Positions 1 through 64,000 of a stretch of 64,000 bases of DNA are shown one piece after another. Within the stretch, counting starts at the first letter, position 1; each line of letters begins with the position of its first letter. The stretch spans positions 7,909,501-7,973,500 of the forward strand of contig NZ_CP112880.1 of NCBI RefSeq assembly GCF_028747205.1, read 5' to 3'. A program made the position numbers and the translations under genes. The notes under the pieces were generated by a model, which made no database searches, was not told the DNA's origin, and worked only from the letters and a program-made list of their open reading frames with translations. The stretch comes from Streptomyces sp. CA-278952 (GTDB taxonomy: Bacteria > Actinomycetota > Actinomycetes > Streptomycetales > Streptomycetaceae).

Positions 1-519
1 ACGCTCGGGCTGCTGGGACTCGGGAAGATCGGCGGCCGGGTGGCGCAGGTGGGCCGGGCCTTCGGCATGGACGTCCTCGCGTGGAGTCAGAACCTCACGA
101 AGGAACGGACCGACGAGGCCGGGGCGGAGCTGGCGGCCTCCAAGGGGGAACTGCTGGCCTCCAGTGACTTCGTCTCCGTCCACCTGGCGCTCGGCGACCG
201 GACCAGGGGCCTGATCGGCGCGGCCGAACTCGCCCTGATGCGCCCGACCGCGTATCTGATCAACACCTCCAGAGCGGCCGTCGTCGACACGGACGCCCTG
301 CTCGCCGCCCTGCACGCCGGCGTCATCGCCGGGGCCGCGACCGATGTGTTCGACACCGAGCCGCTCCCGGCCGGTCACCCGGTCCGCACGGCTCCGCGCC
401 TGCTGGCCACCCCGCACCTGGGCTATGTGTCGCGTGCCAACTACGAGACCTACTACGGCCAGGCCGTGGAGAACATCAGGGCCTTCCTCGACGGGCGGCC
501 GCTCCGCCGCCTGGGCTGA
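1..519 (+). CDS. D-2-hydroxyacid dehydrogenase, C-terminal part (5' end outside window)
   Basis: The reading frame is open from the first base and ends at 519. It covers the NAD-binding half of a D-isomer-specific 2-hydroxyacid dehydrogenase, which oxidises or reduces 2-hydroxy/2-oxo acids in the cytoplasm. Visible signals are the Rossmann GLGKIG loop at the very start, a typical core with the INTSRAAVVDTDAL segment, the FDTEPLP segment and the TPHLGY segment that carries the catalytic His. The first ATG at 40 lies inside the Rossmann loop, so it is not the true start. The substrate cannot be told from this fragment. Confidence 0.88.
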   Translation, partial: TLGLLGLGKIGGRVAQVGRAFGMDVLAWSQNLTKERTDEAGAELAASKGELLASSDFVSVHLALGDRTRGLIGAAELALMRPTAYLINTSRAAVVDTDALLAALHAGVIAGAATDVFDTEPLPAGHPVRTAPRLLATPHLGYVSRANYETYYGQAVENIRAFLDGRPLRRLG

Positions 520-547
520 CGGCGCAGGGCCCTGTCAGCGGCTTCGG

Positions 548-1663
548 TCAGAAGCGCAGCGCCGCCGCGATCCTGCCGTGGTCCGCCAGCGAACCGTCCT
601 CGACGAAAACCACCTCGGCGCCGCTGTCGAGCGCGGCTTCGACCAGTTCGTCGACGATGTCCTCGCGGATCGTGCCGTCCGCGCTCTGCGTGGTTCCCTC
701 GGGCACCGGCTCCAGGTGCTCGGCGGTCACCTGAACGGCCGCCTGGAAGTGCTCCTCCACCACGACCAGCCCCGCCCGGCCCTCACGGACCGCGGCCCAC
801 ACCTCGTCGAGCCCGCCGGCGAAGGAGTGGGCGCTGCGGGCGTTGTCGAGCCGGGTCTCCACCTCCTCCGCCGCCCGGCGAGCGCCCTCGTCCAGGGCGG
901 GCCGCAGCTCTTTCAGGACCTCGGCGGGCGACAGGTCGGCCGGTGCGCCCTTGGTGACCCGGCCGACGGCGGACCCGGAGCTCTCGCCGACCTCGTCCAG
1001 CAGGGCGAGGGCGGGGGCGAGGCCCACCAGATACAGCGGGCGCGGGTCGTCGGCGAGCACCGTGCGCAGCTTCTCGTCGACATCGCGGAAGAAGTTCCGC
1101 GTCTCCTCGTCGCTGAAGAGGCTCGGGGTGTCCCCGATCCGCTCCTCGCGCTGCGGGTTCGGCGGCTCCTTCGGCGCGGTCAGCGGGAAGCCGCCCACCT
1201 CCTCCTGGCGGATGCCGTCGCCCGTGCCGACCCACAGCGTCGCGTGGTCGGCGGCGACCGTCAGCGCCCGGAACGGCCGGGTCTGGGCCTTGGCGGCGAC
1301 GAGGTTGCGGGTGAGGTAGGTGTCGCTGAGGACCACCCGTTCGGGTGCGGTGCGCGGAAGCTGCCAGATCCAGTACTCGTCGGTGGTGGCGAGGAGCACC
1401 AGGGAGTCCATCGCGGCACGGGGGTCCACCTCGGCCGCCGCCCGCTCCAGCTGGTGCACGAGGGCGGCCCGGACCTCGCGGCTGACCTGCTCATCGGCTT
1501 CGAGGCGGTGTGCGGCATCCGCCACCAGGTTCCGCAGGCGGACCGGGTCCTGGGCGTTGTCCGGGGCCTTGCGGTGGGTCGGCATGGTCAGGGACAGGGC
1601 CGGATAGGGCCGGGTCGCCCGCAGCTCCCGCAACAGGTCGGCGGTCAGGGCGTCCGTATCCAT
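548..1663 (-). CDS. baeRF-family (archaeo-eukaryotic release-factor-like) protein
   Basis: 371 aa, cytoplasmic, no signal peptide or membrane segment. The general plan and the C-terminal block (IVDELVEAALDSGAEVVFV followed by a terminal AAALRF) match the bacterial archaeo-eukaryotic release factor (baeRF family 3) proteins common in actinobacteria. These are proposed to act on stalled ribosomes or related translation stress; no biochemical role can be read from this sequence. The protein is rich in acidic residues. It is divergent from the DUF1269 gene at 1783, and the roughly 120-bp gap is the relatively AT-rich promoter region for both. Confidence 0.65.
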   Translation of the reverse strand: MDTDALTADLLRELRATRPYPALSLTMPTHRKAPDNAQDPVRLRNLVADAAHRLEADEQVSREVRAALVHQLERAAAEVDPRAAMDSLVLLATTDEYWIWQLPRTAPERVVLSDTYLTRNLVAAKAQTRPFRALTVAADHATLWVGTGDGIRQEEVGGFPLTAPKEPPNPQREERIGDTPSLFSDEETRNFFRDVDEKLRTVLADDPRPLYLVGLAPALALLDEVGESSGSAVGRVTKGAPADLSPAEVLKELRPALDEGARRAAEEVETRLDNARSAHSFAGGLDEVWAAVREGRAGLVVVEEHFQAAVQVTAEHLEPVPEGTTQSADGTIREDIVDELVEAALDSGAEVVFVEDGSLADHGRIAAALRF

Positions 1664-1782
1664 CGTTCCCTCCCAGGGCTCGAACCCGCTCCCGTATGAA
1701 GCGGATGCTTCGACGAGTCAATTCATACCTTTTGATCCTAATATGAGCGAGTTGTTGCCCTTGGAGTGCGGGAGGTTGCGCG

Positions 1783-2277
1783 ATGTCCACGCTCACGGTG
1801 TGGAAGTTCGGGACGGCCGAAGGCGCGGAGAGCGTCGAGGAGTCGCTGAAATCCCTTCAGAAGGAAGGGCTGATCAAGATCCTCGACGCGGCGGTGGTCA
1901 GCTGGCCCGCCGACCGGGCCAAGCCGCGCACGAAACAGCTGCTGAACCTCGTCGGCGCCGGGGCCCTCAGCGGGACCTTCTGGGGCATGCTCTTCGGCCT
2001 GATCTTCCTCATGCCGCTGCTGGGCGCGGCCATCGGGGCGGCCGCCGGGGCGCTCGGCGGAAAGCTCGCGGACGTCGGCATCGACGACGAGTTCATCGCC
2101 GAGGTCAAGGAGAAGGTGACGCCCGGAACCTCGGCGCTGTTCCTGCTGACCATGAACGAGGTGCCCGAGCGGATCGGCGCACAACTGCCCGGCGACGGAG
2201 CCGAACTCCTCCACAGCAACCTCGACACCGAGCGCGAGGCGAAGCTCCGCGACATCTTCGGCGACGAGACGGTGTGA
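1783..2277 (+). CDS. DUF1269-family membrane-associated protein
   Basis: 164 aa. The central segment (about residues 48-90) is a long glycine/alanine-rich hydrophobic stretch with GxxxG spacing (FWGMLFGLIFLMPLLGAAIG), typical of DUF1269 proteins and likely to form a membrane hairpin or glycine zipper. The flanking parts are soluble. The ATG follows a clear GGGAGG ribosome site 7-8 nt upstream. Function is unknown; family members often appear with general stress genes. It stands alone, divergent from the baeRF gene and followed 44 nt later by a lipoprotein gene. Confidence 0.75.
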   Translation: MSTLTVWKFGTAEGAESVEESLKSLQKEGLIKILDAAVVSWPADRAKPRTKQLLNLVGAGALSGTFWGMLFGLIFLMPLLGAAIGAAAGALGGKLADVGIDDEFIAEVKEKVTPGTSALFLLTMNEVPERIGAQLPGDGAELLHSNLDTEREAKLRDIFGDETV

Positions 2278-2320
2278 CCCGCGCGCAGCCCTTCCCTCCT
2301 CTCGCACCCCCTCTCCTGGA

Positions 2321-2887
2321 TTGGACGGACCGTCCGTGAAGCCGAAACTCCCCGCGCACCGAGCCGTACGCGCCCTGGCCCCCGTCGCCGTCGCGGCCCT
2401 CCTGTTCGCCTTCACGGCGGCCTGCGACTCCGACACCAGCGGCGAAGGCACCGACCAGGGGGTGCACACCCTCACGCCCGAGCCGGAGGAATCACCCCCC
2501 TCCGAGGCACCGAGCCCCCGCACCCAGGAGAGCTTCGCCGCCTCGGTCTCCGCCGAGTCCGAACGCGTACGGCAGGAAGCGACGAAGCGGCTGGAGGAGG
2601 TCGAGGGCCGGGGCAACGCCGTCGGCGACGTCTCGGTCAGCGGACTGCCGCTCACCGCGTCCGAGGAGGTCCGCAGCGCGCTCGTCCGGGTCACCAACCC
2701 CACGGACGAGCCCACGTTCTTCGCTGTGAAGGTGGAGTTCGTCGACGCCGGGGACAAGGTCCTCGACACCCTCGTCGTCGGCGTCGAGGACGCGCCGCCG
2801 GACCGTACGGTCACCGCCCAGGCCAACAGCCGCAAGGCCGCCGGGGTGAAGACCTTCCCCCGGGTCGCCCAGGCCGAGCGCGGCTGA
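2321..2887 (+). CDS. Secreted lipoprotein of unknown function
   Basis: 188 aa from the ATG at 2321; an in-frame GTG at 2336 is an equally possible start, and neither has a good ribosome site. The N-terminus is a lipoprotein signal: basic residues, a hydrophobic stretch (VAVAALLFAF) and a lipobox-like TAAC with the lipidated Cys near residue 35. A Ser/Pro/Glu-rich linker follows, then an all-beta domain of about 100 residues (VRVTNPTDEPTFFAVKVEF) resembling FxLYD-type immunoglobulin-like domains. Probably anchored to the outer face of the membrane. Its stop lies 13 nt before glsA, so co-transcription is likely. Confidence 0.7.
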   Translation: MDGPSVKPKLPAHRAVRALAPVAVAALLFAFTAACDSDTSGEGTDQGVHTLTPEPEESPPSEAPSPRTQESFAASVSAESERVRQEATKRLEEVEGRGNAVGDVSVSGLPLTASEEVRSALVRVTNPTDEPTFFAVKVEFVDAGDKVLDTLVVGVEDAPPDRTVTAQANSRKAAGVKTFPRVAQAERG

Positions 2888-2900
2888 GGAGGCGCGGGCC

Positions 2901-4250
2901 ATGAGCGCCGCCGACGCGGTGACCGACTCCCTCCAGAACCTGCGCGACCGGTTCGTCGGCGTACGGGAGGGGAAGCCGGCCGACTACATCCCGCAGCTGG
3001 CCCTCGCCGACCCAGACGCCTTCGGTCTCTCGCTGGTGAGCATGGACGGACACCGGTACGTCGCAGGCGAGGCCGAGGTGCCCTTCACCCTCCAGTCGGT
3101 CTCCAAACCGTTCGTCTACGCCCTCGCGCTCTCCCTGCTCGGCCTCGACGAGGTGAGCCGCTGGGTCGGCGCCGAGCCGAGCGGCGAGGCGTTCAACGCC
3201 ATCAGCCTCGAACCCGGTACGGGCAGGCCCGCCAACGCCATGGTCAACGCCGGTGCGATCGTCACCACCGCGCTGATCCCCGACACCCCGGACGCACCGG
3301 CCTTCGACCGGATCCTGCACTGCCTCGGCTGCTTCGCCGGGCGCGAACTGGACGTCGACGAAGAGGTGTTCACCTCCGAGTCGGTGACCGGGGACCGCAA
3401 CCGGGCGCTGGCGTACCTGATCCGCTCCACCGGCACCCTGCCCGTCGACCCGGTCCTGGCGGTCGACCGCTACTTCCGTCAGTGCGCGATCCGCGTCACC
3501 GCCGTCGACCTCGCCACGATGGCCGCGACCCTCGCCTACGGCGGCGTGAACCCGGTGACCCGCGAGCGGGTCGTCCCCGCCGAGGTCGCCGCCCGCGTCC
3601 TCGCCGTCATGGCCACCTGCGGCATGTACGACGGCTCCGGCGAATGGCTGCTGCGCGTCGGCCTTCCCGCCAAGAGCGGGGTGTCGGGCGGCCTCATCGC
3701 GGTGGGCCCCGCCCGCTTCGGCGTGGCGACCTACAGCCCGCCGCTGGACGCCACCGGCGGATCGGTGCGCGGCCACGCCGCACTGGAGGCGATGTCGGAC
3801 CGCTACGGGCTCCACCTCATGCTCAACCCCGCGCTCCCCGGCTCCACCGTCACCCTCGTCACCACCGCGGACGACCTGCCGTCGGCGCCCTCGGCCGGGC
3901 ACGAACGGGTCCTCCACGAACAGGTCGGCGTCGTCGTCGCCCAGGGGTCGATCGACTTCACGGCCGCGGAGCGCGTGCTGTACGCCCTGGACGAGTCCGG
4001 ACCGGACGGGGGTTCGGTCGTCCTCGACCTGCACGACGTCACGTCGGTCGACTCCGTGGCCCTGGCGATGCTGCACACCGGGCTCGCCCGGCTCGCCGGC
4101 GACGGGCGGCGCGCGGCGGTCGTCGATCCGAACGATCTGCTGGGCCCGCCCGACCTCGTGCGGGAACGGACCGGCCAGGACCTGCCGCGCTACGCCACCC
4201 GTGAGGGCGCCGTCGAAGGCTGCGCGCAGACCCTGGCCGGGGAGGACTGA
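2901..4250 (+). CDS. glsA: Glutaminase A with C-terminal STAS domain
   Basis: 449 aa; hydrolyses L-glutamine to glutamate and ammonia. The first ~310 residues are the serine-dependent glutaminase fold: SxxK motif S66-x-x-K69 (QSVSKPF), the NAMVNAGAI block, the TCGMYDGSGEW block and the GLPAKSGVSGG block. From about residue 335 a STAS domain follows (VVLDLHDVTSVDSVALAML), a known glutaminase-STAS architecture in actinobacteria and in some animals' relatives; STAS domains bind nucleotides or regulatory partners. Start is an ATG 13 nt after the lipoprotein stop. Confidence 0.92.
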   Translation: MSAADAVTDSLQNLRDRFVGVREGKPADYIPQLALADPDAFGLSLVSMDGHRYVAGEAEVPFTLQSVSKPFVYALALSLLGLDEVSRWVGAEPSGEAFNAISLEPGTGRPANAMVNAGAIVTTALIPDTPDAPAFDRILHCLGCFAGRELDVDEEVFTSESVTGDRNRALAYLIRSTGTLPVDPVLAVDRYFRQCAIRVTAVDLATMAATLAYGGVNPVTRERVVPAEVAARVLAVMATCGMYDGSGEWLLRVGLPAKSGVSGGLIAVGPARFGVATYSPPLDATGGSVRGHAALEAMSDRYGLHLMLNPALPGSTVTLVTTADDLPSAPSAGHERVLHEQVGVVVAQGSIDFTAAERVLYALDESGPDGGSVVLDLHDVTSVDSVALAMLHTGLARLAGDGRRAAVVDPNDLLGPPDLVRERTGQDLPRYATREGAVEGCAQTLAGED

Positions 4251-4273
4251 GCCGTACCGCCGGGCGGGCCGGA

Positions 4274-5092
4274 CTACCAGATGGCGCCGACCCACTCCGG
4301 ATGGTCTATGAACGGGTTCCGGTTGTGCTGGAACTGGTCGAATATGACGTCGTTGCGGCGCTTTTCGAAGGTGTCCGGCGGGTCTTCCCGGCTCCACTGC
4401 TTCAGGACGGACAGCTTGCCCATCTTCGGCGCGGACCCGTTGTTCACCTGGTCGTTGGGTTCGAGATCGGCGAAGGAGTCGTTGCCCTCGTAGCGCACCG
4501 CCATGTAGAGGATCATGCGCGCGACGTCGCCCTTGACCTCGTCGCGCGGCTCGAAGGAGTCGCCGTCGGTGAAGTTGCCCGGCGCGTCGCCCAGTTCGCT
4601 CCCGCCGTTGTCGAAGTCCTTGTTCCCGCGCGTGGAGTTGACCCTGACGTCGGTGGGCCGCAGATGATGGACGTCGGTGCCCGGGCCCGTCGCGGTGCCG
4701 AAGTCACCGTGCGACTTGGCCCAGACATGCTCCCGGTTCCACTGTCCCGAGTTGCCGCCGTTGTCGTTCTTGGACTGGGAGCGCCCGGTGTACAGCAGGA
4801 CGACGTTGGAGGAGTCGGCGGGATCCTCGTCGGTGGCCCTGAAGGCGTTCCACACCTGGCTGTAGGAGAGCTTGGTCTGGTCGCTGATGATCGTGTGCAG
4901 GGCGGACTTCAGCTCGGCTCCGGTCTTGCCGAGCGCGTCCTGGTAGTAGGTGTCGTCGAGGGCCGCCGCAGTCGCGGTGTGACGGCCGGGCGAGCCGTCC
5001 GACGGGGCCGCGGCGGCGGTGCCGGCGAGCACGGTGACGGCCGCCACCGCGGCGAGCAGTGGACGCGCGTAGAACGAGTGACGACGGGACAT
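4274..5092 (-). CDS. Secreted endonuclease I (EndA/NucM type)
   Basis: 272 aa from the ATG at 5092; the frame stays open to 5200, but the residues before MSRRHSF are arginine/proline-rich and unlike a signal peptide. Residues 1-29 form a Sec signal (LLAAVAAVTVLAGTAAAA). The mature protein carries the Endonuclease_1 His-Me-finger motifs: NREHVWAKS (catalytic His near 122) and DVHHLRP (His 142-143), with downstream Asn-rich loops. It should be an extracellular non-specific nuclease that needs Mg2+ or Ca2+. Usual family length. A TTGACC hexamer on the minus strand near 5236-5241 may be part of its promoter. Confidence 0.88.
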   Translation of the reverse strand: MSRRHSFYARPLLAAVAAVTVLAGTAAAAPSDGSPGRHTATAAALDDTYYQDALGKTGAELKSALHTIISDQTKLSYSQVWNAFRATDEDPADSSNVVLLYTGRSQSKNDNGGNSGQWNREHVWAKSHGDFGTATGPGTDVHHLRPTDVRVNSTRGNKDFDNGGSELGDAPGNFTDGDSFEPRDEVKGDVARMILYMAVRYEGNDSFADLEPNDQVNNGSAPKMGKLSVLKQWSREDPPDTFEKRRNDVIFDQFQHNRNPFIDHPEWVGAIW

Positions 5093-5274
5093 GTGGGGGT
5101 GTCCTCTCCGGAACGCGGGCGCCGCGACGAGGACCGCGGGTGGGGGTGCCCGCGCGACGGCCGTGCGGTAGGTGGTCAGGCGGGAGCCTTCCACACGCAC
5201 CGTGCCCCACGTGTGAACACTGTGTACCTATCATGTGCAGGTCAAGAATCGGCCCGCCGGAAGCCGTCGAAGCG

Positions 5275-5315
5275 CCGTACGCCCCCGGTGGCCCAGGGCC
5301 ACCGGGGGCGTACGG
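5275..5315. terminator. Strong hairpin, probable terminator
   Basis: A perfect 20-bp inverted repeat (arms 5275-5294 and 5296-5315, one base between) lies 46 bp beyond the stop of the lysozyme-like gene at 5361. No U-tract follows, as is usual in Streptomyces. It separates two minus-strand genes and overlaps no coding region. Confidence 0.75.
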
Positions 5316-5360
5316 GATGCGCGGGGCGTGCGGGGTGTCCGCCCTCCCCGGCCGCTGCCG

Positions 5361-5921
5361 CTACCGGCCGGCCGCCCAGTCGCGCAGGGCGCGGGCCGAG
5401 CCGAAGTCGGCCACGTTCCGGTCGAGGGGGTCGTCGGTGTACTGGTGAATGCGCCAGTCCGCCTCGATGCGGGGCTTGCCCGCGGTGCCGTAGTCGGCGA
5501 TCCACAGCCCGTCGCCCGCGTAGCCGGTGGTGTCGTGGTTGAGCCAGAAGGAGCGGTTGCAGTACAACAGGACCCGGTGGCCGGGCCGTTCCCGCTTCAC
5601 CGCGCGGATGAACCGGTCCTTGTCCGCATTGCTCGCCCGCGTCCCGCCGCCGGTCTGTTCCCAGTCGACCGCGAGCAGATCGCCCGCCTTCTCCGGGGTC
5701 TTGCTCAGGAAGTACGCCGCCTGGTCCGCCACGTCCCCCGGCCAGAGGAAGTGGTAGAAGCCGACGACGCACTCGGCGTCCCTGGCCCGCTTCACCTGCG
5801 CGTCCAGACGCGGATTGACATAGGAGCGGCCTTCGGTGGACTTGATGATGACGAAGTCGAGTCCGTCCGTGTCGTAGGAGGGCTGATAGGCGCTGACGTC
5901 GACACCGTGGAGCATGGGCAC
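5361..5921 (-). CDS. GH25-like lysozyme (muramidase) domain protein
   Basis: 186 aa, essentially one glycoside hydrolase family 25 barrel: GVDVSAYQP at the N-terminus, DFVIIKSTEG, VGFYHFLWPGD, LLAVDWEQTG (the DxE catalytic pair) and VLLYCNRSF, WIADY and YTDDP strands. Members cut the MurNAc-GlcNAc bond of peptidoglycan. There is no signal peptide, which is common for Streptomyces GH25 proteins of this size; export or an intracellular role is unclear. A strong hairpin follows its 3' end. Confidence 0.78.
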   Translation of the reverse strand: MPMLHGVDVSAYQPSYDTDGLDFVIIKSTEGRSYVNPRLDAQVKRARDAECVVGFYHFLWPGDVADQAAYFLSKTPEKAGDLLAVDWEQTGGGTRASNADKDRFIRAVKRERPGHRVLLYCNRSFWLNHDTTGYAGDGLWIADYGTAGKPRIEADWRIHQYTDDPLDRNVADFGSARALRDWAAGR

Positions 5922-6072
5922 CGCCTCGGATCATGGGGCAACGACCTTCCTTCCCTGCCCACTTCCCAGGCCCCCCAAGGGCAGATTCACCCTCCCGGGT
6001 AACGGGCGCGCGCTCCTCGGATGCGGCCGGGCCCGCGGGGGACGAGAATTGCCGCAAGGACGAGGAGGCGGC

Positions 6073-6285
6073 ATGAGCGAAGAGTCCGAACCCGTATCCG
6101 CGGCCGTGTCCGGGCCGGACGGCATCACGCCCGACCGGCTCCTGCACACGGGCGCGAGCGACCGGCCGAGCGCGGAGGACCTGGTGCTCGCCTCCGGGCG
6201 GGACCTGACGCCCAAGACCCTGGAATGGGCACGGCGCAAGCTGGCCGCCGAGGGGCGGTCGGCCATCGACAAGCAACTGCCCTGA
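6073..6285 (+). CDS. Small conserved hypothetical protein
   Basis: 70 aa, starting at an ATG preceded by a good ribosome site (GAGGAGGCGGC). Acidic and soluble, without cysteines or membrane segments. The C-terminal half (LVLASGRDLTPKTLEWARRK) looks like a compact helical domain. High GC at third codon positions supports coding. The frame is open further upstream to 5914, but those residues have no ribosome site. I do not recognise a function. Confidence 0.68.
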   Translation: MSEESEPVSAAVSGPDGITPDRLLHTGASDRPSAEDLVLASGRDLTPKTLEWARRKLAAEGRSAIDKQLP

Positions 6286-6413
6286 GGGTCCGGCGGGCCC
6301 TCAGGGAGACCCGGTGGGCGGGTGTGCGGAGCAGTACGCCGAGGTGGATGCGGCCGGGGTGCCGGGGAGCGTGTGGGGCGCGCCCCGGTTCCCTCGGCTA
6401 GCCTGAGTGACAT

Positions 6414-7568
6414 ATGAACCGTTTGACGACCTCACAGGGCGCTTTCGAGCTCGCCCGCTTCCCCGAGCACCCGCGCGACCCCTTCCGTGCGTGGGACGCC
6501 GCCGACGAATACCTGCTCCGGCAGCTGACGGACCCCGAGACGGGCCCGGTCGACCTCTCGGGGACGGTCGCGGTCGTGGGGGACCGGTGGGGGGCGCTCG
6601 CCACCGCGCTGGCCGCACACCGGCCGGTCCAGATCAGCGACTCCTACCTGGCCCGGCGCGCGACCCTCGCCAACCTCGCCAGGAACGGCGTCGACCAGGA
6701 CGCGGTCCGGCTGCTCTCCTCGCGCGACACCCCGCCGGACCGGATCGACGTCCTGATCGTCCGGGTGCCCAAGTCCCTGGCGTTCCTGGAGGACCAGCTC
6801 CACCGGATCGCCCCCTCCGTCCACTCCGGCACCGTGATCATCGGCACCGGCATGGTCAAGGAGATCCACACCTCCACGCTCAAGCTCTTCGAGCGGATCA
6901 TCGGCCCGACCCGCACCTCCCTCGCGGTGCGCAAGGCACGGCTCATCTTCTGCACCCCGGACCCCGCTCTGCCGCGTACGCCGAGCCCGTGGCCGTACCG
7001 CTACGAGCTGCCCGCCGACGTGGGCCCGGTCGCGGGCCTGACCGCCGTCAACCACGCGGGGATCTTCTGCGCGGAGCGCCTCGACATCGGGACCCGCTTC
7101 TTCCTGAAGCACCTGCCCACCCGGTCCGGGGCGGTCCGGGTCGCCGACCTGGGCTGCGGCAACGGGGTCCTCGGGCTCTCCGCCGCCATCGCCAACCCCG
7201 ACGCGCACCTCACCTTCGTCGACGAGTCCTACGGGGCGGTCGCCTCCGCCGAGGAGACCTACCGGGCCGGTGCGCCCGACGGTGCGAAGGCCGACTTCCT
7301 GGTCGGCGACGGTCTCGGCGACCTCGACCCGGGCAGCGTGGACCTGGTGCTGAACAACCCGCCCTTCCACTCGCACACGGCGACCACCGACGCGACGGCC
7401 CGCACGATGTTCGCCGGGGCGCGGACCGCCCTGCGCCAGGGCGGCGAGCTCTGGGTCGTGGGCAACCGGCACCTCTCGTACCACACCCACCTGCGCCGGA
7501 TCTTCGGTAACTGCACCACGGTCGCCGGCGACCCGAAATTCGTGGTGCTGCGCGCAGTCAAGCGCTGA
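6414..7568 (+). CDS. RlmG/RsmC-family SAM-dependent methyltransferase
   Basis: 384 aa. The N-terminal half is a degenerate Rossmann domain (TVAVVGDRWGAL) and the C-terminal half is the active class I methyltransferase domain with motif I VADLGCGNG (about 243-251) and the NPPFH motif (315-319) that marks N2-guanine methyltransferases. The two-domain plan and length fit RlmG (23S rRNA m2G1835) and RsmC (16S rRNA m2G1207). Single gene; ATG at 6414 has only a weak ribosome site and could be leaderless. The exact rRNA target is inferred. Confidence 0.85.
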   Translation: MNRLTTSQGAFELARFPEHPRDPFRAWDAADEYLLRQLTDPETGPVDLSGTVAVVGDRWGALATALAAHRPVQISDSYLARRATLANLARNGVDQDAVRLLSSRDTPPDRIDVLIVRVPKSLAFLEDQLHRIAPSVHSGTVIIGTGMVKEIHTSTLKLFERIIGPTRTSLAVRKARLIFCTPDPALPRTPSPWPYRYELPADVGPVAGLTAVNHAGIFCAERLDIGTRFFLKHLPTRSGAVRVADLGCGNGVLGLSAAIANPDAHLTFVDESYGAVASAEETYRAGAPDGAKADFLVGDGLGDLDPGSVDLVLNNPPFHSHTATTDATARTMFAGARTALRQGGELWVVGNRHLSYHTHLRRIFGNCTTVAGDPKFVVLRAVKR

Positions 7569-7682
7569 CCGCTGGGCCTTTCGTCCGCCGGACGCCCGCC
7601 GGCCCTTCCGGATTCTTGCAACACGTTCTACTGTGTGCGCCGCCGCACACGGACGACGCCGAAGCGAGACTCTGGAGGGGCC

Positions 7683-8861
7683 GTGCACCTCGAATACACG
7701 CCTGAGCAGCAGCGGCTGCGTACCGAACTGCGCAGCTACTTCGCGACCCTGGTGCCCGACAACGCCTACGCCCGCTACGCGGAGCCCGCCGCCCAGAAGC
7801 GCTTCTACCGCGACACGGTCCGCAGGCTCGGCGCCGACGGCTGGCTGGGGGTCGGCTGGCCGAAGGAGTACGGCGGCCGGGGACTGACCCCGATGGAACA
7901 GTTCATCTTCTTCGACGAGGCCGCCCAGGCCGGCGTACCGCTGCCGCTGATGGCCCTGAACACCGTCGGCCCCACGATCATGCGGTTCGGCACCGACGAG
8001 CAGAAGGCCCACTTCCTGCCCGGCATCCTGGCCGGGGAGATCGACTTCGCGATCGGCTACAGCGAACCGGACGCCGGCACCGACCTCGCCGCTCTCAAGA
8101 CCCGCGCCGTCCGCGACGGGGACGAGTACGTCGTCGACGGACAGAAGATCTGGACCACCAACGGCGACACCGCCGACTGGGTCTGGCTCGCCGTGCGCAC
8201 CGACCCCGACGCGCCGGCCCACCAGGGCATCACCATGCTCCTCGTCCCCACCAGCGACCCGGGCTACTCCTGCACCGTGATCAACACCCTCGCCTCGCAC
8301 GACACGACCGCGAGCTACTACGAGAACATCCGGGTGCCGGTCTCCCGCCGCGTCGGCGAGGAGAACGAGGGCTGGCGGCTCATCACCAACCAGCTCAACC
8401 ACGAACGCGTCACCCTCGCCGCCCACGGCACGATGGCGGTCCGCGCGCTGCACAACGTCCAGCGCTGGGCCGCCGACACCAAGCTCGCCGACGGCCGCCG
8501 GATCATCGACCTCGGCTGGGTCCGCGCCCTGCTCGCCCGCACCCACACCCGCCTCGACGCGATGAAACTGCTCAACTGGCAGATGGTCGCGGCCCTCCAG
8601 AACGGCACCCTCACCCCCCAGGACGCCTCGGCGGTCAAGGTCTACGGCTCCGAGGCCCGCCGGGACGCCTACGCCTGGCTGATGGAGATCGTCGGCTCCG
8701 CGGGCGCGCTGAAGGAGGGCTCGGCCGGCGCGGTGCTCCACGGCGAACTGGAACGCGGCTACCGATCAGCCGTGATCTTCACCTTCGGCGGCGGCAACAA
8801 CGAGATCCAGCGGGAGATCATCTCGTGGATCGGGCTGGGGATGCCGCGCGTGCGGCGGTGA
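7683..8861 (+). CDS. Acyl-CoA dehydrogenase
   Basis: 392 aa from a GTG at 7683, chosen because GGAGGGGCC stands directly upstream and the protein then begins at the usual N-terminal helix (LEYTPEQQRLRTELRSYF). It shows the FAD/acyl-CoA dehydrogenase blocks: IGYSEPDAGTDLAAL, QKIWTTN, a central beta domain, and the C-terminal helical bundle ending FGGGNNEIQREIISWIGLGMPR. The residues fit the long-chain or sterol-side-chain class; substrate unknown. Monocistronic, convergent with the next gene. Confidence 0.9.
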   Translation: MHLEYTPEQQRLRTELRSYFATLVPDNAYARYAEPAAQKRFYRDTVRRLGADGWLGVGWPKEYGGRGLTPMEQFIFFDEAAQAGVPLPLMALNTVGPTIMRFGTDEQKAHFLPGILAGEIDFAIGYSEPDAGTDLAALKTRAVRDGDEYVVDGQKIWTTNGDTADWVWLAVRTDPDAPAHQGITMLLVPTSDPGYSCTVINTLASHDTTASYYENIRVPVSRRVGEENEGWRLITNQLNHERVTLAAHGTMAVRALHNVQRWAADTKLADGRRIIDLGWVRALLARTHTRLDAMKLLNWQMVAALQNGTLTPQDASAVKVYGSEARRDAYAWLMEIVGSAGALKEGSAGAVLHGELERGYRSAVIFTFGGGNNEIQREIISWIGLGMPRVRR

Positions 8862-8888
8862 GGGGCAGTCGCCCTTCGCGGCGAGACT

Positions 8889-8912
8889 GGCCCCGCCTCG
8901 TCGTGCGGGGCC
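8889..8912. terminator. Hairpin between convergent genes
   Basis: Inverted repeat with 8-bp arms (8889-8896 and 8905-8912, loop of 8) in the 57-bp gap between the acyl-CoA dehydrogenase and the convergent dioxygenase gene. Probable bidirectional terminator. Confidence 0.6.
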
Positions 8913-8918
8913 CCGAGG

Positions 8919-9689
8919 TCAGACGGGCGGCATCAGATCGCTCTCGCTGACGGTGTACGTCAGCGGGGGGTAGCTGAAGTCCGTTTCCCTGTTCTCGCGG
9001 CGTCGCAGCCGGTAGAACTCGCTCCTCTGCTCCTCGTCGGCCGAGGTGAGGCGAGCACCCCGCGAGAGGTGTGCCTGCCCGTTGCGATACCGGACGAAGG
9101 TCTTCGACGTACGGAAGGTCACGCCCAGCCACAGGTTGTCCGCTGTCCGGGAAGGATCCTCCAGCACGATTCTGTGCCTGAGCCGCCTGTTCGCGTCGAC
9201 GGAGAACGCGACGACACCGTTGTGGGTCAGGGGGACCTCGAACCTCTCGTCACCGGACTCCTTCGATTCGAAGATCAGCTTCCTCGGCGGGCCCGCTTCG
9301 GGAAACCGATAGCAGGAGAGGACGGCGATGAACGACTCGTCGGCCAGATCGAGTGCCTGGTCGGAGTGGCTGCCCATTCTCGCGTAGGCGTTCGTGTAGC
9401 TCTCGATGAGGGCGTTGTTGAAGCCGACCGGCAGCGCCGCACGTTCCTTGACGCGTCGCGCCAGCCGTTCGTGCACGGCCCGGAAGCGTTGCGCGGGGCT
9501 GCTGTACCGCGTGGTCGTGCGGACGAGCGGTACGCCGTCCGCCTCGTCCGTCCCGGTGAGCACGGCGCCTCGCCGCCCCTTGCCCAGCTCTTCCAGCTGC
9601 GCCGACGCGGACAGCTCCGAGAAGAGATCTCCCTCGGTCGGCACGGCGCACACGAGGATCTCATCCGAAAACCTAGATCCTGGGGGCAA
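8919..9689 (-). CDS. AlkB-like 2-oxoglutarate/Fe(II) dioxygenase (second gene of pair)
   Basis: 256 aa, soluble, no signal. It has the arrangement of AlkB-superfamily oxygenases: NAYARMGSHSD, where H108-x-D110 would bind iron after an N-x-Y segment, the FIAVLSCYR strand, a distal His in RLRHRIV (H172), and the terminal strand GVTFRTSKTF with R193 as candidate 2-oxoglutarate-binding Arg. The upstream Arg of the AlkB R-x5-R pattern is Trp here (W187). Its start overlaps the upstream gene by 17 nt, so the two proteins are translationally coupled. Family members repair or modify nucleic acids, but some act on proteins or metabolites; the substrate is unknown. Confidence 0.6.
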   Translation of the reverse strand: MPPGSRFSDEILVCAVPTEGDLFSELSASAQLEELGKGRRGAVLTGTDEADGVPLVRTTTRYSSPAQRFRAVHERLARRVKERAALPVGFNNALIESYTNAYARMGSHSDQALDLADESFIAVLSCYRFPEAGPPRKLIFESKESGDERFEVPLTHNGVVAFSVDANRRLRHRIVLEDPSRTADNLWLGVTFRTSKTFVRYRNGQAHLSRGARLTSADEEQRSEFYRLRRRENRETDFSYPPLTYTVSESDLMPPV

Positions 9690-10902
9690 CGTAATCTCCC
9701 GTGTTCATGCTGAAAAGGAATCGGTCGCCGTAGTCGATGAAGGACGAGGTCCTGTTCTCCTCGGCGTACAGCTTGCGCAGATCGTCCAGCCCGGCCGGTG
9801 TGGGCGGTTGCATCCTCACCAGGTCCCCGGCCACTTCGAGGAACGTGTGGCCGTCTCTGTGCACGGCTTCGGTGCTCGAACAGCGCACCACGTACCCCAG
9901 GCGGGTCGGGAGCAACTCGGCGTCCAGCGCCGAGGGCCGGATCTCGTGCGTGTACAGGCGGTTGGTGGACAGCGGCATGAAGAACACGGAGCCGGGATAG
10001 AGGGTCACGCCGAACTGCGAGGGGAGCGGGGTCCCGTCGCGTTCTTCGGCCGTCTCCTTGAGACGGAAGCGGAGTCTGGTCAGCCCGCTGGCGCCTTTCA
10101 CGCCGTAGTCGAAGGCGTCATCGGTGAGGGGGCGCAGGCTGTCGAGCCGGTCGTAGAAAGTGCAGAAGGCCATGATGCCGTTGACGGGCATGTCCTTGGT
10201 CTTGTCGGCATGGGCCGAGATCTTGGCCTTGGATTGCTTGCGTTCCGTCGTGGCAGGGGTGTTGTGGTAGATCTGGGCGAGGACGTGATTCAGCGGAGCC
10301 TGGTGCCGGAAGACGGTGGCCGCCTCGCGGTTCAGCGCCTCGACGATGAGCGTGTCGGTCGGGCGAAAGCCCTCCGTCGGCCCCGAGAGGTTCGTGGAGC
10401 ACCGGAGCAGGCGGAAACGCAGTTCGTCGCCGTTCCGTGTGACGGGCGTCAGATAGATTCCGCTGCGATGCGCTGTGCCGGGCTTGGTGGACTCCGTCAG
10501 GGACTGGAACGCGTGCTCCCCGCGGATCCCTTCGAAATGACCGGCGTCGAGTCCGAAGAAGCGGCGGTAGTACACGCCGACTCCGTGTACGCGGAGGGGG
10601 ACGCGGCCGATGTCGATGAGGGGCCACCGTTCGTCGATGTCCTCGCGGTACCCGTGCGACAGCTCCCGGACGACGAACACCCGGGCGGCGGGGTGCAGTC
10701 GGCGGCCGCTGAACACGGAGATGTCACCGCACAGGTAGACGGTCCTTTCGGTGAGTTCGGGCGCACCGGAGGCGAGATCCTCGGGCGTGATGACGGAACC
10801 GAAGAAGCTCCTGACCGTGTCGTCGCCGTGCAGCACCGAAGGTGCGACCAGGATGTTGCTCGCGTCCTCGATGTGGGCTTCTGTCAGCTCTGTTGTGTGC
10901 AT
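9673..10902 (-). CDS. AlkB-like 2-oxoglutarate/Fe(II) dioxygenase (first gene of pair)
   Basis: 409 aa, soluble. Residues 1-190 are an N-terminal region I do not recognise. From about 200 comes an AlkB-type double-stranded beta-helix: APLNHVLAQIYH, then KISAHADKTKDMP with H231-x-D233, the strand GIMAFCTFY, the distal H319 in RLYTHEI, and R334-LGYVV-R340, which matches the R-x5-R 2-oxoglutarate motif of AlkB. All cofactor residues are present, so it should be active. Codon use is somewhat less GC-biased at the 5' end (ACA, GAA, CCT, GGT), suggesting acquisition. The ATG at 10902 has only a weak ribosome site. Confidence 0.62.
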   Translation of the reverse strand: MHTTELTEAHIEDASNILVAPSVLHGDDTVRSFFGSVITPEDLASGAPELTERTVYLCGDISVFSGRRLHPAARVFVVRELSHGYREDIDERWPLIDIGRVPLRVHGVGVYYRRFFGLDAGHFEGIRGEHAFQSLTESTKPGTAHRSGIYLTPVTRNGDELRFRLLRCSTNLSGPTEGFRPTDTLIVEALNREAATVFRHQAPLNHVLAQIYHNTPATTERKQSKAKISAHADKTKDMPVNGIMAFCTFYDRLDSLRPLTDDAFDYGVKGASGLTRLRFRLKETAEERDGTPLPSQFGVTLYPGSVFFMPLSTNRLYTHEIRPSALDAELLPTRLGYVVRCSSTEAVHRDGHTFLEVAGDLVRMQPPTPAGLDDLRKLYAEENRTSSFIDYGDRFLFSMNTGDYVAPRI

Positions 10903-11126
10903 GAACCGGTACCTGTTCTCTTCGCGGGACTCGATGGTCTGCTCGAAGCGGGGGAGATGGCAACGGTCCGCCTCCGGCGAAGGCCCGATCGTCTCAGGAG
11001 AAGAGCGTGCGCGAGCCCATGACGCCCGGCTCCGTGCCCAGGGTTCGCGGTCCCGGCCGGGGGAAGGGATCCGGGGCGCGCGTCGCCCCGCGCGCCCGAT
11101 CGTCCACCACCCGGGAGGGACCCCGT

Positions 11127-11882
11127 ATGAGCATGCCGCACCGTCTGATCGGTTCCGGCGACCACAAAGTGCTGGTGCTCCACGACTGGTTCGGGACCAG
11201 CTCCGGCTGGGGCCCCATCCTGGACTACCTGGACGGCGACACCTTCAGCTACGCGCTGCTCGACTACCGGGGCTACGGCGATCGCAGAGCCGTCGGCGGC
11301 GCGTACACGCTCGCCGAGATCGCCGACGACGCGCTCGCCCTGGCCGGTGAACTCGGCTGGGAGAGCTTCTCCCTCATCGGCCACTCCATGGGCGGCAAGG
11401 CCGCCCAACAGGTGCTGGCCCAGGCTCCAGGGAGGGTGCGCAAGCTGGTCGGCCTGGCGCCCGTTCCCGCCGGTGTCTATCCGCTGGACCGCGACGGGGA
11501 GGCGCTGTTCTACGGCGCCGCGCACGACCCCGACAAGCGCCGGGCCATCGTGGACCTGGTCACCGGCCGACGCGCGCCCCGGGCATGGCTCGACCTGATG
11601 GTCGACCGCTCGCTGGAGGGGTCGACCCGCGAGGCGTTCGGCGGCTACGTGAAGGACTGGGTCACCGCCGACCTCACGGAACGGATCACCGGCAACCCCG
11701 TTCCGGTCAAGGTCATCGTCGGCGAGCACGATCTCGCCCTGACGGCCGACGCCATGCGCGCCACGTGGCTCAGCCACTATCCGAACGCCGAACTGGAGGA
11801 GATCCCCAACAGCGGTCATTACCCCATGTACGAGACTCCGCTGGCCCTGACGACCAGCGTCGAGACGTTCCTGCGCGCCTGA
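11127..11882 (+). CDS. Alpha/beta-fold hydrolase
   Basis: 251 aa from an ATG with GGGAGG 8 nt upstream. Single alpha/beta hydrolase domain: VLVLHDWFGTS (HG-like oxyanion loop, here HD), nucleophile elbow GHSMGG, acid in VGEHDLALT and His in NSGHYPMYE. No signal peptide, so cytoplasmic. Substrate unknown; the short lid fits esterase or haloperoxidase-like members. Monocistronic, followed by a strong terminator. Confidence 0.85.
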   Translation: MSMPHRLIGSGDHKVLVLHDWFGTSSGWGPILDYLDGDTFSYALLDYRGYGDRRAVGGAYTLAEIADDALALAGELGWESFSLIGHSMGGKAAQQVLAQAPGRVRKLVGLAPVPAGVYPLDRDGEALFYGAAHDPDKRRAIVDLVTGRRAPRAWLDLMVDRSLEGSTREAFGGYVKDWVTADLTERITGNPVPVKVIVGEHDLALTADAMRATWLSHYPNAELEEIPNSGHYPMYETPLALTTSVETFLRA

Positions 11883-11905
11883 GCCGACCGCCGGAACCCG
11901 ACCGC

Positions 11906-11942
11906 CCCGCAGGGGCCGGCCCGCCGGACCGGCCCCTGCGGG
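11906..11942. terminator. Strong hairpin between convergent genes
   Basis: Perfect 14-bp inverted repeat (arms 11906-11919 and 11929-11942, loop of 9) between the alpha/beta hydrolase and the convergent MFS gene. Probable bidirectional terminator. Confidence 0.75.
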
Positions 11943-11955
11943 TTCGAGCGGCGCC

Positions 11956-13389
11956 CTAGACGGGCTGCTTCTCGCCGGGGGCGGAGTCCTGGGCGGGGGC
12001 CCCGCGCAGGGTGAGCAGTGACGCGACCGCGCCGACGGCGGCGAGGGCCGCCGCTCCGATGAAGGCGGCGGAGAACCCGTTGGTGAGCGCTTCGGGGTTG
12101 CCGAGCTCACGGGCGCCGTACGCCGCGGACACGGCCGTCATCGCGGCCAGTCCGAGAGCGGAGCCGACCTGGTAGCTGGTGTTGACGATGCCGGAGGCCA
12201 GGCCGCCCTCCTCGGGGCGCGCACTGGAGAGCGCGGTGCCGAGGGAGGGAATGAACGCCAGCGACATGCCGGCCGCGGCCAGCAGGGACGCGGGCAGGAC
12301 GTCGACCCAGAAGGTGCCGTCCGCCCGGGCGAAGGACAGCCACAGCATGCCTGCCGCGAGCGCCAGCAGGCCGGTGACGATCAGTGGCTTGCTCCCGAAT
12401 CGGGCCATCAGACGGGGTGCCAGGACGATCATCATGATCATGATGGCGACCGTCATGGGCAGCAGGGCCGCGCCCGAGGCGAACGCGCCCAGCCCCAGGA
12501 CCTGCTGGAGGTACAGGTTGAGGAAGAACCACATGGGGATCCACGCGGCGGCCATCAGCAGCTGCGCGATGTTCGCCCCGGCGAGGTTGGGGGCCTTCCA
12601 GATGCCCAGTCGCATCAGCGGCTCGCGGCGCTTCGACTGGATGGCGACGAACGCGCCGATCAGCGCCAGGCCGGCCAGCAGGACGAGCCAGGTCTCGGCC
12701 GAGCCCCAGCCGGTTTCCGGGGCGCGGACGATGGCGTAGACGGCGGTGGCCAGGCCCACGGTGACGGTGGCCGCTCCGCCGAAGTCGACGGATCCGCGCC
12801 GGACGGGGGAGGAGGGCATGACCCCGGGGGTGAGGGCCAGCACGATCAGGGCGATCGGGATGTTGATGTAGAACACCCAGGGCCAGCTGGCGTACTCGGT
12901 GATCACACCGCCGAGGAAGACGCCGGCGGTGCCGCCCGCCGGGGCCGCCGCGCCGTACAGCGCCAGCGCCTTGGTCAGTTCCTTGGGGCGGGAGCCGAAG
13001 AGCATCATCAGCAGCGTCAGGGCGGACGGGGCGATCAGCGCGGCGCCGACGCCCTGCAGGGCGCGCCCGGTCAGTTCGACCCAGATCTCCGGGGCGAGGC
13101 CGGCGACCAGCGATCCCCCGGCCATCACGATCCACCCGGCGACGAAGATCCGCTTGGCGCCGAACAGGTCGGAGAGTCGCCCGCCGAGCAGGAGGAGCCC
13201 GCCGAAGGCGACGACGTAGGCGTTGAACACCCAGGACAGGCCCTCGGGGGAGAAGCCGAGGTCCACCTGCATCTTGGGCAGGGCCACGCCAATGATGGAC
13301 GTGTCCATGATGACCGTGAACTGGGCCAGGGCTATGAGGACGAGTGCTGTCCAGCGGCGTGGGCTGGGAGGGGCGGACGAGGTTGACAT
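11956..13389 (-). CDS. MFS drug exporter, DHA2 (14-TMS) family
   Basis: 477 aa with about 14 hydrophobic segments. Motif A appears as GGRLSDLFGAKR after TM2 and antiporter motif C-like GxxxGPxxGG is represented by GAAAPAGGTAGVFLGG in TM5. This is the EmrB/QacA (DHA2) proton-driven exporter class in the cytoplasmic membrane. The ATG has AGGAGAA upstream. A CsoR-type palindrome at 13437-13453 and a degenerate copy at 13401-13417 occupy its promoter, so induction by a metal or by reactive sulfur through a CsoR-family repressor is likely. Its substrate is unknown. Confidence 0.88.
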   Translation of the reverse strand: MSTSSAPPSPRRWTALVLIALAQFTVIMDTSIIGVALPKMQVDLGFSPEGLSWVFNAYVVAFGGLLLLGGRLSDLFGAKRIFVAGWIVMAGGSLVAGLAPEIWVELTGRALQGVGAALIAPSALTLLMMLFGSRPKELTKALALYGAAAPAGGTAGVFLGGVITEYASWPWVFYINIPIALIVLALTPGVMPSSPVRRGSVDFGGAATVTVGLATAVYAIVRAPETGWGSAETWLVLLAGLALIGAFVAIQSKRREPLMRLGIWKAPNLAGANIAQLLMAAAWIPMWFFLNLYLQQVLGLGAFASGAALLPMTVAIMIMMIVLAPRLMARFGSKPLIVTGLLALAAGMLWLSFARADGTFWVDVLPASLLAAAGMSLAFIPSLGTALSSARPEEGGLASGIVNTSYQVGSALGLAAMTAVSAAYGARELGNPEALTNGFSAAFIGAAALAAVGAVASLLTLRGAPAQDSAPGEKQPV

Positions 13390-13400
13390 AGCTTTCTCCT

Positions 13401-13417
13401 ATACGGGAGGGGGGTAT
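13401..13417. promoter_or_regulatory. Degenerate CsoR-type half-operator
   Basis: ATACGGGAGGGGGGTAT keeps the right arm GGGGTAT and the 17-bp length of the perfect operator at 13437 but has a damaged left arm. It sits about 12 bp before the MFS start codon. It may be a weak second site or chance. Confidence 0.35.
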
Positions 13418-13436
13418 CTCGCTTCGAGTGAGCAAT

Positions 13437-13453
13437 ATACCCCCTAGGGGTAT
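13437..13453. promoter_or_regulatory. CsoR-family operator upstream of DHA2 exporter
   Basis: ATACCCCCTAGGGGTAT: arms ATACCCC and GGGGTAT separated by 3 bp. This matches the G-tract ATACCC..GGGTAT operators known for the CsoR/CstR/FrmR repressor family. It lies 47 bp before the MFS start codon. An operator with the same two arms stands at 16457. No csoR gene is in the window, so the regulator acts in trans. Confidence 0.72.
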
Positions 13454-13549
13454 GACGATCTGCTGGTGGGGCCGTTCGGATACGGCTGTCGGGGCATAGG
13501 CCCCTTACCGGGCTTCGTCACGGTCCCGCGCGGCGGCCGACAGCGCGTT

Positions 13550-14824
13550 CTACGCGGCCTTGGAGAGGGTGGACCGGTCCGACGGGCGCCCGGCCGGAAC
13601 GGGGGTCAGGATCCTGGGCGCGGCTCCTCGTCCGTCATGGCGCGGCCACAGGAGGAGGGCGCCGATCGCGCCCGCGGCGGCCAGCGCCGCGAGGGCGGAC
13701 CAGGCGGCGGCGAAGCCGGTGCTCGTGCCGAGCCATCCGGCGATGGGGTAGGTGATCAGCCAGGCGAGGTGCGAGAGCGAGAACTGGGCGGCGAAGACCC
13801 CGGGGATCGCGTTCGGTTCGACCGAGGCGCGCAGGACCTTGCCGGTCGGCGTGATGACCAGCGCCATGCCGATGCCGATCAGGGCCCAGACGACCGTCGT
13901 GCCGGCCCAGGTGGTCAGTCCGGCCGCGGCGAGCGTCACCGCGGCGGCCGTGCCGCCGACGAGGACTCCCGCGCCGGTCACCATGACCGTCCGGGCGGCG
14001 ACCCGGTCGAGTATCCGGGGCAGGACGAGGGCGGCCAGCAGGGTCCCGCTGCCGGAGGCGGCGAGCATCCACGCGACGGCCGACTGCGAACCCCCGAGCT
14101 CGTCACGGACGTAGTTGACGGTGTTGACGACGACGATCGACCCCGCCGCCGCGACCGCGAGATTGAGCGCCATGACGCCGCGCAGCCGTGGTGTCCCTAG
14201 GAAGGTCCTGATCCCTGCCGTCGCCCTGTCCCATGCCCGGGTGTGGGAGCTGGGACGGGCTTCGGGGATGCGCGTCGACAGCACGAGCAGGCCGGAGAGG
14301 AGGAATCCGGCGGAGGTGCCGAGGAACAGCCGGTCGAAGCTCAGGAACGCCAGGGCGACCGCTGCCAGTACGGGGGAGAGGAGGCTCTCCATCGTCGAGG
14401 CGACCTGCGAGGCGGACAGGGCGCGTACATAGTCGGACTCCTCGGTGACGATGTCGGGGATGACGGCCTGGAACGTCGGGGTGAACGCCGCGGAAGCGCC
14501 CTGGAGCAGGCCGACCAGGAGGTAGATGTGCCAGACCTCCGTGACGAACGGCAGCGCCAGGACCACCACGGCGCGTACCGCGTCGAGGAGGGTCAGGAGG
14601 GTTCTTCTGGGGAGACGGTCGACGTACGCGGCGGCGACCGGGGCGATGACCACGTACATGACCATCTTGATGGTCAGGGCGGTGCCGAGAACCGCTCCGG
14701 CGCTCGGACCGGCGAGGTCGTAGGCGAGCAGCCCGAGGGCCACGGTGGCCAGCCCGGTGCCGAAGAGGGCGATGATCTGGGCGCTGAACAGGCGGCGGTA
14801 GTCGCGGTTGGCGAACAGGCGCAT
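13550..14824 (-). CDS. MFS transporter (12-TMS, macrolide-efflux-like)
   Basis: 424 aa with about 12 membrane segments; N-terminus RLFANRDYRRLFSAQIIALFG and the AAAYVDRLPRRTLL loop are typical of the MFS_3/enterobactin-exporter-like efflux group. Last gene of a minus-strand set with the AhpD-like gene (81 bp upstream) and the metal-binding protein, all probably driven by the CsoR-type operator at 16457. Substrate unknown. Confidence 0.85.
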   Translation of the reverse strand: MRLFANRDYRRLFSAQIIALFGTGLATVALGLLAYDLAGPSAGAVLGTALTIKMVMYVVIAPVAAAYVDRLPRRTLLTLLDAVRAVVVLALPFVTEVWHIYLLVGLLQGASAAFTPTFQAVIPDIVTEESDYVRALSASQVASTMESLLSPVLAAVALAFLSFDRLFLGTSAGFLLSGLLVLSTRIPEARPSSHTRAWDRATAGIRTFLGTPRLRGVMALNLAVAAAGSIVVVNTVNYVRDELGGSQSAVAWMLAASGSGTLLAALVLPRILDRVAARTVMVTGAGVLVGGTAAAVTLAAAGLTTWAGTTVVWALIGIGMALVITPTGKVLRASVEPNAIPGVFAAQFSLSHLAWLITYPIAGWLGTSTGFAAAWSALAALAAAGAIGALLLWPRHDGRGAAPRILTPVPAGRPSDRSTLSKAA

Positions 14825-14905
14825 GGCGTGTTCCTTCCGGGTCCGTGCGGCGGGGCGCGGCCTCGCGCCGGAGGCCGCGCCCCGCAGGGGGAGGCGGGGG
14901 TGTCC

Positions 14906-15436
14906 CTACGCATCGGCGCCGCTCTCCGGGGTGAGTCCGGCCAGCAGGTTGAAGGCGCCGGTGAGGACGTTGAGTGCGACGACGCCGACGACGTCGGCTA
15001 TCGCACGGTCGCTGTAGCCGTGCTCGCGGACTGCGACGACCTGCGCGTCGGTGATCGAGGTGGGCTCGCGGTAGACCTGGAGGGCGAGGGCGATGATCGC
15101 CGCGATCCCGGGGTCGTCCGAGGTGCCGGCGCGGGCCCGCTCGATCTCGCCCTCGTCCACTCCCATCCGGCGAGCGGCGCCGGCGTGGGCGTCCAGACAG
15201 AGCCGGCAGCCCTGCCGGGTCTGGACGGCGATCGAGATCCGTTCGCTGATCCCGCGGTCGAGCTTGGCTCGCCCCATGGCCCGGCTGAGCTGCAGATAGC
15301 CGCCCAGGACGGCGGGCGAGTGCGCCATCGTGGAGACCATGTCCCCGACCTCGCCGTGCCGGGAGACCAGCTCGGCGAGGAGGTCGCGCGAGGCGCCGAC
15401 CGCTGTATCGGGGGTGAGTCGGGTCAGGCGGGGCAT
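14906..15436 (-). CDS. Carboxymuconolactone decarboxylase/AhpD-family protein
   Basis: 176 aa from an ATG at 15436 preceded by a GGAAGGACC ribosome site; the longer open frame to 15772 is a shadow. The core RQGCRLCLDAHAGAARRMG contains the AhpD CxxC...H active site, so alkylhydroperoxidase or thiol-disulfide activity is possible. Length and blocks fit Pfam CMD proteins. It lies between an MFS exporter and a metal-binding protein in a probable operon, which fits a role in metal or thiol stress. Confidence 0.85.
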   Translation of the reverse strand: MPRLTRLTPDTAVGASRDLLAELVSRHGEVGDMVSTMAHSPAVLGGYLQLSRAMGRAKLDRGISERISIAVQTRQGCRLCLDAHAGAARRMGVDEGEIERARAGTSDDPGIAAIIALALQVYREPTSITDAQVVAVREHGYSDRAIADVVGVVALNVLTGAFNLLAGLTPESGADA

Positions 15437-15554
15437 GGCGGTCCTTCCGAGGGGAGGCTGTGCTGGAGGGAGGGTGGCGGGGCGCTCGACGGACCGAGCG
15501 CCCCGCGGCGGGGCCGTGCGCGGCCCGCCCGGCCGGTGACGTTTCCGCGGCCGG

Positions 15555-16388
15555 TCAGTGGTGTGCGTGGCCGCCGCGGTGGCCCGCGTGCTCGGACGCA
15601 GCCCGGGGCGCCGCGTCCGGGCCGGGAGTGACGGTCGCGGTGGCCCGTACCGTGAACTCGGCCGTCCGGACGACATCCTGGTGCTGGAAGTCCAGGTAGA
15701 GGCGGTAGACGCCGCCCGACGGCGCCGCGGCCATGAAGGTGATCGCGGGCCCCGGCTCGGTGACGCCGTCACCGGGCTCGCCGTCCGGGTGGACGTGCAG
15801 ATAGCCCAGGTCGCCGACTCGCAGCGCCACCAGATGCCCGTACGCGCCCAGGTAGGGCTGCAGATCGGTGACCGGCCGCCCGTCCCGGCTGACGGTCAGC
15901 GTCAGGTCGCTCGCCGTGCCGGGCAGGAGCTCGCCGTCGAGGCTGACGGTGTACTCGCCGACGTGGGCGCTGCGCGAGCCCCCGGAAATGGGCTGTGGGG
16001 CGTACGGCCCGGCGACCGAGGCGTCGATGCCCAGGGCCATGGTTCCGCCGTGGCCGACCGGGTGGACGTCGGCGAAGAACCTCCAGTCTCCCGGTTCCAG
16101 CGTCAGATCGACGCTCCAGGTGCCCTTCCCGTCCATCACCGGGTGCACGTGCTGGAAGCCGGTCGTGTCGCGCCGGACGGCGATGAAGTGCAGCTTCTTC
16201 TCGTGCTCGGGCGTGAACGCGGTCACCGGTCGTCCGTCGGGACCGGTCACCCGGAAGGTGACCGTCCGCACCCCGGCCGGAAAGATCGTCGAGTCGAGTT
16301 CCAGGGTGTACCCGTTCTCGGAGACCGACAGCCCACCGGGACGGGCGCCGCCGTGGGCGGTCATGTCGTGGCCGGAGTGGTTGTTCAT
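15555..16388 (-). CDS. Secreted or surface His-rich metal-binding protein
   Basis: 277 aa from the ATG at 16388. The N-terminus is His/Met-rich (NNHSGHDMTAHGG) and the C-terminus is SEHAGHRGGHAHH, both plausible Cu or Ni ligands. Between them lie two beta-sandwich repeats (FQHVHPVM in the first and YLHVHPDGE in the second) resembling the heavy-metal or FixH/YtkA-like domains seen beside copper genes. There is no obvious signal peptide, so location is uncertain. It is first in a minus-strand set (then the AhpD-like gene, then MFS), 69 bp downstream of a perfect CsoR-type operator. Confidence 0.72.
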   Translation of the reverse strand: MNNHSGHDMTAHGGARPGGLSVSENGYTLELDSTIFPAGVRTVTFRVTGPDGRPVTAFTPEHEKKLHFIAVRRDTTGFQHVHPVMDGKGTWSVDLTLEPGDWRFFADVHPVGHGGTMALGIDASVAGPYAPQPISGGSRSAHVGEYTVSLDGELLPGTASDLTLTVSRDGRPVTDLQPYLGAYGHLVALRVGDLGYLHVHPDGEPGDGVTEPGPAITFMAAAPSGGVYRLYLDFQHQDVVRTAEFTVRATATVTPGPDAAPRAASEHAGHRGGHAHH

Positions 16389-16456
16389 CGTGACTCCACG
16401 TGTGTGATGTGCCTTCGGGTCTTCTCTGTCGTCCTGGGGACATCCGTCACAACAGC

Positions 16457-16473
16457 ATACCCCTGGGGGGTAT
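16457..16473. promoter_or_regulatory. CsoR-family operator upstream of metal-binding protein operon
   Basis: ATACCCCTGGGGGGTAT: perfect arms ATACCCC and GGGGTAT with a 3-bp spacer, the same arms as the operator at 13437. It lies 69 bp upstream of the start codon at 16388. CsoR-family repressors (Cu(I), persulfide or formaldehyde sensors) bind such sites; copper is favoured by the His-rich product downstream. Confidence 0.75.
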
Positions 16474-16666
16474 TCCGGGAGGCGCGCCGAACACGGCCTT
16501 GCACGGACCGTGAACCGCTCGGCCACCGTGCACGAGGGCCGGTCGCCGTCCGACCCGCCCTGCCGGAGACACCCGTCCCCGACGTACCATCGATTCCGGT
16601 CCCGGTCCCGGTCCGTACGCGTACCGGCACCGCCCCCGTGCACCGCCGAGCCGGAGGTACCCGCGG

Positions 16667-17569
16667 ATGAACGACGCCTCTCCACCGCGACCCGACCCCG
16701 GCCTCTTCGGGCCCCGGTCGGTCACCTGGCAGCTGCACGGCGACCCGATGATGTGGATCGCGGGCATCCGCGCCCTCTACCTCCAGGCACTCCACCCACG
16801 CGCCGTGCGCGGAGTCACCCAGAACTCCGACTTCCGCCGGGACGCCTGGGGCCGGCTCATGCGTACGGCGTCCTTCGTCGGCACCATCACCTACGGCACG
16901 ACCGACGCCGCCGAACAGGCGGGCGCCCGGGTCCGCCGGATCCACCGCGCCATCGAGGCCACCGACCCGGACACCGGGGAGACGTACGGCGTCGACGAAC
17001 CGGAACTGCTGCTCTGGGTGCACTGCGCCGAGGCCGACTCCTACCTCCAGGTCCAGCGCCGCTCCGGCTACCCCCTCACCGACGCCCAGGCCGACCGGTA
17101 CATCGACGAGCACCGCACCGGCGCCCGCCTCGTCGGCCTCGACCCGGACCGGGTGCCCGCCACCACCGCCGAACTCGCCGCCTACTTCGACCGCGTACGC
17201 CCCGAACTCGCCGCCGGAGCCGAGGCCGCCGATGTCGACGCCTTCCTCCGTAGCCCGCCCGTGCGCCCCTGGCTCGTCCCGGCGCGCGCCCTGGTGTGGC
17301 GGCGGGTGGCGGCGCTCGCCTACCAGTCCCTGCCCCCGTACGCCCACGCGCTGTACGGGCGGCCTGCCCCGCCGCCGGCCACCGTCGACCGGCGGTTGCG
17401 CGCCACCGGCGCCGTCCTGCGCGCGGTCCCGGACCGGGTGCGCTGGCAGCTGCCGCCCGGCCACATTCTCGGGGCGATGGCACGGCTGGGCCCCGGCAGC
17501 CGCCCCGCCGCGTACAGACTCCGCGGACCGGCCGCCATACTGGACGGGCCGGGGAGGGCACAGCGCTAG
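16667..17569 (+). CDS. MpaB/latex-clearing-like oxygenase (DUF2236)
   Basis: 300 aa, soluble and helical. It matches the DUF2236 family (MpaB, latex-clearing protein): MMWIAGIRALYLQALHPRAVRGV near the N-terminus with the conserved His, TASFVGTITYG, LLWVHCAEADSY with the second His, and a C-terminal helical segment. Family members use a b-type haem to cleave isoprenoid or polyketide chains, but the Streptomyces members of this size have no assigned substrate. ATG at 16667; 32 nt separate its stop from the kinase gene. Confidence 0.85.
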   Translation: MNDASPPRPDPGLFGPRSVTWQLHGDPMMWIAGIRALYLQALHPRAVRGVTQNSDFRRDAWGRLMRTASFVGTITYGTTDAAEQAGARVRRIHRAIEATDPDTGETYGVDEPELLLWVHCAEADSYLQVQRRSGYPLTDAQADRYIDEHRTGARLVGLDPDRVPATTAELAAYFDRVRPELAAGAEAADVDAFLRSPPVRPWLVPARALVWRRVAALAYQSLPPYAHALYGRPAPPPATVDRRLRATGAVLRAVPDRVRWQLPPGHILGAMARLGPGSRPAAYRLRGPAAILDGPGRAQR

Positions 17570-17601
17570 CAGCGGGGAACAACGGGGGCGGGAAGCGGCA
17601 G

Positions 17602-19803
17602 ATGGCGGACACCAGGCTGATCCAGAGCCGGTACCGACTGCTCGAACTGATCGGGCGCGGCGGCATGGGCGAGGTGTGGCGCGCCCGCGACGAGTCGCTG
17701 GGCCGTCAGGTCGCCGTCAAGTGCCTCAAACCCATGGGCCCCCAGCACGACCGGGCGTTCACCCGCGTCCTGCGTGAACGCTTCCGGCGCGAGGCCCGGG
17801 TGGCCGCCTCCCTCCAGCACCGGGGCGTCACCGTCGTGCACGACTTCGGCGAGCACGAGGGCGTGCTCTACCTCGTCATGGAGCTGCTCGACGGGCACAA
17901 CCTGAGCCAGCTCCTTCAGGAGAACCAGCAGCACCCGCTGCCCGTCGACCACGTCGTCGACATCGCGGAACAGGTCGCCGACGCCCTCGGCTACACCCAC
18001 CGGCAGGGCATTGTCCACCGCGACCTCAAGCCCGCCAACATCATGCGCCTGACCGACGGCACGGTGAAGATCTGCGACTTCGGCATAGCGCGCCTCGGCC
18101 ACGACATCGGCATGACCTCCCGCCTCACCACCACCGGCCTCGCCATGGGCACCCCGCACTACATGTCACCCGAGCAGATCAGCGGCAAGGAGGTCGACCA
18201 CCGCAGCGACCTCTACTCGCTGGGCTGCGTCCTGTACGAGATCGCCACCGGCGTGCCGCCGTTCGATCAGGACGACGCCTGGGCCGTGCTCGTCGGTCAC
18301 CGCGACACCCCGCCGGAACCGCTGCGCACCCACCGCGCCGACTTGCCCGACTTCCTCGACCGCGTCGTTCTCGACCTGCTCGCCAAGGCCCCCGAGGAGC
18401 GGCCCGCCGACGCGGGCGACCTGCACCGCCGCATCGTCCTCGGCCGGACCGGGGAACAGCCCGCGCTCGGGCCGGCACCCCTCGCGCTGTCCGGCGCCGA
18501 GCGGCCGCCGGCCCCGCGCACCAGGGCTCTCCCCGCCTGGACCCGCTCCATGACCGCCGGACACCTGGCGACCGGCGCGACGGGCCCCGCCGCCCAACGG
18601 CCCGATCCGGCCGCCGGGCTGACGGGCCAGTGGACCACCGGCACCCCGCACTCCGCCACCGCCCCGCACGCCGGGCCGGCCGTCGCCGCACCCGCTCCCG
18701 GTCTCCTCGCCACGCTCGACGGCCGCCACGGCGCGGGCATCGACCTCGGCCGCCTGGGCCGCTGGGAGGAGGCGGGCGAGGTGCACCGGGAGGTCGCCGC
18801 CCAGCGTGGCCGCCTCCTCGGCCCCGACCACCCGGACACCCTCGCCAGCCGTTACGAACTCGGCCTCACCCTCAGCCGCACGGGCCGGGCCGAGGAAGGG
18901 CTGCGCGAGTTCGCCGGGGTCGCCGAGGGCCGCGAACGCGCCCTGGGCGCCGACCACCTGCAGACGCTCGCCGCCCGCCAGGCGACCGCCCACGCCCTGG
19001 GCCGGCTGGGCCGGCACGCCGAGGCCCACCAGGTGTACGAGGCGGTCCTCGCCGTCCGCGAACGCGTCATGGGCCCCGACCACCCCGACACCCTGCGCTG
19101 CCGCCACAACCTGGCGTTCAACCTCAGCAGGCTGGGGCGGCCCGAGGAGTCCTGGCAGCTGGCCCGTGAGGTCGCCGACGCCCGCGCCCGGCTGCTCGGC
19201 CCGACGCACCCCGACACCCTCACCACCCGCTACGAAGTGGCGTACACCCTCGGCAGGCTGGGCCGCTGGGCCGAGGCGCTGGACACCTTCCAGGACGTCG
19301 CCGGGGCCCGCGCGAGCACCCTCGGGCCCGATCACCCCGACACCTTCGCCGCCCGCTACGAGGCCGGTATCAGCCTCGGCCGGCTCGGCCGCGACGCGGA
19401 GGCCCTGGAGCTGTACCGCTCCCTGGTCGCCGACCGCACCCGGACCGCGGGCGCCGCCGACCCCGAGACGCTGCGCGCCCGCCACGGCCTCGGGGTCAAC
19501 CTGGGGCGGACCGGCCGCTGGGAGGAGGCGCTCGCAGAGGCGCGCGAGGTCTGCGCGCTCCGGGAACGCACCCTGGGACCCGATCACCCGGACACCGTGA
19601 TCAGCCGCCGGGAAGTCGCCGCCGGCCTCGGCTGGCTCGGCCGGTGGAGCGAGGCTCTGGTGGCGTACCGGGAGGTCGCCGAGGCGCGCGCCCGGGTGCT
19701 GGGCCCCGACCACCCCCAGACGCTGGCGGCCCGCGACGACGAGGCGCACTGCCTGGAGCGGCTCGGACGGTCGGCGGAGGCCACCGGACCACACCGCACC
19801 TGA
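17602..19803 (+). CDS. Ser/Thr protein kinase fused to C-terminal TPR array
   Basis: 733 aa from the ATG at 17602. Residues 11-285 form a Hanks-type kinase: GRGGMGEVW loop, catalytic K40 in VAVKCLKP, HRDLKPAN, DFG and a MSPEQ P+1 region, all intact. A Pro/Ala-rich linker follows, then about eight repeats of ~42 residues marked by LGPDHPDTL and LGRLGR, i.e. TPR_10/TPR_12 repeats that bind protein partners. There is no transmembrane segment, unlike PASTA or PknB kinases, so it is probably cytoplasmic. Translation coupling with the MpaB gene is possible. Confidence 0.92.
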   Translation: MADTRLIQSRYRLLELIGRGGMGEVWRARDESLGRQVAVKCLKPMGPQHDRAFTRVLRERFRREARVAASLQHRGVTVVHDFGEHEGVLYLVMELLDGHNLSQLLQENQQHPLPVDHVVDIAEQVADALGYTHRQGIVHRDLKPANIMRLTDGTVKICDFGIARLGHDIGMTSRLTTTGLAMGTPHYMSPEQISGKEVDHRSDLYSLGCVLYEIATGVPPFDQDDAWAVLVGHRDTPPEPLRTHRADLPDFLDRVVLDLLAKAPEERPADAGDLHRRIVLGRTGEQPALGPAPLALSGAERPPAPRTRALPAWTRSMTAGHLATGATGPAAQRPDPAAGLTGQWTTGTPHSATAPHAGPAVAAPAPGLLATLDGRHGAGIDLGRLGRWEEAGEVHREVAAQRGRLLGPDHPDTLASRYELGLTLSRTGRAEEGLREFAGVAEGRERALGADHLQTLAARQATAHALGRLGRHAEAHQVYEAVLAVRERVMGPDHPDTLRCRHNLAFNLSRLGRPEESWQLAREVADARARLLGPTHPDTLTTRYEVAYTLGRLGRWAEALDTFQDVAGARASTLGPDHPDTFAARYEAGISLGRLGRDAEALELYRSLVADRTRTAGAADPETLRARHGLGVNLGRTGRWEEALAEAREVCALRERTLGPDHPDTVISRREVAAGLGWLGRWSEALVAYREVAEARARVLGPDHPQTLAARDDEAHCLERLGRSAEATGPHRT
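18790..19770 (+). repeat. ~126-bp coding repeats (TPR units)
   Basis: The 3' part of the kinase gene is built from about eight tandem, diverged units of ~126 bp, each encoding LGPDHPDTL followed by an LGRLGR helix pair. The third, fifth and eighth units are the most alike. These are protein repeats in frame, not a satellite; unit-number changes by recombination are possible. Confidence 0.75.
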
Positions 19804-19867
19804 ACCGCACGCGCGTCCCCGCGTCCGTCCCCTGGCCGGGGCGGAAGGCCGCGTGTTACGAAGGTGC

Positions 19868-21502
19868 ATGCCCGCACCCCGGACACCCGCACCCCAGACA
19901 CCCGCGCCCCGGTCACCCGCAGATCGGCCCGCCGCCCAGGGGGGCTTGGGCCCCGGCGCGCCCGCCCGCGACCGCTACGACGCCGTGATCGTCGGCGGCG
20001 GCCACAACGGCCTGGTCGCCGCCGCCTACCTGGCCCGTGCCGGGCAGTCGGTCCTCGTCCTGGAACGTCTCGACGCCACCGGGGGAGCGGCGATCTCGAC
20101 CCGCCCCTTCGCGGGGGTCGACGCCCGGCTCTCGCGCTACTCGTATCTGGTGTCCCTGCTGCCCGACAAGATCGTCCGGGACCTCGGCCTCGACTTCGCC
20201 GTACGCAAGCGGACCGTCTCCTCCTACACCCCCGCGGTGCGCGACGGACGCCCCACCGGGCTGCTCGTCGCGGGCGACGGGACCCAGGAGTCCTTCGCCG
20301 AGCTGACCGGCGGCGAGCGCGAGTACGCGGCCTGGCAGCGGTTCTACGCCATGACCCAGCGACTCGCGACACGGGTCTTCCCGACGCTCACCGAGCCGCT
20401 GCCGAGCCGGGACGCACTGCGCGAACGCATCGACGACGCCGACGCCTGGCGGATGCTGTTCGAGGAACCGCTCGGGGTGGCCGTCGAGGAGAACTTCACC
20501 GACGACCTGGTGCGCGGGGTCGTCCTCACCGACGCCCTGATCGGCACCTTCGCCGACGCCCACGACACCTCGCTGCTCCAGAACCGGTGCTTCCTCTACC
20601 ACGTGATCGGCGGCGGCACCGGTGACTGGGACGTCCCCGTGGGAGGCATGGGCGCGCTCACCGACGCGCTGGCCGGGGCCGCCCGTGCGGCGGGCGCCGA
20701 GATCCGCGTACGGCACGAGGCGACCCGGATCGAGACCGACGGCACTCACGCCGAGGTCACCGTCCGCACCCCGGAGGGGGAACACGTCGTCGCCGCCCGC
20801 CGGGTGCTCGTCAACGCCTCCCCGCAGGCCCTCGCCACCCTCCTCGGCGACGCCCCGCCGCCGCCCGCCGAGGGCGCGCAGCTCAAGGTGAACATGCTGC
20901 TCACCCGGCTGCCCAGACTCCGCGACCGGTCCGTCGACCCCCGGCAGGCCTTCGCCGGCACCTTCCACATCGCCGAGGGGTACGGGCAGCTCGCCGACGC
21001 CTACCGGGACGCGGCGGCCGGACGGCTGCCAGCCGCCCCGCCCTCCGAGATCTACTGCCACTCGCTGACCGACCCGTCGATCCTCGACCCCGACCTCGCC
21101 GCGCGCGGCTACCAGACCCTCACCCTCTTCGGCCTGCACGCCCCGGCCCGGCTGTTCACCGCCGACAACGACGCCGCCCGCGCGGCCCTGCTGAAGGCGA
21201 CCCTCGCCGAACTGGACGCCCACCTGGAGGAGCCGGTCACCGACTGCCTGGCCCTCGACGCGAACGGCGACCCCTGCATCGAGGCCAAGACCCCGCTCGA
21301 CCTGGAGCGGGACCTGCGGTTGCCCGGCGGTCACATCTTCCACCGCGACCTCTCCTTCCCGTACACGGACGAGGGCACCGGGCGCTGGGGCGTGGAGACC
21401 ACGCACGCCAACGTTCTGCTCTGCGGCGCGGGCGCGGTGCGCGGCGGCGGCGTCAGCGGGGTCCCCGGCCACAACGCGGCGATGGCCGCGCTGGGCCGGT
21501 GA
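19868..21502 (+). CDS. FAD-dependent oxidoreductase (phytoene-desaturase/PYROXD2-like)
   Basis: 544 aa from the ATG at 19868 (AAGGTG 6 nt upstream). After a Pro-rich N-terminal ~40 residues there is a classical FAD Rossmann motif (DAVIVGGGHNGLVAAAYLARAG) and the GDWDVPVGGMGALTDAL block of the CrtI/PYROXD2 amine-oxidase-like superfamily; the C-terminal LLCGAGAVRGGGVSGVPGHNAA closes the FAD site. These are not carotenoid genes here; the real carotenoid cluster is at 59-64 kb. Substrate unknown. Confidence 0.85.
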   Translation: MPAPRTPAPQTPAPRSPADRPAAQGGLGPGAPARDRYDAVIVGGGHNGLVAAAYLARAGQSVLVLERLDATGGAAISTRPFAGVDARLSRYSYLVSLLPDKIVRDLGLDFAVRKRTVSSYTPAVRDGRPTGLLVAGDGTQESFAELTGGEREYAAWQRFYAMTQRLATRVFPTLTEPLPSRDALRERIDDADAWRMLFEEPLGVAVEENFTDDLVRGVVLTDALIGTFADAHDTSLLQNRCFLYHVIGGGTGDWDVPVGGMGALTDALAGAARAAGAEIRVRHEATRIETDGTHAEVTVRTPEGEHVVAARRVLVNASPQALATLLGDAPPPPAEGAQLKVNMLLTRLPRLRDRSVDPRQAFAGTFHIAEGYGQLADAYRDAAAGRLPAAPPSEIYCHSLTDPSILDPDLAARGYQTLTLFGLHAPARLFTADNDAARAALLKATLAELDAHLEEPVTDCLALDANGDPCIEAKTPLDLERDLRLPGGHIFHRDLSFPYTDEGTGRWGVETTHANVLLCGAGAVRGGGVSGVPGHNAAMAALGR

Positions 21503-21527
21503 CCCCGCCCCTCAGCCCTCAGGCGCC

Positions 21528-22502
21528 TCAGTCCCCGAACACCCCACGCAGGGCACCCAGCTTGCGCGGCAGGTCGTACTCGGCGCCGCCCTCGTGCCCG
21601 TTGTACGGGAACACCTCCATCTCGGCGGGTCCCGCGTAGCGGTGGTAGGCGGCGAACACCGTGGAGGACGGGCAGATCCGGTCCATCAGCCCCACCGAGA
21701 ACCAGGCGGGCGCGCTCGCGCGTGCGGCGAAGTTGACCCCGTCGAAGTAGGACAGGGTCTCCATCGCCTCCTCGATCCGGAAGCGGTGCCCGGAGAGCCA
21801 GCGGGCTATCTCCGCGTACGGTCCGGCGTCCGTGATCTGCGAGGCCCGCCGGTAGTGGCAGAGGAACGGCACGTCGGCGACGGCGGCCGCCACGTCGTCC
21901 CGCAGCCCGGCGACGGCCAGCGCGAGTCCGCCGCCCTGGCTGCCGCCGAGGACGGCGACCCGTCCGGCGTCCACCGCGTCGTGGGCCTTCGCCGCGTCGA
22001 CGGCCCGGACCGCGTCGGTGATGAGCCGCCGGTAGTAGTGCCGGTGGGGGTCCTCGATGCCCCGGGTCAGGAAGCCCGGCGAGGACGAGCCGTGGCCCTC
22101 GGGCCCGATGTCCGGGGTGTCGGCGGTGTTCTTGCCGCCGCCGCCCTGCCCCCGGTTGTCCATCACCAGGTGCGCGTAGCCGAGCGCGCTCCAGGTCAGC
22201 CACGCGTACGGGATGCCCCGGCCGCCGTTGTACCCGATGTACTGCACCACGGCGGGCAGCGGCCCGGAGCGCTGCTTCGGCAGCATCAGCCACGCCTTCA
22301 CCGGCTGCCCGGCCCAGCCCCTGAACGTCACATCGAGTACGTCGACGGTCACCAGTCCCGTCTCGTACGGCACGAACCGGGCGTCGACGTCGTGCCGGGC
22401 GCTCTCCGCGAGGGTCTTCGCCCAGAAGGCGTCGAAGTCGGCCGGTTCCTGCGGCTCGGGGCGGTACTCCCGCAGCCGCTCCAGATCCATGTCGAACAGC
22501 AA
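21528..22502 (-). CDS. Acetylxylan esterase / cephalosporin-C deacetylase family (CE7)
   Basis: 324 aa, no signal peptide, therefore cytoplasmic. CE7 hallmarks: RGQGGGGKNT (the RGQ motif), nucleophile elbow GGSQGG, and the C-terminal acid and His near MDRICP and NGHEGG. CE7 enzymes remove acetyl groups from imported oligosaccharides. Last gene of the polysaccharide locus, 4 nt after the PL8 lyase stop. Confidence 0.92.
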   Translation of the reverse strand: MLFDMDLERLREYRPEPQEPADFDAFWAKTLAESARHDVDARFVPYETGLVTVDVLDVTFRGWAGQPVKAWLMLPKQRSGPLPAVVQYIGYNGGRGIPYAWLTWSALGYAHLVMDNRGQGGGGKNTADTPDIGPEGHGSSSPGFLTRGIEDPHRHYYRRLITDAVRAVDAAKAHDAVDAGRVAVLGGSQGGGLALAVAGLRDDVAAAVADVPFLCHYRRASQITDAGPYAEIARWLSGHRFRIEEAMETLSYFDGVNFAARASAPAWFSVGLMDRICPSSTVFAAYHRYAGPAEMEVFPYNGHEGGAEYDLPRKLGALRGVFGD

Positions 22503-22506
22503 GGCT

Positions 22507-24924
22507 CTAGCTCCTCTTCAGGGTGAGGTCGAGGGTCGCGCCGCGCAGCCCCGACGTGTCGGCGGTGATCCGGATGGAGCCCGGCGTGCGCGCCGCGCTC
22601 ACCCGGGGGCCGCCCGAGGCGAGCGTCAGCCCGCGCCCGGCCAGCTCGACCACCACGGTGGACCGCAGGTGGGTGGGATCGGACAGGGCGACGCCCACGG
22701 TCCGCCCCTTCGGGCGGACCAGGACGGACGCCGGACCGTCGCAGCGTAGCTCCCGCGCCGAGCCCGCCCGCCAGAAGTTGGCCGCCAGCAGTCCGTCCGC
22801 ACGGCGCCGCACCGCGTGCACGGCGGTCGAATCGGCGACCAGCTCCACCGGCGGCGCGGCCGACAGCAGCCGGGTGCGCCCGGCGGAGGCGGCGGGGAGC
22901 TGGAGGTAGAAGTAGCCGGCCCCGCTCGGAGCCGGGCCGTGGTCGTGCCAGAGCGTCAGGTACGGGCGGGTGACCGGGGTGTCGGTGCCGTACTTGAGGT
23001 TGATCTCCCGCCAGGTCCCGGTGCGTTCCTCGCGCAGGGCGCGCACGGAGGTGGGCCGGGGGAAGACGTACCCGCCGGTTCCGGCCAGGTGCAGCCACCG
23101 GACGTCCGCCAGCTCGGCGGACCAGCCGGGACTGTCAGGGGCGGCTGTGCCGTTCACCAGGAGCATGGCTCGCGGGTCGCGGAGCTTGCGGTTCTCCACC
23201 ACGGTCTCGGCGGTCCCCGCCTCCGCGGTGATGCCCGAACCGACACAGGCGATGACGTCGTCCAGGCAGAACCAGCTCTTGAGCCCGTGGAGCGTACTGC
23301 CGAAGGCCCTCAGCTCCATCCCGTACGCGCCCAGCGTGGTGTCCGGGAGCGCGGTGCCGCCGGCCCAGTCGGCGGTGCTGGTGGTGCGCTGCCCCGCCGC
23401 GTCGGCCGGACGCCCGGCGAGGACGGTGGTGCCGGGCAGCCTGGCCGGGTCGACGGTGGGCCAGTAGTCCTCGCTGTAGTGGCCCAGATCGTCCGTGTAC
23501 AGCAGCACCATCCCGTCCGAGAGGTGCCAGCCGCGCAGATTCTCGTTCTGGATCGACTCGTAGTTGTAGATCCGGGTCGAGTACGCGGAGATGCCGAGCC
23601 CGAACGTCGGGCGGTGGTGGGCCGCCTTGTCCATCAGCGGGTGCTGCTTGTGGGCGACCAGCGGGCCCCGGGCCGGGACGGCGGAGGCGATCGCTCGCTG
23701 CGCGGCGACCAGGGAGGCGAGGTCGGTCACGGCGAGGAAGTCCCGGTAGCCGTCCTCGGCGATCCACTGCTTCACCAGGGCCGTGAACCGGTCGGCGGGC
23801 TCACCGGGGAAGCACGGGATCAGCCGCAGCACCGCCTCGACGACCGTCTGCGCCGAGGCGTGCCCCTGCTTGCTCGGCCGGGCGATCTCCCGCCCGCACA
23901 CCGACGCCATCACGTCGCCCCGGAACATCAGCGGGTCGAAGCCGTCGTCCACCCAGCCCCGCACATTGTCCAGGTCGGGGTCGGTCACCGTCCACGCCGT
24001 TCCGGCCAGCAGGTTGAGCAGCCGGGACAGATTTCCCAGCAGCTCCTTGCCGTAACCGCCGTTGTACGGGTGCTTGTAGTGCTGGAGGAACGAGCCGTCG
24101 GAGGAGAAGCCCTCGCCCGTGCCGGCCGCCGCGCCGCCGGTGTCGTTGAAGGCCAGGACGCTGTTGGCGCCCGAACCCTCGACATCCGAAAGAGCGTCAC
24201 GGACCCGGCCCAGTGCGTCGCCGTCGCCGCGCAGCACCGCGTTGACGGCGACCACGGTGGAGACCCACACCCGGTTGGCGCCGGTCGCGATCTGCCGGTT
24301 CGCCCGCCACAGGTTCGGGTCCGGTGTGTAGTGGAGCACGGCGGCAGTGACCCGCTCCAGGCGCTCCGCGCCCAGCTCGTCGTGGAGCAGCACCGCCGTG
24401 TCGTTGAGCGCGAGCGCCGCGCCTATCTCCCAGTCCCAGTCGTTGTCGAAGCGGATGTGCCCGGGGCCGTAACGGTGGGTCAGCATCCAGTCGACGCCGC
24501 CGAGCAACTTCGCCAGCAGCGCCGCGTCGCCGTGCTGCGGGGTGCCGGGTACGGCCCAGGCGGTGGCCGCCGTCGCCAGCCGTTTGAACGACGTCGTGAC
24601 GTGGTTGGAGAGCGTCGTGCTGGTCAGGTCGGGGAACAGCCCGTCCGTCCGGGACGGGTCGAGGCCGGTGGCGGCAGTGGCGCCGGCCCGCCCGACCCGG
24701 GCGGTCGCGGCGGCGATCCGCTCGTCGTTCCGGTCGAGGTCGGGGCCGCCGGTCAGCAGGGTGTGCCAACGGGTGCGCAGCGCCGCCGCGTCCTCGGCCC
24801 CGGTCCGTGCCGTGCCGGACGCGGCGTGGGCGGGACCGGCGAGGACCAGGGGCAGCGTCGCCGCCGCGCCCAGGGCGGCCGCGCCGGTCAGGACGGTGCG
24901 CCGGGTGGTGCGTCGGTTCGTCAT
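22507..24924 (-). CDS. Polysaccharide lyase family 8 (hyaluronate/chondroitin/xanthan lyase type)
   Basis: 805 aa from the ATG at 24924. Residues 1-34 are a twin-arginine signal (RRTTRRTVLTGAAALG) ending AGPAHA, so the enzyme is exported folded. The alpha/alpha toroid carries NDWDWEIG, TGANRVWVS and DGSFLQHYKHPYNGGYG with the PL8 catalytic His and Tyr; beta-sandwich domains follow to the C-terminus. PL8 enzymes cut uronic-acid polymers by beta-elimination (hyaluronan, chondroitin, xanthan, alginate in some). The exact polymer is unknown. Its leader holds four 17-bp tandem repeats. Confidence 0.92.
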   Translation of the reverse strand: MTNRRTTRRTVLTGAAALGAAATLPLVLAGPAHAASGTARTGAEDAAALRTRWHTLLTGGPDLDRNDERIAAATARVGRAGATAATGLDPSRTDGLFPDLTSTTLSNHVTTSFKRLATAATAWAVPGTPQHGDAALLAKLLGGVDWMLTHRYGPGHIRFDNDWDWEIGAALALNDTAVLLHDELGAERLERVTAAVLHYTPDPNLWRANRQIATGANRVWVSTVVAVNAVLRGDGDALGRVRDALSDVEGSGANSVLAFNDTGGAAAGTGEGFSSDGSFLQHYKHPYNGGYGKELLGNLSRLLNLLAGTAWTVTDPDLDNVRGWVDDGFDPLMFRGDVMASVCGREIARPSKQGHASAQTVVEAVLRLIPCFPGEPADRFTALVKQWIAEDGYRDFLAVTDLASLVAAQRAIASAVPARGPLVAHKQHPLMDKAAHHRPTFGLGISAYSTRIYNYESIQNENLRGWHLSDGMVLLYTDDLGHYSEDYWPTVDPARLPGTTVLAGRPADAAGQRTTSTADWAGGTALPDTTLGAYGMELRAFGSTLHGLKSWFCLDDVIACVGSGITAEAGTAETVVENRKLRDPRAMLLVNGTAAPDSPGWSAELADVRWLHLAGTGGYVFPRPTSVRALREERTGTWREINLKYGTDTPVTRPYLTLWHDHGPAPSGAGYFYLQLPAASAGRTRLLSAAPPVELVADSTAVHAVRRRADGLLAANFWRAGSARELRCDGPASVLVRPKGRTVGVALSDPTHLRSTVVVELAGRGLTLASGGPRVSAARTPGSIRITADTSGLRGATLDLTLKRS

Positions 24925-24933
24925 GTCGCCTCT

Positions 24934-25001
24934 CACAGAAGGTGTCGGCTAACAGAAGGTGTCGGCTAACAGAAGGTGTCGGCTCACGGAAGGTGTCGGC
25001 C
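24934..25001. repeat. 17-bp tandem repeat (4 copies) in the PL8 gene leader
   Basis: Four head-to-tail 17-bp units: 24934-24950, 24951-24967, 24968-24984 and 24985-25001. The two central copies are identical (AACAGAAGGTGTCGGCT on the plus strand). A decayed copy follows at 25002-25018 and another similar stretch at 25029-25045 inside the end of the SGNH gene. The array occupies most of the 104-bp gap before the PL8 start codon, in the untranslated leader of that gene. Confidence 0.92.
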
Positions 25002-25027
25002 GACGGGGGATCTCGGCTCACCCCGGC

Positions 25028-26179
25028 TCACAGGAGGTGCCGGCGGTCGACGGCGGCGGCGAGTGCCGCGTGCCCCGAAGGGCCCGGATGAAGACCGTCG
25101 CCGCTGTCGTGGGCGGGGAGCATCCGGGAAGGGCGGTCCGGGTCGCGCAGCGCGGCGTCGAAGTCGGCCACACCGTCGAAGATCCGCCCGGTGCGCACGG
25201 CCCGGTTGATGTGCGCGCGGACCGTGTCCAGCTCGGGCGACCAGCGGGTCCACCCCTCGAACGGGGCGATGGTGGCGCCCAAGACCCGCAGCCCGGCGCC
25301 CCGGGCACGCAACGCCACCTGCCGGTAGCCGGCCAGGACCTGGTCCGGACCGCTCTGTCCCGGCGGCTGCTGGAGGTCGTTGACACCCAGGTGGACGAGG
25401 ACCGTCCGCAGTCCCGGCAGCCCGAGTACGTCGCGGTCGAAGCGGGCCTGGCCGCCGGGACCGAAGCGGACGTCGTCGAGCAGCAGCCGGTTGCCGCTGA
25501 TGCCGAGGTTGGCGACGGCCGCACCGGGCAGCCGCCGGGCCAACTGGTCGGGCCACCGCAGATCGGCGTCGTCGGGGGTGCCGACGCCCTCCGCGATGGA
25601 GTCGCCGAGCACCGCGAGCACCGGGCCGCGCGCCCCGGTGGTCTCCACCCCGGTCAGCAGGAGGACCGACCGGGTGCGCACCCCGTCGACGGTGTGCCAG
25701 GCATGGGTGTTGCGGTGGAAGGAGAGCGGGCCGGTCGGGCCGGGGACCCGCGTCCGCACCTCCAGCCGCGCCCCGTCCGCCACCCGCAGCCCCGCGACGG
25801 GGTCACTGGTCAGACTCGCGCCCGCCGCCAGCCACTCCTGGCTCCGCCCGGCGAAGGTCACCCGGTGGCTGTCCGCGGTCACCGGGCCGACCAGCACCGG
25901 AGCGGTCCCGAAGGTGTTCGCGTACCGAAGCCGGACCGCTCCACCCGCCGACAGCCGCAGCACGGCCGTGCAGTCGCCGTCGGTCAGCCCGGCGTACGCC
26001 ACCGGGTCGGCGGCGGTCGGCGCGGTCTGGGCGGTGGCCCAGGACGTCGTCCAGCGTGAACGTGCGGGGCCGGTGGTCCCCGCCGCGCGCGCGTCCGTCG
26101 CCGTGGCGGCGACCGCGGCGGCCCCGGCTGCCGCCGCCGCGTACAGAACCCCGCGTCTCGCGGGCCCCCGACCGCTCAC
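25028..26179 (-). CDS. Secreted SGNH/GDSL esterase
   Basis: 383 aa from a GTG at 26179 that overlaps the upstream stop codon as GTGA. The N-terminus is a Tat-like signal (GPARRGVLYAAAAAGAAA). An N-terminal beta-jelly-roll domain (~140 residues) precedes the SGNH domain with all four blocks: GDSIAEG, GISGN, GVNDL and DGLHP (Asp-His dyad). The two-domain plan resembles CE2-type or rhamnogalacturonan-type acetylesterases. In the locus it should remove acetyl groups outside the cell, complementing the cytoplasmic CE7 enzyme. Confidence 0.9.
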   Translation of the reverse strand: MSGRGPARRGVLYAAAAAGAAAVAATATDARAAGTTGPARSRWTTSWATAQTAPTAADPVAYAGLTDGDCTAVLRLSAGGAVRLRYANTFGTAPVLVGPVTADSHRVTFAGRSQEWLAAGASLTSDPVAGLRVADGARLEVRTRVPGPTGPLSFHRNTHAWHTVDGVRTRSVLLLTGVETTGARGPVLAVLGDSIAEGVGTPDDADLRWPDQLARRLPGAAVANLGISGNRLLLDDVRFGPGGQARFDRDVLGLPGLRTVLVHLGVNDLQQPPGQSGPDQVLAGYRQVALRARGAGLRVLGATIAPFEGWTRWSPELDTVRAHINRAVRTGRIFDGVADFDAALRDPDRPSRMLPAHDSGDGLHPGPSGHAALAAAVDRRHLL

Positions 26180-27258
26180 TGCGGGCACACACCGGTCGGG
26201 TCGTAGGAGCTGCCGTAGGTGCCCACGGCGTTGCCGCCGGTGTTGCCGCTCATCGTGTTGGAGCAGACGGGGCCCTGCGGGGTGCGCATGAACTTGATGC
26301 CGCCGCCCGCGTTGCCGGTGATGGTGTTGCCGTAGACGGAGGTCGCAGTGCCGTCCGTCGCGGTGTCACCGCCGAGCCGGACGCCCGCGCCCACGTTGTC
26401 GTGGACGGTGTTGTAGCGGAAGATGTTGCCGCTGCCCCGGGCGTCGAGCCCGCCGGAACTGGGGTCGCGCTGGCCGCTGCAGTCGTTGTACTCGACGTAG
26501 TTGTTCGTCGCGTTCTCCTTCACGTCCACGCACTCGTTGCCCCGCGTGACGATGGTGTTGTGGTGGATGCGGTTGTTCCGGCTGACGTCGGCCGCCGCGT
26601 CCGGAGCCCCGTTGGCGCCCTGCTGCTCGGGGGCCGTGCCGAGGTAGATCCCCTCGCCGTTCTTCCCGCCCCCGTCGAACACGAAGTCGGCGACTCCGCA
26701 GCCCGTGATGGTGTTGTCGTTCACCTCGGCCCCCGTGACGAGGTAGCGCAGCCGCAGGCACTCGTCGGCCGCGTTCTTGAGGGTCATGCCGGTGACGCGC
26801 AGGCCGCCGACCCCGTTCCCGGGAGTTGTGCTCATGACATAGATGAGTTTGAGCCGGTAGCCCGACACGTCCGAGGCCGATCCGTGCAGTCCGTCCACGG
26901 TGAAGCCGCTGAGCGTCGTGCTGTCATGCCGGACCTGGATGATCCGGGCGTCGCCCGCGCCCTTCACCACGGCGTTCGACGGACCGGTGATGGTGACTCC
27001 GGCCCGAGCGGTCACCACGTCCTGCCGGTAGGTGCCCGGGGCCAGGGTCACCACCGCGCCCGAGGGAGCCAGATCCACCGCCTTCTGGATCGTGGCCAGC
27101 GGGGCGCCCGCCGACGTACCGGAGTTGGCGTCGCTGCCGGACGGCGACACGTAGTACGCGCTCGCCGCCTCGGCCGCGGCCGAGGGGGTGGTCATGACGA
27201 GCGGGGCGAGGCCGGCGACGAGCGCGGCGGCCAGGGCGGTGCGCGGAAGTCGGGTCAT
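26176..27258 (-). CDS. Secreted right-handed beta-helix protein (pectate-lyase-like)
   Basis: 360 aa. Sec signal at residues 1-28 (MTRLPRTALAAALVAGL). The mature part starts YYVSPSGSDANSGTSAGAPLATIQKAVD, the usual DUF1565/PL9 beginning, and continues as a parallel beta-helix with Asn ladders (ENATNNYVEYN, IFRYNTVHDN, YGNTITGN). The family includes PL9 pectate lyases and related uronate lyases; the catalytic residues could not be assigned with confidence. Its ATG overlaps the YesL-like stop by 4 nt and its TGA overlaps the SGNH start. Confidence 0.85.
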   Translation of the reverse strand: MTRLPRTALAAALVAGLAPLVMTTPSAAAEAASAYYVSPSGSDANSGTSAGAPLATIQKAVDLAPSGAVVTLAPGTYRQDVVTARAGVTITGPSNAVVKGAGDARIIQVRHDSTTLSGFTVDGLHGSASDVSGYRLKLIYVMSTTPGNGVGGLRVTGMTLKNAADECLRLRYLVTGAEVNDNTITGCGVADFVFDGGGKNGEGIYLGTAPEQQGANGAPDAAADVSRNNRIHHNTIVTRGNECVDVKENATNNYVEYNDCSGQRDPSSGGLDARGSGNIFRYNTVHDNVGAGVRLGGDTATDGTATSVYGNTITGNAGGGIKFMRTPQGPVCSNTMSGNTGGNAVGTYGSSYDPTGVCPQ

Positions 27259-27896
27259 GAGGTGTGCCTCCTGGGATCGGCGAAGGACAGGGCGAGCAGG
27301 ACCGGAACGCTCGGGCCGAGCAGCAGCGGCCCCAGCGGTACGACGAGGGAGAGCAGGACGGCGGAGATCACCGCGCCGAGCAGGGCGGTGCCCCGGGCCG
27401 GGGAGCCGAAGCCGAGCGCCAGCGCCCCGGCCGACCAGGACCGGACGCCGCCCTCCGGGGCCCGGCCCGCCACGGCCGCGAGCGCCACATGATGGATCAC
27501 GAACGCCGCCGCGATGCCCACCTGGGCGGCCAGCAACGGGAACGTCCACGCCTTCGAACGACCCAGCAGAGATACGGTGTTGGCGGCCAGGACGACCGCG
27601 ACCGCTGTGGACAGCAGGCCGTGGAGCCACAGCGCGCGCCAGTAACCGCCGAAGGCGGCCAGCGTATTGGTGAAGCAGCGGCTGTCCCCGTCCACCCGCC
27701 ACCGCTGGAGCGCGCGGCCCATCGCGGCGAGCGCCGGCAGCCAGGTCACCACGCCCAGCGCCAGCAGCGTGAACGCGGCCCCGGCGGCGGCCGGGTAGGC
27801 GACGAACTCCAGCCGGCGCAGCAGCGTCGGCCAGCCCGACGGGGTGGCTTCCGGAACGGGCGGCGACGCCACCGCCCCGGCGAGAGGGGTCCCCAT
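27255..27896 (-). CDS. YesL-like membrane protein (DUF624)
   Basis: 213 aa with about five membrane segments. It shows the DUF624 features: a long first helix (EFVAYPAAAGAAFTLLALGV), a cytoplasmic loop with DGDSRCFTNTLAAFGGYWR, and Ala/Leu-rich C-terminal helices. YesL-type genes sit in actinobacterial and Bacillus glycan-uptake loci (the Bacillus yes rhamnogalacturonan cluster is the type case). The role is unproven, perhaps transport or membrane signalling. It lies 3 nt after the heparinase-like gene and overlaps the beta-helix gene. Confidence 0.8.
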   Translation of the reverse strand: MGTPLAGAVASPPVPEATPSGWPTLLRRLEFVAYPAAAGAAFTLLALGVVTWLPALAAMGRALQRWRVDGDSRCFTNTLAAFGGYWRALWLHGLLSTAVAVVLAANTVSLLGRSKAWTFPLLAAQVGIAAAFVIHHVALAAVAGRAPEGGVRSWSAGALALGFGSPARGTALLGAVISAVLLSLVVPLGPLLLGPSVPVLLALSFADPRRHTS

Positions 27897-27899
27897 GAT

Positions 27900-29885
27900 C
27901 TACCCGACCTTTCCTGTGTAGGGATCCGTTACGTCGAGGAGTACCCGGCCCGCCAGCTCCAGCCGGGTCGCCGCCACGACATAGGGGGCTCCGGCGGCGG
28001 TGAGCAGGACGGCGGCGGCGTCCGCCGCAAGCCCTTCACCCCGGATGCGCCGGGCGACGGGGGAGAGGAACACGCTCTCCTCACCGTCCGCGAACCGCAC
28101 ACCGTGGCCCTCGGCCGGCTCCGCCCCGGTGACCGGGCACGCGGCGTCCGGTGTGATGGCGGTGAGGAACAGGCCCGCGCGGCAGGCCGGAGTGGTCACG
28201 TCCAGCGTGTGCAGGGTGCGGGTGAGGCGCAGTTCCGGAGTGCTGGACGTCGGATTGGCCGCCACCTCCAGGACCCCGGTGCGCACCGCCGCCTCGTCCG
28301 GGGCCAGCCGCCGCACCCGGGCGGTGGCCTCCCCGGACCTGATCAGCCGGGTGCCGTCGCTCTGTTCCTCCGTCGGCCGGTCGGTCCGGAGCAGGAACGT
28401 CCACTCCCGCGGCTCCTCCGCCTCCGCCAGGTCCAGGAGGACGAGGCGCCCCGCCGGGGTGAACACCAGGGTCCGGTCCAGCCGGCGGACGCCGAGGGCC
28501 GGGTCGTACATCGCGGCGATCTCCGCCGTGGCGTGCGCCCACCCCTCCTCGTCACCCACCAGTACGTCCCGCTGCCGGGCCTGGCGTTCGAAGGGAATCC
28601 CCTCGTAGACGTGGTAGCGGTCCTCGTCCGCGTACCCCTGCCCGTCGACCAGCAGCAGATTGTGGTGTTCCGCCCGCTTGCGGTTGCTGTAGCCGTCGTC
28701 CACGGCGAGGTGGGCGGCCCCCGACAGCAGGACGAAGGAGCCCGAGTCCGGGTGGTGGTGACCCTGGTTCAGCGTCTCGTGGCCCAGCTCCGCCCGGTGC
28801 TTCGCGCTCGTCTCCCAGGCCCGGTGGCCGCCGCCCGGACTCGCCTTGAACGACACCGCGGTGGCCTCCGCGTCCCAGCCGGTGCGGGCCGCGAGCAGCC
28901 CCAGGTCCGGGAAGAACGCGCGGGTCACGGTGGGCGGGGCCGCCACGACGGCCGGGTCGTACCAGAGGTATTCGAGGTACGCCTCCGGCAGGATGCCCGG
29001 CCGCACCCCGCTGTGCTCCGCCTCCGCCCACAGCAGCTCGCCCGAGGCCAGGTCGCCCAGCCACTGCGCCTCGGCGATGCCGTACTGCGCGGCCAGCCGG
29101 TAGTAGAGCCCGGCGCTGTGGCCGCTGCGCCGGTCGTGGCAGTCGCCGTGGTCGATCGTGAGCGCGAAGCCGGGCGCGCTCTGGTGCAGCCGGTAGCCGA
29201 AGGTGTTCGCCATGAAGCCTCCCCGGTCCCACCAGTCGACGCCCTCGGCCTCCGCCAGCAGATCCAGGTGGATCGCCAGGAACGGGACTCCGTAACGCCA
29301 GTAGACGACCCCCTCCGCGTGCGAACCGTCCTCGGGCAGCACCTCCAGCACCGTGGCGAGGTTCGACTTCGCCCGTTCGGTCCACTCCTCCTTGCCCAGC
29401 ACGTAGCCGGCCGTCGCCAGACCCGCGTAACAGATCCAGTTGTGGTTCTGCCAGTACGAGGACGACCACCAGCGGCCCTCGCTCGCCACCGCGAAGTCGT
29501 ACAGGCGACGCCCCTGGATCAGCAGTTTGTAGCGGAGCAGCGCGGCCACGTCGTCCGGCAGGTCGTTCCCGATCCAGCGCAGGGTGAGCGCCAGGTGGTG
29601 GAGCAGCCAGCCGGCGTCCAGGTCGTGGTCGGGCATATGGGCCCGGCCCCAGTGCGGCAGCCGTGACGCCGCCTCGATCCAGCGCACGCTCTCCGCGAGA
29701 TCGGCCGGGTCGCCGCCGATCCGGTAGGCCAGGGCCGGGTTGGACGCGGCCGGGCCCAGCCAGGTGATGCTGGCCAGGGGGTGGGTGCGGGGCGGGGTCA
29801 GCCCGCGGTGCCGGGCCGCCTCCTCCCGCACCCGGGTCTCCTGGGCGGAGCGCGGACCGGGCGGCGGGGTGGCCGAGAGCAGCAC
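27900..29885 (-). CDS. Cytoplasmic heparinase-II/III-like lyase (DUF4962-type)
   Basis: 661 aa, no signal peptide. N-terminal alpha/alpha toroid (SSSYWQNHNWICYAGLATAG), then the heparinase II/III-like beta-sandwich (SNRKRAEHHNLLLVDGQGY, HPDSGSFVLLSG). Such enzymes are PL12/15/17/21 relatives that cut uronic-acid oligosaccharides, often exolytically. The missing export signal and the neighbouring transporter suggest it acts on imported oligomers. First of two such enzymes in series. Confidence 0.85.
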   Translation of the reverse strand: MLLSATPPPGPRSAQETRVREEAARHRGLTPPRTHPLASITWLGPAASNPALAYRIGGDPADLAESVRWIEAASRLPHWGRAHMPDHDLDAGWLLHHLALTLRWIGNDLPDDVAALLRYKLLIQGRRLYDFAVASEGRWWSSSYWQNHNWICYAGLATAGYVLGKEEWTERAKSNLATVLEVLPEDGSHAEGVVYWRYGVPFLAIHLDLLAEAEGVDWWDRGGFMANTFGYRLHQSAPGFALTIDHGDCHDRRSGHSAGLYYRLAAQYGIAEAQWLGDLASGELLWAEAEHSGVRPGILPEAYLEYLWYDPAVVAAPPTVTRAFFPDLGLLAARTGWDAEATAVSFKASPGGGHRAWETSAKHRAELGHETLNQGHHHPDSGSFVLLSGAAHLAVDDGYSNRKRAEHHNLLLVDGQGYADEDRYHVYEGIPFERQARQRDVLVGDEEGWAHATAEIAAMYDPALGVRRLDRTLVFTPAGRLVLLDLAEAEEPREWTFLLRTDRPTEEQSDGTRLIRSGEATARVRRLAPDEAAVRTGVLEVAANPTSSTPELRLTRTLHTLDVTTPACRAGLFLTAITPDAACPVTGAEPAEGHGVRFADGEESVFLSPVARRIRGEGLAADAAAVLLTAAGAPYVVAATRLELAGRVLLDVTDPYTGKVG

Positions 29886-29888
29886 GGC

Positions 29889-31682
29889 TCAGCCCCCCGT
29901 CCGGAAGCGGGCTGTCGAACCGTCCACCAGCTCCACGGTCAGCTCCGTACCGTCCAGCCGCACCTCGCTCACCGCGGGGCCCGCCGACGCCGCCTGGTAG
30001 ACCGAGGCGAAGACGACGTGGGAGGCATCGACCGTGAAGTCGACCCGGGTACGGGTGCGCTGCGGGTCGTCCGCCGGACCGGGGCCCGGCAGCGTGAGGG
30101 GGCGCACCGGCACCCCGGCGCTCTGCGTGTGCCAGCCGTGCAGCGTCTCGTCCCCGTACCAGGTGGTGCGCACCGGGCCCGCCGCCTGCACCTGCACGTC
30201 CAGCGCGGTACCGGGCCGCAGCTGGGCGGTGACGCGGGGGTCCTCCCGGCCCGTGACCTCCACCGTCAGGAGGTCCACCAGATAGCACGGGCCGACGGCC
30301 ACCCGGCGGACCGCCCGGACGCCCTCGTACGCCTCCGTCGCCTCGGCCGTCACCGAGACGGCGTCCGCCGCCGTCAGCGCGCCGGCGCACTCGGCCTGCT
30401 CGGCGCCGTCCACCCGGAACGCGGGGTGGGCCGCCGTCGAGGTGTACAGGTCGCGGAAGTCCGGGTGGGCGTACGGCACCTGGCCCGGGTCCGGCTGCCA
30501 CGCGGTCGTGTCGCCGTACAGATACAGCGAGAGCTTGTCCCGGTGGCCGTGCGATCCGCCGTGCGGGCCGAAGTCCACCAGGGCGTGGACGCCCGCTGCC
30601 CGCAGCACCGCGTACCCGGTCGAGGGAAACACGGTGACCGGGGCGGAAGCGGCCCGCCGGGGGAGCGGCGGCCCGGTGAACCAGCCGTCCAGCTCACGGT
30701 CGAGAGCGTCGTCCGCGTCGCCCAGCTCGGCGCGGACCCGGTCCGCCACCGCCTCCAGCGCGTCGGAGGGCACCGACTGCTGCGCCAGCGCGATCAGTTC
30801 CAGCCACTCCAGACCGAGGGCGTCGCGCCGGTAGGGGCCGTCGTGCAGGGCCGGCAGCACCCCGCCCGGCGTCGCGACGGCGGCCAGCACGTCCGTCATC
30901 CCCGCCAGCACGCCCACCACGTCGGTCGGCAGCGCGGAGGGGTCGGTGGAGCGCAGCGCCAGCAGCGCCGCCCGCAGCACGAAGCCGTGGTAGTAGGTAC
31001 TGCCCTCCCACTCCCAGCCGTCGTCCGCGACGGCCACGCGCAGATGCGCGTACAGCCCGTGCTCGCCCTCCAGCCAGCACCCGGCGCCCTCCCAGGCCGT
31101 GGACCGGACGGCCGCCGCCGCCCGGCTCGCCGCGACGCCGGCCGCGTTCAGCCACGCCGTGTAGTTGGACGCCAGGTGCCCCTGGGCGGTCAGCACGTCC
31201 CGGGCCTCCAGCGCCGCTTCCTCCAGCGCCTCCAGCAGCGGCAGCACCGCCGTCAGATCCCCGGCCTCCTTCTCCGCGAGCGTGATCACCGCGTGCCCGA
31301 CGTTGACCGCCCAGATGGCGTCCGTCAGCGCCTGGTGGAAGAGCCGGCCGCGCAGCATCCAGCCCTGGGCCTCGCCGTGCCGGTCGGCGGCCAGCTCGGC
31401 GTACAGGCCCGCGTACTCGCCCAGCCGCTCCACCGCCTCCGCCCGCTCGCCCCGGTGTGCCAGCACCCGCAGACGACGGGCCCAGGCCTGGTGCGAGAGG
31501 ACCAGCCACGCGCCGCGCACCGCTTCGCTGTCCACCCGGCAGCCGTGCGCACACCGCGCACCGCCCTCGGGGAACACCCCGGCCAGGAGATCGCCGTGCT
31601 CCAGCTCCACCCCGTGCGCCGGGCACACGTACGCGTGCCACCAGCCGCCGCGCTCCCGCGCGATCCGCCTCAACGCGGCCAT
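29889..31682 (-). CDS. Cytoplasmic heparinase-II/III-like lyase (second type)
   Basis: 597 aa, no signal peptide. N-terminal CxxH...CxxGC zinc-like cluster (YVCPAHG, GGARCAHGC), a helical toroid (STAWEGAGCWLEGEHGLY, EWEGSTYYHGFVLRA), then the beta-sandwich lyase half (VHALVDFGPHGGSHGHRDKLSLYLYG with the expected His pair). The short zinc-like motif fits the family now called PL35, but the assignment is only by resemblance. Stop lies 3 nt before the next heparinase gene. Overlaps the SDR gene by 13 nt. Confidence 0.83.
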   Translation of the reverse strand: MAALRRIARERGGWWHAYVCPAHGVELEHGDLLAGVFPEGGARCAHGCRVDSEAVRGAWLVLSHQAWARRLRVLAHRGERAEAVERLGEYAGLYAELAADRHGEAQGWMLRGRLFHQALTDAIWAVNVGHAVITLAEKEAGDLTAVLPLLEALEEAALEARDVLTAQGHLASNYTAWLNAAGVAASRAAAAVRSTAWEGAGCWLEGEHGLYAHLRVAVADDGWEWEGSTYYHGFVLRAALLALRSTDPSALPTDVVGVLAGMTDVLAAVATPGGVLPALHDGPYRRDALGLEWLELIALAQQSVPSDALEAVADRVRAELGDADDALDRELDGWFTGPPLPRRAASAPVTVFPSTGYAVLRAAGVHALVDFGPHGGSHGHRDKLSLYLYGDTTAWQPDPGQVPYAHPDFRDLYTSTAAHPAFRVDGAEQAECAGALTAADAVSVTAEATEAYEGVRAVRRVAVGPCYLVDLLTVEVTGREDPRVTAQLRPGTALDVQVQAAGPVRTTWYGDETLHGWHTQSAGVPVRPLTLPGPGPADDPQRTRTRVDFTVDASHVVFASVYQAASAGPAVSEVRLDGTELTVELVDGSTARFRTGG

Positions 31683-32434
31683 ACGCCACCGTCGATGTCC
31701 ATCGTGGTCGCCGTCAGGAAGCCCGAAGCGGGCGAGGCCAGATGGACCACGGCGGACGCCACGTCCTCGGGGGTGCCCGCCCGGCCTACCGGGATGCCCG
31801 CCTGCATGGCCTCCTGCGCCGCGGGCGCGGTGAAGGTGTCGTGGAACGCGGTGCCCTTGATGAAGCCCGGCGCGACCGCGTTGACCGTGACGCCGGTCCC
31901 GGCCAGCTCCTTGGCCAGGCCCTTGGTGAAGCCGCGGATGCCGGCCTTCGCGGCGGCGTACGCCACCGAGCCGGGGCCGCCGCCGTTGTGCGCGGCGAGC
32001 GAGGACATGGTGATGACGCGTCCGGCCGGGGACCGCGTCAGATGCGGCAGCGCCGCCCGCACCGTGCGGAACGTCGAGGACAGGTTGGTGGAGATCACCC
32101 GGTCGAAGTGGTCGTCGCTCATCTCGGCGATGGTCGAGCGGCCGACGAGGTGACCGGCGTTGCAGACCAGGATGTCGAGTCCGCCGAGGAAGCCGGCCGC
32201 CTCCTCGACCAGCCGGTCCACGTCCGCGGTCACGGTCGCGTCGGCGGCGAACGCCTTGGAGCGCCTGCCCAGCGTCTCGATCGCCGAGACCGTGTCGGCC
32301 GCCCGGTCGGCGGAGGAGTGGTAGTGCACGGCGACGTCGGCGCCGGCCTCGGCCAGTGCGAGCGCGATGGCGCGGCCGATGCCGTGCCCCGCCCCCGTCA
32401 CCAGCGCACGGGAGCCCTGAAGATCAGCAGACAT
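31670..32434 (-). CDS. Short-chain dehydrogenase (KduD/FabG-like)
   Basis: 254 aa. TGAGHGIG cofactor loop, NAG strand, catalytic S-Y-K (SSLAAHN ... YAAAKAG) and C-terminal DGG. In uronate pathways such SDRs reduce 4-deoxy-5-keto-uronate (DEH/KduD type), which would suit products of beta-elimination by the lyases here. Overlaps the downstream lyase gene, so translation is coupled. NADP versus NAD preference cannot be told. Confidence 0.88.
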   Translation of the reverse strand: MSADLQGSRALVTGAGHGIGRAIALALAEAGADVAVHYHSSADRAADTVSAIETLGRRSKAFAADATVTADVDRLVEEAAGFLGGLDILVCNAGHLVGRSTIAEMSDDHFDRVISTNLSSTFRTVRAALPHLTRSPAGRVITMSSLAAHNGGGPGSVAYAAAKAGIRGFTKGLAKELAGTGVTVNAVAPGFIKGTAFHDTFTAPAAQEAMQAGIPVGRAGTPEDVASAVVHLASPASGFLTATTMDIDGGVWPR

Positions 32435-32506
32435 GGGTGAAGCCCTTTCGGTTTCCGGCCGTTGGGGACCGGATGCGGTGCCCGGCCGGAGGGGGCCGGG
32501 GGCCGG

Positions 32507-33436
32507 TCACTTGAGACCGGCGGTGGCGAAGCCCTGCACGAAGTAGCGCTGGCCGATGAGGAAGAGCAGGACCATGGGAAGGGTGGCGAGCGTGGTGCCG
32601 GCCATCAGGAAGTGCCACTGGGTGCCGTTCTCCGTCTTGAAGACGGAGAGCCCGACCTGGATGACCCGCAGACTGTCCGTCCGGGTCACCAGCAGCGGCC
32701 ACAGGAAGTTGTTCCAGGACGACTCGAAGGTCAGCAGCGCCACGGTGGTGAGGGCCGGCTTGACCTGCGGCGTCATGATCCGGGCGTAGATGCGGAACTC
32801 GCCGAGCCCGTCGAGGCGGGCCGCCTCCTCCAGCTCCACCGGCAGATCCAGGTAGAACTGGCGGAAGAGGAAGACCGCGAACGGCGTCACCGCTCCCGGG
32901 ATGATCAGGGCCCACCAGGTGTCGAGCCAGCCGCTCCCGCCCTGACCGAGGATGTCGTTCCCGCCGGCCAGCGGCATGAAGCGGACGATCAGGAACTCCG
33001 GCAGCACCTTCGTGTACGTCGGGATCATCAGCGCCGCGATGAACAGGTAGAAGATCACCTCGCTGCCGCGGAACCTGATCCGCGCCAGCGCGTACCCGGC
33101 CATGGAGGCGACCAGGACGTTCAGCACGGTGTGGCTGAACGCGATGATGAAGCTGTTGCGGGCGTACGTGGCGAACGGGGCCGCCCGGAACGCGTCGACG
33201 TAGTTGCCGAACTGCCAGCTGCTGGGCAGGAGTCCGGCGTCCTGGGAGGCGATCTCCACCGGCGACTTGAGTGAGGTGATCACCATCCAGACGAACGGCA
33301 CCACCATCAGCAGGGAGATCACCGACAGCGTGAGGTAGAGCGCGATCCGGCCCGGGGACACCGGTCGCCGGTCGCCGCGCCCTCGCGGCTTCGCGGTGCT
33401 CGGGACTACCGGCTTCCGCGTATCAACTGTGGCCAC
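32507..33436 (-). CDS. Sugar ABC transporter permease (MalG-type)
   Basis: 309 aa, six membrane segments and the EAA loop ELEEAARLDGLGEFRIYARIMTPQVKPAL. Second permease of a carbohydrate ABC importer. N-terminus is Arg/Pro-rich and overlaps the end of the other permease by 14 nt. No ABC ATPase is in the locus; a shared MsiK-type ATPase encoded elsewhere is the likely partner, as for most Streptomyces sugar importers. Confidence 0.93.
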   Translation of the reverse strand: MATVDTRKPVVPSTAKPRGRGDRRPVSPGRIALYLTLSVISLLMVVPFVWMVITSLKSPVEIASQDAGLLPSSWQFGNYVDAFRAAPFATYARNSFIIAFSHTVLNVLVASMAGYALARIRFRGSEVIFYLFIAALMIPTYTKVLPEFLIVRFMPLAGGNDILGQGGSGWLDTWWALIIPGAVTPFAVFLFRQFYLDLPVELEEAARLDGLGEFRIYARIMTPQVKPALTTVALLTFESSWNNFLWPLLVTRTDSLRVIQVGLSVFKTENGTQWHFLMAGTTLATLPMVLLFLIGQRYFVQGFATAGLK

Positions 33437-34388
33437 GGGTGCCTCCCATGATCCGCCGGTTGACCAGGGTGAAGCCCATCAGCAGCACGAACAGCACCAG
33501 GGACTGGGCGCAGGCGTATCCGACGCGGAACTCCCGGAAGGCGGACTTGTAGATCTCGTAGGTCATCATCGTCGTGCTGTTGGCGGGGCCGCCGTCGGTG
33601 AGGATGTAGATCTGGTCGAAGGACTGGAACGCGCTGATCATCGACGTGATGAGCACGAAGAACGTGGCGGGCTTCAGCAGCGGCAGCGTGATGGAGAAGA
33701 ACTGCCGGACCTTGGAGGCGCCGTCCACCGACGCCGCCTCGTACAGCTCCCTGGGGAGCGACTGGAGCGCGGCGAGATAGATGAGCATCTTCATGCCGAT
33801 GCCCTGCCAGATGCCGACCAGGATCACCGAGGGCATCGCCCATGTCGTCGAGGAGAGCCAGGCCGGGCCGTCGATGCCGATGAACGACAGCAGCGCGTTG
33901 AGCAGGCCGTTGCCCGGGTTGTAGATCCACAGCCAGACCAGGGCGATGGCGACCGTGGCCGTGACCTGCGGCAGGAAGACCGCGGTGCGGAAGATGCCAC
34001 GTGCCTTGAGGCCGGTGTGCAGGGCCATGGCCAGCAGCAGGCCCAGCAGCATGCCGAACGGCACGGTGAAGAAGGTGTAGACGGCGGTGTTGACGATGGA
34101 CTTGCGGAAGACCGCGTCGTCCAGCATGTCCCGGAAGTTGTCAAGGCCCACGAACTGCGGGGCGGTCAGTACGTCGTACTTCGTGAACGCCAGGGCCACC
34201 GCGGCCAGCACCGGCAGGCCGATCCACAGCGCGGCGTGCAGCAGCGCGGGCGCCACCATGAGCATGCCGGCCCGGCGCCGTCGGCGTCCGGGGCCCGTGG
34301 GGGTCCGGCGGGTGCGCCGGGTCGGCGCCGATTCAGGAGGTGCGGGCGGCCGCACGGGCCGCGCCTTCAATACGGATGTCGCTCCCAC
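33423..34388 (-). CDS. Sugar ABC transporter permease (MalF-type)
   Basis: 321 aa, six membrane segments after a basic N-terminus. The EAA loop is ELYEAASVDGASKVRQFFSITLPLLKPA. Pairs with the downstream MalG-type permease (14-nt overlap) and the binding protein 12 nt upstream. Confidence 0.93.
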   Translation of the reverse strand: MGATSVLKARPVRPPAPPESAPTRRTRRTPTGPGRRRRRAGMLMVAPALLHAALWIGLPVLAAVALAFTKYDVLTAPQFVGLDNFRDMLDDAVFRKSIVNTAVYTFFTVPFGMLLGLLLAMALHTGLKARGIFRTAVFLPQVTATVAIALVWLWIYNPGNGLLNALLSFIGIDGPAWLSSTTWAMPSVILVGIWQGIGMKMLIYLAALQSLPRELYEAASVDGASKVRQFFSITLPLLKPATFFVLITSMISAFQSFDQIYILTDGGPANSTTMMTYEIYKSAFREFRVGYACAQSLVLFVLLMGFTLVNRRIMGGTRGHS

Positions 34389-34400
34389 AGTGACGGGTCC

Positions 34401-35678
34401 TCACATCCGGCCGATGGCGGCCTCGGCGAGCCGGCCGAGCTCCGCGATGGCGTCCTTCGCCGACTGGCCGCCCACGATCGCGGGCTCCAGCGTCGGCTTG
34501 ATCTTTTCGCGGATCTCCATCCAGGCGGCGGTGCCGCCCTCGGACGCCGCGTGCTGGAGGTTCTTCAGGGAGAGGTCGACGAACTGGTTCTCCTTGACGT
34601 AACCGGTGTCGTCGAGATCCCGCAGTCCGGGCACCGAACCGCGCTGCTGGGCCGCGCCGAGGATCGATTCGGGGGTGGCCAGCCACTCCACGAGCGCCCG
34701 GGCCGCGGCCGGTTGCCGGGAGCTCGCCGACTGGGTGACGAGCGTGCCGCCCTGGAGCATCGCGGGCCTGCGGTTGGCCAGGACGAACGAGCCGAGCTTG
34801 TCCTGCTCGATCAGCTCCGGGTTCTGTTCCTTGACCTGGACCCACAGTGCGCTGGTCGTCATCATCATCGAGGCCTGGCCGGTCTGCACGTTCGACGGCG
34901 CTCCGGCGGCGGTCTTGCGCGCGTAGTCCGCCGAGCCGTCGGCCACCAGGTCCTTGAAGAACTGGAGGGCCTCCACCCCGCGGGCGTCGGTGAACAGCGG
35001 CTTCCTGCCGTCCTCGCTGAACAACTGGCCGCCGTTGGCGAAGAGGAAGGTCTCCCAGCACTGGCGCAGATCGATGGAGAAGGGGTCGAACCCGACCCGG
35101 CCCTTCTCCGTCAGTTGCTTGGCCACGGCGCGCAGTTCGGACCAGTTGGCGGGTGTCTTGCGGATGCCGGCCTCGGCGAAGTGGTCCTTGCGGTAGACCA
35201 CGATGCGGGTGTCGAGCACGACGGGCAGGGCGTACAGCTTGCCGTCGTGGCGCGACGGCTCCAGCACCCGCTTCTCGTAGTCGTGCGCCTCAGCCAGCTT
35301 CTCCGGCAGTTCCGCGATCGCCCCCTTGGCGGCGAACGGCGGGATCCAGCCGACCCCCATCATCAGCACGTCGGGCAGCAGGCCGCCCGCGAGTCCGGTG
35401 GTGATCTTCTCGTTGAGCTGGGCGTACGTGGTGTAGTCCACGTTCACCTTGACGTCCGGATACTTCTTCCGGAACCCGCCGAGGGTGTCGCCCTCCAGGA
35501 GCGTCTTGCCCTTCGCGCCCTCGTAGATCGGGGTGAGGAGGGTGATCTCGCCCTCGGCGGGACCGTCGGCGGAACCGGCCGCCGAGGTGCCGGTGCCGGT
35601 GCCGGTGCCGCAGCCCGTGAGCGCGGCGGCGGTGCCCGCGCCGATGGCGGTGAGCAGCGACCGTCTGTTGAGTTCCAT
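34401..35678 (-). CDS. Extracellular sugar-binding lipoprotein of ABC importer
   Basis: 425 aa, family 1 extracellular solute-binding protein. N-terminus MELNRRSLLTAIGAGTAAALTGC joins a twin-Arg motif to a lipobox, so export as a lipoprotein is expected. Body shows the usual two-lobe signature (YEGAKGKTLLEGDTLGGFRKKYPDVKVN). First gene of the eleven-gene minus-strand locus; its promoter region holds the two operators for the divergent LacI regulator. Confidence 0.93.
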   Translation of the reverse strand: MELNRRSLLTAIGAGTAAALTGCGTGTGTGTSAAGSADGPAEGEITLLTPIYEGAKGKTLLEGDTLGGFRKKYPDVKVNVDYTTYAQLNEKITTGLAGGLLPDVLMMGVGWIPPFAAKGAIAELPEKLAEAHDYEKRVLEPSRHDGKLYALPVVLDTRIVVYRKDHFAEAGIRKTPANWSELRAVAKQLTEKGRVGFDPFSIDLRQCWETFLFANGGQLFSEDGRKPLFTDARGVEALQFFKDLVADGSADYARKTAAGAPSNVQTGQASMMMTTSALWVQVKEQNPELIEQDKLGSFVLANRRPAMLQGGTLVTQSASSRQPAAARALVEWLATPESILGAAQQRGSVPGLRDLDDTGYVKENQFVDLSLKNLQHAASEGGTAAWMEIREKIKPTLEPAIVGGQSAKDAIAELGRLAEAAIGRM

Positions 35679-35705
35679 GAGGCACCCCTTTTGAGGCGGA
35701 GTTTG

Positions 35706-35717
35706 TGGATCGATCCA
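35706..35717. promoter_or_regulatory. LacI-type operator (perfect palindrome)
   Basis: TGGATCGATCCA, a 12-bp perfect palindrome 28 bp upstream of the binding-protein start. Two close relatives (35753-35764 and 35858-35869) share the ATCGAT core and the divergent lacI gene lies next to them, so this is probably the target of that repressor. Confidence 0.65.
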
Positions 35718-35752
35718 GTGAGGGGGTCCCAGCTATGGCTGGGATGCGCTGG

Positions 35753-35764
35753 TAAATCGATGCA
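35753..35764. promoter_or_regulatory. LacI-type operator, second copy
   Basis: TAAATCGATGCA. Same ATCGAT core as 35706-35717, 75 bp from the binding-protein start codon and about 140 bp from lacI. Probably one of three sites bound by the divergent LacI regulator. Confidence 0.6.
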
Positions 35765-35857
35765 CTGAGATTAGGAACGCCGCTGGAGTGGCGTCAACAG
35801 CTGATGCACAACAATTTTTCGAGCAAGTTAACGGGTGTATCGGTAGAGAGACTTCAG

Positions 35858-35869
35858 TAAATCGATACA
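35858..35869. promoter_or_regulatory. LacI-type operator, third copy near lacI
   Basis: TAAATCGATACA, flanked by GTAAATCGATACACTA. It lies 36 bp before the lacI start codon and shares the extended motif TAAATCGATNCACT with the second copy, which fits autoregulation. Confidence 0.62.
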
Positions 35870-35904
35870 CTAGGGTCGTCAGGGAGTTTCCAACCGGAGG
35901 TGGC

Positions 35905-37017
35905 ATGAGCGGGGTAACGATCCATCAGGTCGCGGCGGCTGCGGGTGTTTCCGCAAGCACGGTCTCCAACGTCCTCAACGGGCGCACCGACCGTATGCAG
36001 GCGGCCACCCTGGCCCGGGTCGAGCAGACCATCGAGCGCCTCAGCTACCGGCCCAACCGTGCGGCGCGCATGCTGCGCACGGGCCGGATCAAGGTGATCG
36101 GCCTGATCGTGCCCTCCGTGGCGAACCCGTTCTGGGGGGCGCTCGCGCGGGAGCTGGAGGCCATCGCGCTCGCCGAGGGGTACCACGTGCTGCTCTGCAA
36201 CAGCGAGCGCGATCCCGCCCGTGAGCTCAAGTACGGTGAGGAGCTGTTGGCGGACGGGGTCAGCGGAGTGGTGCTCTGCTCCTCGCTGCCCTCGCTCGAA
36301 CACGTCGAGCCGCTGCTCAGCCGGGGTCTGAAGATGGTCGCCTTCGACCGCACGGCCCAGGCGGGCGATCCGCCGTCACTGGCGAGCATCAGCGTGGACA
36401 ACGCCATGGGGGCGGAGCTGGCCACCCGCCATCTCCTCGAACTGGGCCACCGAAGAATCGCCTTCGTCTCCGGTTCGGTCAACAGCGTCAACCGCCGCGA
36501 GCGGCTGCGGGGTTTCCGCGCCGCGCTGGAGGAGGCCGGGCTCGACCCTGCCGACGCCACGGTCTGGCCCGGGGCGGACACCACCGAGTTCGGCGACAAG
36601 GACGCGGCCGAACTGGGCCGTAACGCCGCCCGCGAGCTGCTCTCCGGGCCCCGCCCGCCCACCGCGTTCGTCGCCATCAACGACATGTGCGCGATCGGGA
36701 TCTGCCGGGGCGCCAAGGACGCCGGACGCACCGCCGGGCGCGATGTGTCGGTGGTCGGCTTCGACGACATCCTGCTCGCCGATCTCTTCGAGCCGCCGCT
36801 CACCACCGTCCGCCAGCCGCTGCCGGAGATGGCGGCGGAGACCTTCCAGCAACTGCGCGCCCGGATCGAGTCGGCGCCCTCGGCCGGCCGCTCCCTGCTG
36901 ATCCGGCCGCGGCTGGTGGTCCGGGAGTCGACCGCGCCGGTGCCCGCGTCCTCGCTCGCGCAGACGGGCGCGGTGACGGACGGGCAGACGCCCGCGCAGA
37001 CGGACGCGGTGACGTGA
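35905..37017 (+). CDS. LacI-family transcriptional regulator of the lyase locus
   Basis: 370 aa from the ATG at 35905 with GGAGG 6 nt upstream; upstream in-frame residues are not helix-turn-helix. Residues 3-50 are the LacI DNA-binding domain (TIHQVAAAAGVSASTVSNVLNGR), followed by the hinge helix and a periplasmic-binding-protein-like sensor (VIGLIVPSVANPFWG; ends PRLVVRESTA). It is divergent from the eleven-gene polysaccharide locus, so it should repress that operon until an oligosaccharide signal binds. Confidence 0.92.
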   Translation: MSGVTIHQVAAAAGVSASTVSNVLNGRTDRMQAATLARVEQTIERLSYRPNRAARMLRTGRIKVIGLIVPSVANPFWGALARELEAIALAEGYHVLLCNSERDPARELKYGEELLADGVSGVVLCSSLPSLEHVEPLLSRGLKMVAFDRTAQAGDPPSLASISVDNAMGAELATRHLLELGHRRIAFVSGSVNSVNRRERLRGFRAALEEAGLDPADATVWPGADTTEFGDKDAAELGRNAARELLSGPRPPTAFVAINDMCAIGICRGAKDAGRTAGRDVSVVGFDDILLADLFEPPLTTVRQPLPEMAAETFQQLRARIESAPSAGRSLLIRPRLVVRESTAPVPASSLAQTGAVTDGQTPAQTDAVT

Positions 37018-37040
37018 GAGCGCGGCCGCCCCGGCGCTGC

Positions 37041-37067
37041 GAGGGGCGTCGGCCGACGACGCCCCTC
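37041..37067. terminator. Hairpin between convergent genes
   Basis: 11-bp inverted repeat (arms 37041-37051 and 37057-37067, loop of 5) in the short gap between lacI and the serine hydrolase gene. Probable bidirectional terminator. Confidence 0.65.
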
Positions 37068-37084
37068 CCCGTCCGGGCGCGGGC

Positions 37085-39058
37085 TCAGTCCGCCGAGGGC
37101 ACCCAGCCGGTCGCCTCGATCCGGCCGGCGTCCCGGGGCCGTTCCGCGTCGAAGACCGTGCGGTGGCCGTCGCGGACCCGCAGCCCGTCCACGTACGCGC
37201 CGCGCCCGACGTACAGCCGGTCGGTGGCATAGCGCCAGCGCAGGCGTACGTCCCGGCCGCGCCAGGCCGTCAGGTCCGCCTCGAGACGGTGCCAGACGCG
37301 CCCCGACCAGCCGGTCACCGAGCCGGCCGGGTGCGGCTGCGGATCGGGGCGGTGGCCGGGGCCCGGCGCGAGGGTGGTGAACGGCACCGGCTCCCAGTCC
37401 CGCCCCGCCGACGCCTCCAGGAAGAGGCCGTCGGCGGCCCGTTCGGTGTCCCACCACAGCGCGCACTCCAGGCGGGCCCGTGCGGAGTCCAGACGCAGGG
37501 CGGGCAGGGTGAGGGTGGCCGTGGACGCGCTCGCCATCCCGGAGAACCACGCCGTACGCCCCGTACGCCCCCGTTCGGGCCGGACCGGAACGGCCCGCGC
37601 CAGCTGGTTGGCGGCCGCCACCCGGGGCGCACTGCCCGAGCGCCAACTCCGCACCGGGTGCACGGAGTTGCCCAGCACGATGAGGAAGGTGTCGGTCGAC
37701 GGGTCGAGCACCAGGCTGGTCCCGGTGAATCCGGTGTGCCCCGCACTGCGCGGGGTCGCCATCGCGCCCATGTACCAGTGCTGGTAGAGCTCGAAGCCGA
37801 GGCCGTGCTCGTCGCCCGGGAACGCGGTGTTGAAGTCGGTGAACAGCAGGTCGACCGACTCCTCGGACAGGACGCGGGAGCGGCCGTACACCCCGCCGTT
37901 GAGGAGCGTCCGGGCGAGGATCGCGAGGTCCCAGGCGCAGGAGAACACCCCGGCGTGGCCCGCCACCCCGTCCAGGCTGTAGGCGTTCTCGTCGTGCACC
38001 TCGCCCCAGACCAGCCCGCGATCGAGACCGGACCAGGGCAGCCGGGCGTCCTCGGTCGCCGCGATCTTCGGCTTCCAGGAGGCGGGCGGGTTGTAGCGGG
38101 TGCGGTGCATCCCGAGCGGGGCGGTGATCTCGTCGCGGAGCAGGGCGTCCAGCGGGCGACCCGTGATCTTCTCCAGGATCAGCTGCAGCGAGATCAGGTT
38201 GAGGTCGGAGTAGAGATACGCGCTGCCCGGGGCGGCCGCCGGGACCTCCTCCCACAGCATCCGGAGCTTCCCCTCCCGGGTCGGCTCCTTGTACAGCGGG
38301 ATCCAGGACCGGAACCCCGAGGTGTGGGTGAGCAGTTGGCGGACGGTGATGTCCTGTTTGCCACCGCCCGCGAACTCCGGGAGGTACGAGGCGACCGTCG
38401 CTTCCAGCTCCAGCCTCCCGCGCTCGATCTGCTGGACCGCCAGGAGCGAGGTGAACAGCTTGGAGATCGAGGCCAGGTCGAAGACGGTGTCCTCGGCCAT
38501 CGCGATCTGCTGGTCCGCCGGGAACTCCACCCCGGTGTCGGTCTTCTCGTCGTACGCGGCATAGCGCACCGCCTTGCCGATCGGCCGGTGCAGCGCCACC
38601 GTTCCGCCCCGCCCGGCGAGCAGGACCGCGCCCGCGTACCAGGGGTGAGCCGGGGAGTCGGCGAGGTAGGCCTCGGCGTCCCGCACGAGCTGGTCCAGCG
38701 GCCCCTGGAGCAGCCCGGCGCGCGCGGCGCTCCCGCGCCGCAGCGTGGGCCGGTGTGCCCCTGACTCCATGCCCGCTCCCGTGTCCGCCGCTCCGTCCGC
38801 AGTCCCCGCACGCCGCCCGCCCCGGCCGGCCGCGCCCGCGAGCGGAATCGGCGCCAGCGCGAGGGCACCGCCCAGCGCCAGTATCCCGCCGCCCAGCCGC
38901 CGCCGGACGATGCCACGTCCGGCCGCGCGGGCGCCGGTGGCCTGGCCCCCGGCCGGGCGCGGGCCGGCCGTGGAGCCGCGGCCCCCGGCCGGCTCCGGGC
39001 CCCCTCGCGCGCCCCGCCCGTCCTCCGCCCGCCCGTTGGCCCGCATGTCCCCGGTCAT
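37085..39058 (-). CDS. Serine hydrolase (beta-lactamase/transpeptidase-like) with C-terminal sandwich domain
   Basis: 657 aa from the ATG at 39058 (AAGGAGTTGCGG upstream). An Ala/Pro/Arg-rich N-terminus contains a possible Tat-type signal (RRRLGGGILALGGALALAPIP). The middle domain is class-C beta-lactamase-like: catalytic S-x-x-K in LASISKLFTS, Y-S-D-x-N in LYSDLNLI (a Tyr-Ser-Asp pattern found in esterase-type members) and HTGFTG near the C-terminal end. A C-terminal ~150-residue beta sandwich with ALWWDTERAADGLFLEAS resembles the module found in immune-inhibitor-A-type proteins. Probably a secreted peptidase, amidase or esterase. Confidence 0.78.
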   Translation of the reverse strand: MTGDMRANGRAEDGRGARGGPEPAGGRGSTAGPRPAGGQATGARAAGRGIVRRRLGGGILALGGALALAPIPLAGAAGRGGRRAGTADGAADTGAGMESGAHRPTLRRGSAARAGLLQGPLDQLVRDAEAYLADSPAHPWYAGAVLLAGRGGTVALHRPIGKAVRYAAYDEKTDTGVEFPADQQIAMAEDTVFDLASISKLFTSLLAVQQIERGRLELEATVASYLPEFAGGGKQDITVRQLLTHTSGFRSWIPLYKEPTREGKLRMLWEEVPAAAPGSAYLYSDLNLISLQLILEKITGRPLDALLRDEITAPLGMHRTRYNPPASWKPKIAATEDARLPWSGLDRGLVWGEVHDENAYSLDGVAGHAGVFSCAWDLAILARTLLNGGVYGRSRVLSEESVDLLFTDFNTAFPGDEHGLGFELYQHWYMGAMATPRSAGHTGFTGTSLVLDPSTDTFLIVLGNSVHPVRSWRSGSAPRVAAANQLARAVPVRPERGRTGRTAWFSGMASASTATLTLPALRLDSARARLECALWWDTERAADGLFLEASAGRDWEPVPFTTLAPGPGHRPDPQPHPAGSVTGWSGRVWHRLEADLTAWRGRDVRLRWRYATDRLYVGRGAYVDGLRVRDGHRTVFDAERPRDAGRIEATGWVPSAD

Positions 39059-39283
39059 CCGCAACTCCTTCCCGCGCCCGACGTCCGGTCACCGGGCCGT
39101 GCCCGCCGCGCCGGAGCCCACGCGAAAGTAACTTCCGAAATCTCGCCGAGCAGTGAAAGTTCCTGCCGCCGCAGAGATTACTGTCACCCCCGCGCTCCTG
39201 GGTGCCTCCCGGCCCGCAAAGAATCTGACGCAGCATCAGAAAAGCTCTTCCCTCGGCCGCTCGGCTGCGGGATCCTGCCGCCC

Positions 39284-40393
39284 ATGGAGACGGAGCTGAG
39301 CAAGCAACTGGGAATCGAGCACGCCATTTTCGGCTTCACGCCGTTCCCCGAGGTCGCCGCGGCCATCACCAGAGCCGGCGGCTTCGGCGTGCTCGGAGCG
39401 GTGCGCTACACCGCGCCCGAGGACCTCGCGCGCGACCTGGACCGCCTGCACGACCTCGCCGACGGCAAGCCCTACGGCCTCGACGTCGTCATGCCGGCCA
39501 AGAAGGTCGAGGGCGTCACCGAGGCGGACGTCGAGGCGATGATCCCGGCCGAGCACCGCGGATTCGTGCGCGAACTCCTGGCCCGCCACGACGTGCCCGA
39601 ACTGGCCGAGGGGGAGGCGTCCGGCTGGCGCATCACCGGCTGGATGGAGGAGGTCGCCCGGAACCAGCTCGACGTGGCCTTCGACTACCCGATCAAACTC
39701 CTCGCCAACGCCCTCGGCTCGCCGCCCGCCGACGTCATCGAACGGGCCCACGGCCACGGGGTCCTCGTCGCCGCCCTGGCCGGCAGCGCCCGGCACGCCC
39801 GGCGGCACGCGGAGGCGGGCATCGACGTCGTCGTCGCCCAGGGGTACGAGGCGGGCGGCCACACCGGCGAGATCGGCTCCATGGTGCTGGTCCCCGAAGT
39901 CGTCGAGGCCGTCGCCCCGCTGCCCGTCCTCGCCGCCGGAGGCATCGGCAGCGGCGAACAGGCCGCCGCCGGGATCGCCCTCGGCGCGCAGGGCGTCTGG
40001 CTCGGCTCCCTCTGGCTCACCACCGAGGAGGCCGACCTGCACTCCCCGGCCCTGACCGCCAAGCTCCTGGCCGCCGGCTCCGGCGACACCGTCCGCTCCC
40101 GCGCCCTCACGGGGAAACCCGCGCGCCAGCTCCGTACCGCGTGGACCGACGCCTGGGACGACGCGGCAGGACCCGGCACCCTGCCCATGCCGCTCCAGGG
40201 GCTGCTGGTCGCCGAGGCCGTCTCCCGGATCCAGAAGTACGAGGTCGGCGAGCTGCTCGGCACACCCGTCGGGCAGATCGTCGGCCGGATGACCAGCGAA
40301 CGCAGTGTTCGGGCCGTCGTCGACGACCTGACCCGGGGCTTCGAACGGGCCGTCACCCGCATGAACCGCATCGCCGGAAGGAGTGCCACGTGA
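39284..40393 (+). CDS. Nitronate monooxygenase family flavoprotein
   Basis: 369 aa. FMN-binding TIM barrel of the nitronate monooxygenase (2-nitropropane dioxygenase) type: GFTPFPEVAAAITRAGGFGVLG, DVVVAQGYEAGGHTGEIG with the catalytic His region, and the phosphate-binding PVLAAGGIGSGEQAAAGIALGAQGVWLG. It overlaps the acyl-CoA synthetase gene as GTGA, so the two act together. In actinobacteria this pair often belongs to lipid or aromatic catabolism. No clear ribosome site before the ATG at 39284. Confidence 0.88.
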   Translation: METELSKQLGIEHAIFGFTPFPEVAAAITRAGGFGVLGAVRYTAPEDLARDLDRLHDLADGKPYGLDVVMPAKKVEGVTEADVEAMIPAEHRGFVRELLARHDVPELAEGEASGWRITGWMEEVARNQLDVAFDYPIKLLANALGSPPADVIERAHGHGVLVAALAGSARHARRHAEAGIDVVVAQGYEAGGHTGEIGSMVLVPEVVEAVAPLPVLAAGGIGSGEQAAAGIALGAQGVWLGSLWLTTEEADLHSPALTAKLLAAGSGDTVRSRALTGKPARQLRTAWTDAWDDAAGPGTLPMPLQGLLVAEAVSRIQKYEVGELLGTPVGQIVGRMTSERSVRAVVDDLTRGFERAVTRMNRIAGRSAT

Positions 40394-41940
40394 ACCAGCC
40401 GCCCAACGGCTTCTGGGCCCAGGCCGCCGCCGACCCCGACCGCACCGTCCTGATCGCCCCCGACGGCGAGGAGTGGAGCGCGGGCCGGCTCCACGCCGAC
40501 GCCAACCGCATGGTCCACGGACTGCGCGCGGCCGGACTGCGCGAGGGCGATGCCTTCGCCGTCGTGCTGCCCAACGGCGTCGAACTCCTCACCGCCCACC
40601 TCGCCGCCTCGCAGGCCGGCTTCTACCTCGTCCCGGTCAACCACCATCTCGTCGGCCCCGAGATCGCCTGGATCGTCGCCGACTCGGGGGCCCGGGTCCT
40701 GATCGCCCACGAACGCTTCGCGGCCACCGCGACGGCCGCCGCCGACGAGGCGGAACTGCCCGAGACCCACCGCTACGGCGTCGGAACGGTCCCCGGCTGC
40801 CGCCCCTACGCCGAACTCCTCGAAGGCCACCCGGCCACCCCGCCCGAGGACCGCACCCTCGGCTGGGTCATGAACTACACCTCGGGCACCACGGGCCGCC
40901 CGCGCGGCATCAGGCGCCCCCTGCCCGGAAAACGCCCCGAGGAGACCTATCTCGGCGGGTTCCTCGGCATCTTCGGCATCCGCCCGTTCGACGACAACGT
41001 CCACCTGGTCTGCTCACCGCTCTACCACACCGCCGTGCTCCAGTTCGCGGGCGCGGCACTCCACATCGGCCACCCGCTGGTCCTGATGGACGGCTGGTCA
41101 CCCGAGGAGATGCTGCGCCTCGTCGACGCCCACCACTGCACGCACACCCATATGGTCCCCACCCAGTTCCACCGGCTGCTCGCGCTGCCCGACGAGGTGA
41201 AGGCCCGCTACGACGTCTCCTCCATGCGGCACGCCATCCACGGGGCTGCCCCCTGCCCCGACCACGTCAAACGCGCCATGATCGACTGGTGGGGGAGCTG
41301 CGTCGAGGAGTACTACGCGGCCAGCGAGGGCGGGGGAGCCTTCGCCACCGCCGAGGACTGGCTGAAGAAGCCGGGCACCGTCGGCCAGGCCTGGCCGATC
41401 AGCGAGCTGGCCGTCTTCGACGACGACGGCAACCGGCTCCCGGCGGGTGAACTGGGCACCGTGTACATGAAGATGAGCACCGGCGGCTTCAGCTACCACA
41501 AGGACGAGACCAAGACCCGCACGAACCGTATCGGCGACTTCTTCACCGTCGGCGACCTCGGCGTGCTCGACGCGGACGGCTACCTCTTCCTCCGCGACCG
41601 CAAGATCGACATGATCATCGCCGGCGGGGTCAACATCTACCCCGCCGAGATCGAGTCGGCCCTGCTCACCCACCCCGCCGTCGCGGACGCCGCCGCCTTC
41701 GGCATCCCGCACGCCGACCGGGGCGAGGAGGTCAAGGCCGTCGTCGAACCGGCCGAGGGCCACGAGCCGTCACCAGCGCTCGCCGCCGCGATCCTCGCCC
41801 ACTGCGAGGAGCGGCTCGCCGGGTACAAACGGCCCCGGAGCCTCGACTTCATCGCCGCCATGCCGCGCGACCCCAACGGCAAGCTCTACAAACGGCGGCT
41901 GCGCGAACCGTACTGGCAGGGCTTCGAGCGCCCGCTGTAG
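40390..41940 (+). CDS. Acyl-CoA synthetase (fatty-acid/aryl-CoA ligase type)
   Basis: 516 aa from the GTG at 40390, overlapping the upstream stop codon, with GGAAGGA 8 nt before it. AMP-forming ligase: P-loop YTSGTTGRPRGI, VCSPLYHTA, the hinge DRKIDMIIAGGVNIYPAEIE and the C-terminal GKLYKRRL Lys. Converts a carboxylic acid to its CoA thioester; substrate unknown. Coupled to the nitronate monooxygenase. A short remnant-like ORF follows. Confidence 0.9.
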   Translation: MNQPPNGFWAQAAADPDRTVLIAPDGEEWSAGRLHADANRMVHGLRAAGLREGDAFAVVLPNGVELLTAHLAASQAGFYLVPVNHHLVGPEIAWIVADSGARVLIAHERFAATATAAADEAELPETHRYGVGTVPGCRPYAELLEGHPATPPEDRTLGWVMNYTSGTTGRPRGIRRPLPGKRPEETYLGGFLGIFGIRPFDDNVHLVCSPLYHTAVLQFAGAALHIGHPLVLMDGWSPEEMLRLVDAHHCTHTHMVPTQFHRLLALPDEVKARYDVSSMRHAIHGAAPCPDHVKRAMIDWWGSCVEEYYAASEGGGAFATAEDWLKKPGTVGQAWPISELAVFDDDGNRLPAGELGTVYMKMSTGGFSYHKDETKTRTNRIGDFFTVGDLGVLDADGYLFLRDRKIDMIIAGGVNIYPAEIESALLTHPAVADAAAFGIPHADRGEEVKAVVEPAEGHEPSPALAAAILAHCEERLAGYKRPRSLDFIAAMPRDPNGKLYKRRLREPYWQGFERPL

Positions 41941-41969
41941 CGGCAGGGGGGTTCCAGGAGGACAGGTCC

Positions 41970-42005
41970 ATGCCGACGGAGAAGGCCAAGCCGCCGGAGG
42001 TGTGA
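41970..42005 (+). pseudogene. Possible truncated gene: 11-codon ORF with strong ribosome site
   Basis: An ATG 11 nt after a strong CAGGAGGACAGG ribosome site opens an 11-residue frame (MPTEKAKPPEV) that ends at 42005. It directly follows the acyl-CoA synthetase. A good ribosome site for such a short peptide suggests the 5' stub of a lost third gene of this operon, or a leader peptide. No function assigned. Confidence 0.35.
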
Positions 42006-42146
42006 TCGGATCCTCCCCGTCCGACGGCGGCACGTCCATCGCGGGCACAGGTGAACCGCTGCCCCCACCTTGGCGGGGAAGGGCACAGGTTCGCACAGAA
42101 CCGCCCATCAGTTGCGATGAACTGCCTTCGTGTCGGCGGCTTCGCG

Positions 42147-43466
42147 TCAGCGGCGATTGGTCAGGTACATGGTCAGCCCCTTGGGTGTCGGTGTGAGTTC
42201 CAGGCTCACGCCGATCTTGCGGCCGGGCCGCGCCGGGCGCAGCGTGCGCGAGCCGGCCAGGGTTGCCAGGGCGACGGGCAGCATGGCATCGGCCGCGGCC
42301 GCGCCGGGGCAGTACCGGGGACCCAGGCCGTAGGCGAGCAGCCCGGCGGGGGTCGGCGGCGGCTCGGCGTGGGGGAGCCAGCGCTGCGGGTCGAACACGT
42401 CCGGGTCGCGGTAGCGGTTCCTGTCGCGGCGCAGGGCCCCCAGAGGCAGGGTGACCACGGCTCCGGCCGGGATCCGTACACCGCCCTGGCAGGTCTGGTG
42501 GCGGGTGCGGCGGACCAGGAACGGGATGCCGTGGAGGCGGGTGACCTCTTGAACGAAGGCGGTCGCGAGCGGGAGCTGGTGTGCTTGGAGGCGGCTCGAA
42601 TCGGGCGCGGCGTCTGCTTCGTCCCGGAGTGCCTGCTGGTAGTGCGGGTAGCGGCCCAGTTCGTAGCAGGCCCAGGCGAGGGTGGAGGCGCTGGTCTCCA
42701 TACCGGCGATCAGCAGAGCGCGAATGTCGCGCTGCACCACGTGGGGGTCCTCGGGAGTGGCAGCTTCCAGCAAGGACACCAGGTCCTGCCCGTCGGGGTC
42801 GGGCCGGTGGCGGGCTCGCACCTGGCGGACGGCCTCGTCCAGTTCGGCGAGCGCGCGGCGGCAGGCGCGGCGCCGGGGCACGGGCACCCAGGGCCAGGGT
42901 GCGAGGGCGTAGCGCCAGAACATGCCGCCGGACAGGGTGGAGCGGGCGGTTGCGATCCTGGACAGGGTGTCGGGAGCGATCTCGCTGTTGAGGACGCAGC
43001 TGACGAGGAGGCCGCAGGCGAGCCGGCTCATCTCCACCCGCATGTCGAGCGGTCGGTCCGCGGGCAGGTCGGCGAGAAGCCGCCGGGTGCGGGCCTGGGC
43101 GTCGGGCCCGAGAGCGGTGAGCCGGGACGCGGCGAACGCGGGCCTCATCACGGCGCGCCGCTCCCGGTGGGCGGCGCCCTCAAGGCCGACCACCCCGTCC
43201 TCGGTGAAGTCGCGCAGGCTCGGGTCCGGGCCCCAGAACCGGAAGGTGTCCTCATCACTGCCGACCTTACGCAGCAGTGCCGGGTCGTTGACCTGGAAGG
43301 CGATCGCCGGGCCTGTCCTGGTGGCGACGACCGGGCCCGCCTGCTCGAGGCGGGCCGCGAGGTTGGCCGGGTCCAGCCAGAACCGCAGGGCGCGGGAGTG
43401 GGCGAGTACTCCCGCGCCGGGCGGCACGAACGGTTGTCCGGGGCAGGCTGTCCTGTCCACACTCAT
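42147..43466 (-). CDS. Cytochrome P450
   Basis: 439 aa from the ATG at 43466 (a GTG at 43553 would add 29 residues with no ribosome site). I-helix GMETSAST, K-helix E-x-x-R in QEVTRLHG, and the haem loop YGLGPRYCPG with the Cys ligand are all present; C-terminus is normal length. No ferredoxin or reductase gene is beside it, and no terpene or polyketide synthase, so its substrate is unclear. A 14-bp direct repeat spans its start codon. Confidence 0.9.
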   Translation of the reverse strand: MSVDRTACPGQPFVPPGAGVLAHSRALRFWLDPANLAARLEQAGPVVATRTGPAIAFQVNDPALLRKVGSDEDTFRFWGPDPSLRDFTEDGVVGLEGAAHRERRAVMRPAFAASRLTALGPDAQARTRRLLADLPADRPLDMRVEMSRLACGLLVSCVLNSEIAPDTLSRIATARSTLSGGMFWRYALAPWPWVPVPRRRACRRALAELDEAVRQVRARHRPDPDGQDLVSLLEAATPEDPHVVQRDIRALLIAGMETSASTLAWACYELGRYPHYQQALRDEADAAPDSSRLQAHQLPLATAFVQEVTRLHGIPFLVRRTRHQTCQGGVRIPAGAVVTLPLGALRRDRNRYRDPDVFDPQRWLPHAEPPPTPAGLLAYGLGPRYCPGAAAADAMLPVALATLAGSRTLRPARPGRKIGVSLELTPTPKGLTMYLTNRR

Positions 43467-43486
43467 AGCTTCGCTGTCCTGTCCAC
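43447..43486. repeat. 14-bp direct repeat across P450 start codon
   Basis: GCTGTCCTGTCCAC occurs at 43447-43460 and again at 43473-43486 (26-bp period). One copy lies in the first codons, the other in the leader of the P450 gene, with the start codon between. It may be a short duplication that replaced the normal translation-start region. Confidence 0.7.
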
Positions 43487-43816
43487 GTTCGTCGGCCTCC
43501 GCGGCTCCGGCCGCCAGTACGTGTGGGCAACGAGGAACTGCGGGGGCGGTCACGGGTGGGCCGGCGACTGGTGCGAGCGGCGTCGACGTTCGGAACGCGA
43601 GCGTCGGCCGTCAGCTCGGAGGACGGACAGCGGGGCGGGGGCGGAGCCGTGGCGGGTGCGCCGCGGATGGGGTCGGTCGAGGTCGTGCGGTCCTTCGGTT
43701 TCGAGATGTGCGGCGCGCGACGGCGCCGGCCGACAGCCGTGGCAGCTTCTGTCGGCCGCCGCCCGGCTGTCCGGCGTACGCGTACGACGTCCCGGTCATT
43801 CGCCGAAGTGCCGACG
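43467..43816. other. Region upstream of P450 without a confident gene
   Basis: About 350 bp between the P450 start and the small basic gene. Plus-strand frames through here are Arg/Gly/Thr-rich and lack ribosome sites. A repeat copy at 43473-43486 overlaps its beginning. It probably contains the P450 promoter; no motif is clear. Confidence 0.45.
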
Positions 43817-43963
43817 TCACCGGCGTCCGCGCAGCCGGCCGAACAGGCTGCGAGCCTGGGCGCGCTTGCGCGGGTCGGCCGCGGCACGCCGGGCCGAAGC
43901 GACGGTTCGCCGCCCTTGGGGGCTGCGGGTGAACTGCGTGAGACGGGCGATCAGTCCGGCCAT
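43817..43963 (-). CDS. Small basic conserved protein
   Basis: 48 aa from the ATG at 43963, with a near-perfect AAGGAGGAATC ribosome site. Sequence MAGLIARLTQFTRSPQGRRTVASARRAAAD and then Arg/Lys-rich to the end. Similar 45-60-residue basic ORFs with the MxGLIxRLxQFxxSPQG start are common in Streptomyces but have no known role. The strong ribosome site and the amphipathic helix support a real gene. Not reported by longer-ORF calling because it sits inside a longer frame. Confidence 0.65.
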   Translation of the reverse strand: MAGLIARLTQFTRSPQGRRTVASARRAAADPRKRAQARSLFGRLRGRR

Positions 43964-44365
43964 GATTCCTCCTTGGAACGGTATGCCATCCGCGTACCCC
44001 ACTATGAAGCGAGAATGTCCAGGCGCCGCACGCAGCCCGCCGCCGCACGGAGCGGAAGCCGCTGTTCCCGGGCCGCGACTCGGGATCATGCCCAGGTGTG
44101 CGGGTAGCAGCGGGACGCCGAGAAGGGTGGCCCGGGCGCCCTGGGGCATCCCGCACGGGCGGAGAGCAGAAACCGCAACATCATCTGCGGCCCCGGCTCT
44201 GCCCGGAGCCCGCATCCGGCCGGCGCATCGGTCGGTTCGGGTGGAGTGCGACGAGTTCTTCTCTGAACTACCGACGGCAAGGAACGGAAGCAGTGGCTGC
44301 CGTAAGCCATTGGCGTTTCCGTGCGCGAACTCATAGCTTGTGCGTTCGTGACTGGTGATCCGAAG
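43964..44365. other. Intergenic region without a clear gene
   Basis: About 400 bp between the small basic protein (minus) and the methyltransferase (plus). Frames read across it in several directions lack ribosome sites and have biased Arg/Ser composition. The base composition is somewhat less G+C-rich near 44250-44360, as expected for the methyltransferase promoter. No hairpin or repeat seen. Confidence 0.5.
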
Positions 44366-45226
44366 ATGCGCCCACATCGAGAAGACCTCGGCCGAGTGTT
44401 CAACGAGGTGCCGGAGCTCTACGACCGGGTCCGGCCGGGATACCCCGACGAGCTGTTCGCAGACCTCCGCGCCATCACCGGCATGGACGAGGGGGCGTCG
44501 GTGCTGGAGGTGGGCTGCGGTACCGGTCAGGCGACGCGCTCGCTGGCAGCGCTCGGGTGTTCGGTGACCGCCGTCGAGCCAGGTGGAGACATGGCCGCAT
44601 TCGCTCGCCGGCGTCTCGCCTCTTTCCGGAACGTCGAAGTCGAGACGTCGAGGTTCGAGGAGTGGGACGACCGCGGTCGACGCTTCGACGTCCTCGTGGC
44701 TGCGTCGTCGTGGCACTGGGTCGACCCGTCGATTGGCTGGCAGCGAGCGCACGATGTGCTCCATCCCGGAGGCTGGATGGCGCTGCTCGGGCACGTGGTT
44801 GTCCGTCGACCGGGAGAACCGGAGGTGTATGCCGAGACCGCCGATCTCCACGAGCGGTTCTCCCCGGGGAACCCGGATTGGGGTCATCCGCCACTCGAAG
44901 AAGACGTGCGCAGCGCTGACGAGGGGTGGGGCCTGGTCGACGATCCCGGAGGATTGTTCGGCCCAACGATGGTGCGCTGGTATCCAACCGTGCAGTGGTT
45001 CACCGGGGACGGCTTTGCCGATCACCTTCGCTCGTTGTCGCTGTACCGGAGACTTGATCGTGAGGTCCGGGAGCCTTTGCTCGACGCCGTCGCCGAGCGG
45101 ATCCGCACGCGCATGGGCGACCGAGCATCACGCCGTTACCTGAGCCTCCTCCGTGTTGGACAGCGTGCCCGGTTCGGCTGGTACACCGACAGCGAGTTCG
45201 GCGCACCCCACCAGCCGGGCCAGTGA
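44366..45226 (+). CDS. Class I SAM-dependent methyltransferase
   Basis: 286 aa from the ATG at 44366; GTG at 44348 would add 6 residues. Starts RPHREDLGRVFNEVPELYDRVRPGYP and continues with motif I VLEVGCGTGQATR and the post-I acidic residue E in TAVEPGGDM; the SSWHWVDPS segment is typical of small-molecule (UbiE-like) methyltransferases of this group. Substrate unknown. Codon use is a little less GC-rich than the neighbours. Confidence 0.85.
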   Translation: MRPHREDLGRVFNEVPELYDRVRPGYPDELFADLRAITGMDEGASVLEVGCGTGQATRSLAALGCSVTAVEPGGDMAAFARRRLASFRNVEVETSRFEEWDDRGRRFDVLVAASSWHWVDPSIGWQRAHDVLHPGGWMALLGHVVVRRPGEPEVYAETADLHERFSPGNPDWGHPPLEEDVRSADEGWGLVDDPGGLFGPTMVRWYPTVQWFTGDGFADHLRSLSLYRRLDREVREPLLDAVAERIRTRMGDRASRRYLSLLRVGQRARFGWYTDSEFGAPHQPGQ

Positions 45227-45330
45227 CCTGAGTCAGAGATTCGGCGTTGGTCGGGCATGAGTCCTCCGGGTCCGAAGATTTCGCCGTCGCCGGTGACCGG
45301 TGACCGGTGCCCGGCGGACGGTGTTGGAGA

Positions 45331-45378
45331 GCGCCCCGGTGGGGTCACCGCACCGGCGTGGTCACCCCACCGGGGCGC
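45331..45378. terminator. Strong hairpin downstream of methyltransferase
   Basis: Perfect 15-bp inverted repeat (arms 45331-45345 and 45364-45378), extended by a few more pairs, about 105 bp beyond the methyltransferase stop. Probable terminator. The rest of the 45227-45621 gap shows no gene. Confidence 0.7.
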
Positions 45379-45621
45379 AGCTGGTTTCGCAGCCGAGTGA
45401 AGCAGGACGGGCCGCCCGGGCCAGGTGCGGCCTCGGCGATGGTCCTTCGGCATGCTGCGGAGGAGAGGGCCGGATGCCTGGGATCAGCCCGCTGGGCCTC
45501 GGCGGTGGGGCAACAAACAACCCCTCCCGGATCTCAGGAAAGCCCTTCGCGACGAGCCTCTCGTTCATAGGATCGATCGCAGCTCCGGGATGCCCCGGGA
45601 CGTCGGCAGAGGGAGGCGTTC

Positions 45622-45966
45622 GTGTCGGATATATCGAGACGCAAGTTGCTGGGGTACTCAGGGACGGCCGCAGCCGGAGCCGTGTTCGCGTCCACCTCGG
45701 CGGCCGACGCCGCGGAAGCGGACCCGGCCACAACACCGGTTCAGTTCATGGAGGGCACCGAGTTCCGGGCCGACGCGAGCATGGCCGAGAGCGATCTGAT
45801 GATGGACGTCAGCTTCAAGCTCCGTGTCGACAAGCCGAACGGCTACCCCTCGGCGCAGGACATCACCCCCCTCGAGGTGGCCGAGGCGTTGTCAGCACTG
45901 GCTCAGTCGAAGGGCTGGCCGCCGCTCACCTTCTACGGCACACCGCCTCCCGTCGCGCTCAACTGA
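45622..45966 (+). CDS. Small Tat-exported protein of unknown function
   Basis: 114 aa from a GTG at 45622 with a GGGAGG site 8 nt upstream. N-terminus SDISRRKLLGYSGTAAAGAVFAS is a clear twin-arginine signal, cut near AADA. The mature ~80 residues (VQFMEGTEFRADASMAESDLMMDV) hold no cysteines and no recognised domain. Isolated between a hairpin and a region without a clear gene. Similar small Tat proteins are known in Streptomyces but have no assigned role. Confidence 0.65.
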   Translation: MSDISRRKLLGYSGTAAAGAVFASTSAADAAEADPATTPVQFMEGTEFRADASMAESDLMMDVSFKLRVDKPNGYPSAQDITPLEVAEALSALAQSKGWPPLTFYGTPPPVALN

Positions 45967-46763
45967 CACCGAGGCGGCAGCGTCCGTGCTCCCCCTGACC
46001 GTCCATCGCCAAGGGCCAGGTCGATCCCGGAGGATCCACCGGCGGCGAGAAGGAAGCCGACACCGTGTCGGTTCAGGAGGTCCGTGCACTGCCCGTCCTG
46101 CGCCCTGACGTCCGGAATCGACCGGTGGAGCTGGGAGGACGACCCCTACGCGTGCGGGCACCTCGGCTTCACGTCGAGATGCCCGGCGCGCGGACGCGGG
46201 AACGGGTGGTCAGCGCCGAAGGCGGCCATGTCGGCCTCGATCCCTTCTCGATCGCGGTCACTGGAGCGGTTCGTCGCCGCCGAGGAGAGGGAGGAGTCCA
46301 TGGCGGCGTCCGGGCCGAAGAATCTCCACCGCTCCCCGCGCACCGGGGGGAAGCCGTCCGACGGCGTGCACATCTGATCGGTGGCCTGCGCCCAGTCGGC
46401 GCCGAAGCCGAGCCGCGCGGAGTCCTTCGCCATGATGTGTGGAATGCCCTACTCCGTGTATCGGGGATGACGGGGGAGAGACCGCCCCCGGACGGGTGCC
46501 TCCGACTCAAGTGCCCCGGACGCGGCGGCCGGCGGCAGCGACGCCGAGACGGTGAACAGGGCGAGACCGGCGACCCGAGCAGTCTCAGACGGTTTCGGCA
46601 CGTCAAGGTGTTTCCTCCCAGCGGTGCGGGTGGCACGTCCGGCCGGTCCGGAACGCCCGGACGGACCAGGCGCCACTGAGCCAGGGAGCCCGGGGGGCTG
46701 TCAGCCGTCTGGTCGGTATCCAGCCTCTTGACCCCTGGGGGCCGGGCCGCACAGGATCACGCC
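45967..46763. other. Region without a confident gene (two weak candidates)
   Basis: About 800 bp. Candidate A: plus 46084-46377, GTG start with CAGGAGG, 97 aa beginning HCPSCALTSGIDRW with a CxxC pair, possibly a zinc ribbon, but its second half is Ser/Arg-rich. Candidate B: minus 46449-46601, GTG start, 50 aa with a signal-peptide-like stretch (VAGLALFTVSASLPPAAAS), and minus 46146-46433, 95 aa with a balanced composition that overlaps candidate A on the same third positions. The minus pair may be one frameshifted secreted protein. None is secure. Confidence 0.35.
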
Positions 46764-48263
46764 ATGACAGGTGTACGCAGCAGCACAGTCGACGGCGTCC
46801 TCACCCGCAGCGCCGGGCGCACGCCCGGGCGGACCGCCGTGCGGTACGCCGGCCGGGCCTGGACCTACCGCTCCCTGGACGCCGCCGTCTCCACGGCCGC
46901 CGCCGTCCTCACCGAGGAGCACGGGCTCGCTCCCGGCGACCGGGTGGCCGCCTACGCGCACAACTCCGACGCCTATCTCATCGGCTTCCTCGCCTGCGCA
47001 CGGGCCGGGTTCGTCCATGTGCCGGTCAACCAGAACCTCACCGGCGACGACCTGGCCTACCTCCTCGACCAGTCCGGCTCCTCCCTCGTCCTGACCGACC
47101 CGGACCTCGCCGGGCGGCTCCCCGCCGGGCGCCCGGTGCGCGCGCTGCGCGACGCCCCCGGCTCGCTGCTCGACGCCCTGGGGACGGAACGGGCGTTCAC
47201 CCCGCGGCGCCCGCCCGCCTCCGAGGACCTGGTGCAGCTGCTGTACACCTCCGGGACCACCGCCCTGCCCAAGGGCGCGATGATGACGCACGGGGCCCTG
47301 GTCCACGAGTACGTCAGCGCGATCACCGCGCTCGGCCTCGCCGCGACCGACCGGCCCGTGCACTCCCTGCCGCTCTACCACTCGGCCCAGATGCACGTGT
47401 TCCTGCTGCCCTATCTGGCGGTCGGCGCGGAGAACACCATCCTGGATGCCCCGGACGCGGCGTCGATCTTCGACCTCGTCGAAGCGGGCCTGGTCGACAG
47501 CCTGTTCGCCCCACCCACGGTCTGGATCGGCCTCGCCAACCACCCGGAGTTCGCCACCCGCGACCTCGCCGGACTGCGCAAGGCGTTCTACGGGGCCTCG
47601 ATCATGCCCGTGCCCGTCCTGGAACGACTGCGCAGACGCCTCCCGCACCTGGCGTTCTACAACTGTTTCGGCCAGAGCGAGATCGGCCCCCTGGCCACCG
47701 TGCTGGGCCCCGACGAGCATGAGGGCCGCATGGAGTCCTGCGGCCGTCCCGTCCTCTTCGTGGAGGCCCGGGTCGTCGACGAGAAGGGCGAGGACGCCCC
47801 CGACGGCACCGCCGGCGAGGTCGTCTACCGCTCGCCCCAACTGTGCTCCGGCTACTGGGACAAGCCCGAGGAGACGGCCGCCGCCTTCCGCGACGGCTGG
47901 TTCCACTCCGGCGACCTCGCGGTCCGCGACGCCGAGGGCTTCCTCACCGTCGTCGACCGGGTCAAGGACGTCATCAACTCCGGCGGCGTCCTCGTCGCCT
48001 CCCGTCAGGTCGAGGACGCCCTGTACACCCACCCCGCCGTCGCCGAGACCGCCGTCATCGGCCTTCCCGACGACCGTTGGATCGAGGCGGTCACCGCCGT
48101 CGTCGTCCTGCGCGGCGAGGCGGACGAGAGCGAGCTCATCGCCCACGCCCGCGAGAAGCTCCCCGCCTTCAAGGCGCCCAAGCGCGTCGTGTTCGCTCAG
48201 GCGCTCCCGCGCAACGCCAGCGGGAAGATCCTCAAGCGGCAACTGCGGGACGAGCTGACCTGA
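46764..48263 (+). CDS. AMP-forming acyl-CoA synthetase
   Basis: 499 aa from the ATG at 46764. P-loop YTSGTTALPKGAMMTH, SLPLYHSAQMH, the hinge DRVKDVINSGGVLVASRQVE and the C-terminal NASGKILKR Lys are intact. Medium/long-chain fatty-acid CoA ligase type. It stands alone, with the IS5-like remnant directly after it. Substrate unknown. Confidence 0.9.
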   Translation: MTGVRSSTVDGVLTRSAGRTPGRTAVRYAGRAWTYRSLDAAVSTAAAVLTEEHGLAPGDRVAAYAHNSDAYLIGFLACARAGFVHVPVNQNLTGDDLAYLLDQSGSSLVLTDPDLAGRLPAGRPVRALRDAPGSLLDALGTERAFTPRRPPASEDLVQLLYTSGTTALPKGAMMTHGALVHEYVSAITALGLAATDRPVHSLPLYHSAQMHVFLLPYLAVGAENTILDAPDAASIFDLVEAGLVDSLFAPPTVWIGLANHPEFATRDLAGLRKAFYGASIMPVPVLERLRRRLPHLAFYNCFGQSEIGPLATVLGPDEHEGRMESCGRPVLFVEARVVDEKGEDAPDGTAGEVVYRSPQLCSGYWDKPEETAAAFRDGWFHSGDLAVRDAEGFLTVVDRVKDVINSGGVLVASRQVEDALYTHPAVAETAVIGLPDDRWIEAVTAVVVLRGEADESELIAHAREKLPAFKAPKRVVFAQALPRNASGKILKRQLRDELT

Positions 48264-48339
48264 GAGCGACCGCTTCTGGGACCGGGCCTTCCGGTTCCCG
48301 AGGCCTTCGGGACTCGGACGCTTCCAGGGCGGACTGACT

Positions 48340-48495
48340 CGCGAAATGGCGATCTACCAGCGCGGAAACGTAGTCGAGAGGACGATCAACGCCTTGAGGA
48401 GCTTCCGGGCCGTGGCCACGAGGTCCGACCAGCGCTCCTACGTCATCCACGGAGCCGTCACGCTGGTCGCGATACGCCTTTGGATCCGCCCTCGA
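48340..48495 (+). pseudogene. IS5-family transposase, C-terminal remnant
   Basis: A fragment of about 50 codons reads YQRGNVVERTINALRSFRAV, then ATRSDQRSYVIHGAVTLVA, matching the C-terminal YxxRNxVERxxNxLKxxRxxATRxDK part of IS5-family DDE transposases. The frame has no ribosome site and lacks the rest of the transposase. It marks an old insertion left of the esterase-like gene. Confidence 0.72.
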
Positions 48496-48626
48496 GCCAC
48501 TACAGGCCGCTCCAGTGACGAGCGCCAACTCGACGTCACAGGTACTTGACCTCAACCAAGCCTGAGGTCAGACGATCTTCTGGAGTGGTCCGCAAGAAGC
48601 GGTGCTCGGGGAGGAAGGGCAGGCCA

Positions 48627-49571
48627 ATGGAGACAGTGACCGAGTGGATCAGGAAGAACTCACACGTGCTGGTGAACAGGAAGCCTGATGAGCCACTGAA
48701 CGATCTGCGGCCGCTCGCCCCGCTGGTGCGGGACGCCAAGATCGTGGCGCTTGGAGCAGCTGCCCGACAGACACGCGAATTGTCGGACGCGGCGCATCGC
48801 ATCGTGCGGCTGCTGGTGGAAGAAGAGGGGTTCCGCTCCCTTGCCCTGGAGGGCGACGACCCTGGGCGCCTCGGCTTGGACGTCTACGTCGCCACCGGCG
48901 ATGGAAACCCTCGTGCGTTGCTGGGCAAAGCACGGTCGTTCTGGCAGACCGCCGAGATCCTCGATCTCGTCCACTGGATGCGGTCCTACAACAAACGACA
49001 CCCAGGCGACCCGGTACGTTTCGCGCAGTTCCCTGCTGAACCGGTGCGGCATACCACACAGCTCGAGGGTCTGGCCGAACTGGAACGCACGCTGGCCGAC
49101 GGTGTGAGCTGGTGGCAGCAGCGCACCGGCGACAAGATCGTCTACTGGGGTGGAATGGCGCACACCGCCGTCGGCGCCCCTCGTACCGTCTCCCCCTCCG
49201 AGCCCCTGGAGTCGCACCAGAATATGGGCGGATACCTGCGTGAACGACTGGGACGGGACTACCGGTCCGTGGGCCTGACCATGGCGCGTGGTTCCATCGG
49301 CCAACCACTGGCCGCTCCACGCCCGGACTTCGTCGACAGCCTGCTGCATGCGGCCGCCGAGAACAGGGCGGGATACATCCTTAATCTGGGCACATCGAAA
49401 CCCGAGCCTATCCGCCGCCTCCTGGACGCCCCGACGCGCACGCGGTTGATCGGCCCGTTCTACGACCCCCGGGATGATGCGGCCTACCACATGTCGGGCG
49501 GGTCACTCGCGAGCTGGTTCGACGTCGTTGTCCACACGCAAGAGGTGACACCGTCCCGGCCCCTGCCCTGA
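48627..49571 (+). CDS. Erythromycin-esterase-family protein with degenerate active site
   Basis: 314 aa from the ATG at 48627 with GAGGAAGG upstream. Overall it matches the erythromycin esterase/succinoglycan biosynthesis family (VALGAAARQTRE..., LVEEEGFRSLALE, KIVYWGGMAHTAV). The canonical GEAxHGxxE motif is GAAARQTRE here: the catalytic Glu is Ala44, the catalytic His is Arg47. The second His motif WAHNxH reads WGGMAH, so the first His is missing too. It should therefore lack esterase activity of the known kind. It sits between two IS remnants, with slightly lower GC third positions. Confidence 0.8.
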   Translation: METVTEWIRKNSHVLVNRKPDEPLNDLRPLAPLVRDAKIVALGAAARQTRELSDAAHRIVRLLVEEEGFRSLALEGDDPGRLGLDVYVATGDGNPRALLGKARSFWQTAEILDLVHWMRSYNKRHPGDPVRFAQFPAEPVRHTTQLEGLAELERTLADGVSWWQQRTGDKIVYWGGMAHTAVGAPRTVSPSEPLESHQNMGGYLRERLGRDYRSVGLTMARGSIGQPLAAPRPDFVDSLLHAAAENRAGYILNLGTSKPEPIRRLLDAPTRTRLIGPFYDPRDDAAYHMSGGSLASWFDVVVHTQEVTPSRPLP

Positions 49572-49771
49572 CGAACTCCTGCGAGGCCTGCGTGTTCCCG
49601 TCCGGCAGCCGCTCGGCCACCGGCTGGGTCGGCTTACGCCGACCGTCCAGCAGGGCCCCGCAGACAACAGGCACCTCACCGCCGCTGATCCCGCCGCGGC
49701 AACGACCCGAACACATCACCCACGAACTCCGCCAACGCACCACGGAGCCGCTCGACATCCCTCAGCTTCAC
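49570..49771 (-). pseudogene. IS701-family transposase, N-terminal remnant with stop and frameshift
   Basis: Read on the minus strand from 49771: a GTG-started stretch KLRDVERLRGALAEFVGDVF and GSLPRRDQRR, then an in-frame TGA at 49676-49678 where Trp is usual, then CCLRG, a frameshift, and ALLDGRRKPTQPVAERLPDGN plus QASQEFV. This is the N-terminus of an IS701-type transposase (LDGRRKSxxPMAARL...). It breaks off just at the 3' end of the esterase-like gene. Clearly non-functional. Confidence 0.75.
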
Positions 49772-49837
49772 ACCCCGAAGATGCCCATCAACGGGCGATG
49801 TCACTCAAGGTAATGGAGTACTACGGGTAACGAAGCA

Positions 49838-51136
49838 CTACTGGTCCGTGCCGGACTCCCGAAGGTCCACGATCCGCCGGATCTTGCCCACCGAGCGTTC
49901 CAGCGACTCCGGATCCACGATCTCGACGCTCACCGACACCCCGATGCCGTCCTTCACGGCCGCCGCGATGGCTCGCGCCGCCTTCTCCCGCTCATCGGTC
50001 GTCGCGTCCGCCCGCGCCTCCGCGAACACCGTCAGCGCGTCGAGCCGCCCGTGCCGGGTCAGCCGCAGCTGGAAGTGCGGGGCGACGGCGGGCGTACGCA
50101 GCACGATCTCCTCGATCTGAGTGGGGAAGAGGTTCACCCCGCGCAGGATCACCATGTCGTCGCTGCGGCCGGTGACCTTCTCCATCCGGCGGAACGTCCG
50201 TGCCGTCCCCGGCAGCAGCCGCGTCAGGTCCCGGGTGCGGTAGCGGACCACCGGCATCGCCTCCTTGGTCAGTGAGGTGAAGACCAGCTCTCCCTCCTCG
50301 CCGTCCGGCAACAGCTCACCCGTGAACGGGTCCACGACCTCCGGATAGAAGTGGTCCTCCCAGATGTGCAGCCCGTCCTTCGTCTCCACGCACTCCTGCG
50401 CGACCCCCGGGCCCATCACCTCGGAGAGCCCGTATATGTCGACCGCGTCGATGGCGAACCGTTCCTCGATCTCCCGGCGCATCCCCTCGGTCCACGGCTC
50501 CGCGCCGAAGATCCCGACCTCCAGGGACGTCGAACGCGGATCGACACCCTGCCGCTCGAACTCGTCCAGCAGCGTCAGCATGTACGACGGCGTGATCATG
50601 ATGATCTCGGGCCGGAAGTCCTGGATCAGCCGGACCTGGCGCGCGGTCATGCCCCCGGACGCCGGGATCACCGTGCAGCCGAGCCGCTCCGCCCCGTAGT
50701 GCGCCCCGAGCCCACCGGTGAACAGCCCGTATCCGTACGCCACATGAACCTTGTGGCCGGGCCGCCCGCCCGCCGCCCGGATCGAACGGGCCACCACGTC
50801 CGCCCAGGTGTCCAGGTCCCGTTCGGTGTACCCGACGACCGTCGGACGTCCGGTCGTGCCGCTGGAGGCGTGGATCCTGCGCACTTCGTGCTCCGGCACC
50901 GCGAACATCCCGAACGGGTAGTTGTCCCGTAGATCCGCCTTCACCGTGAACGGGAACCGGGCCAGATCGGCGAGCGTCCGGCAGTCGTCGGGCCGCAGCC
51001 CCGCCCTGTCGAAGGCGTTCCGGTAGAAGGGCACGTTGTCGTACGCGTGGCGCAGCGTGGAGCGGAGCCGCTCCAGTTGCAGGGCCTCCAGTTCGCCGCG
51101 GCCGAGCTGTTCCGCCGCGTCCAGCATGGCCGTCAT
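49838..51136 (-). CDS. paaK: Phenylacetate-CoA ligase
   Basis: 432 aa from the ATG at 51136 with GGAGGG upstream. PaaK-type AMP-forming ligase: P-loop ASSGTTGRPTVVGYT, AYGYGLFTGGLG, IYGLSEVMGPG and C-terminal GRSDDMVILRGVNLFPTQIE and SVGKIRR. Length is normal. It activates phenylacetate for the paa pathway, but no paaABCDE or ring-cleavage gene is in the window, so it is an orphan. A TetR-type inverted repeat lies 58-75 bp upstream. Confidence 0.92.
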   Translation of the reverse strand: MTAMLDAAEQLGRGELEALQLERLRSTLRHAYDNVPFYRNAFDRAGLRPDDCRTLADLARFPFTVKADLRDNYPFGMFAVPEHEVRRIHASSGTTGRPTVVGYTERDLDTWADVVARSIRAAGGRPGHKVHVAYGYGLFTGGLGAHYGAERLGCTVIPASGGMTARQVRLIQDFRPEIIMITPSYMLTLLDEFERQGVDPRSTSLEVGIFGAEPWTEGMRREIEERFAIDAVDIYGLSEVMGPGVAQECVETKDGLHIWEDHFYPEVVDPFTGELLPDGEEGELVFTSLTKEAMPVVRYRTRDLTRLLPGTARTFRRMEKVTGRSDDMVILRGVNLFPTQIEEIVLRTPAVAPHFQLRLTRHGRLDALTVFAEARADATTDEREKAARAIAAAVKDGIGVSVSVEIVDPESLERSVGKIRRIVDLRESGTDQ

Positions 51137-51193
51137 CAGGGCTCTTCCCTCCGAAACAGGCGACCAACACGTCATAAACTGGCCGCAAGGGGG

Positions 51194-51211
51194 CGACCGA
51201 TCATTCGGTCG
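51194..51211. promoter_or_regulatory. Inverted repeat between paaK and the divergent hydrolase (TetR/PaaR-like operator)
   Basis: CGACCGATCATTCGGTCG: 7-bp arms with a 4-bp spacer, in the divergent promoter region of paaK and the double-domain hydrolase. It resembles ACCGxxCGGT-type TetR-family sites known for actinobacterial paa repressors. No regulator gene is nearby. Confidence 0.55.
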
Positions 51212-51336
51212 ATCTTCCTGGGAGCAGTAATGCAGGCGGCCGGGGCTGCTGGCAAGAGGTACGCGGGGTTCGCGGCGGATCAGCCCGCGGCGAAGTCCGG
51301 TGCGCCCGCTCACGGCTTCCTGTTTGGATGGGGAGC

Positions 51337-52923
51337 ATGCCGATCTTCTCCGCGCACGACACGACCCCGCTCGCCTATCACCTGGTGGGGGAGGGGGAGC
51401 CGCTGATCTGCCTGCCCGGCGGGCCGATGCGGGCGAGCGCGTATCTCGGTGACCTCGGAGGGCTCGCCGCCCGGCGGCAGCTCGTATCACTGGACCTCCG
51501 CGGCACCGGCGACTCCGGTGTGCCCGAGGACCCCTCGACGTACCGCTGCGACCGCCTCGTGGACGACGTGGAGGCGCTGCGCGAACACCTGCGCCTCGAC
51601 CGGATCGACGTACTGGCGCATTCCGCCGGGGCCGACCTGGCCCTGCTGTACGCGGCCCGCCACCCGGACCGGCTCCGCACCCTGACCCTCGTCACGCCCA
51701 GCACTCGGGCCGTGGGCATCAAGATCAGCGACCAGGACCTGCGCGAGGCCGCCGAGCTGCGCCGCGACGAGCCCTGGTACCCCGAGGCGAGGGCCGCCCA
51801 GGAGGCGCTGCTCGCCGGCGGACCGTTCGCCGAGCTGTGGCCCGCCGTCCGGCCCCTCACCTACGGCCGCTGGGACGCGACGGCCCGCGCCCACGCCGAA
51901 GCCTCCGCCGGGCAGACCAACGTCGAGGCTCGCGGCCACTACGGCGGAGAAGGGGTTCACGATCCCGCCGCCACCGCCGGGGCCCTGCGCGCCCTGACCG
52001 TGCCGGTCCTCGTCCTCGCCGGGGAGTACGACGGCCACCCGAGCCCGGACCGGGCCACGGAACTCGCCGCGCTCTTCCCGGGCGCCGAGTTCGTCGTCCA
52101 GCGGGGCGCCGGGCACTTCCCGTGGCTGGACGACCCGGGAGCCTTCGCCCGTACGGTGGAGGCCTTCCTCGACCCCGACATCCGTACGGTGCAGGCGGGC
52201 GGGGTCCGACTGGCGTACCGGGTGTGGGGCGAGGAGCCGTCCCCGCCCGTCGTCCTCCTGCACGGCCGGGCCGGCTCCAGCGGGACCTGGACCCGGATCG
52301 CGGAGGACCTGGCCGCCGACCACCGTGTGTACGCCCCCGATTTCCGGGGCCACGGGCTGAGCGACTGGCCCGGCCGCTACTCCTTCGAGATGTTCCGCGA
52401 TGACCTGCACGCCTTCCTGGAGGCCCGCAACCTGGCCGGCGCGACCGTCGTCGGGCACTCCATGGGCGGGGTGGCCGCCTACCTCCTGGCCCAGCGGGAG
52501 CCGGGTCTGATCGGACGGCTGGTCATCGAGGACGCGCCGCCCCTCCACCCGCTCGACCCGCCCCGGCCACCCTCCGTCCGCCCGGAGGGCCCGCTCGACT
52601 TCGACTGGCCCGTCGTCCCCGACACCGACGTCCAGCTGAACGACCCCGACCCGGCCGTCCGGAGCCGGTTCCCGGAGATCACCGCGCCCACCCTCGTCAT
52701 CGGTGGCGGCCCCACCAGCCACATCGACCAGGGACAGCTCGCGCAGCTGGTCCGGGCGATACCGGAGGCCGAGCTGGTCACCATCGACGCCGGGCACCTG
52801 ATCCACACGGAACGGCCGGAGGAGTTCCTCGCGGCGATCCGGTCTTTCGGGCTCGTCCGACCCGGCGGGTCCGCGGCCAACTCCACCGGCGACGGAGGTC
52901 GTGGATGGGCTTCCGATGAATGA
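51337..52923 (+). CDS. Fused two-domain alpha/beta hydrolase
   Basis: 528 aa from the ATG at 51337. Two complete alpha/beta hydrolase domains follow each other. Domain 1 (1-280): RGTGDSG oxyanion strand, nucleophile S96 in AHSAG, acid D232 in AGEYDG, base H260 in GAGHF. Domain 2 (285-505): LLHGRAGSS, S375 in GHSMGG, H487 in DAGHLIHTE. Both look active, although the domain 2 acid is less clear. Such head-to-tail fusion is unusual. Divergent from paaK. Confidence 0.85.
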   Translation: MPIFSAHDTTPLAYHLVGEGEPLICLPGGPMRASAYLGDLGGLAARRQLVSLDLRGTGDSGVPEDPSTYRCDRLVDDVEALREHLRLDRIDVLAHSAGADLALLYAARHPDRLRTLTLVTPSTRAVGIKISDQDLREAAELRRDEPWYPEARAAQEALLAGGPFAELWPAVRPLTYGRWDATARAHAEASAGQTNVEARGHYGGEGVHDPAATAGALRALTVPVLVLAGEYDGHPSPDRATELAALFPGAEFVVQRGAGHFPWLDDPGAFARTVEAFLDPDIRTVQAGGVRLAYRVWGEEPSPPVVLLHGRAGSSGTWTRIAEDLAADHRVYAPDFRGHGLSDWPGRYSFEMFRDDLHAFLEARNLAGATVVGHSMGGVAAYLLAQREPGLIGRLVIEDAPPLHPLDPPRPPSVRPEGPLDFDWPVVPDTDVQLNDPDPAVRSRFPEITAPTLVIGGGPTSHIDQGQLAQLVRAIPEAELVTIDAGHLIHTERPEEFLAAIRSFGLVRPGGSAANSTGDGGRGWASDE

Positions 52924-53142
52924 TCCCGAGGAGCACGGAGGTACGGGAAGAGGCCGCGCTGAACGGCAGGGCAGGGGCGGCGCGCGCTGACCGAAGCGGA
53001 ATTCCGGACCGATGGTCCACTCCAGGGCTGCTCCCCATGCCGCTGGTGCCGCTCCCGCTGGTACTCCGAGCCGGACGACTCACTCCGGGGTGTCGCCCGA
53101 GAGGGGAGGGCGACGCGGTCGGCGCACTCGCGGTTGGCCTTG

Positions 53143-53164
53143 CGCTGCGCCGGACGGCGCAGCG
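53143..53164. terminator. Short hairpin in gap between hydrolase and RsbW-like gene
   Basis: 10-bp inverted repeat with 2-bp loop (arms 53143-53152, 53155-53164) between two convergent genes. Probable terminator; the rest of 52924-53253 shows no gene. Confidence 0.5.
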
Positions 53165-53253
53165 GGGCGCCCCAGCGCCTTGCGGCGCGCCCGCATCACG
53201 TCAGCGCTTCACGGCGCGACTGCATCGCGTTCCGGCGGCCCTGCGCGGCGGCT

Positions 53254-53748
53254 TCACCAAGTGGTCTGGCCGGCCGGGTTTCCGCTGGGGCTGTCGTGGA
53301 GGGAGAGCTGGACGCGGACGCGTTTGCCGACCGGCTCCCGGCGGATCTCGAAGCTCTGGCAGACCATGAGCACCAGCTCCAGCCCGTGCTGGCCCACTCG
53401 GGTCGGATCGGCGGGCGAAGCCGCGGGAAGTACGGAGCCGGAGTCCCACATGGTGATGCCCAGCATGCTGCCGTCGGTCTCGAGGTCCAGCAGGCACGGA
53501 CCCGGCGCGTACTTGCACACGTTCGTGGCAAGCTCGCTCACCACCAGCTGCGCCACGTCCACCGCCCGCGCGGACACGGACTCCCCGTGCAGGGCCTGAG
53601 CCCGGGAGAGGAAGTCCCGCACGAAGCCACGGGCGCGAGCGACCTCGCCCGATGCCATCTCGTAAGCGGCGCTGCCTCGCATGGTGCTCGTGCCGGCCGC
53701 CTTCCGACGCTCCTGCTCGGTCCTGTCGTACATCATCAACTGTTCCAT
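53254..53748 (-). CDS. RsbW-like anti-sigma/ATP-binding protein (HATPase_c_2)
   Basis: 164 aa from the ATG at 53748, chosen because GGGGG stands upstream; starts at 53769 or 53733 are possible. GHKL ATPase fold: N box in VVSELATNVCKYAPG, G1 box DSGSVLPAASPADPTRVGQHGLELVL. Short single-domain members are serine kinases or sigma-factor regulators of the RsbW/SpoIIAB kind, abundant in Streptomyces. Partner sigma factor or anti-anti-sigma gene not found nearby. Confidence 0.8.
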   Translation of the reverse strand: MEQLMMYDRTEQERRKAAGTSTMRGSAAYEMASGEVARARGFVRDFLSRAQALHGESVSARAVDVAQLVVSELATNVCKYAPGPCLLDLETDGSMLGITMWDSGSVLPAASPADPTRVGQHGLELVLMVCQSFEIRREPVGKRVRVQLSLHDSPSGNPAGQTTW

Positions 53749-53769
53749 GAAGCCGGCCCCCGTCCACAT

Positions 53770-54090
53770 CCACCCGCGTTGACCGCGAGTGGGACTTCTT
53801 CCGCCTACCCGCCGCCGCTCATTTCAGACACGACCCCAGCGCGAAAGTCCGGCGGAGCGGAGACGAGGCGGCGGCCCCAGCGGGACCGGCTGGACGAAAG
53901 GCTCGTTCCGCCGGGTCTGCCGCGGTGGTGCGGTGTGCGGCCTGATCGGACGCCACGGCTGCCACGGAGGCGATGACTTAATACAAGTCGAAAGGAAAGT
54001 CGCGTCAGGATTCTTGACCGCGACTGATGCGACGGGCAAGGTTCCGGGAGAGCGCTCTCCCGTCTCCGTTCGATCTCTAGGAGCCCCCGC
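53770..54090. promoter_or_regulatory. Promoter region of the discoidin/beta-helix gene
   Basis: About 320 bp without a gene. A TTGACC hexamer at 54014-54019 may be a -35 element; a clear -10 is not seen. The 16-bp palindrome at 54046-54061 follows. The GC fraction falls around 53980-54030 (TTAATACAAGTCGAAAGGAAAG), consistent with a promoter. Confidence 0.5.
54046..54061. promoter_or_regulatory. LacI/CebR-type operator
   Basis: GGGAGAGCGCTCTCCC, a perfect 16-bp palindrome with the CG centre characteristic of actinobacterial LacI-family glycan repressors (CebR/CelR-like GGGAGCGCTCCC sites). It lies 30 bp before the start codon, downstream of the possible promoter, so binding would block transcription until a glycan inducer is present. 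Confidence 0.72.
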
Positions 54091-56307
54091 ATGCCCGTAG
54101 TTGGCATATCCCCAGCGGCCCCGGTGCCCTACGGCCCCGGCCGCCGTCGTGCCCCAAGACCGGTCTCCCGCGGCCTCGTCGCCGCGATGGTCACCGCCTT
54201 GGCCGCCACCCTCCTCGCCTTCGTTCCCGCCGCGAGGGCCGAGGCCGCCCCCGTCCTGCTGTCCCAGGGCAAGCCGGTCACCGCCTCCAGTGAGGAGAAC
54301 TACGGCACCCCGGCCACTGCGGCCGTTGACGGGAACGCCACCACCCGTTGGTCCAGCGCCGCCTCCGACCCGCAGTGGATACGTGTCGACCTCGGCGCGA
54401 CCACGAAGCTGAGCCAGGTCGTCCTGGACTGGGAGGCGGCCTACGGCAAGGGCTACCGCGTCGAGCTGTCGGCCAACGGCTCCGACTGGTCGACCGCCTA
54501 CCAGACCGCTGACGGTGACGGTGGCACGGACACCCTGAACATCAGCGGTGAAGCCCGCTACGTACGGGTGTACGGCACCGCCCGCGGCACCGGATACGGC
54601 TTCTCGCTCTGGGAGTTCAAGGTCTACGGTGAGTCCGGCGGCACCGACGGCCCGCAGCTGCCCGGCGGCGGCGACCTCGGCCCGAACGTGCACGTCTTCG
54701 ACCCCTCCACGCCCAACATCCAGGCCAAACTGGACCAGGTCTTCGACGAGCAGGAGGCGGCGCACTTCGGCAATGGCCGGCACCAGTTCCTCTTCAAGCC
54801 CGGCACCTACAACAACCTGAACGCCGAGATCGGCTTCTACACCTCGATCTCCGGCCTCGGCCTCAAGCCCGACGACACCACCATCAACGGTGACGTGACC
54901 GTCGACGCGGGCTGGTTCAACGGCAACGCGACGCAGAACTTCTGGCGCTCGGCCGAGAACCTGGCGGTGAACCCGGTCAGCGGCACCAACCGCTGGGCCG
55001 TCTCCCAGGCCGCCTCCTTCCGCCGCATGCACGTCAAGGGCGGGCTCAACCTGGCCCCGAACGGCTACGGCTGGGCAAGCGGCGGTTACATCGCCGACTC
55101 CAAGGTGGACGGCCAGGTCGGCAACTACTCGCAGCAGCAGTGGTACACCCGCGACAGCTCGATCGGCGGCTGGTCCAACTCCGTCTGGAACCAGACGTTC
55201 TCGGGCGTCGAAGGCGCACCCGCCAACGCGTTCCCCGAGCCCCGCTACACCACGCTGCAGACCACTCCGATCTCGCGTGAGAAGCCGTTCCTGTACCTGG
55301 ACGGCAACACGTACAAGGTCTTCGTTCCCGAGAAGCGCACCAACGCCCGCGGCGTCTCCTGGAACGGCACCCCGCAGGGCACCTCGATCGGGCTGGACAA
55401 GTTCTACGTCGTCAAGGAGGGCGCGACCGCGGCCACCATCAACCAGGCGCTGTCCCAGGGCCTCAACCTCCTCTTCACCCCCGGCATCTACCACGTCGAC
55501 CAGCCCATCAACGTCAACCGCGCGAACACGGTCGTCCTCGGCCTCGGTCTCGCGACGATCATCCCCGACGGCGGCGTCACCGCGATGAAGGTCGCCGACG
55601 TCGACGGAGTCAAGCTCGCCGGCTTCCTGATCGACGCCGGTACGGTCAACTCCCCGACCCTGCTCGAGGTCGGCGCGCAGAACTCCTCCGCGGACCACGC
55701 CGCCAACCCCACCTCCGTCCAGGACGTCTACGTCCGCATCGGCGGCGCGGGCGCCGGCAAGGCCACCACCTCCATCGCCGTCCACAGCGACGACGTGATC
55801 ATCGACCACACCTGGGTGTGGCGCGCCGACCACGGCGAGGGCGTCGGCTGGGAGACCAACCGCGCCGACTACGGGGTCCGGGTGTACGGCGACGACGTGC
55901 TGGCCACCGGCCTGTTCGTCGAACACTTCAACAAGTACGACGTCGAGTGGTACGGCGAGCGCGGCCGGACGATCTTCTACCAGAACGAGAAGGCGTACGA
56001 CGCACCCAACCAGGCAGCCATCCAGAACGGCGACACGAAGGGCTACGCCGCCTACCGCGTCGACGACTCCGTCGACGTCCACGAGGGCTGGGGGATGGGC
56101 AGCTACTGCAACTACAACGTCGATTCGACCATCCGCCAGGACCACGGCTTCAAGGCCCCGGTGAAGCCGGGCGTGAAGTTCCACAGCCTGTTGGTGGTGT
56201 CGCTCGGCGGAATGGGCCACTACAACCACGTCATCAACAACACCGGAGCCTCCACGGTCCCGGCCGGCACCACGACCGTGCCGTCCACCCTGGTCTCCTT
56301 CCCCTGA
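54091..56307 (+). CDS. Secreted discoidin-domain, parallel beta-helix protein (probable glycoside hydrolase)
   Basis: 738 aa with a long signal (VSRGLVAAMVTALAATLLAFVPAARAEA). Residues ~53-180 are a discoidin/F5-8-type-C (CBM32-like) domain (LLSQGKPVTASSEENYG, LWEFKVYGES). The rest is a large parallel beta-helix with Asn/Gly ladders (GTYNNLNAEIGFY, DDVIIDHTWVWRADHGEGVGWE), similar to GH55/GH87-type beta-glucan or alpha-glucan hydrolases in Streptomyces; the family is not settled. Substrate unknown. A LacI palindrome lies upstream, a second discoidin enzyme 174 bp downstream. Confidence 0.75.
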   Translation: MPVVGISPAAPVPYGPGRRRAPRPVSRGLVAAMVTALAATLLAFVPAARAEAAPVLLSQGKPVTASSEENYGTPATAAVDGNATTRWSSAASDPQWIRVDLGATTKLSQVVLDWEAAYGKGYRVELSANGSDWSTAYQTADGDGGTDTLNISGEARYVRVYGTARGTGYGFSLWEFKVYGESGGTDGPQLPGGGDLGPNVHVFDPSTPNIQAKLDQVFDEQEAAHFGNGRHQFLFKPGTYNNLNAEIGFYTSISGLGLKPDDTTINGDVTVDAGWFNGNATQNFWRSAENLAVNPVSGTNRWAVSQAASFRRMHVKGGLNLAPNGYGWASGGYIADSKVDGQVGNYSQQQWYTRDSSIGGWSNSVWNQTFSGVEGAPANAFPEPRYTTLQTTPISREKPFLYLDGNTYKVFVPEKRTNARGVSWNGTPQGTSIGLDKFYVVKEGATAATINQALSQGLNLLFTPGIYHVDQPINVNRANTVVLGLGLATIIPDGGVTAMKVADVDGVKLAGFLIDAGTVNSPTLLEVGAQNSSADHAANPTSVQDVYVRIGGAGAGKATTSIAVHSDDVIIDHTWVWRADHGEGVGWETNRADYGVRVYGDDVLATGLFVEHFNKYDVEWYGERGRTIFYQNEKAYDAPNQAAIQNGDTKGYAAYRVDDSVDVHEGWGMGSYCNYNVDSTIRQDHGFKAPVKPGVKFHSLLVVSLGGMGHYNHVINNTGASTVPAGTTTVPSTLVSFP

Positions 56308-56480
56308 TCCGTCCCCCGCGGTGAAACCACCCGCGGTGGACGCCCCCGGGCCGATCCTGACCGTCGGCCCGGGGGACCCCCGCGGTGAGGGCTCACCCGC
56401 CGACCCTCTCTCCCACGGACGGCCGCCGTCCTCCCCGACGGCGGCCGCCCGTGTTCCCCCCATCCTCCTCAGGAGCCGCC

Positions 56481-58631
56481 ATGCTGTCCCTGCGCAGACC
56501 CGCTCTCACCCTGACCCTCGGCGCGCTGTTCGCCTCCTCCCTCACGCTCATCGCCGCGCCGACCGAGGCGCGCGCCGCCGATCCCCTGATCTCCCAGGGC
56601 AAGACCGCCACCGCCTCCTCGCACGAGGGCGCCGGCCTCTCCGCCGCACAGGCCGTCGACGGCGACCTCACCGGCACCCGCTGGTCCAGCCAGTGGTCCG
56701 ACCCCCAGTGGATCCAGATCGACCTCGGCAAGAAGTCCGACCTGAGCCGGGCCGTACTGACCTGGGAGGGCGCCTACGGCAAGGCCTACGAGATCCAGGC
56801 CAGCGACAACGGCACCGACTGGACCACCCTGAAGAAGGTCACCGACGGCGACGGCGGCACCGACGACCTGGCCCTCGCCGGCTCCGGCCGCTACGTCCGG
56901 ATGCTCGGCACCGCGCGCCCCGGTGGATACGGCTACTCCCTCTGGGAGTTCCAGGTCTACGGCTCCCAGGGCACCACCGACCCCCCGCCCGGCGGGGCCG
57001 TCAAGGTCACCGGCTCCCAGGGCGCGTGGCAGCTCACCGTCGGCGGACAGCCGTACACCGTCAAGGGCCTCACCTGGGGCCCGTCCATGGCGGACGCTCC
57101 GAAGTACATGCCCGACCTGAAGTCGATGGGCGTCAACACCGTCCGCACCTGGGGCACGGACGCCGGCACCAAGCCGCTCCTCGACGCGGCCGCCGCGAAC
57201 GGCCTGCGGGTCATGAACGGCTTCTGGCTCCAGCCCGGCGGCGGTCCCGGCAGCGGCGGCTGCGCCAACTACGTCACCGACACCGCGTACAAGTCGACCA
57301 TGCTCACCGAGATCGCCAAGTGGGTCGAGACCTACAAGAACCACCCCGCGACCCTCATGTGGAACGTCGGCAACGAGTCCGTCCTCGGCCTCCAGAACTG
57401 CTACAGCGGCGCAGAGTTGGAAGCCCAGCGCAACGCCTACACGACGTTCGTCAACGACGTGGCCAAGAAGATCCACTCCATCGACGCCGACCACCCGGTG
57501 ACCTCCACCGACGCGTGGACCGGCGCCTGGCCGTACTACAAGCGCAACGCTCCCGACCTCGACCTGTACTCGATGAACGCCTACGGCGACACGTGCGGGG
57601 TCCAGCAGGACTGGGAGGAGGGGGGCTACACCAAGCCCTACATCATCACCGAGAGCGGCCCCGCGGGTGAGTGGGAGGTGCCCGACGACGCCAACGGTGT
57701 TCCCGACGAGCCGACCGACGTGCAGAAGCGCGACGGCTACACCAAGTCCTGGGACTGCATCACCGGCCACCGGGGCGTGGCCCTGGGCGCGACCCTCTTC
57801 CACTACGGACTGGAGCACGACTTCGGCGGGGTGTGGTTCAACCTGATCCCCGACGGTCTCAAGCGGCTGTCGTACTACTCGGTGAAGAAGGCGTACACGG
57901 GCTCCAACGCCGGTGACAACCTGCCGCCGGTCATCACCGACATGACGGTGACGCCGGCCGGGTCCGCCCCGGCGGGCAAGGAGTTCACCGTCCGCGCGGA
58001 CATCCGCGACCCCGAGGGCGACCAGCTCACCAACAAGATCTTCCTCAGCGGCAACTATGCCAACGGCGACAAGCGGCTCGTACCGGCGCAATTCAGGTCC
58101 ACGGGCGCCGGCACCTTCGCGGTCACCGCTCCCGAGAAGCTCGGCGTGTGGAAGGTCTACATCCAGTCCGAGGACGGGAAGGGCAACGCGGGCATCGAGA
58201 CCAAGTCGGTCAAGGTCGTCGCGCCGCCGATGACCGGCACCAATGTCGCTCTCGGCAAGCCCACCACGGCGTCCAGCTCGCAGGCCTCGTACGGTGACTG
58301 CCCCTGCCCGCCGGAGCGCGCCACGGACGGGAGGGCCGACACCCGGTGGGCCAGCGACTGGAGCGACCCGCAGTGGATAGCGGTCGACCTCGGTGCGCGG
58401 ACGCCGGTCCGCAACCTGCAACTGGTGTGGGACCCGGCCTACGCCAAGTCCTACGAGGTCCAGGTCTCGGACGACGGCAACGCCTGGCGCACGGTCCACA
58501 CCACGACGTCCGGCAACGGTGACGTCGACACCATCGCCCTGACCGAAACGGCCCGCCACGTGCGGATCCAGCTCACCGCCCGCGGCACGGGCTGGGGCTA
58601 CTCACTGCACGAGTTCGGCGTCTACAGCTGA
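56481..58631 (+). CDS. Secreted clan-A glycoside hydrolase with two discoidin domains
   Basis: 716 aa from the ATG at 56481 with CAGGAGCC upstream. Sec signal (LTLGALFASSLTLIAAPTEARA), discoidin domain 1 (~35-160), a TIM-barrel GH of the GH2/GH5-like kind with acid/base E in WNVGNES and nucleophile E in IITESG, an Ig-like segment (PPVITDMTVTPAGSAPAG) and a second discoidin domain near the C-terminus (ASYGDCPCPPERATDGRADTRW). Probably degrades a plant or fungal beta-linked polysaccharide outside the cell. Likely shares the LacI operator with the upstream gene. Confidence 0.82.
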   Translation: MLSLRRPALTLTLGALFASSLTLIAAPTEARAADPLISQGKTATASSHEGAGLSAAQAVDGDLTGTRWSSQWSDPQWIQIDLGKKSDLSRAVLTWEGAYGKAYEIQASDNGTDWTTLKKVTDGDGGTDDLALAGSGRYVRMLGTARPGGYGYSLWEFQVYGSQGTTDPPPGGAVKVTGSQGAWQLTVGGQPYTVKGLTWGPSMADAPKYMPDLKSMGVNTVRTWGTDAGTKPLLDAAAANGLRVMNGFWLQPGGGPGSGGCANYVTDTAYKSTMLTEIAKWVETYKNHPATLMWNVGNESVLGLQNCYSGAELEAQRNAYTTFVNDVAKKIHSIDADHPVTSTDAWTGAWPYYKRNAPDLDLYSMNAYGDTCGVQQDWEEGGYTKPYIITESGPAGEWEVPDDANGVPDEPTDVQKRDGYTKSWDCITGHRGVALGATLFHYGLEHDFGGVWFNLIPDGLKRLSYYSVKKAYTGSNAGDNLPPVITDMTVTPAGSAPAGKEFTVRADIRDPEGDQLTNKIFLSGNYANGDKRLVPAQFRSTGAGTFAVTAPEKLGVWKVYIQSEDGKGNAGIETKSVKVVAPPMTGTNVALGKPTTASSSQASYGDCPCPPERATDGRADTRWASDWSDPQWIAVDLGARTPVRNLQLVWDPAYAKSYEVQVSDDGNAWRTVHTTTSGNGDVDTIALTETARHVRIQLTARGTGWGYSLHEFGVYS

Positions 58632-58644
58632 TCGGGGCCGTCCA

Positions 58645-58673
58645 GGGGGCCGTTCCGGCGTGGAGCGGCCCCC
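58645..58673. terminator. Hairpin after the glycoside hydrolase
   Basis: 8-bp GC stem (58645-58652 with 58666-58673, loop of 13) beginning 14 nt after the stop codon. Probable terminator. Confidence 0.55.
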
Positions 58674-59044
58674 CTTCCACGCACCGCACAGGACGAGCAC
58701 GCAGGCCTCACGCGGCTTCTCGGCGCCGCGTCCTCGGCGACGGCAGGTTTCAGCAGGGCGTCGGCGGTCAGGCGGGAGGTGCGGGGCCGGGTGTCGGGGA
58801 CAGCAGACAGCACGGCAAGGTGCTCGCGATCGCCCGCGGAAGGCCGAGGCGGGGGCAACGAAGCCTGCCGTCCCCCGGCCAGGCCTTACCGCCACTCAGG
58901 TGGGCGCGGCCGAGCATGCCGGGTGGGGGAGGGCACTGCGGGATACGGTCGCCTGGCACCCGGCCCGCCCGGCGTTGCGATGTGAAGGACGTCGGCTTCG
59001 CTCGCCCCGCGAGGGTTCGTACCCGTCCGATCGAGAGGAATGCC
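58674..59044. other. Intergenic region before crtY
   Basis: About 370 bp without a gene call. No clear -35/-10, and no palindrome of note. It should hold the promoter of the crtY-T-U operon; in Streptomyces such promoters depend on a light-induced sigma factor (LitS), but no consensus was recognised. Confidence 0.4.
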
Positions 59045-60301
59045 GTGCCCACTGACTTCGACGTCGTGATCGTGGGCGCGGGTGCGGCCGGGATGAGCCT
59101 GGCGTACCACCTCTGCGCACCGGACAGCGACGTACCTTTGTCGGTCGCGCTCGTAGACGCCCCGCCGGGGCCGTTGAGAGCGCCCCCGCGGACCTGGTGC
59201 TTCTGGGAGCCGCCGGGCGGGCCCTACGATCCCGTCCTGGCCGCCTCCTGGCCCCGGCTGCGGGTCCGAGCGGCCGACGGGGCCTCCACCGTGGCCCAGC
59301 TCCCGCGGCTGCGCTACAAGATGCTGCGCTCGGACGCCTTCGAGGCACTGGTCGAGCAACGGTTCTCCCGTGCACCGGACCTGTGCCGGATGGAGGCGAC
59401 GGCGAGTGCCGTACGCGACGACCCGTCCGGCGTCGGCGGCGAGGTCCTGACCCGAACGGCGTGCGGTGAACGGATCCTTGTCCGCGGCCGTCTCGTCTTC
59501 GACTCCCGGCCGTCCCACCGCCTGCCCCCCGCCCGCACGACGCTGCTTCAGCATTTCACCGGCTGGTTCGTCCGCACCGAGCGTCCCGTGTTCGATCCCG
59601 GGACCGCGGACCTGATGGACTTCCGTACGCCGCAGCCCGCTCGCGGGCTCTCGTTCGGTTACGTCCTGCCACTGGACCCGCACACCGCGCTGGTCGAGTA
59701 CACCGAGTTCTCACCTGCCCCGCTGGACACCGACGGCTACCGGCGAGCCCTGCGCCACTACACCCACGACGTGTTGCGGCTCGGGCCGCTCCAGGTGACG
59801 GCGCAGGAGCACGGTGTCATCCCCATGACGGACGGCCGCTTCCCGCACAAGGCGGGGCGTTCGGTGTATCGCATCGGCACCGCCGGAGGCGCGACCCGCC
59901 CGTCTACCGGCTACACCTTCGCGGCCGTGCAGCGACAGAGCCGGGCCGTCGCCGACCAGTTGCGCTCCGGACGCCCCCTGCGTGTGCCCGCCCCGTACGG
60001 GCGTCGGGCGCGGCTGATGGACGCCGTGCTGCTGCGGGCCCTGGACAGCGGCAGGGTGGACGGCGCGGACTTCTTCCACCGCCTCTTCCGCCACATTCCC
60101 GGCGAGCGGCTGCTGAGCTTCATGGACGGCCGTTCGCAACTGCACGAGGACCTGCTCATCGGCCTGCGGACACCGATGGTCCCCATGCTGCGGACCGTCT
60201 TCGAACTTCCCTTCAGAACCCGGCGTGCACGCCCGGCGGCTCCGTTTCCCCCGCACCGACCGCCCCCGAAGGGAGCACCCCATGACCCTGTTGCGCGGTG
60301 A
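59045..60301 (+). CDS. crtY: Lycopene beta-cyclase
   Basis: 418 aa from a GTG at 59045, with AGAGGA 6 nt upstream. FAD-binding VVIVGAGAAGMSLAYHL at the N-terminus and the cyclase blocks RTWCFWEP, LRYKMLRSDAFE, VEYTEFSPAP and IPMTDG followed by IGTAGGATRPSTGYTF are all present. Cyclises both ends of lycopene to beta-carotene. First gene of a crtY-crtT-crtU operon and overlaps crtT by 20 nt, the arrangement known from the S. griseus-type isorenieratene cluster. Confidence 0.93.
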   Translation: MPTDFDVVIVGAGAAGMSLAYHLCAPDSDVPLSVALVDAPPGPLRAPPRTWCFWEPPGGPYDPVLAASWPRLRVRAADGASTVAQLPRLRYKMLRSDAFEALVEQRFSRAPDLCRMEATASAVRDDPSGVGGEVLTRTACGERILVRGRLVFDSRPSHRLPPARTTLLQHFTGWFVRTERPVFDPGTADLMDFRTPQPARGLSFGYVLPLDPHTALVEYTEFSPAPLDTDGYRRALRHYTHDVLRLGPLQVTAQEHGVIPMTDGRFPHKAGRSVYRIGTAGGATRPSTGYTFAAVQRQSRAVADQLRSGRPLRVPAPYGRRARLMDAVLLRALDSGRVDGADFFHRLFRHIPGERLLSFMDGRSQLHEDLLIGLRTPMVPMLRTVFELPFRTRRARPAAPFPPHRPPPKGAPHDPVAR

Positions 60302-61010
60302 CGCGCTGTCCGAGGCCTTCGACCACGGCTCCACCGCCTACGACCGCCTCGTCTCGGCCAGCCCCGGCTACCACGCGCACCTGCGCCGCTCCGCACGCCG
60401 ACTGGGCCTGCCGGAGGAGGGACGCGGACTGCGCGTGCTCGACCTGGGGTGCGGAACGGGCGCGTCCACGGCCGCGCTTCTCGCTGCCGCCCCGCGCGCC
60501 CGGATCACCGGAGTCGACGCGTCCGCGGGCATGCTGGACCGCGCGACGGCCAAGAGCTGGCCGCAGGGCGTCGACTTCGCGCACCTCCCGGTCGAGGAAC
60601 TGGCCGGACGGCTGGAAGCCGGTTCCTTCGACGCGGTGTTCGCCGGCTACCTCTTCCGCAACCTCACCGACCCCGACGAGGCCCTCGACATGGTGCGCGG
60701 TCTGCTCGTACCGGGCGGCCGCCTCGCCGTCCACGAGTACACGCTCGGCGGATCCCCCGTCCACCGTGCGGTGTGGAGCGCGGTCTGCTCGCTGATCATC
60801 CAGCCCGCCGGCCGGCTCGCCGGGGACGCCGGCCTCTACCGACACCTCCGGGACAGTGTCACCCGGTTCGACACGGCTCCCGCGTTCGCCCAGCGGTTGC
60901 GCCGGGCCGGCTTCGCCGACGTACGCGTCCTCCCGCTGCCCGGCTGGCAGACCGGCATCACCCACACCTTCGTCGGTCGAACCGCAGCCGTCCCGGGGGT
61001 ACGGGCGTGA
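60282..61010 (+). CDS. crtT: SAM-dependent methyltransferase of carotenoid cluster
   Basis: 242 aa from the ATG at 60282 (GAAGGGAGC upstream), 20 nt inside crtY's 3' end. Class I methyltransferase with LRVLDLGCGTGAST and the post-I Asp (GVDASAGML). Position between crtY and crtU identifies it as CrtT, the methyltransferase-like protein of Streptomyces crt clusters, whose exact step is still uncertain. Its TGA overlaps the crtU start. Confidence 0.88.
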   Translation: MTLLRGDALSEAFDHGSTAYDRLVSASPGYHAHLRRSARRLGLPEEGRGLRVLDLGCGTGASTAALLAAAPRARITGVDASAGMLDRATAKSWPQGVDFAHLPVEELAGRLEAGSFDAVFAGYLFRNLTDPDEALDMVRGLLVPGGRLAVHEYTLGGSPVHRAVWSAVCSLIIQPAGRLAGDAGLYRHLRDSVTRFDTAPAFAQRLRRAGFADVRVLPLPGWQTGITHTFVGRTAAVPGVRA

Positions 61011-62563
61011 TGTTCGCGCGGGACAGCGGCAGGGGACACCGGCACGGCAGGGACCGGCAGGCGGCAGTCGTGCCGGCACCGGCCGGCCGCGCCCGATTCA
61101 CCGGGGACGCGCCCGCGGTGGCGGTCGTCGGCGGCGGCATCGCGGGGATCGCGGCGGCCACCCTTCTCGCGGAACGCGGCGTACGCGTCACCCTCTACGA
61201 GCGCGAACCAGGCCTGGGCGGGAGGCTGTCGGGGTGGCCCACCGAGCTCACCGACGGCACCACGGTGACGATGAGCCGCGGGTTCCACGCGTTCTTCCGG
61301 CAGTACTACAACCTGCGCGGACTTCTGCGTCGGGTCGACCCGGACCTCGGTTCCCTGACCCGGCTGCCCGACTACCCGCTGTGGCACGGCTCCGGCCTGC
61401 GGGACAGCTTCGCCCGGGTGCCGCGCACGCCTCCGCTCAGCGCCATGGGGTTCGTCGCCCTCAGCCCCACCTTCGGTCTGCGGGACCTGGTCCGGATCAA
61501 CCCGAGGGCGGCTGTCGGGCTGCTGGACGTGCGGGTGCCCGAGGTCTACGAACGGCTCGACGGGATCAGCGCCACCGACTTCCTCGACCGCATCCGCTTC
61601 CCGGAAGCCGCCCACCACCTGGCGTTCGAGGTCTTCTCCCGCAGCTTCTTCGCCGACCCGCGTGAACTGTCGGCGGCCGAACTGGCTCTGATGTTCCACA
61701 TCTACTTCCTCGGCTCCAGCGAGGGCCTGCTCTTCGACGTGCCCGGCGAACCTTTCCCCGCAGCCCTGTGGGAACCGCTGCACCGCTACCTGGAGATCCA
61801 CGGCGTCGACGTACGGACCCGGACACCGCTCCGGCAGGTCCGCCCCCTGCCCGGCGGCGGGCTGGACCTCACCACGGACGACCGCACCACCCGGTACGAC
61901 GCCCTCGTCCTCGCCCTGGACAGCGGCGCCCTGCGCCGCCTCGTCGCCGCGTCCCCCGAGTTGGGCGACACCGACTGGCGCGCACGGATCGCACGGTTGC
62001 GCACCGCCCCGCCGTTCCTGGTCTCACGGCTCTGGCTCGACCGGCCCGTGGCGCACGACCGGCCCGGGTTCCTGGGGACCAGCGGCTACGGACCGCTGGA
62101 CAACGTGAGCGTCCTCGACCGCTGGGAGGGCGAGGCCGCCCGCTGGGCCCGGCGCACGAGAGGCTCGGTCGTCGAGCTGCACGCGTACGCCGTCGCACCG
62201 GACGCCGACCGTTCCGCCGTACAGGACGAGACGCTGAGACAACTGCACCGCGTCTACCCGGAGACCCGGAGCGCCCGCCTCCTGGACGCCCGCCACGAAT
62301 GGCGGGCGGACTGCCCGATGTTCCCCGTGGGCGGCTACCGGGACCGGCCCGGCGTGCGCAGCCCCGACCCCGCAGTCACCGTGGCCGGGGACATGGTCCG
62401 CACCGAGCTGCCCGTGGCCCTGATGGAACGCGCGGCCACCAGCGGATTCCTCGCCGCGAACGCCCTGCTGGAACGCTGGGGCGTACGGGGGCAGACGCTC
62501 TGGACCGTCCCGCGCGCGGGACGGTCGGCCGTTCTGCGCCGGCTCGCCGCGCTGGCCGACTGA
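61010..62563 (+). CDS. crtU: Carotene desaturase/methyltransferase (isorenieratene synthase type)
   Basis: 517 aa from the ATG at 61010 (TGATG overlap with crtT; a GTG at 61007 is also in frame). Flavin-binding VAVVGGGIAGIAAATLLAERG follows a variable N-terminus; MSRGFHAFFRQYYNLR and the C-terminal VAGDMVRTELPVALMERAATSGFLAAN are the CrtU signature. It aromatises the beta-rings of beta-carotene to give isorenieratene. Converges on the Rieske protein 48 nt away. Confidence 0.92.
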   Translation: MFARDSGRGHRHGRDRQAAVVPAPAGRARFTGDAPAVAVVGGGIAGIAAATLLAERGVRVTLYEREPGLGGRLSGWPTELTDGTTVTMSRGFHAFFRQYYNLRGLLRRVDPDLGSLTRLPDYPLWHGSGLRDSFARVPRTPPLSAMGFVALSPTFGLRDLVRINPRAAVGLLDVRVPEVYERLDGISATDFLDRIRFPEAAHHLAFEVFSRSFFADPRELSAAELALMFHIYFLGSSEGLLFDVPGEPFPAALWEPLHRYLEIHGVDVRTRTPLRQVRPLPGGGLDLTTDDRTTRYDALVLALDSGALRRLVAASPELGDTDWRARIARLRTAPPFLVSRLWLDRPVAHDRPGFLGTSGYGPLDNVSVLDRWEGEAARWARRTRGSVVELHAYAVAPDADRSAVQDETLRQLHRVYPETRSARLLDARHEWRADCPMFPVGGYRDRPGVRSPDPAVTVAGDMVRTELPVALMERAATSGFLAANALLERWGVRGQTLWTVPRAGRSAVLRRLAALAD

Positions 62564-62611
62564 CGGAGGCTGACCGAGGGCCGCGCGGAGCTTCATGAAA
62601 GGGGCCGCTCG

Positions 62612-63628
62612 TCAGCCCGGGAACGTCCCACTGTCGCGGAGTTCCCAGCGCCTCTCCGCGTACGCCAGGTCGTCCCGCCACAACCGGCCGGCCGAGGCAC
62701 GCATCAGGGGGCGCAGCAGAGGGGCGGCCGCCCGGGCCACGGCGAAGCCACGACGGTCCGACGCCGCGACCAGTGCCTCCGTCACGGCGGTCCGGGGCTT
62801 GCCCCGCTCGTCCGGAGCGAGGGGTGTGGCGTGGGTCTCCACGACGGACCCCGCGCCCTCGCCCTCGACGATGTGCATGACGACCGTACGGGGCTCGGGC
62901 GCCGTGAACCGGGCCCGGACCGGCACCACCAGTCGCCCGGCCACCTTGAAGGACACGTCGACGGTGAACCCGTCGTCGTCCGCCGGGCTGTCGGCGGGCG
63001 TTCCCGTCACCGTCAGGTCCACGAAGGAGTACGGGTGGAACCACGCGCCGTGCCAGGGATCGAGACGGTTGGCCACGACGTCTTCCGGCTCGCAGCGCCC
63101 CACGCCGGAGTAGACCGCCGCCACGGCGTCCCGCGCCCTCGGCCGGCCGGGTAGGTACGGACGTTCCGAAGGGGGCTCACCCCCCATGTGGTCGAGCCGC
63201 ACCCAGAGAAGGACGCCGTCGTCGAAGGCGGGATAGGGCTCCCATCCGGCGAACGGCCGGCCGTCCAACGCTAGTCCGTGCCAGTGGCAGACCAGCGTGC
63301 CGCAGCGGACGGGGCTGTCGCGCAGCGGTGCCCCCAGATGCGGGCACGCACCCGGACCGGTACGCAGCTTTCCCGCGCCGTCGCGCCACGCCACCACTTC
63401 GGTGGAGCCGACCGTGACCCCGAGGGCCTTCCCGGGAGGAAGGGCGCGCGAGGCTCCGATGACGTACCAGTTGCCGGAAGGCCTGCTCCGCGCACGCTTC
63501 AGGGCCTCCGTGATGAGCCAGGGTTTCGCGTCGCGCCACGTGGGTGCCTGACGCTCCCACGGGACGGGCGCGCGCCGCACCCGCAAGGGAAGACGGCCGG
63601 AGCGTGGGCGTCGTGCCGCCGGCCTCAT
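62612..63628 (-). CDS. Rieske 2Fe-2S protein of the carotenoid cluster (DUF5914-like)
   Basis: 338 aa from an ATG at 63628 with GGGAGGCC upstream, overlapping the crtB stop as ATGA. N-terminal Rieske motif CPHLGAPL (CxH) and CHWHGLAL (CxxH); then a C-terminal domain with [20 protein letters not shown] that looks like a StAR/Bet v1-type lipid-binding fold. Rieske genes of this type stand beside crtB in several Streptomyces, but the reaction (perhaps carotenoid hydroxylation or desaturation) is not established. No reductase or ferredoxin gene is close. Confidence 0.75.
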
Positions 63629-64000
63629 ACGGCCTCCCTCCGCACTGGGGCCGGTCCGCCGGCCGTCCGCGGCCGGGACAGCTCGGCGGACCGGGACGCA
63701 TCGACCGCGTCCGCTCGGCGCCGGCACACCGTGCGCACCGCGACCGCCCGCACCAGACCGTCCAGCGCCACGGCGGCCCGTCGTCGGCGCGGGACGACCG
63801 CCCGGCGGTGCAGGACCGCGTACCCGTCCGCCTCGATCGCGTCGAGGATGCCGCTGTACAGCACGAACGCCGTACGGATGCAGGGCCGCGACACCGGGGC
63901 GAGCATCGCGATGCCGGGCAGGGCAGCCCGGTAGACGGCTCGGTTGTGGGCTGCGGCGGCCCGCAGGACATCGGTGATCCGGCTGTCCGGCATCCCCGTG
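63625..64000 (-). CDS. crtB: Phytoene synthase, C-terminal part (5' end outside window)
   Basis: The frame is open to the right edge; 122 residues from the apparent ATG at 63993 are only an internal Met. It matches the C-terminal end of CrtB/squalene-phytoene synthases: [42 protein letters not shown]. CrtB joins two geranylgeranyl-PP to phytoene. Co-transcribed with the Rieske gene (ATGA overlap); crtI and crtE would be expected just beyond the edge. Confidence 0.85.

Follow-up and report, generated by a model that had tools for sequence, protein, structure and literature searches.

The AlkB Family and Comparable Two-Part Enzymes

AlkB enzymes, which belong to the 2-oxoglutarate (2OG)/Fe(II) oxygenases, are for the most part known as stand-alone, single-domain proteins. 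The first arginine of their R-x5-R pair contacts the C5 carboxylate of 2OG, and an RxNxTxR motif is typical of the DNA-repair enzymes of the E. coli AlkB type. Two-subunit enzymes in which one catalytic protein is joined by a degenerate paralogue are known outside this family, as in METTL3–METTL14 and ADAT2–ADAT3. A passage of PMC8508711 describes Arg210 of AlkB as the distinguishing residue, and Asp135, which follows the HxD motif, as a residue contacting the base. The tandem DSBH prolyl hydroxylases OGFOD1 and Tpa1 are described, in a part of PMC4396695, as carrying a C-terminal domain without a metal site. One section of PMC3265494 places an ALKBH13 cluster in bacteria, stramenopiles, and fungi, and an ALKBH14 cluster in Rhizobiales, Actinobacteria, and one green-algal protein, and that section gives no word of a double domain. 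The taxa of both clusters overlap those of the proteins described here, and the clusters, compared by description only, could contain such sequences.

The Locus and Its Two Genes

The window, a 64,000-nucleotide stretch of the single-contig, 8.21 Mb genome of a Streptomyces strain, contains two adjoining genes, here called A and B, about 0.29 Mb from the contig end. The features are as follows.

10906–10978, minus strand: leader DNA, 85–88% identical over 73 nt in two other loci and 81% over 54 nt in a third
9673–10902, minus strand: gene A, 409 aa, predicted AlkB-fold 2OG/Fe(II) oxygenase with a complete site (H231, D233, H319, R334, R340)
10603–10902, minus strand: N-terminal ~100 residues of A, alternating strand and helix in the fusion model
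9868–10596, minus strand: AlkB-fold part of A, about residues 103–345, from a structural match on the fusion model
9695–9699 and 9687–9689, minus strand: GGAGA ribosome-binding-like stretch and TTG start codon of B, both lying within the final codons of A
8919–9689, minus strand: gene B, 256 aa, predicted AlkB-fold PF13532 protein with the Fe triad H108/D110/H172 and R193, and Trp187 opposite R334 of A

The first-pass annotation had described two adjacent minus-strand genes overlapping by 17 nt, and the coordinates and strand agree with this description. Both proteins are near neutral, with net charges of −6 (A) and 0 (B). Besides B, the host genome holds two further PF13532 places, one of which (L001) has an AlkB-like site (HQDKEE...RLNLTLR).

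Active Sites of A and B

The active sites had been read as complete in A (H231-x-D233, H319, R334-x5-R340) and altered in B (H108-x-D110, H172, W187, R193), with Trp instead of the upstream Arg, and every one of these residues stands. All ten sites, five in each protein, are identical in 80 of 80 actinobacterial loci, and are therefore not chance matches. The same pattern extends to natural proteins in which A and B form a single chain, where the A half retains H232, D234, H320, R335, and R341 in 99 of 99 aligned sequences (at the active site, fusion-model positions are numbered one higher than in A), and the B half retains H513, D515, H578, and R599 in 98 of 99. The HxD...H iron triad is thus present in both proteins at all 80 loci, and in 99 (A) and 98 (B) of the 99 fusions. 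The arginine equivalent to AlkB Arg210 is also present on both sides, as R340 in A and R193 in B (80/80 each). In contrast, the first arginine of the R-x5-R pair is kept in A, but is Trp187 in B at 80 of 80 loci and Trp (W593) in 97 of 99 fusions; the same position is Arg in A and in the L001 AlkB of the host. One site is complete and the other altered, as proposed, and the alteration is nearly always the same. Further residues of B, such as R136 and K143, are likewise invariant in the 80 loci.

The Asp/Glu that contacts the base beside the HxD motif is absent from both halves (HADKTKD in A and HSDQALD in B, compared with HQDKEE in the L001 protein); from the alignment and E. coli numbering, we take the base-contact position to be T235 in A and A112 in B. 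The RxNxTxR motif is not kept either, reading RLGYVVR in A and WLGVTFR in B, compared with RLNLTLR in the L001 protein. Because neither half has the base-contacting residue, the pair should not be classed with the repair AlkBs.

Profile Matches and Predicted Fold

B matches the PF13532 (2OG-FeII_Oxy_2) profile with 34.4 bits, above the gathering cut-off of 31.2, and PF13532 is also passed by 10 of 10 fusions scanned, in which the best stretch is the B half. Of the two window proteins, the proposed Pfam search recognizes B; A alone has no Pfam or NCBIfam match, so that among the record names listed only B is called “AlkB”. The predicted single-chain model of a fusion shows two AlkB folds (pLDDT 90.7, pTM 0.92), while A modelled alone is poor (pLDDT 60.5), and a structure search with predicted models returned ALKBH2, ALKBH3, and FTO as the best solved matches. 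The AlkB-type DSBH fold proposed for both proteins is thus supported, by profile or by predicted model. The N-terminal region of A, previously described as about 190 unassigned residues, exists, but only about residues 1–100 lack a solved-structure match, the AlkB match beginning near residue 100. With an E limit of 10, Pfam gave no match to this part in the window protein, there was no convincing one in 10 fusions, and the PDB sequences gave none; the fold search scarcely reached it, and a new fold is not claimed.

Compared with enzymes of the ALKBH2/ALKBH3 and FTO type, the A–B unit comprises two paralogous domains with an extra N-terminal ~100 residues in A; it differs further in the Arg-to-Trp change in B, in the missing Pfam match of A, and in the loss of both the base-contacting Asp/Glu and the RxNxTxR-type motif. 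In layout the unit resembles OGFOD1/Tpa1, as portrayed in the cited part of PMC4396695, in having two 2OG-oxygenase folds per chain, one of which is not a normal active site. However, the altered half B keeps its metal triad, while the second domain of OGFOD1/Tpa1 has none, and Foldseek matches to OGFOD1/Tpa1 occur only at an rmsd of 27–30 Å, so that the likeness seen is one of layout.

A viral or phage origin was considered and rejected: no sequence match to A or B was found in phage records or viral contigs, and the viral structural matches (BFVD) look like general AlkB-fold matches. The two top viral structural matches, of 333 and 260 aa, are both Sylvanvirus 2OG oxygenases.

Probable Paralogy and Single-Chain Forms

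Aligned to each other, the A and B profiles match over 201 columns (25% identity, probability 93.9%, E 1.5e-7), which suggests that the two proteins are most likely ancient paralogues. Single-chain forms were sought with A placed inside a 784-aa query, the length rule of the search then admitting only longer proteins. This search scored 7,997 proteins, 475 of them with E ≤ 1e-3; the best 120 were examined, of which 118 were new. Among the matches listed, at least 98 proteins (98 of the 118 new ones) are 600 aa or longer and combine A and B in a single chain; the listed fusions are 57–69% identical to A. The bacterial sources listed are Nannocystis, Polyangiales, Myxococcota, a Cyanobacteria bin, Planctomycetaceae (Planctomycetes), Pseudomonadales, Pseudonocardia, and an actinomycete; sources recorded as eukaryotic are the fungus Neophaeococcomyces mojaviensis (Chaetothyriales) and transcripts of the MMETSP and EukProt sets. 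The alignment of 99 fusions consists of the 98 proteins of at least 600 aa and, as its 99th row, the 579-aa gene model of N. mojaviensis. An N-terminal hydrophobic stretch resembling a membrane anchor or targeting signal is seen in five fusions (P0305, P0308, P0310, P0315, and P0321), at least two of which come from eukaryote transcript sets.

In a FastTree phylogeny of the A regions (145 sequences before the length filter), the split forms make up one clade of 44 with no fusion inside, and two A-only proteins (P0314 and P0337) fall outside this clade. The midpoint root lies between the split and fused forms, so that the tree fits either fission or fusion. Protein searches returned at least 2,596 relatives of A compared with 1,558 of B; this difference may arise because the length rule of the search admits the ~660-aa fusions for A and not for B.

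Probable Translation Start of B within A

In 75 of 80 loci the two genes overlap by 17 nt and in four by 29 nt; in one locus B has no ATG, GTG, or TTG start, with CTG standing at that place. An NTG triplet is therefore found in 80 of 80 loci (TTG 60, GTG 14, ATG 5, CTG 1), and is kept although it forces on A a codon ending in T followed by a G; T-ending codons make up 8.1% of A codons overall (2,577/31,707), and T-then-G 2.95%. The glycine codon that forms GGAGA is GGA in 71 of 80 loci, compared with 13.9% of the glycine codons elsewhere in A. As the 80 loci are related, the counts for the start and for GGA are not independent. An NTG start of its own and a ribosome-binding-like GGA codon inside A are most simply explained if two coupled chains are made in actinomycetes, and initiation of B inside A, as judged from these sequences, speaks against a product of frameshifting and against an error in sequencing.

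A programmed frameshift at the junction was considered separately, since shifting by +1 would yield a protein collinear with the fusions, and was judged less likely. The candidate CCC codon occurs in 62 of 81 loci (58 in the main alignment column and four with the stop further on, the other 19 having another codon, by eye), compared with an NTG start in 80 of 80, and separate initiation of B is thus preferred.

Distribution and Probable Acquisition

The first-pass annotation proposed a survey of whether the two genes occur together, and where sampled in actinomycetes they do. Nineteen of 246 Streptomyces genomes carry A, the same 19 carry B, and the coordinates are adjacent in all of them. Among 84,980 species genomes, a scan for A gave 166 relatives; the loci of the best 80 were read, and B directly follows A in 80 of 80. 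The best 80 of the 166 come from Streptomyces, Kitasatospora, Actinomadura, Actinocorallia, Embleya, Streptacidiphilus, Catenulispora, Yinghuangia, and an unclassified actinobacterium. A plasmid collection gave three matches, all with both genes, on two linear Embleya replicons and one Nonomuraea replicon (11.85 Mb). The pair is nevertheless sparse: 3 of 296 genomes of the class have it, the host included, and the phylum figure of 2 of 198 consists of the host and one weak partial match (26%).

No conserved neighbouring gene accompanies the pair. In flanks of up to 10 kb around 81 loci, the most common gene after A and B is an ABC ATPase, found in 8 of 81 and in varying places; the neighbour gene calls are crude (GC3-based), and missed A itself in three loci (L058, L060, and L105). 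The idea of a natural-product cluster finds no footing here, and the sequences suggest that A–B is a self-contained, mobile unit with no fixed neighbour genes. Within the window, an MTS-domain methyltransferase gene and an adjoining acyl-CoA dehydrogenase gene lie at 6414–8861, relatives of the latter being found near A–B in 5 of 81 loci. An Endonuclease I family gene lies beside a GH25 lysozyme-type gene at 4274–5921 on the minus strand, and an 835-aa ORF (17296–19800, plus strand) contains an internally repetitive region at 18697–19782, with many overlapping self-like alignments, at 65–68% identity, to one stretch of a relative.

The GC3 of the pair (0.868 for A and 0.859 for B) had been put forward as a sign of acquisition. 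It lies below that of 14 of the 18 other genes (0.90–0.96) called crudely over the first 21 kb of the window, but as the remaining four lie at 0.755–0.867 the difference is modest. The genome nearest by a neighbouring gene, G261, is 98% identical in that gene; window and G261 are collinear to 8859 (~95% identity) and again from 13509 (~92%). Between these blocks, the window carries the pair, an alpha/beta hydrolase gene, and an MFS gene, and G261 carries about 6 kb of other DNA (L152 7681–13641), marking a variable site. G261 is absent from the 19 listed carriers, and its place among the 246 genomes is presumed. The lower GC3 and the replacement of the pair by other DNA at the G261 site together fit recent acquisition.

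A Probable Leader Upstream of A

Similarity between loci extends beyond the genes on the upstream side, reaching up to about 190 nt before A; an upstream match is found in 63 of 81 loci, compared with 16 of 81 for the DNA downstream of B. A hairpin can be drawn about 40–135 nt before A (for example, L050 9878–9942). In a set of 21 sequences, pairing is formed in 96.1% of the pair cells, and both sides have changed in 7 of the 17 pairs; none of 500 shuffles reaches the observed value, and slid versions form 37–58%, although the relatedness of the sequences and the derivation of the structure from those same sequences favour both controls. U–G pairs are frequent (16 of 21 at two positions), which fits a sense-strand RNA better than the other strand. 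The hairpin is probably the leader of the A–B transcript, and a role as an RNA leader or attenuator is possible.

The hairpin model matches 24 of 80 loci, 21 of which are its own training set; the new ones are L088, L121, and, weakly, L079, and the window locus gives no match. Across 101 Streptomyces genomes the model was found in four, each time within 100 nt upstream of A; nine of the 101 carry the pair, if these are the genomes of the neighbouring-gene search. A search of the L050 leader, the one locus searched, found no Rfam family over threshold, its four matches lying far below the gathering scores. A DNA-damage promoter was also considered and set aside, as none of 82 upstream regions contains a simple SOS-box or RecA-NDp pattern, which is weak evidence.

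Proposed Mechanism and Alternative Explanations

A and B are probably the halves of one obligate double AlkB oxygenase, with A as the catalytic half, B as a modified partner, and perhaps a nucleobase-containing substrate. The two would correspond to a chain of about 660 aa elsewhere, and would be made in the Streptomyces-type lineage as two polypeptides through tight translational coupling, which we propose leads to one-to-one assembly. A would bind Fe and 2OG and oxidize the substrate. B would be an anciently diverged paralogue of A that has kept the Fe site and carries an altered 2OG pocket, with Trp for the first Arg; as this pocket is altered, B most likely shapes substrate binding or regulates A instead of carrying out the same reaction, and would thus complete the substrate site or control A. 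The heterodimer and the division of labour are what we infer: the natural single-chain fusions speak for the heteromer indirectly, and the pTM of the predicted fusion model bears on it only indirectly. The proposed division of labour resembles that of METTL3–METTL14 and ADAT2–ADAT3, by analogy only, as the folds and chemistry are unrelated.

The substrate class is the weakest step of the proposal. The leading candidate is a nucleobase-containing molecule (RNA, DNA, or nucleotide) common to bacteria and eukaryotes, an assignment that we make tentatively and at somewhat less than even odds. The likeness to ALKBH2, ALKBH3, and FTO favours a nucleobase, the missing base-contacting Asp/Glu speaks against one, and the near-neutral charge together with the absence of a recognizable nucleic-acid-binding domain does not favour nucleic acid. 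The likelihoods given to this explanation and to the alternatives below overlap, and need not sum to one.

The alternative that survives best, although still unlikely, is a self-contained enzyme that modifies a small secondary metabolite or a common metabolite and has been spread by gene transfer. The sporadic occurrence over bacteria and eukaryotes, the neutral charge, and the lack of fixed neighbours would all fit such an enzyme, but no biosynthesis gene is conserved alongside, and an identity to A of 57–69% across phyla and eukaryotes would be unusual for a tailoring enzyme. It is slightly less likely that both halves are active and act in turn on one substrate, for example in two successive oxidations of a metabolite or peptide, and are joined for channelling. 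B might indeed bind 2OG in another way and be active, as it keeps the H/D/H triad and the second Arg in 80 of 80 loci and 98 of 99 fusions, along with R136 and K143; the constant replacement of the first Arg by Trp187 (97 of 99 in the fusions) and the lack of a conserved pathway gene nearby tell against it. At nearly the same low level stands an accessory AlkB variant for the repair of alkylation lesions in DNA or RNA beyond the reach of the host's other AlkB proteins, for which the solved folds most similar to the models and the patchy, transferable distribution can be cited. Such a role is opposed by the two further PF13532 places in the genome, one with an AlkB-like site, by the RLGYVVR and WLGVTFR motifs and the loss of the base-contacting residue in both halves, and by the upstream regions without simple SOS-box or RecA-NDp patterns. 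A defence or counter-defence device of mobile elements is very improbable, since the patchy, horizontally moved distribution and the two large linear Embleya plasmids among the three plasmid-collection matches are set against the absence of sequence matches in phage records and viral contigs and of any PADLOC family, with an E limit of 1, among the matches of A, B, and two fusions, and the earlier suggestion of such a role was not upheld.

Implications

The double AlkB oxygenase proposed here would combine a fold and a chemistry that are already known. The open-licence literature, searched by title or by the start of the abstract, gave no double-AlkB enzyme, and so none shared across kingdoms in which one half is constantly altered, which is not proof of novelty. 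With a probability that we place a little short of even, A and B represent a cross-kingdom family with an obligate double AlkB fold, one site complete and the other with the iron triad but constantly Trp for Arg, which actinomycetes would make as a coupled heterodimer and other bacteria and some eukaryotes in one chain, and which would spread as a self-contained cassette, often with its own RNA leader, and have a chemistry beyond that of known AlkBs. The identity of the listed fusions to A, across several phyla and eukaryotes, points to a dedicated function on a substrate that many organisms share rather than to generic repair. What sets this family apart is that two paralogous AlkB folds, one of them constantly substituted in the presumed co-substrate pocket, have stayed together across great evolutionary distance as a fusion or a coupled operon; as both two-gene and one-gene forms exist, the heterodimer and the part played by the altered half are directly testable.
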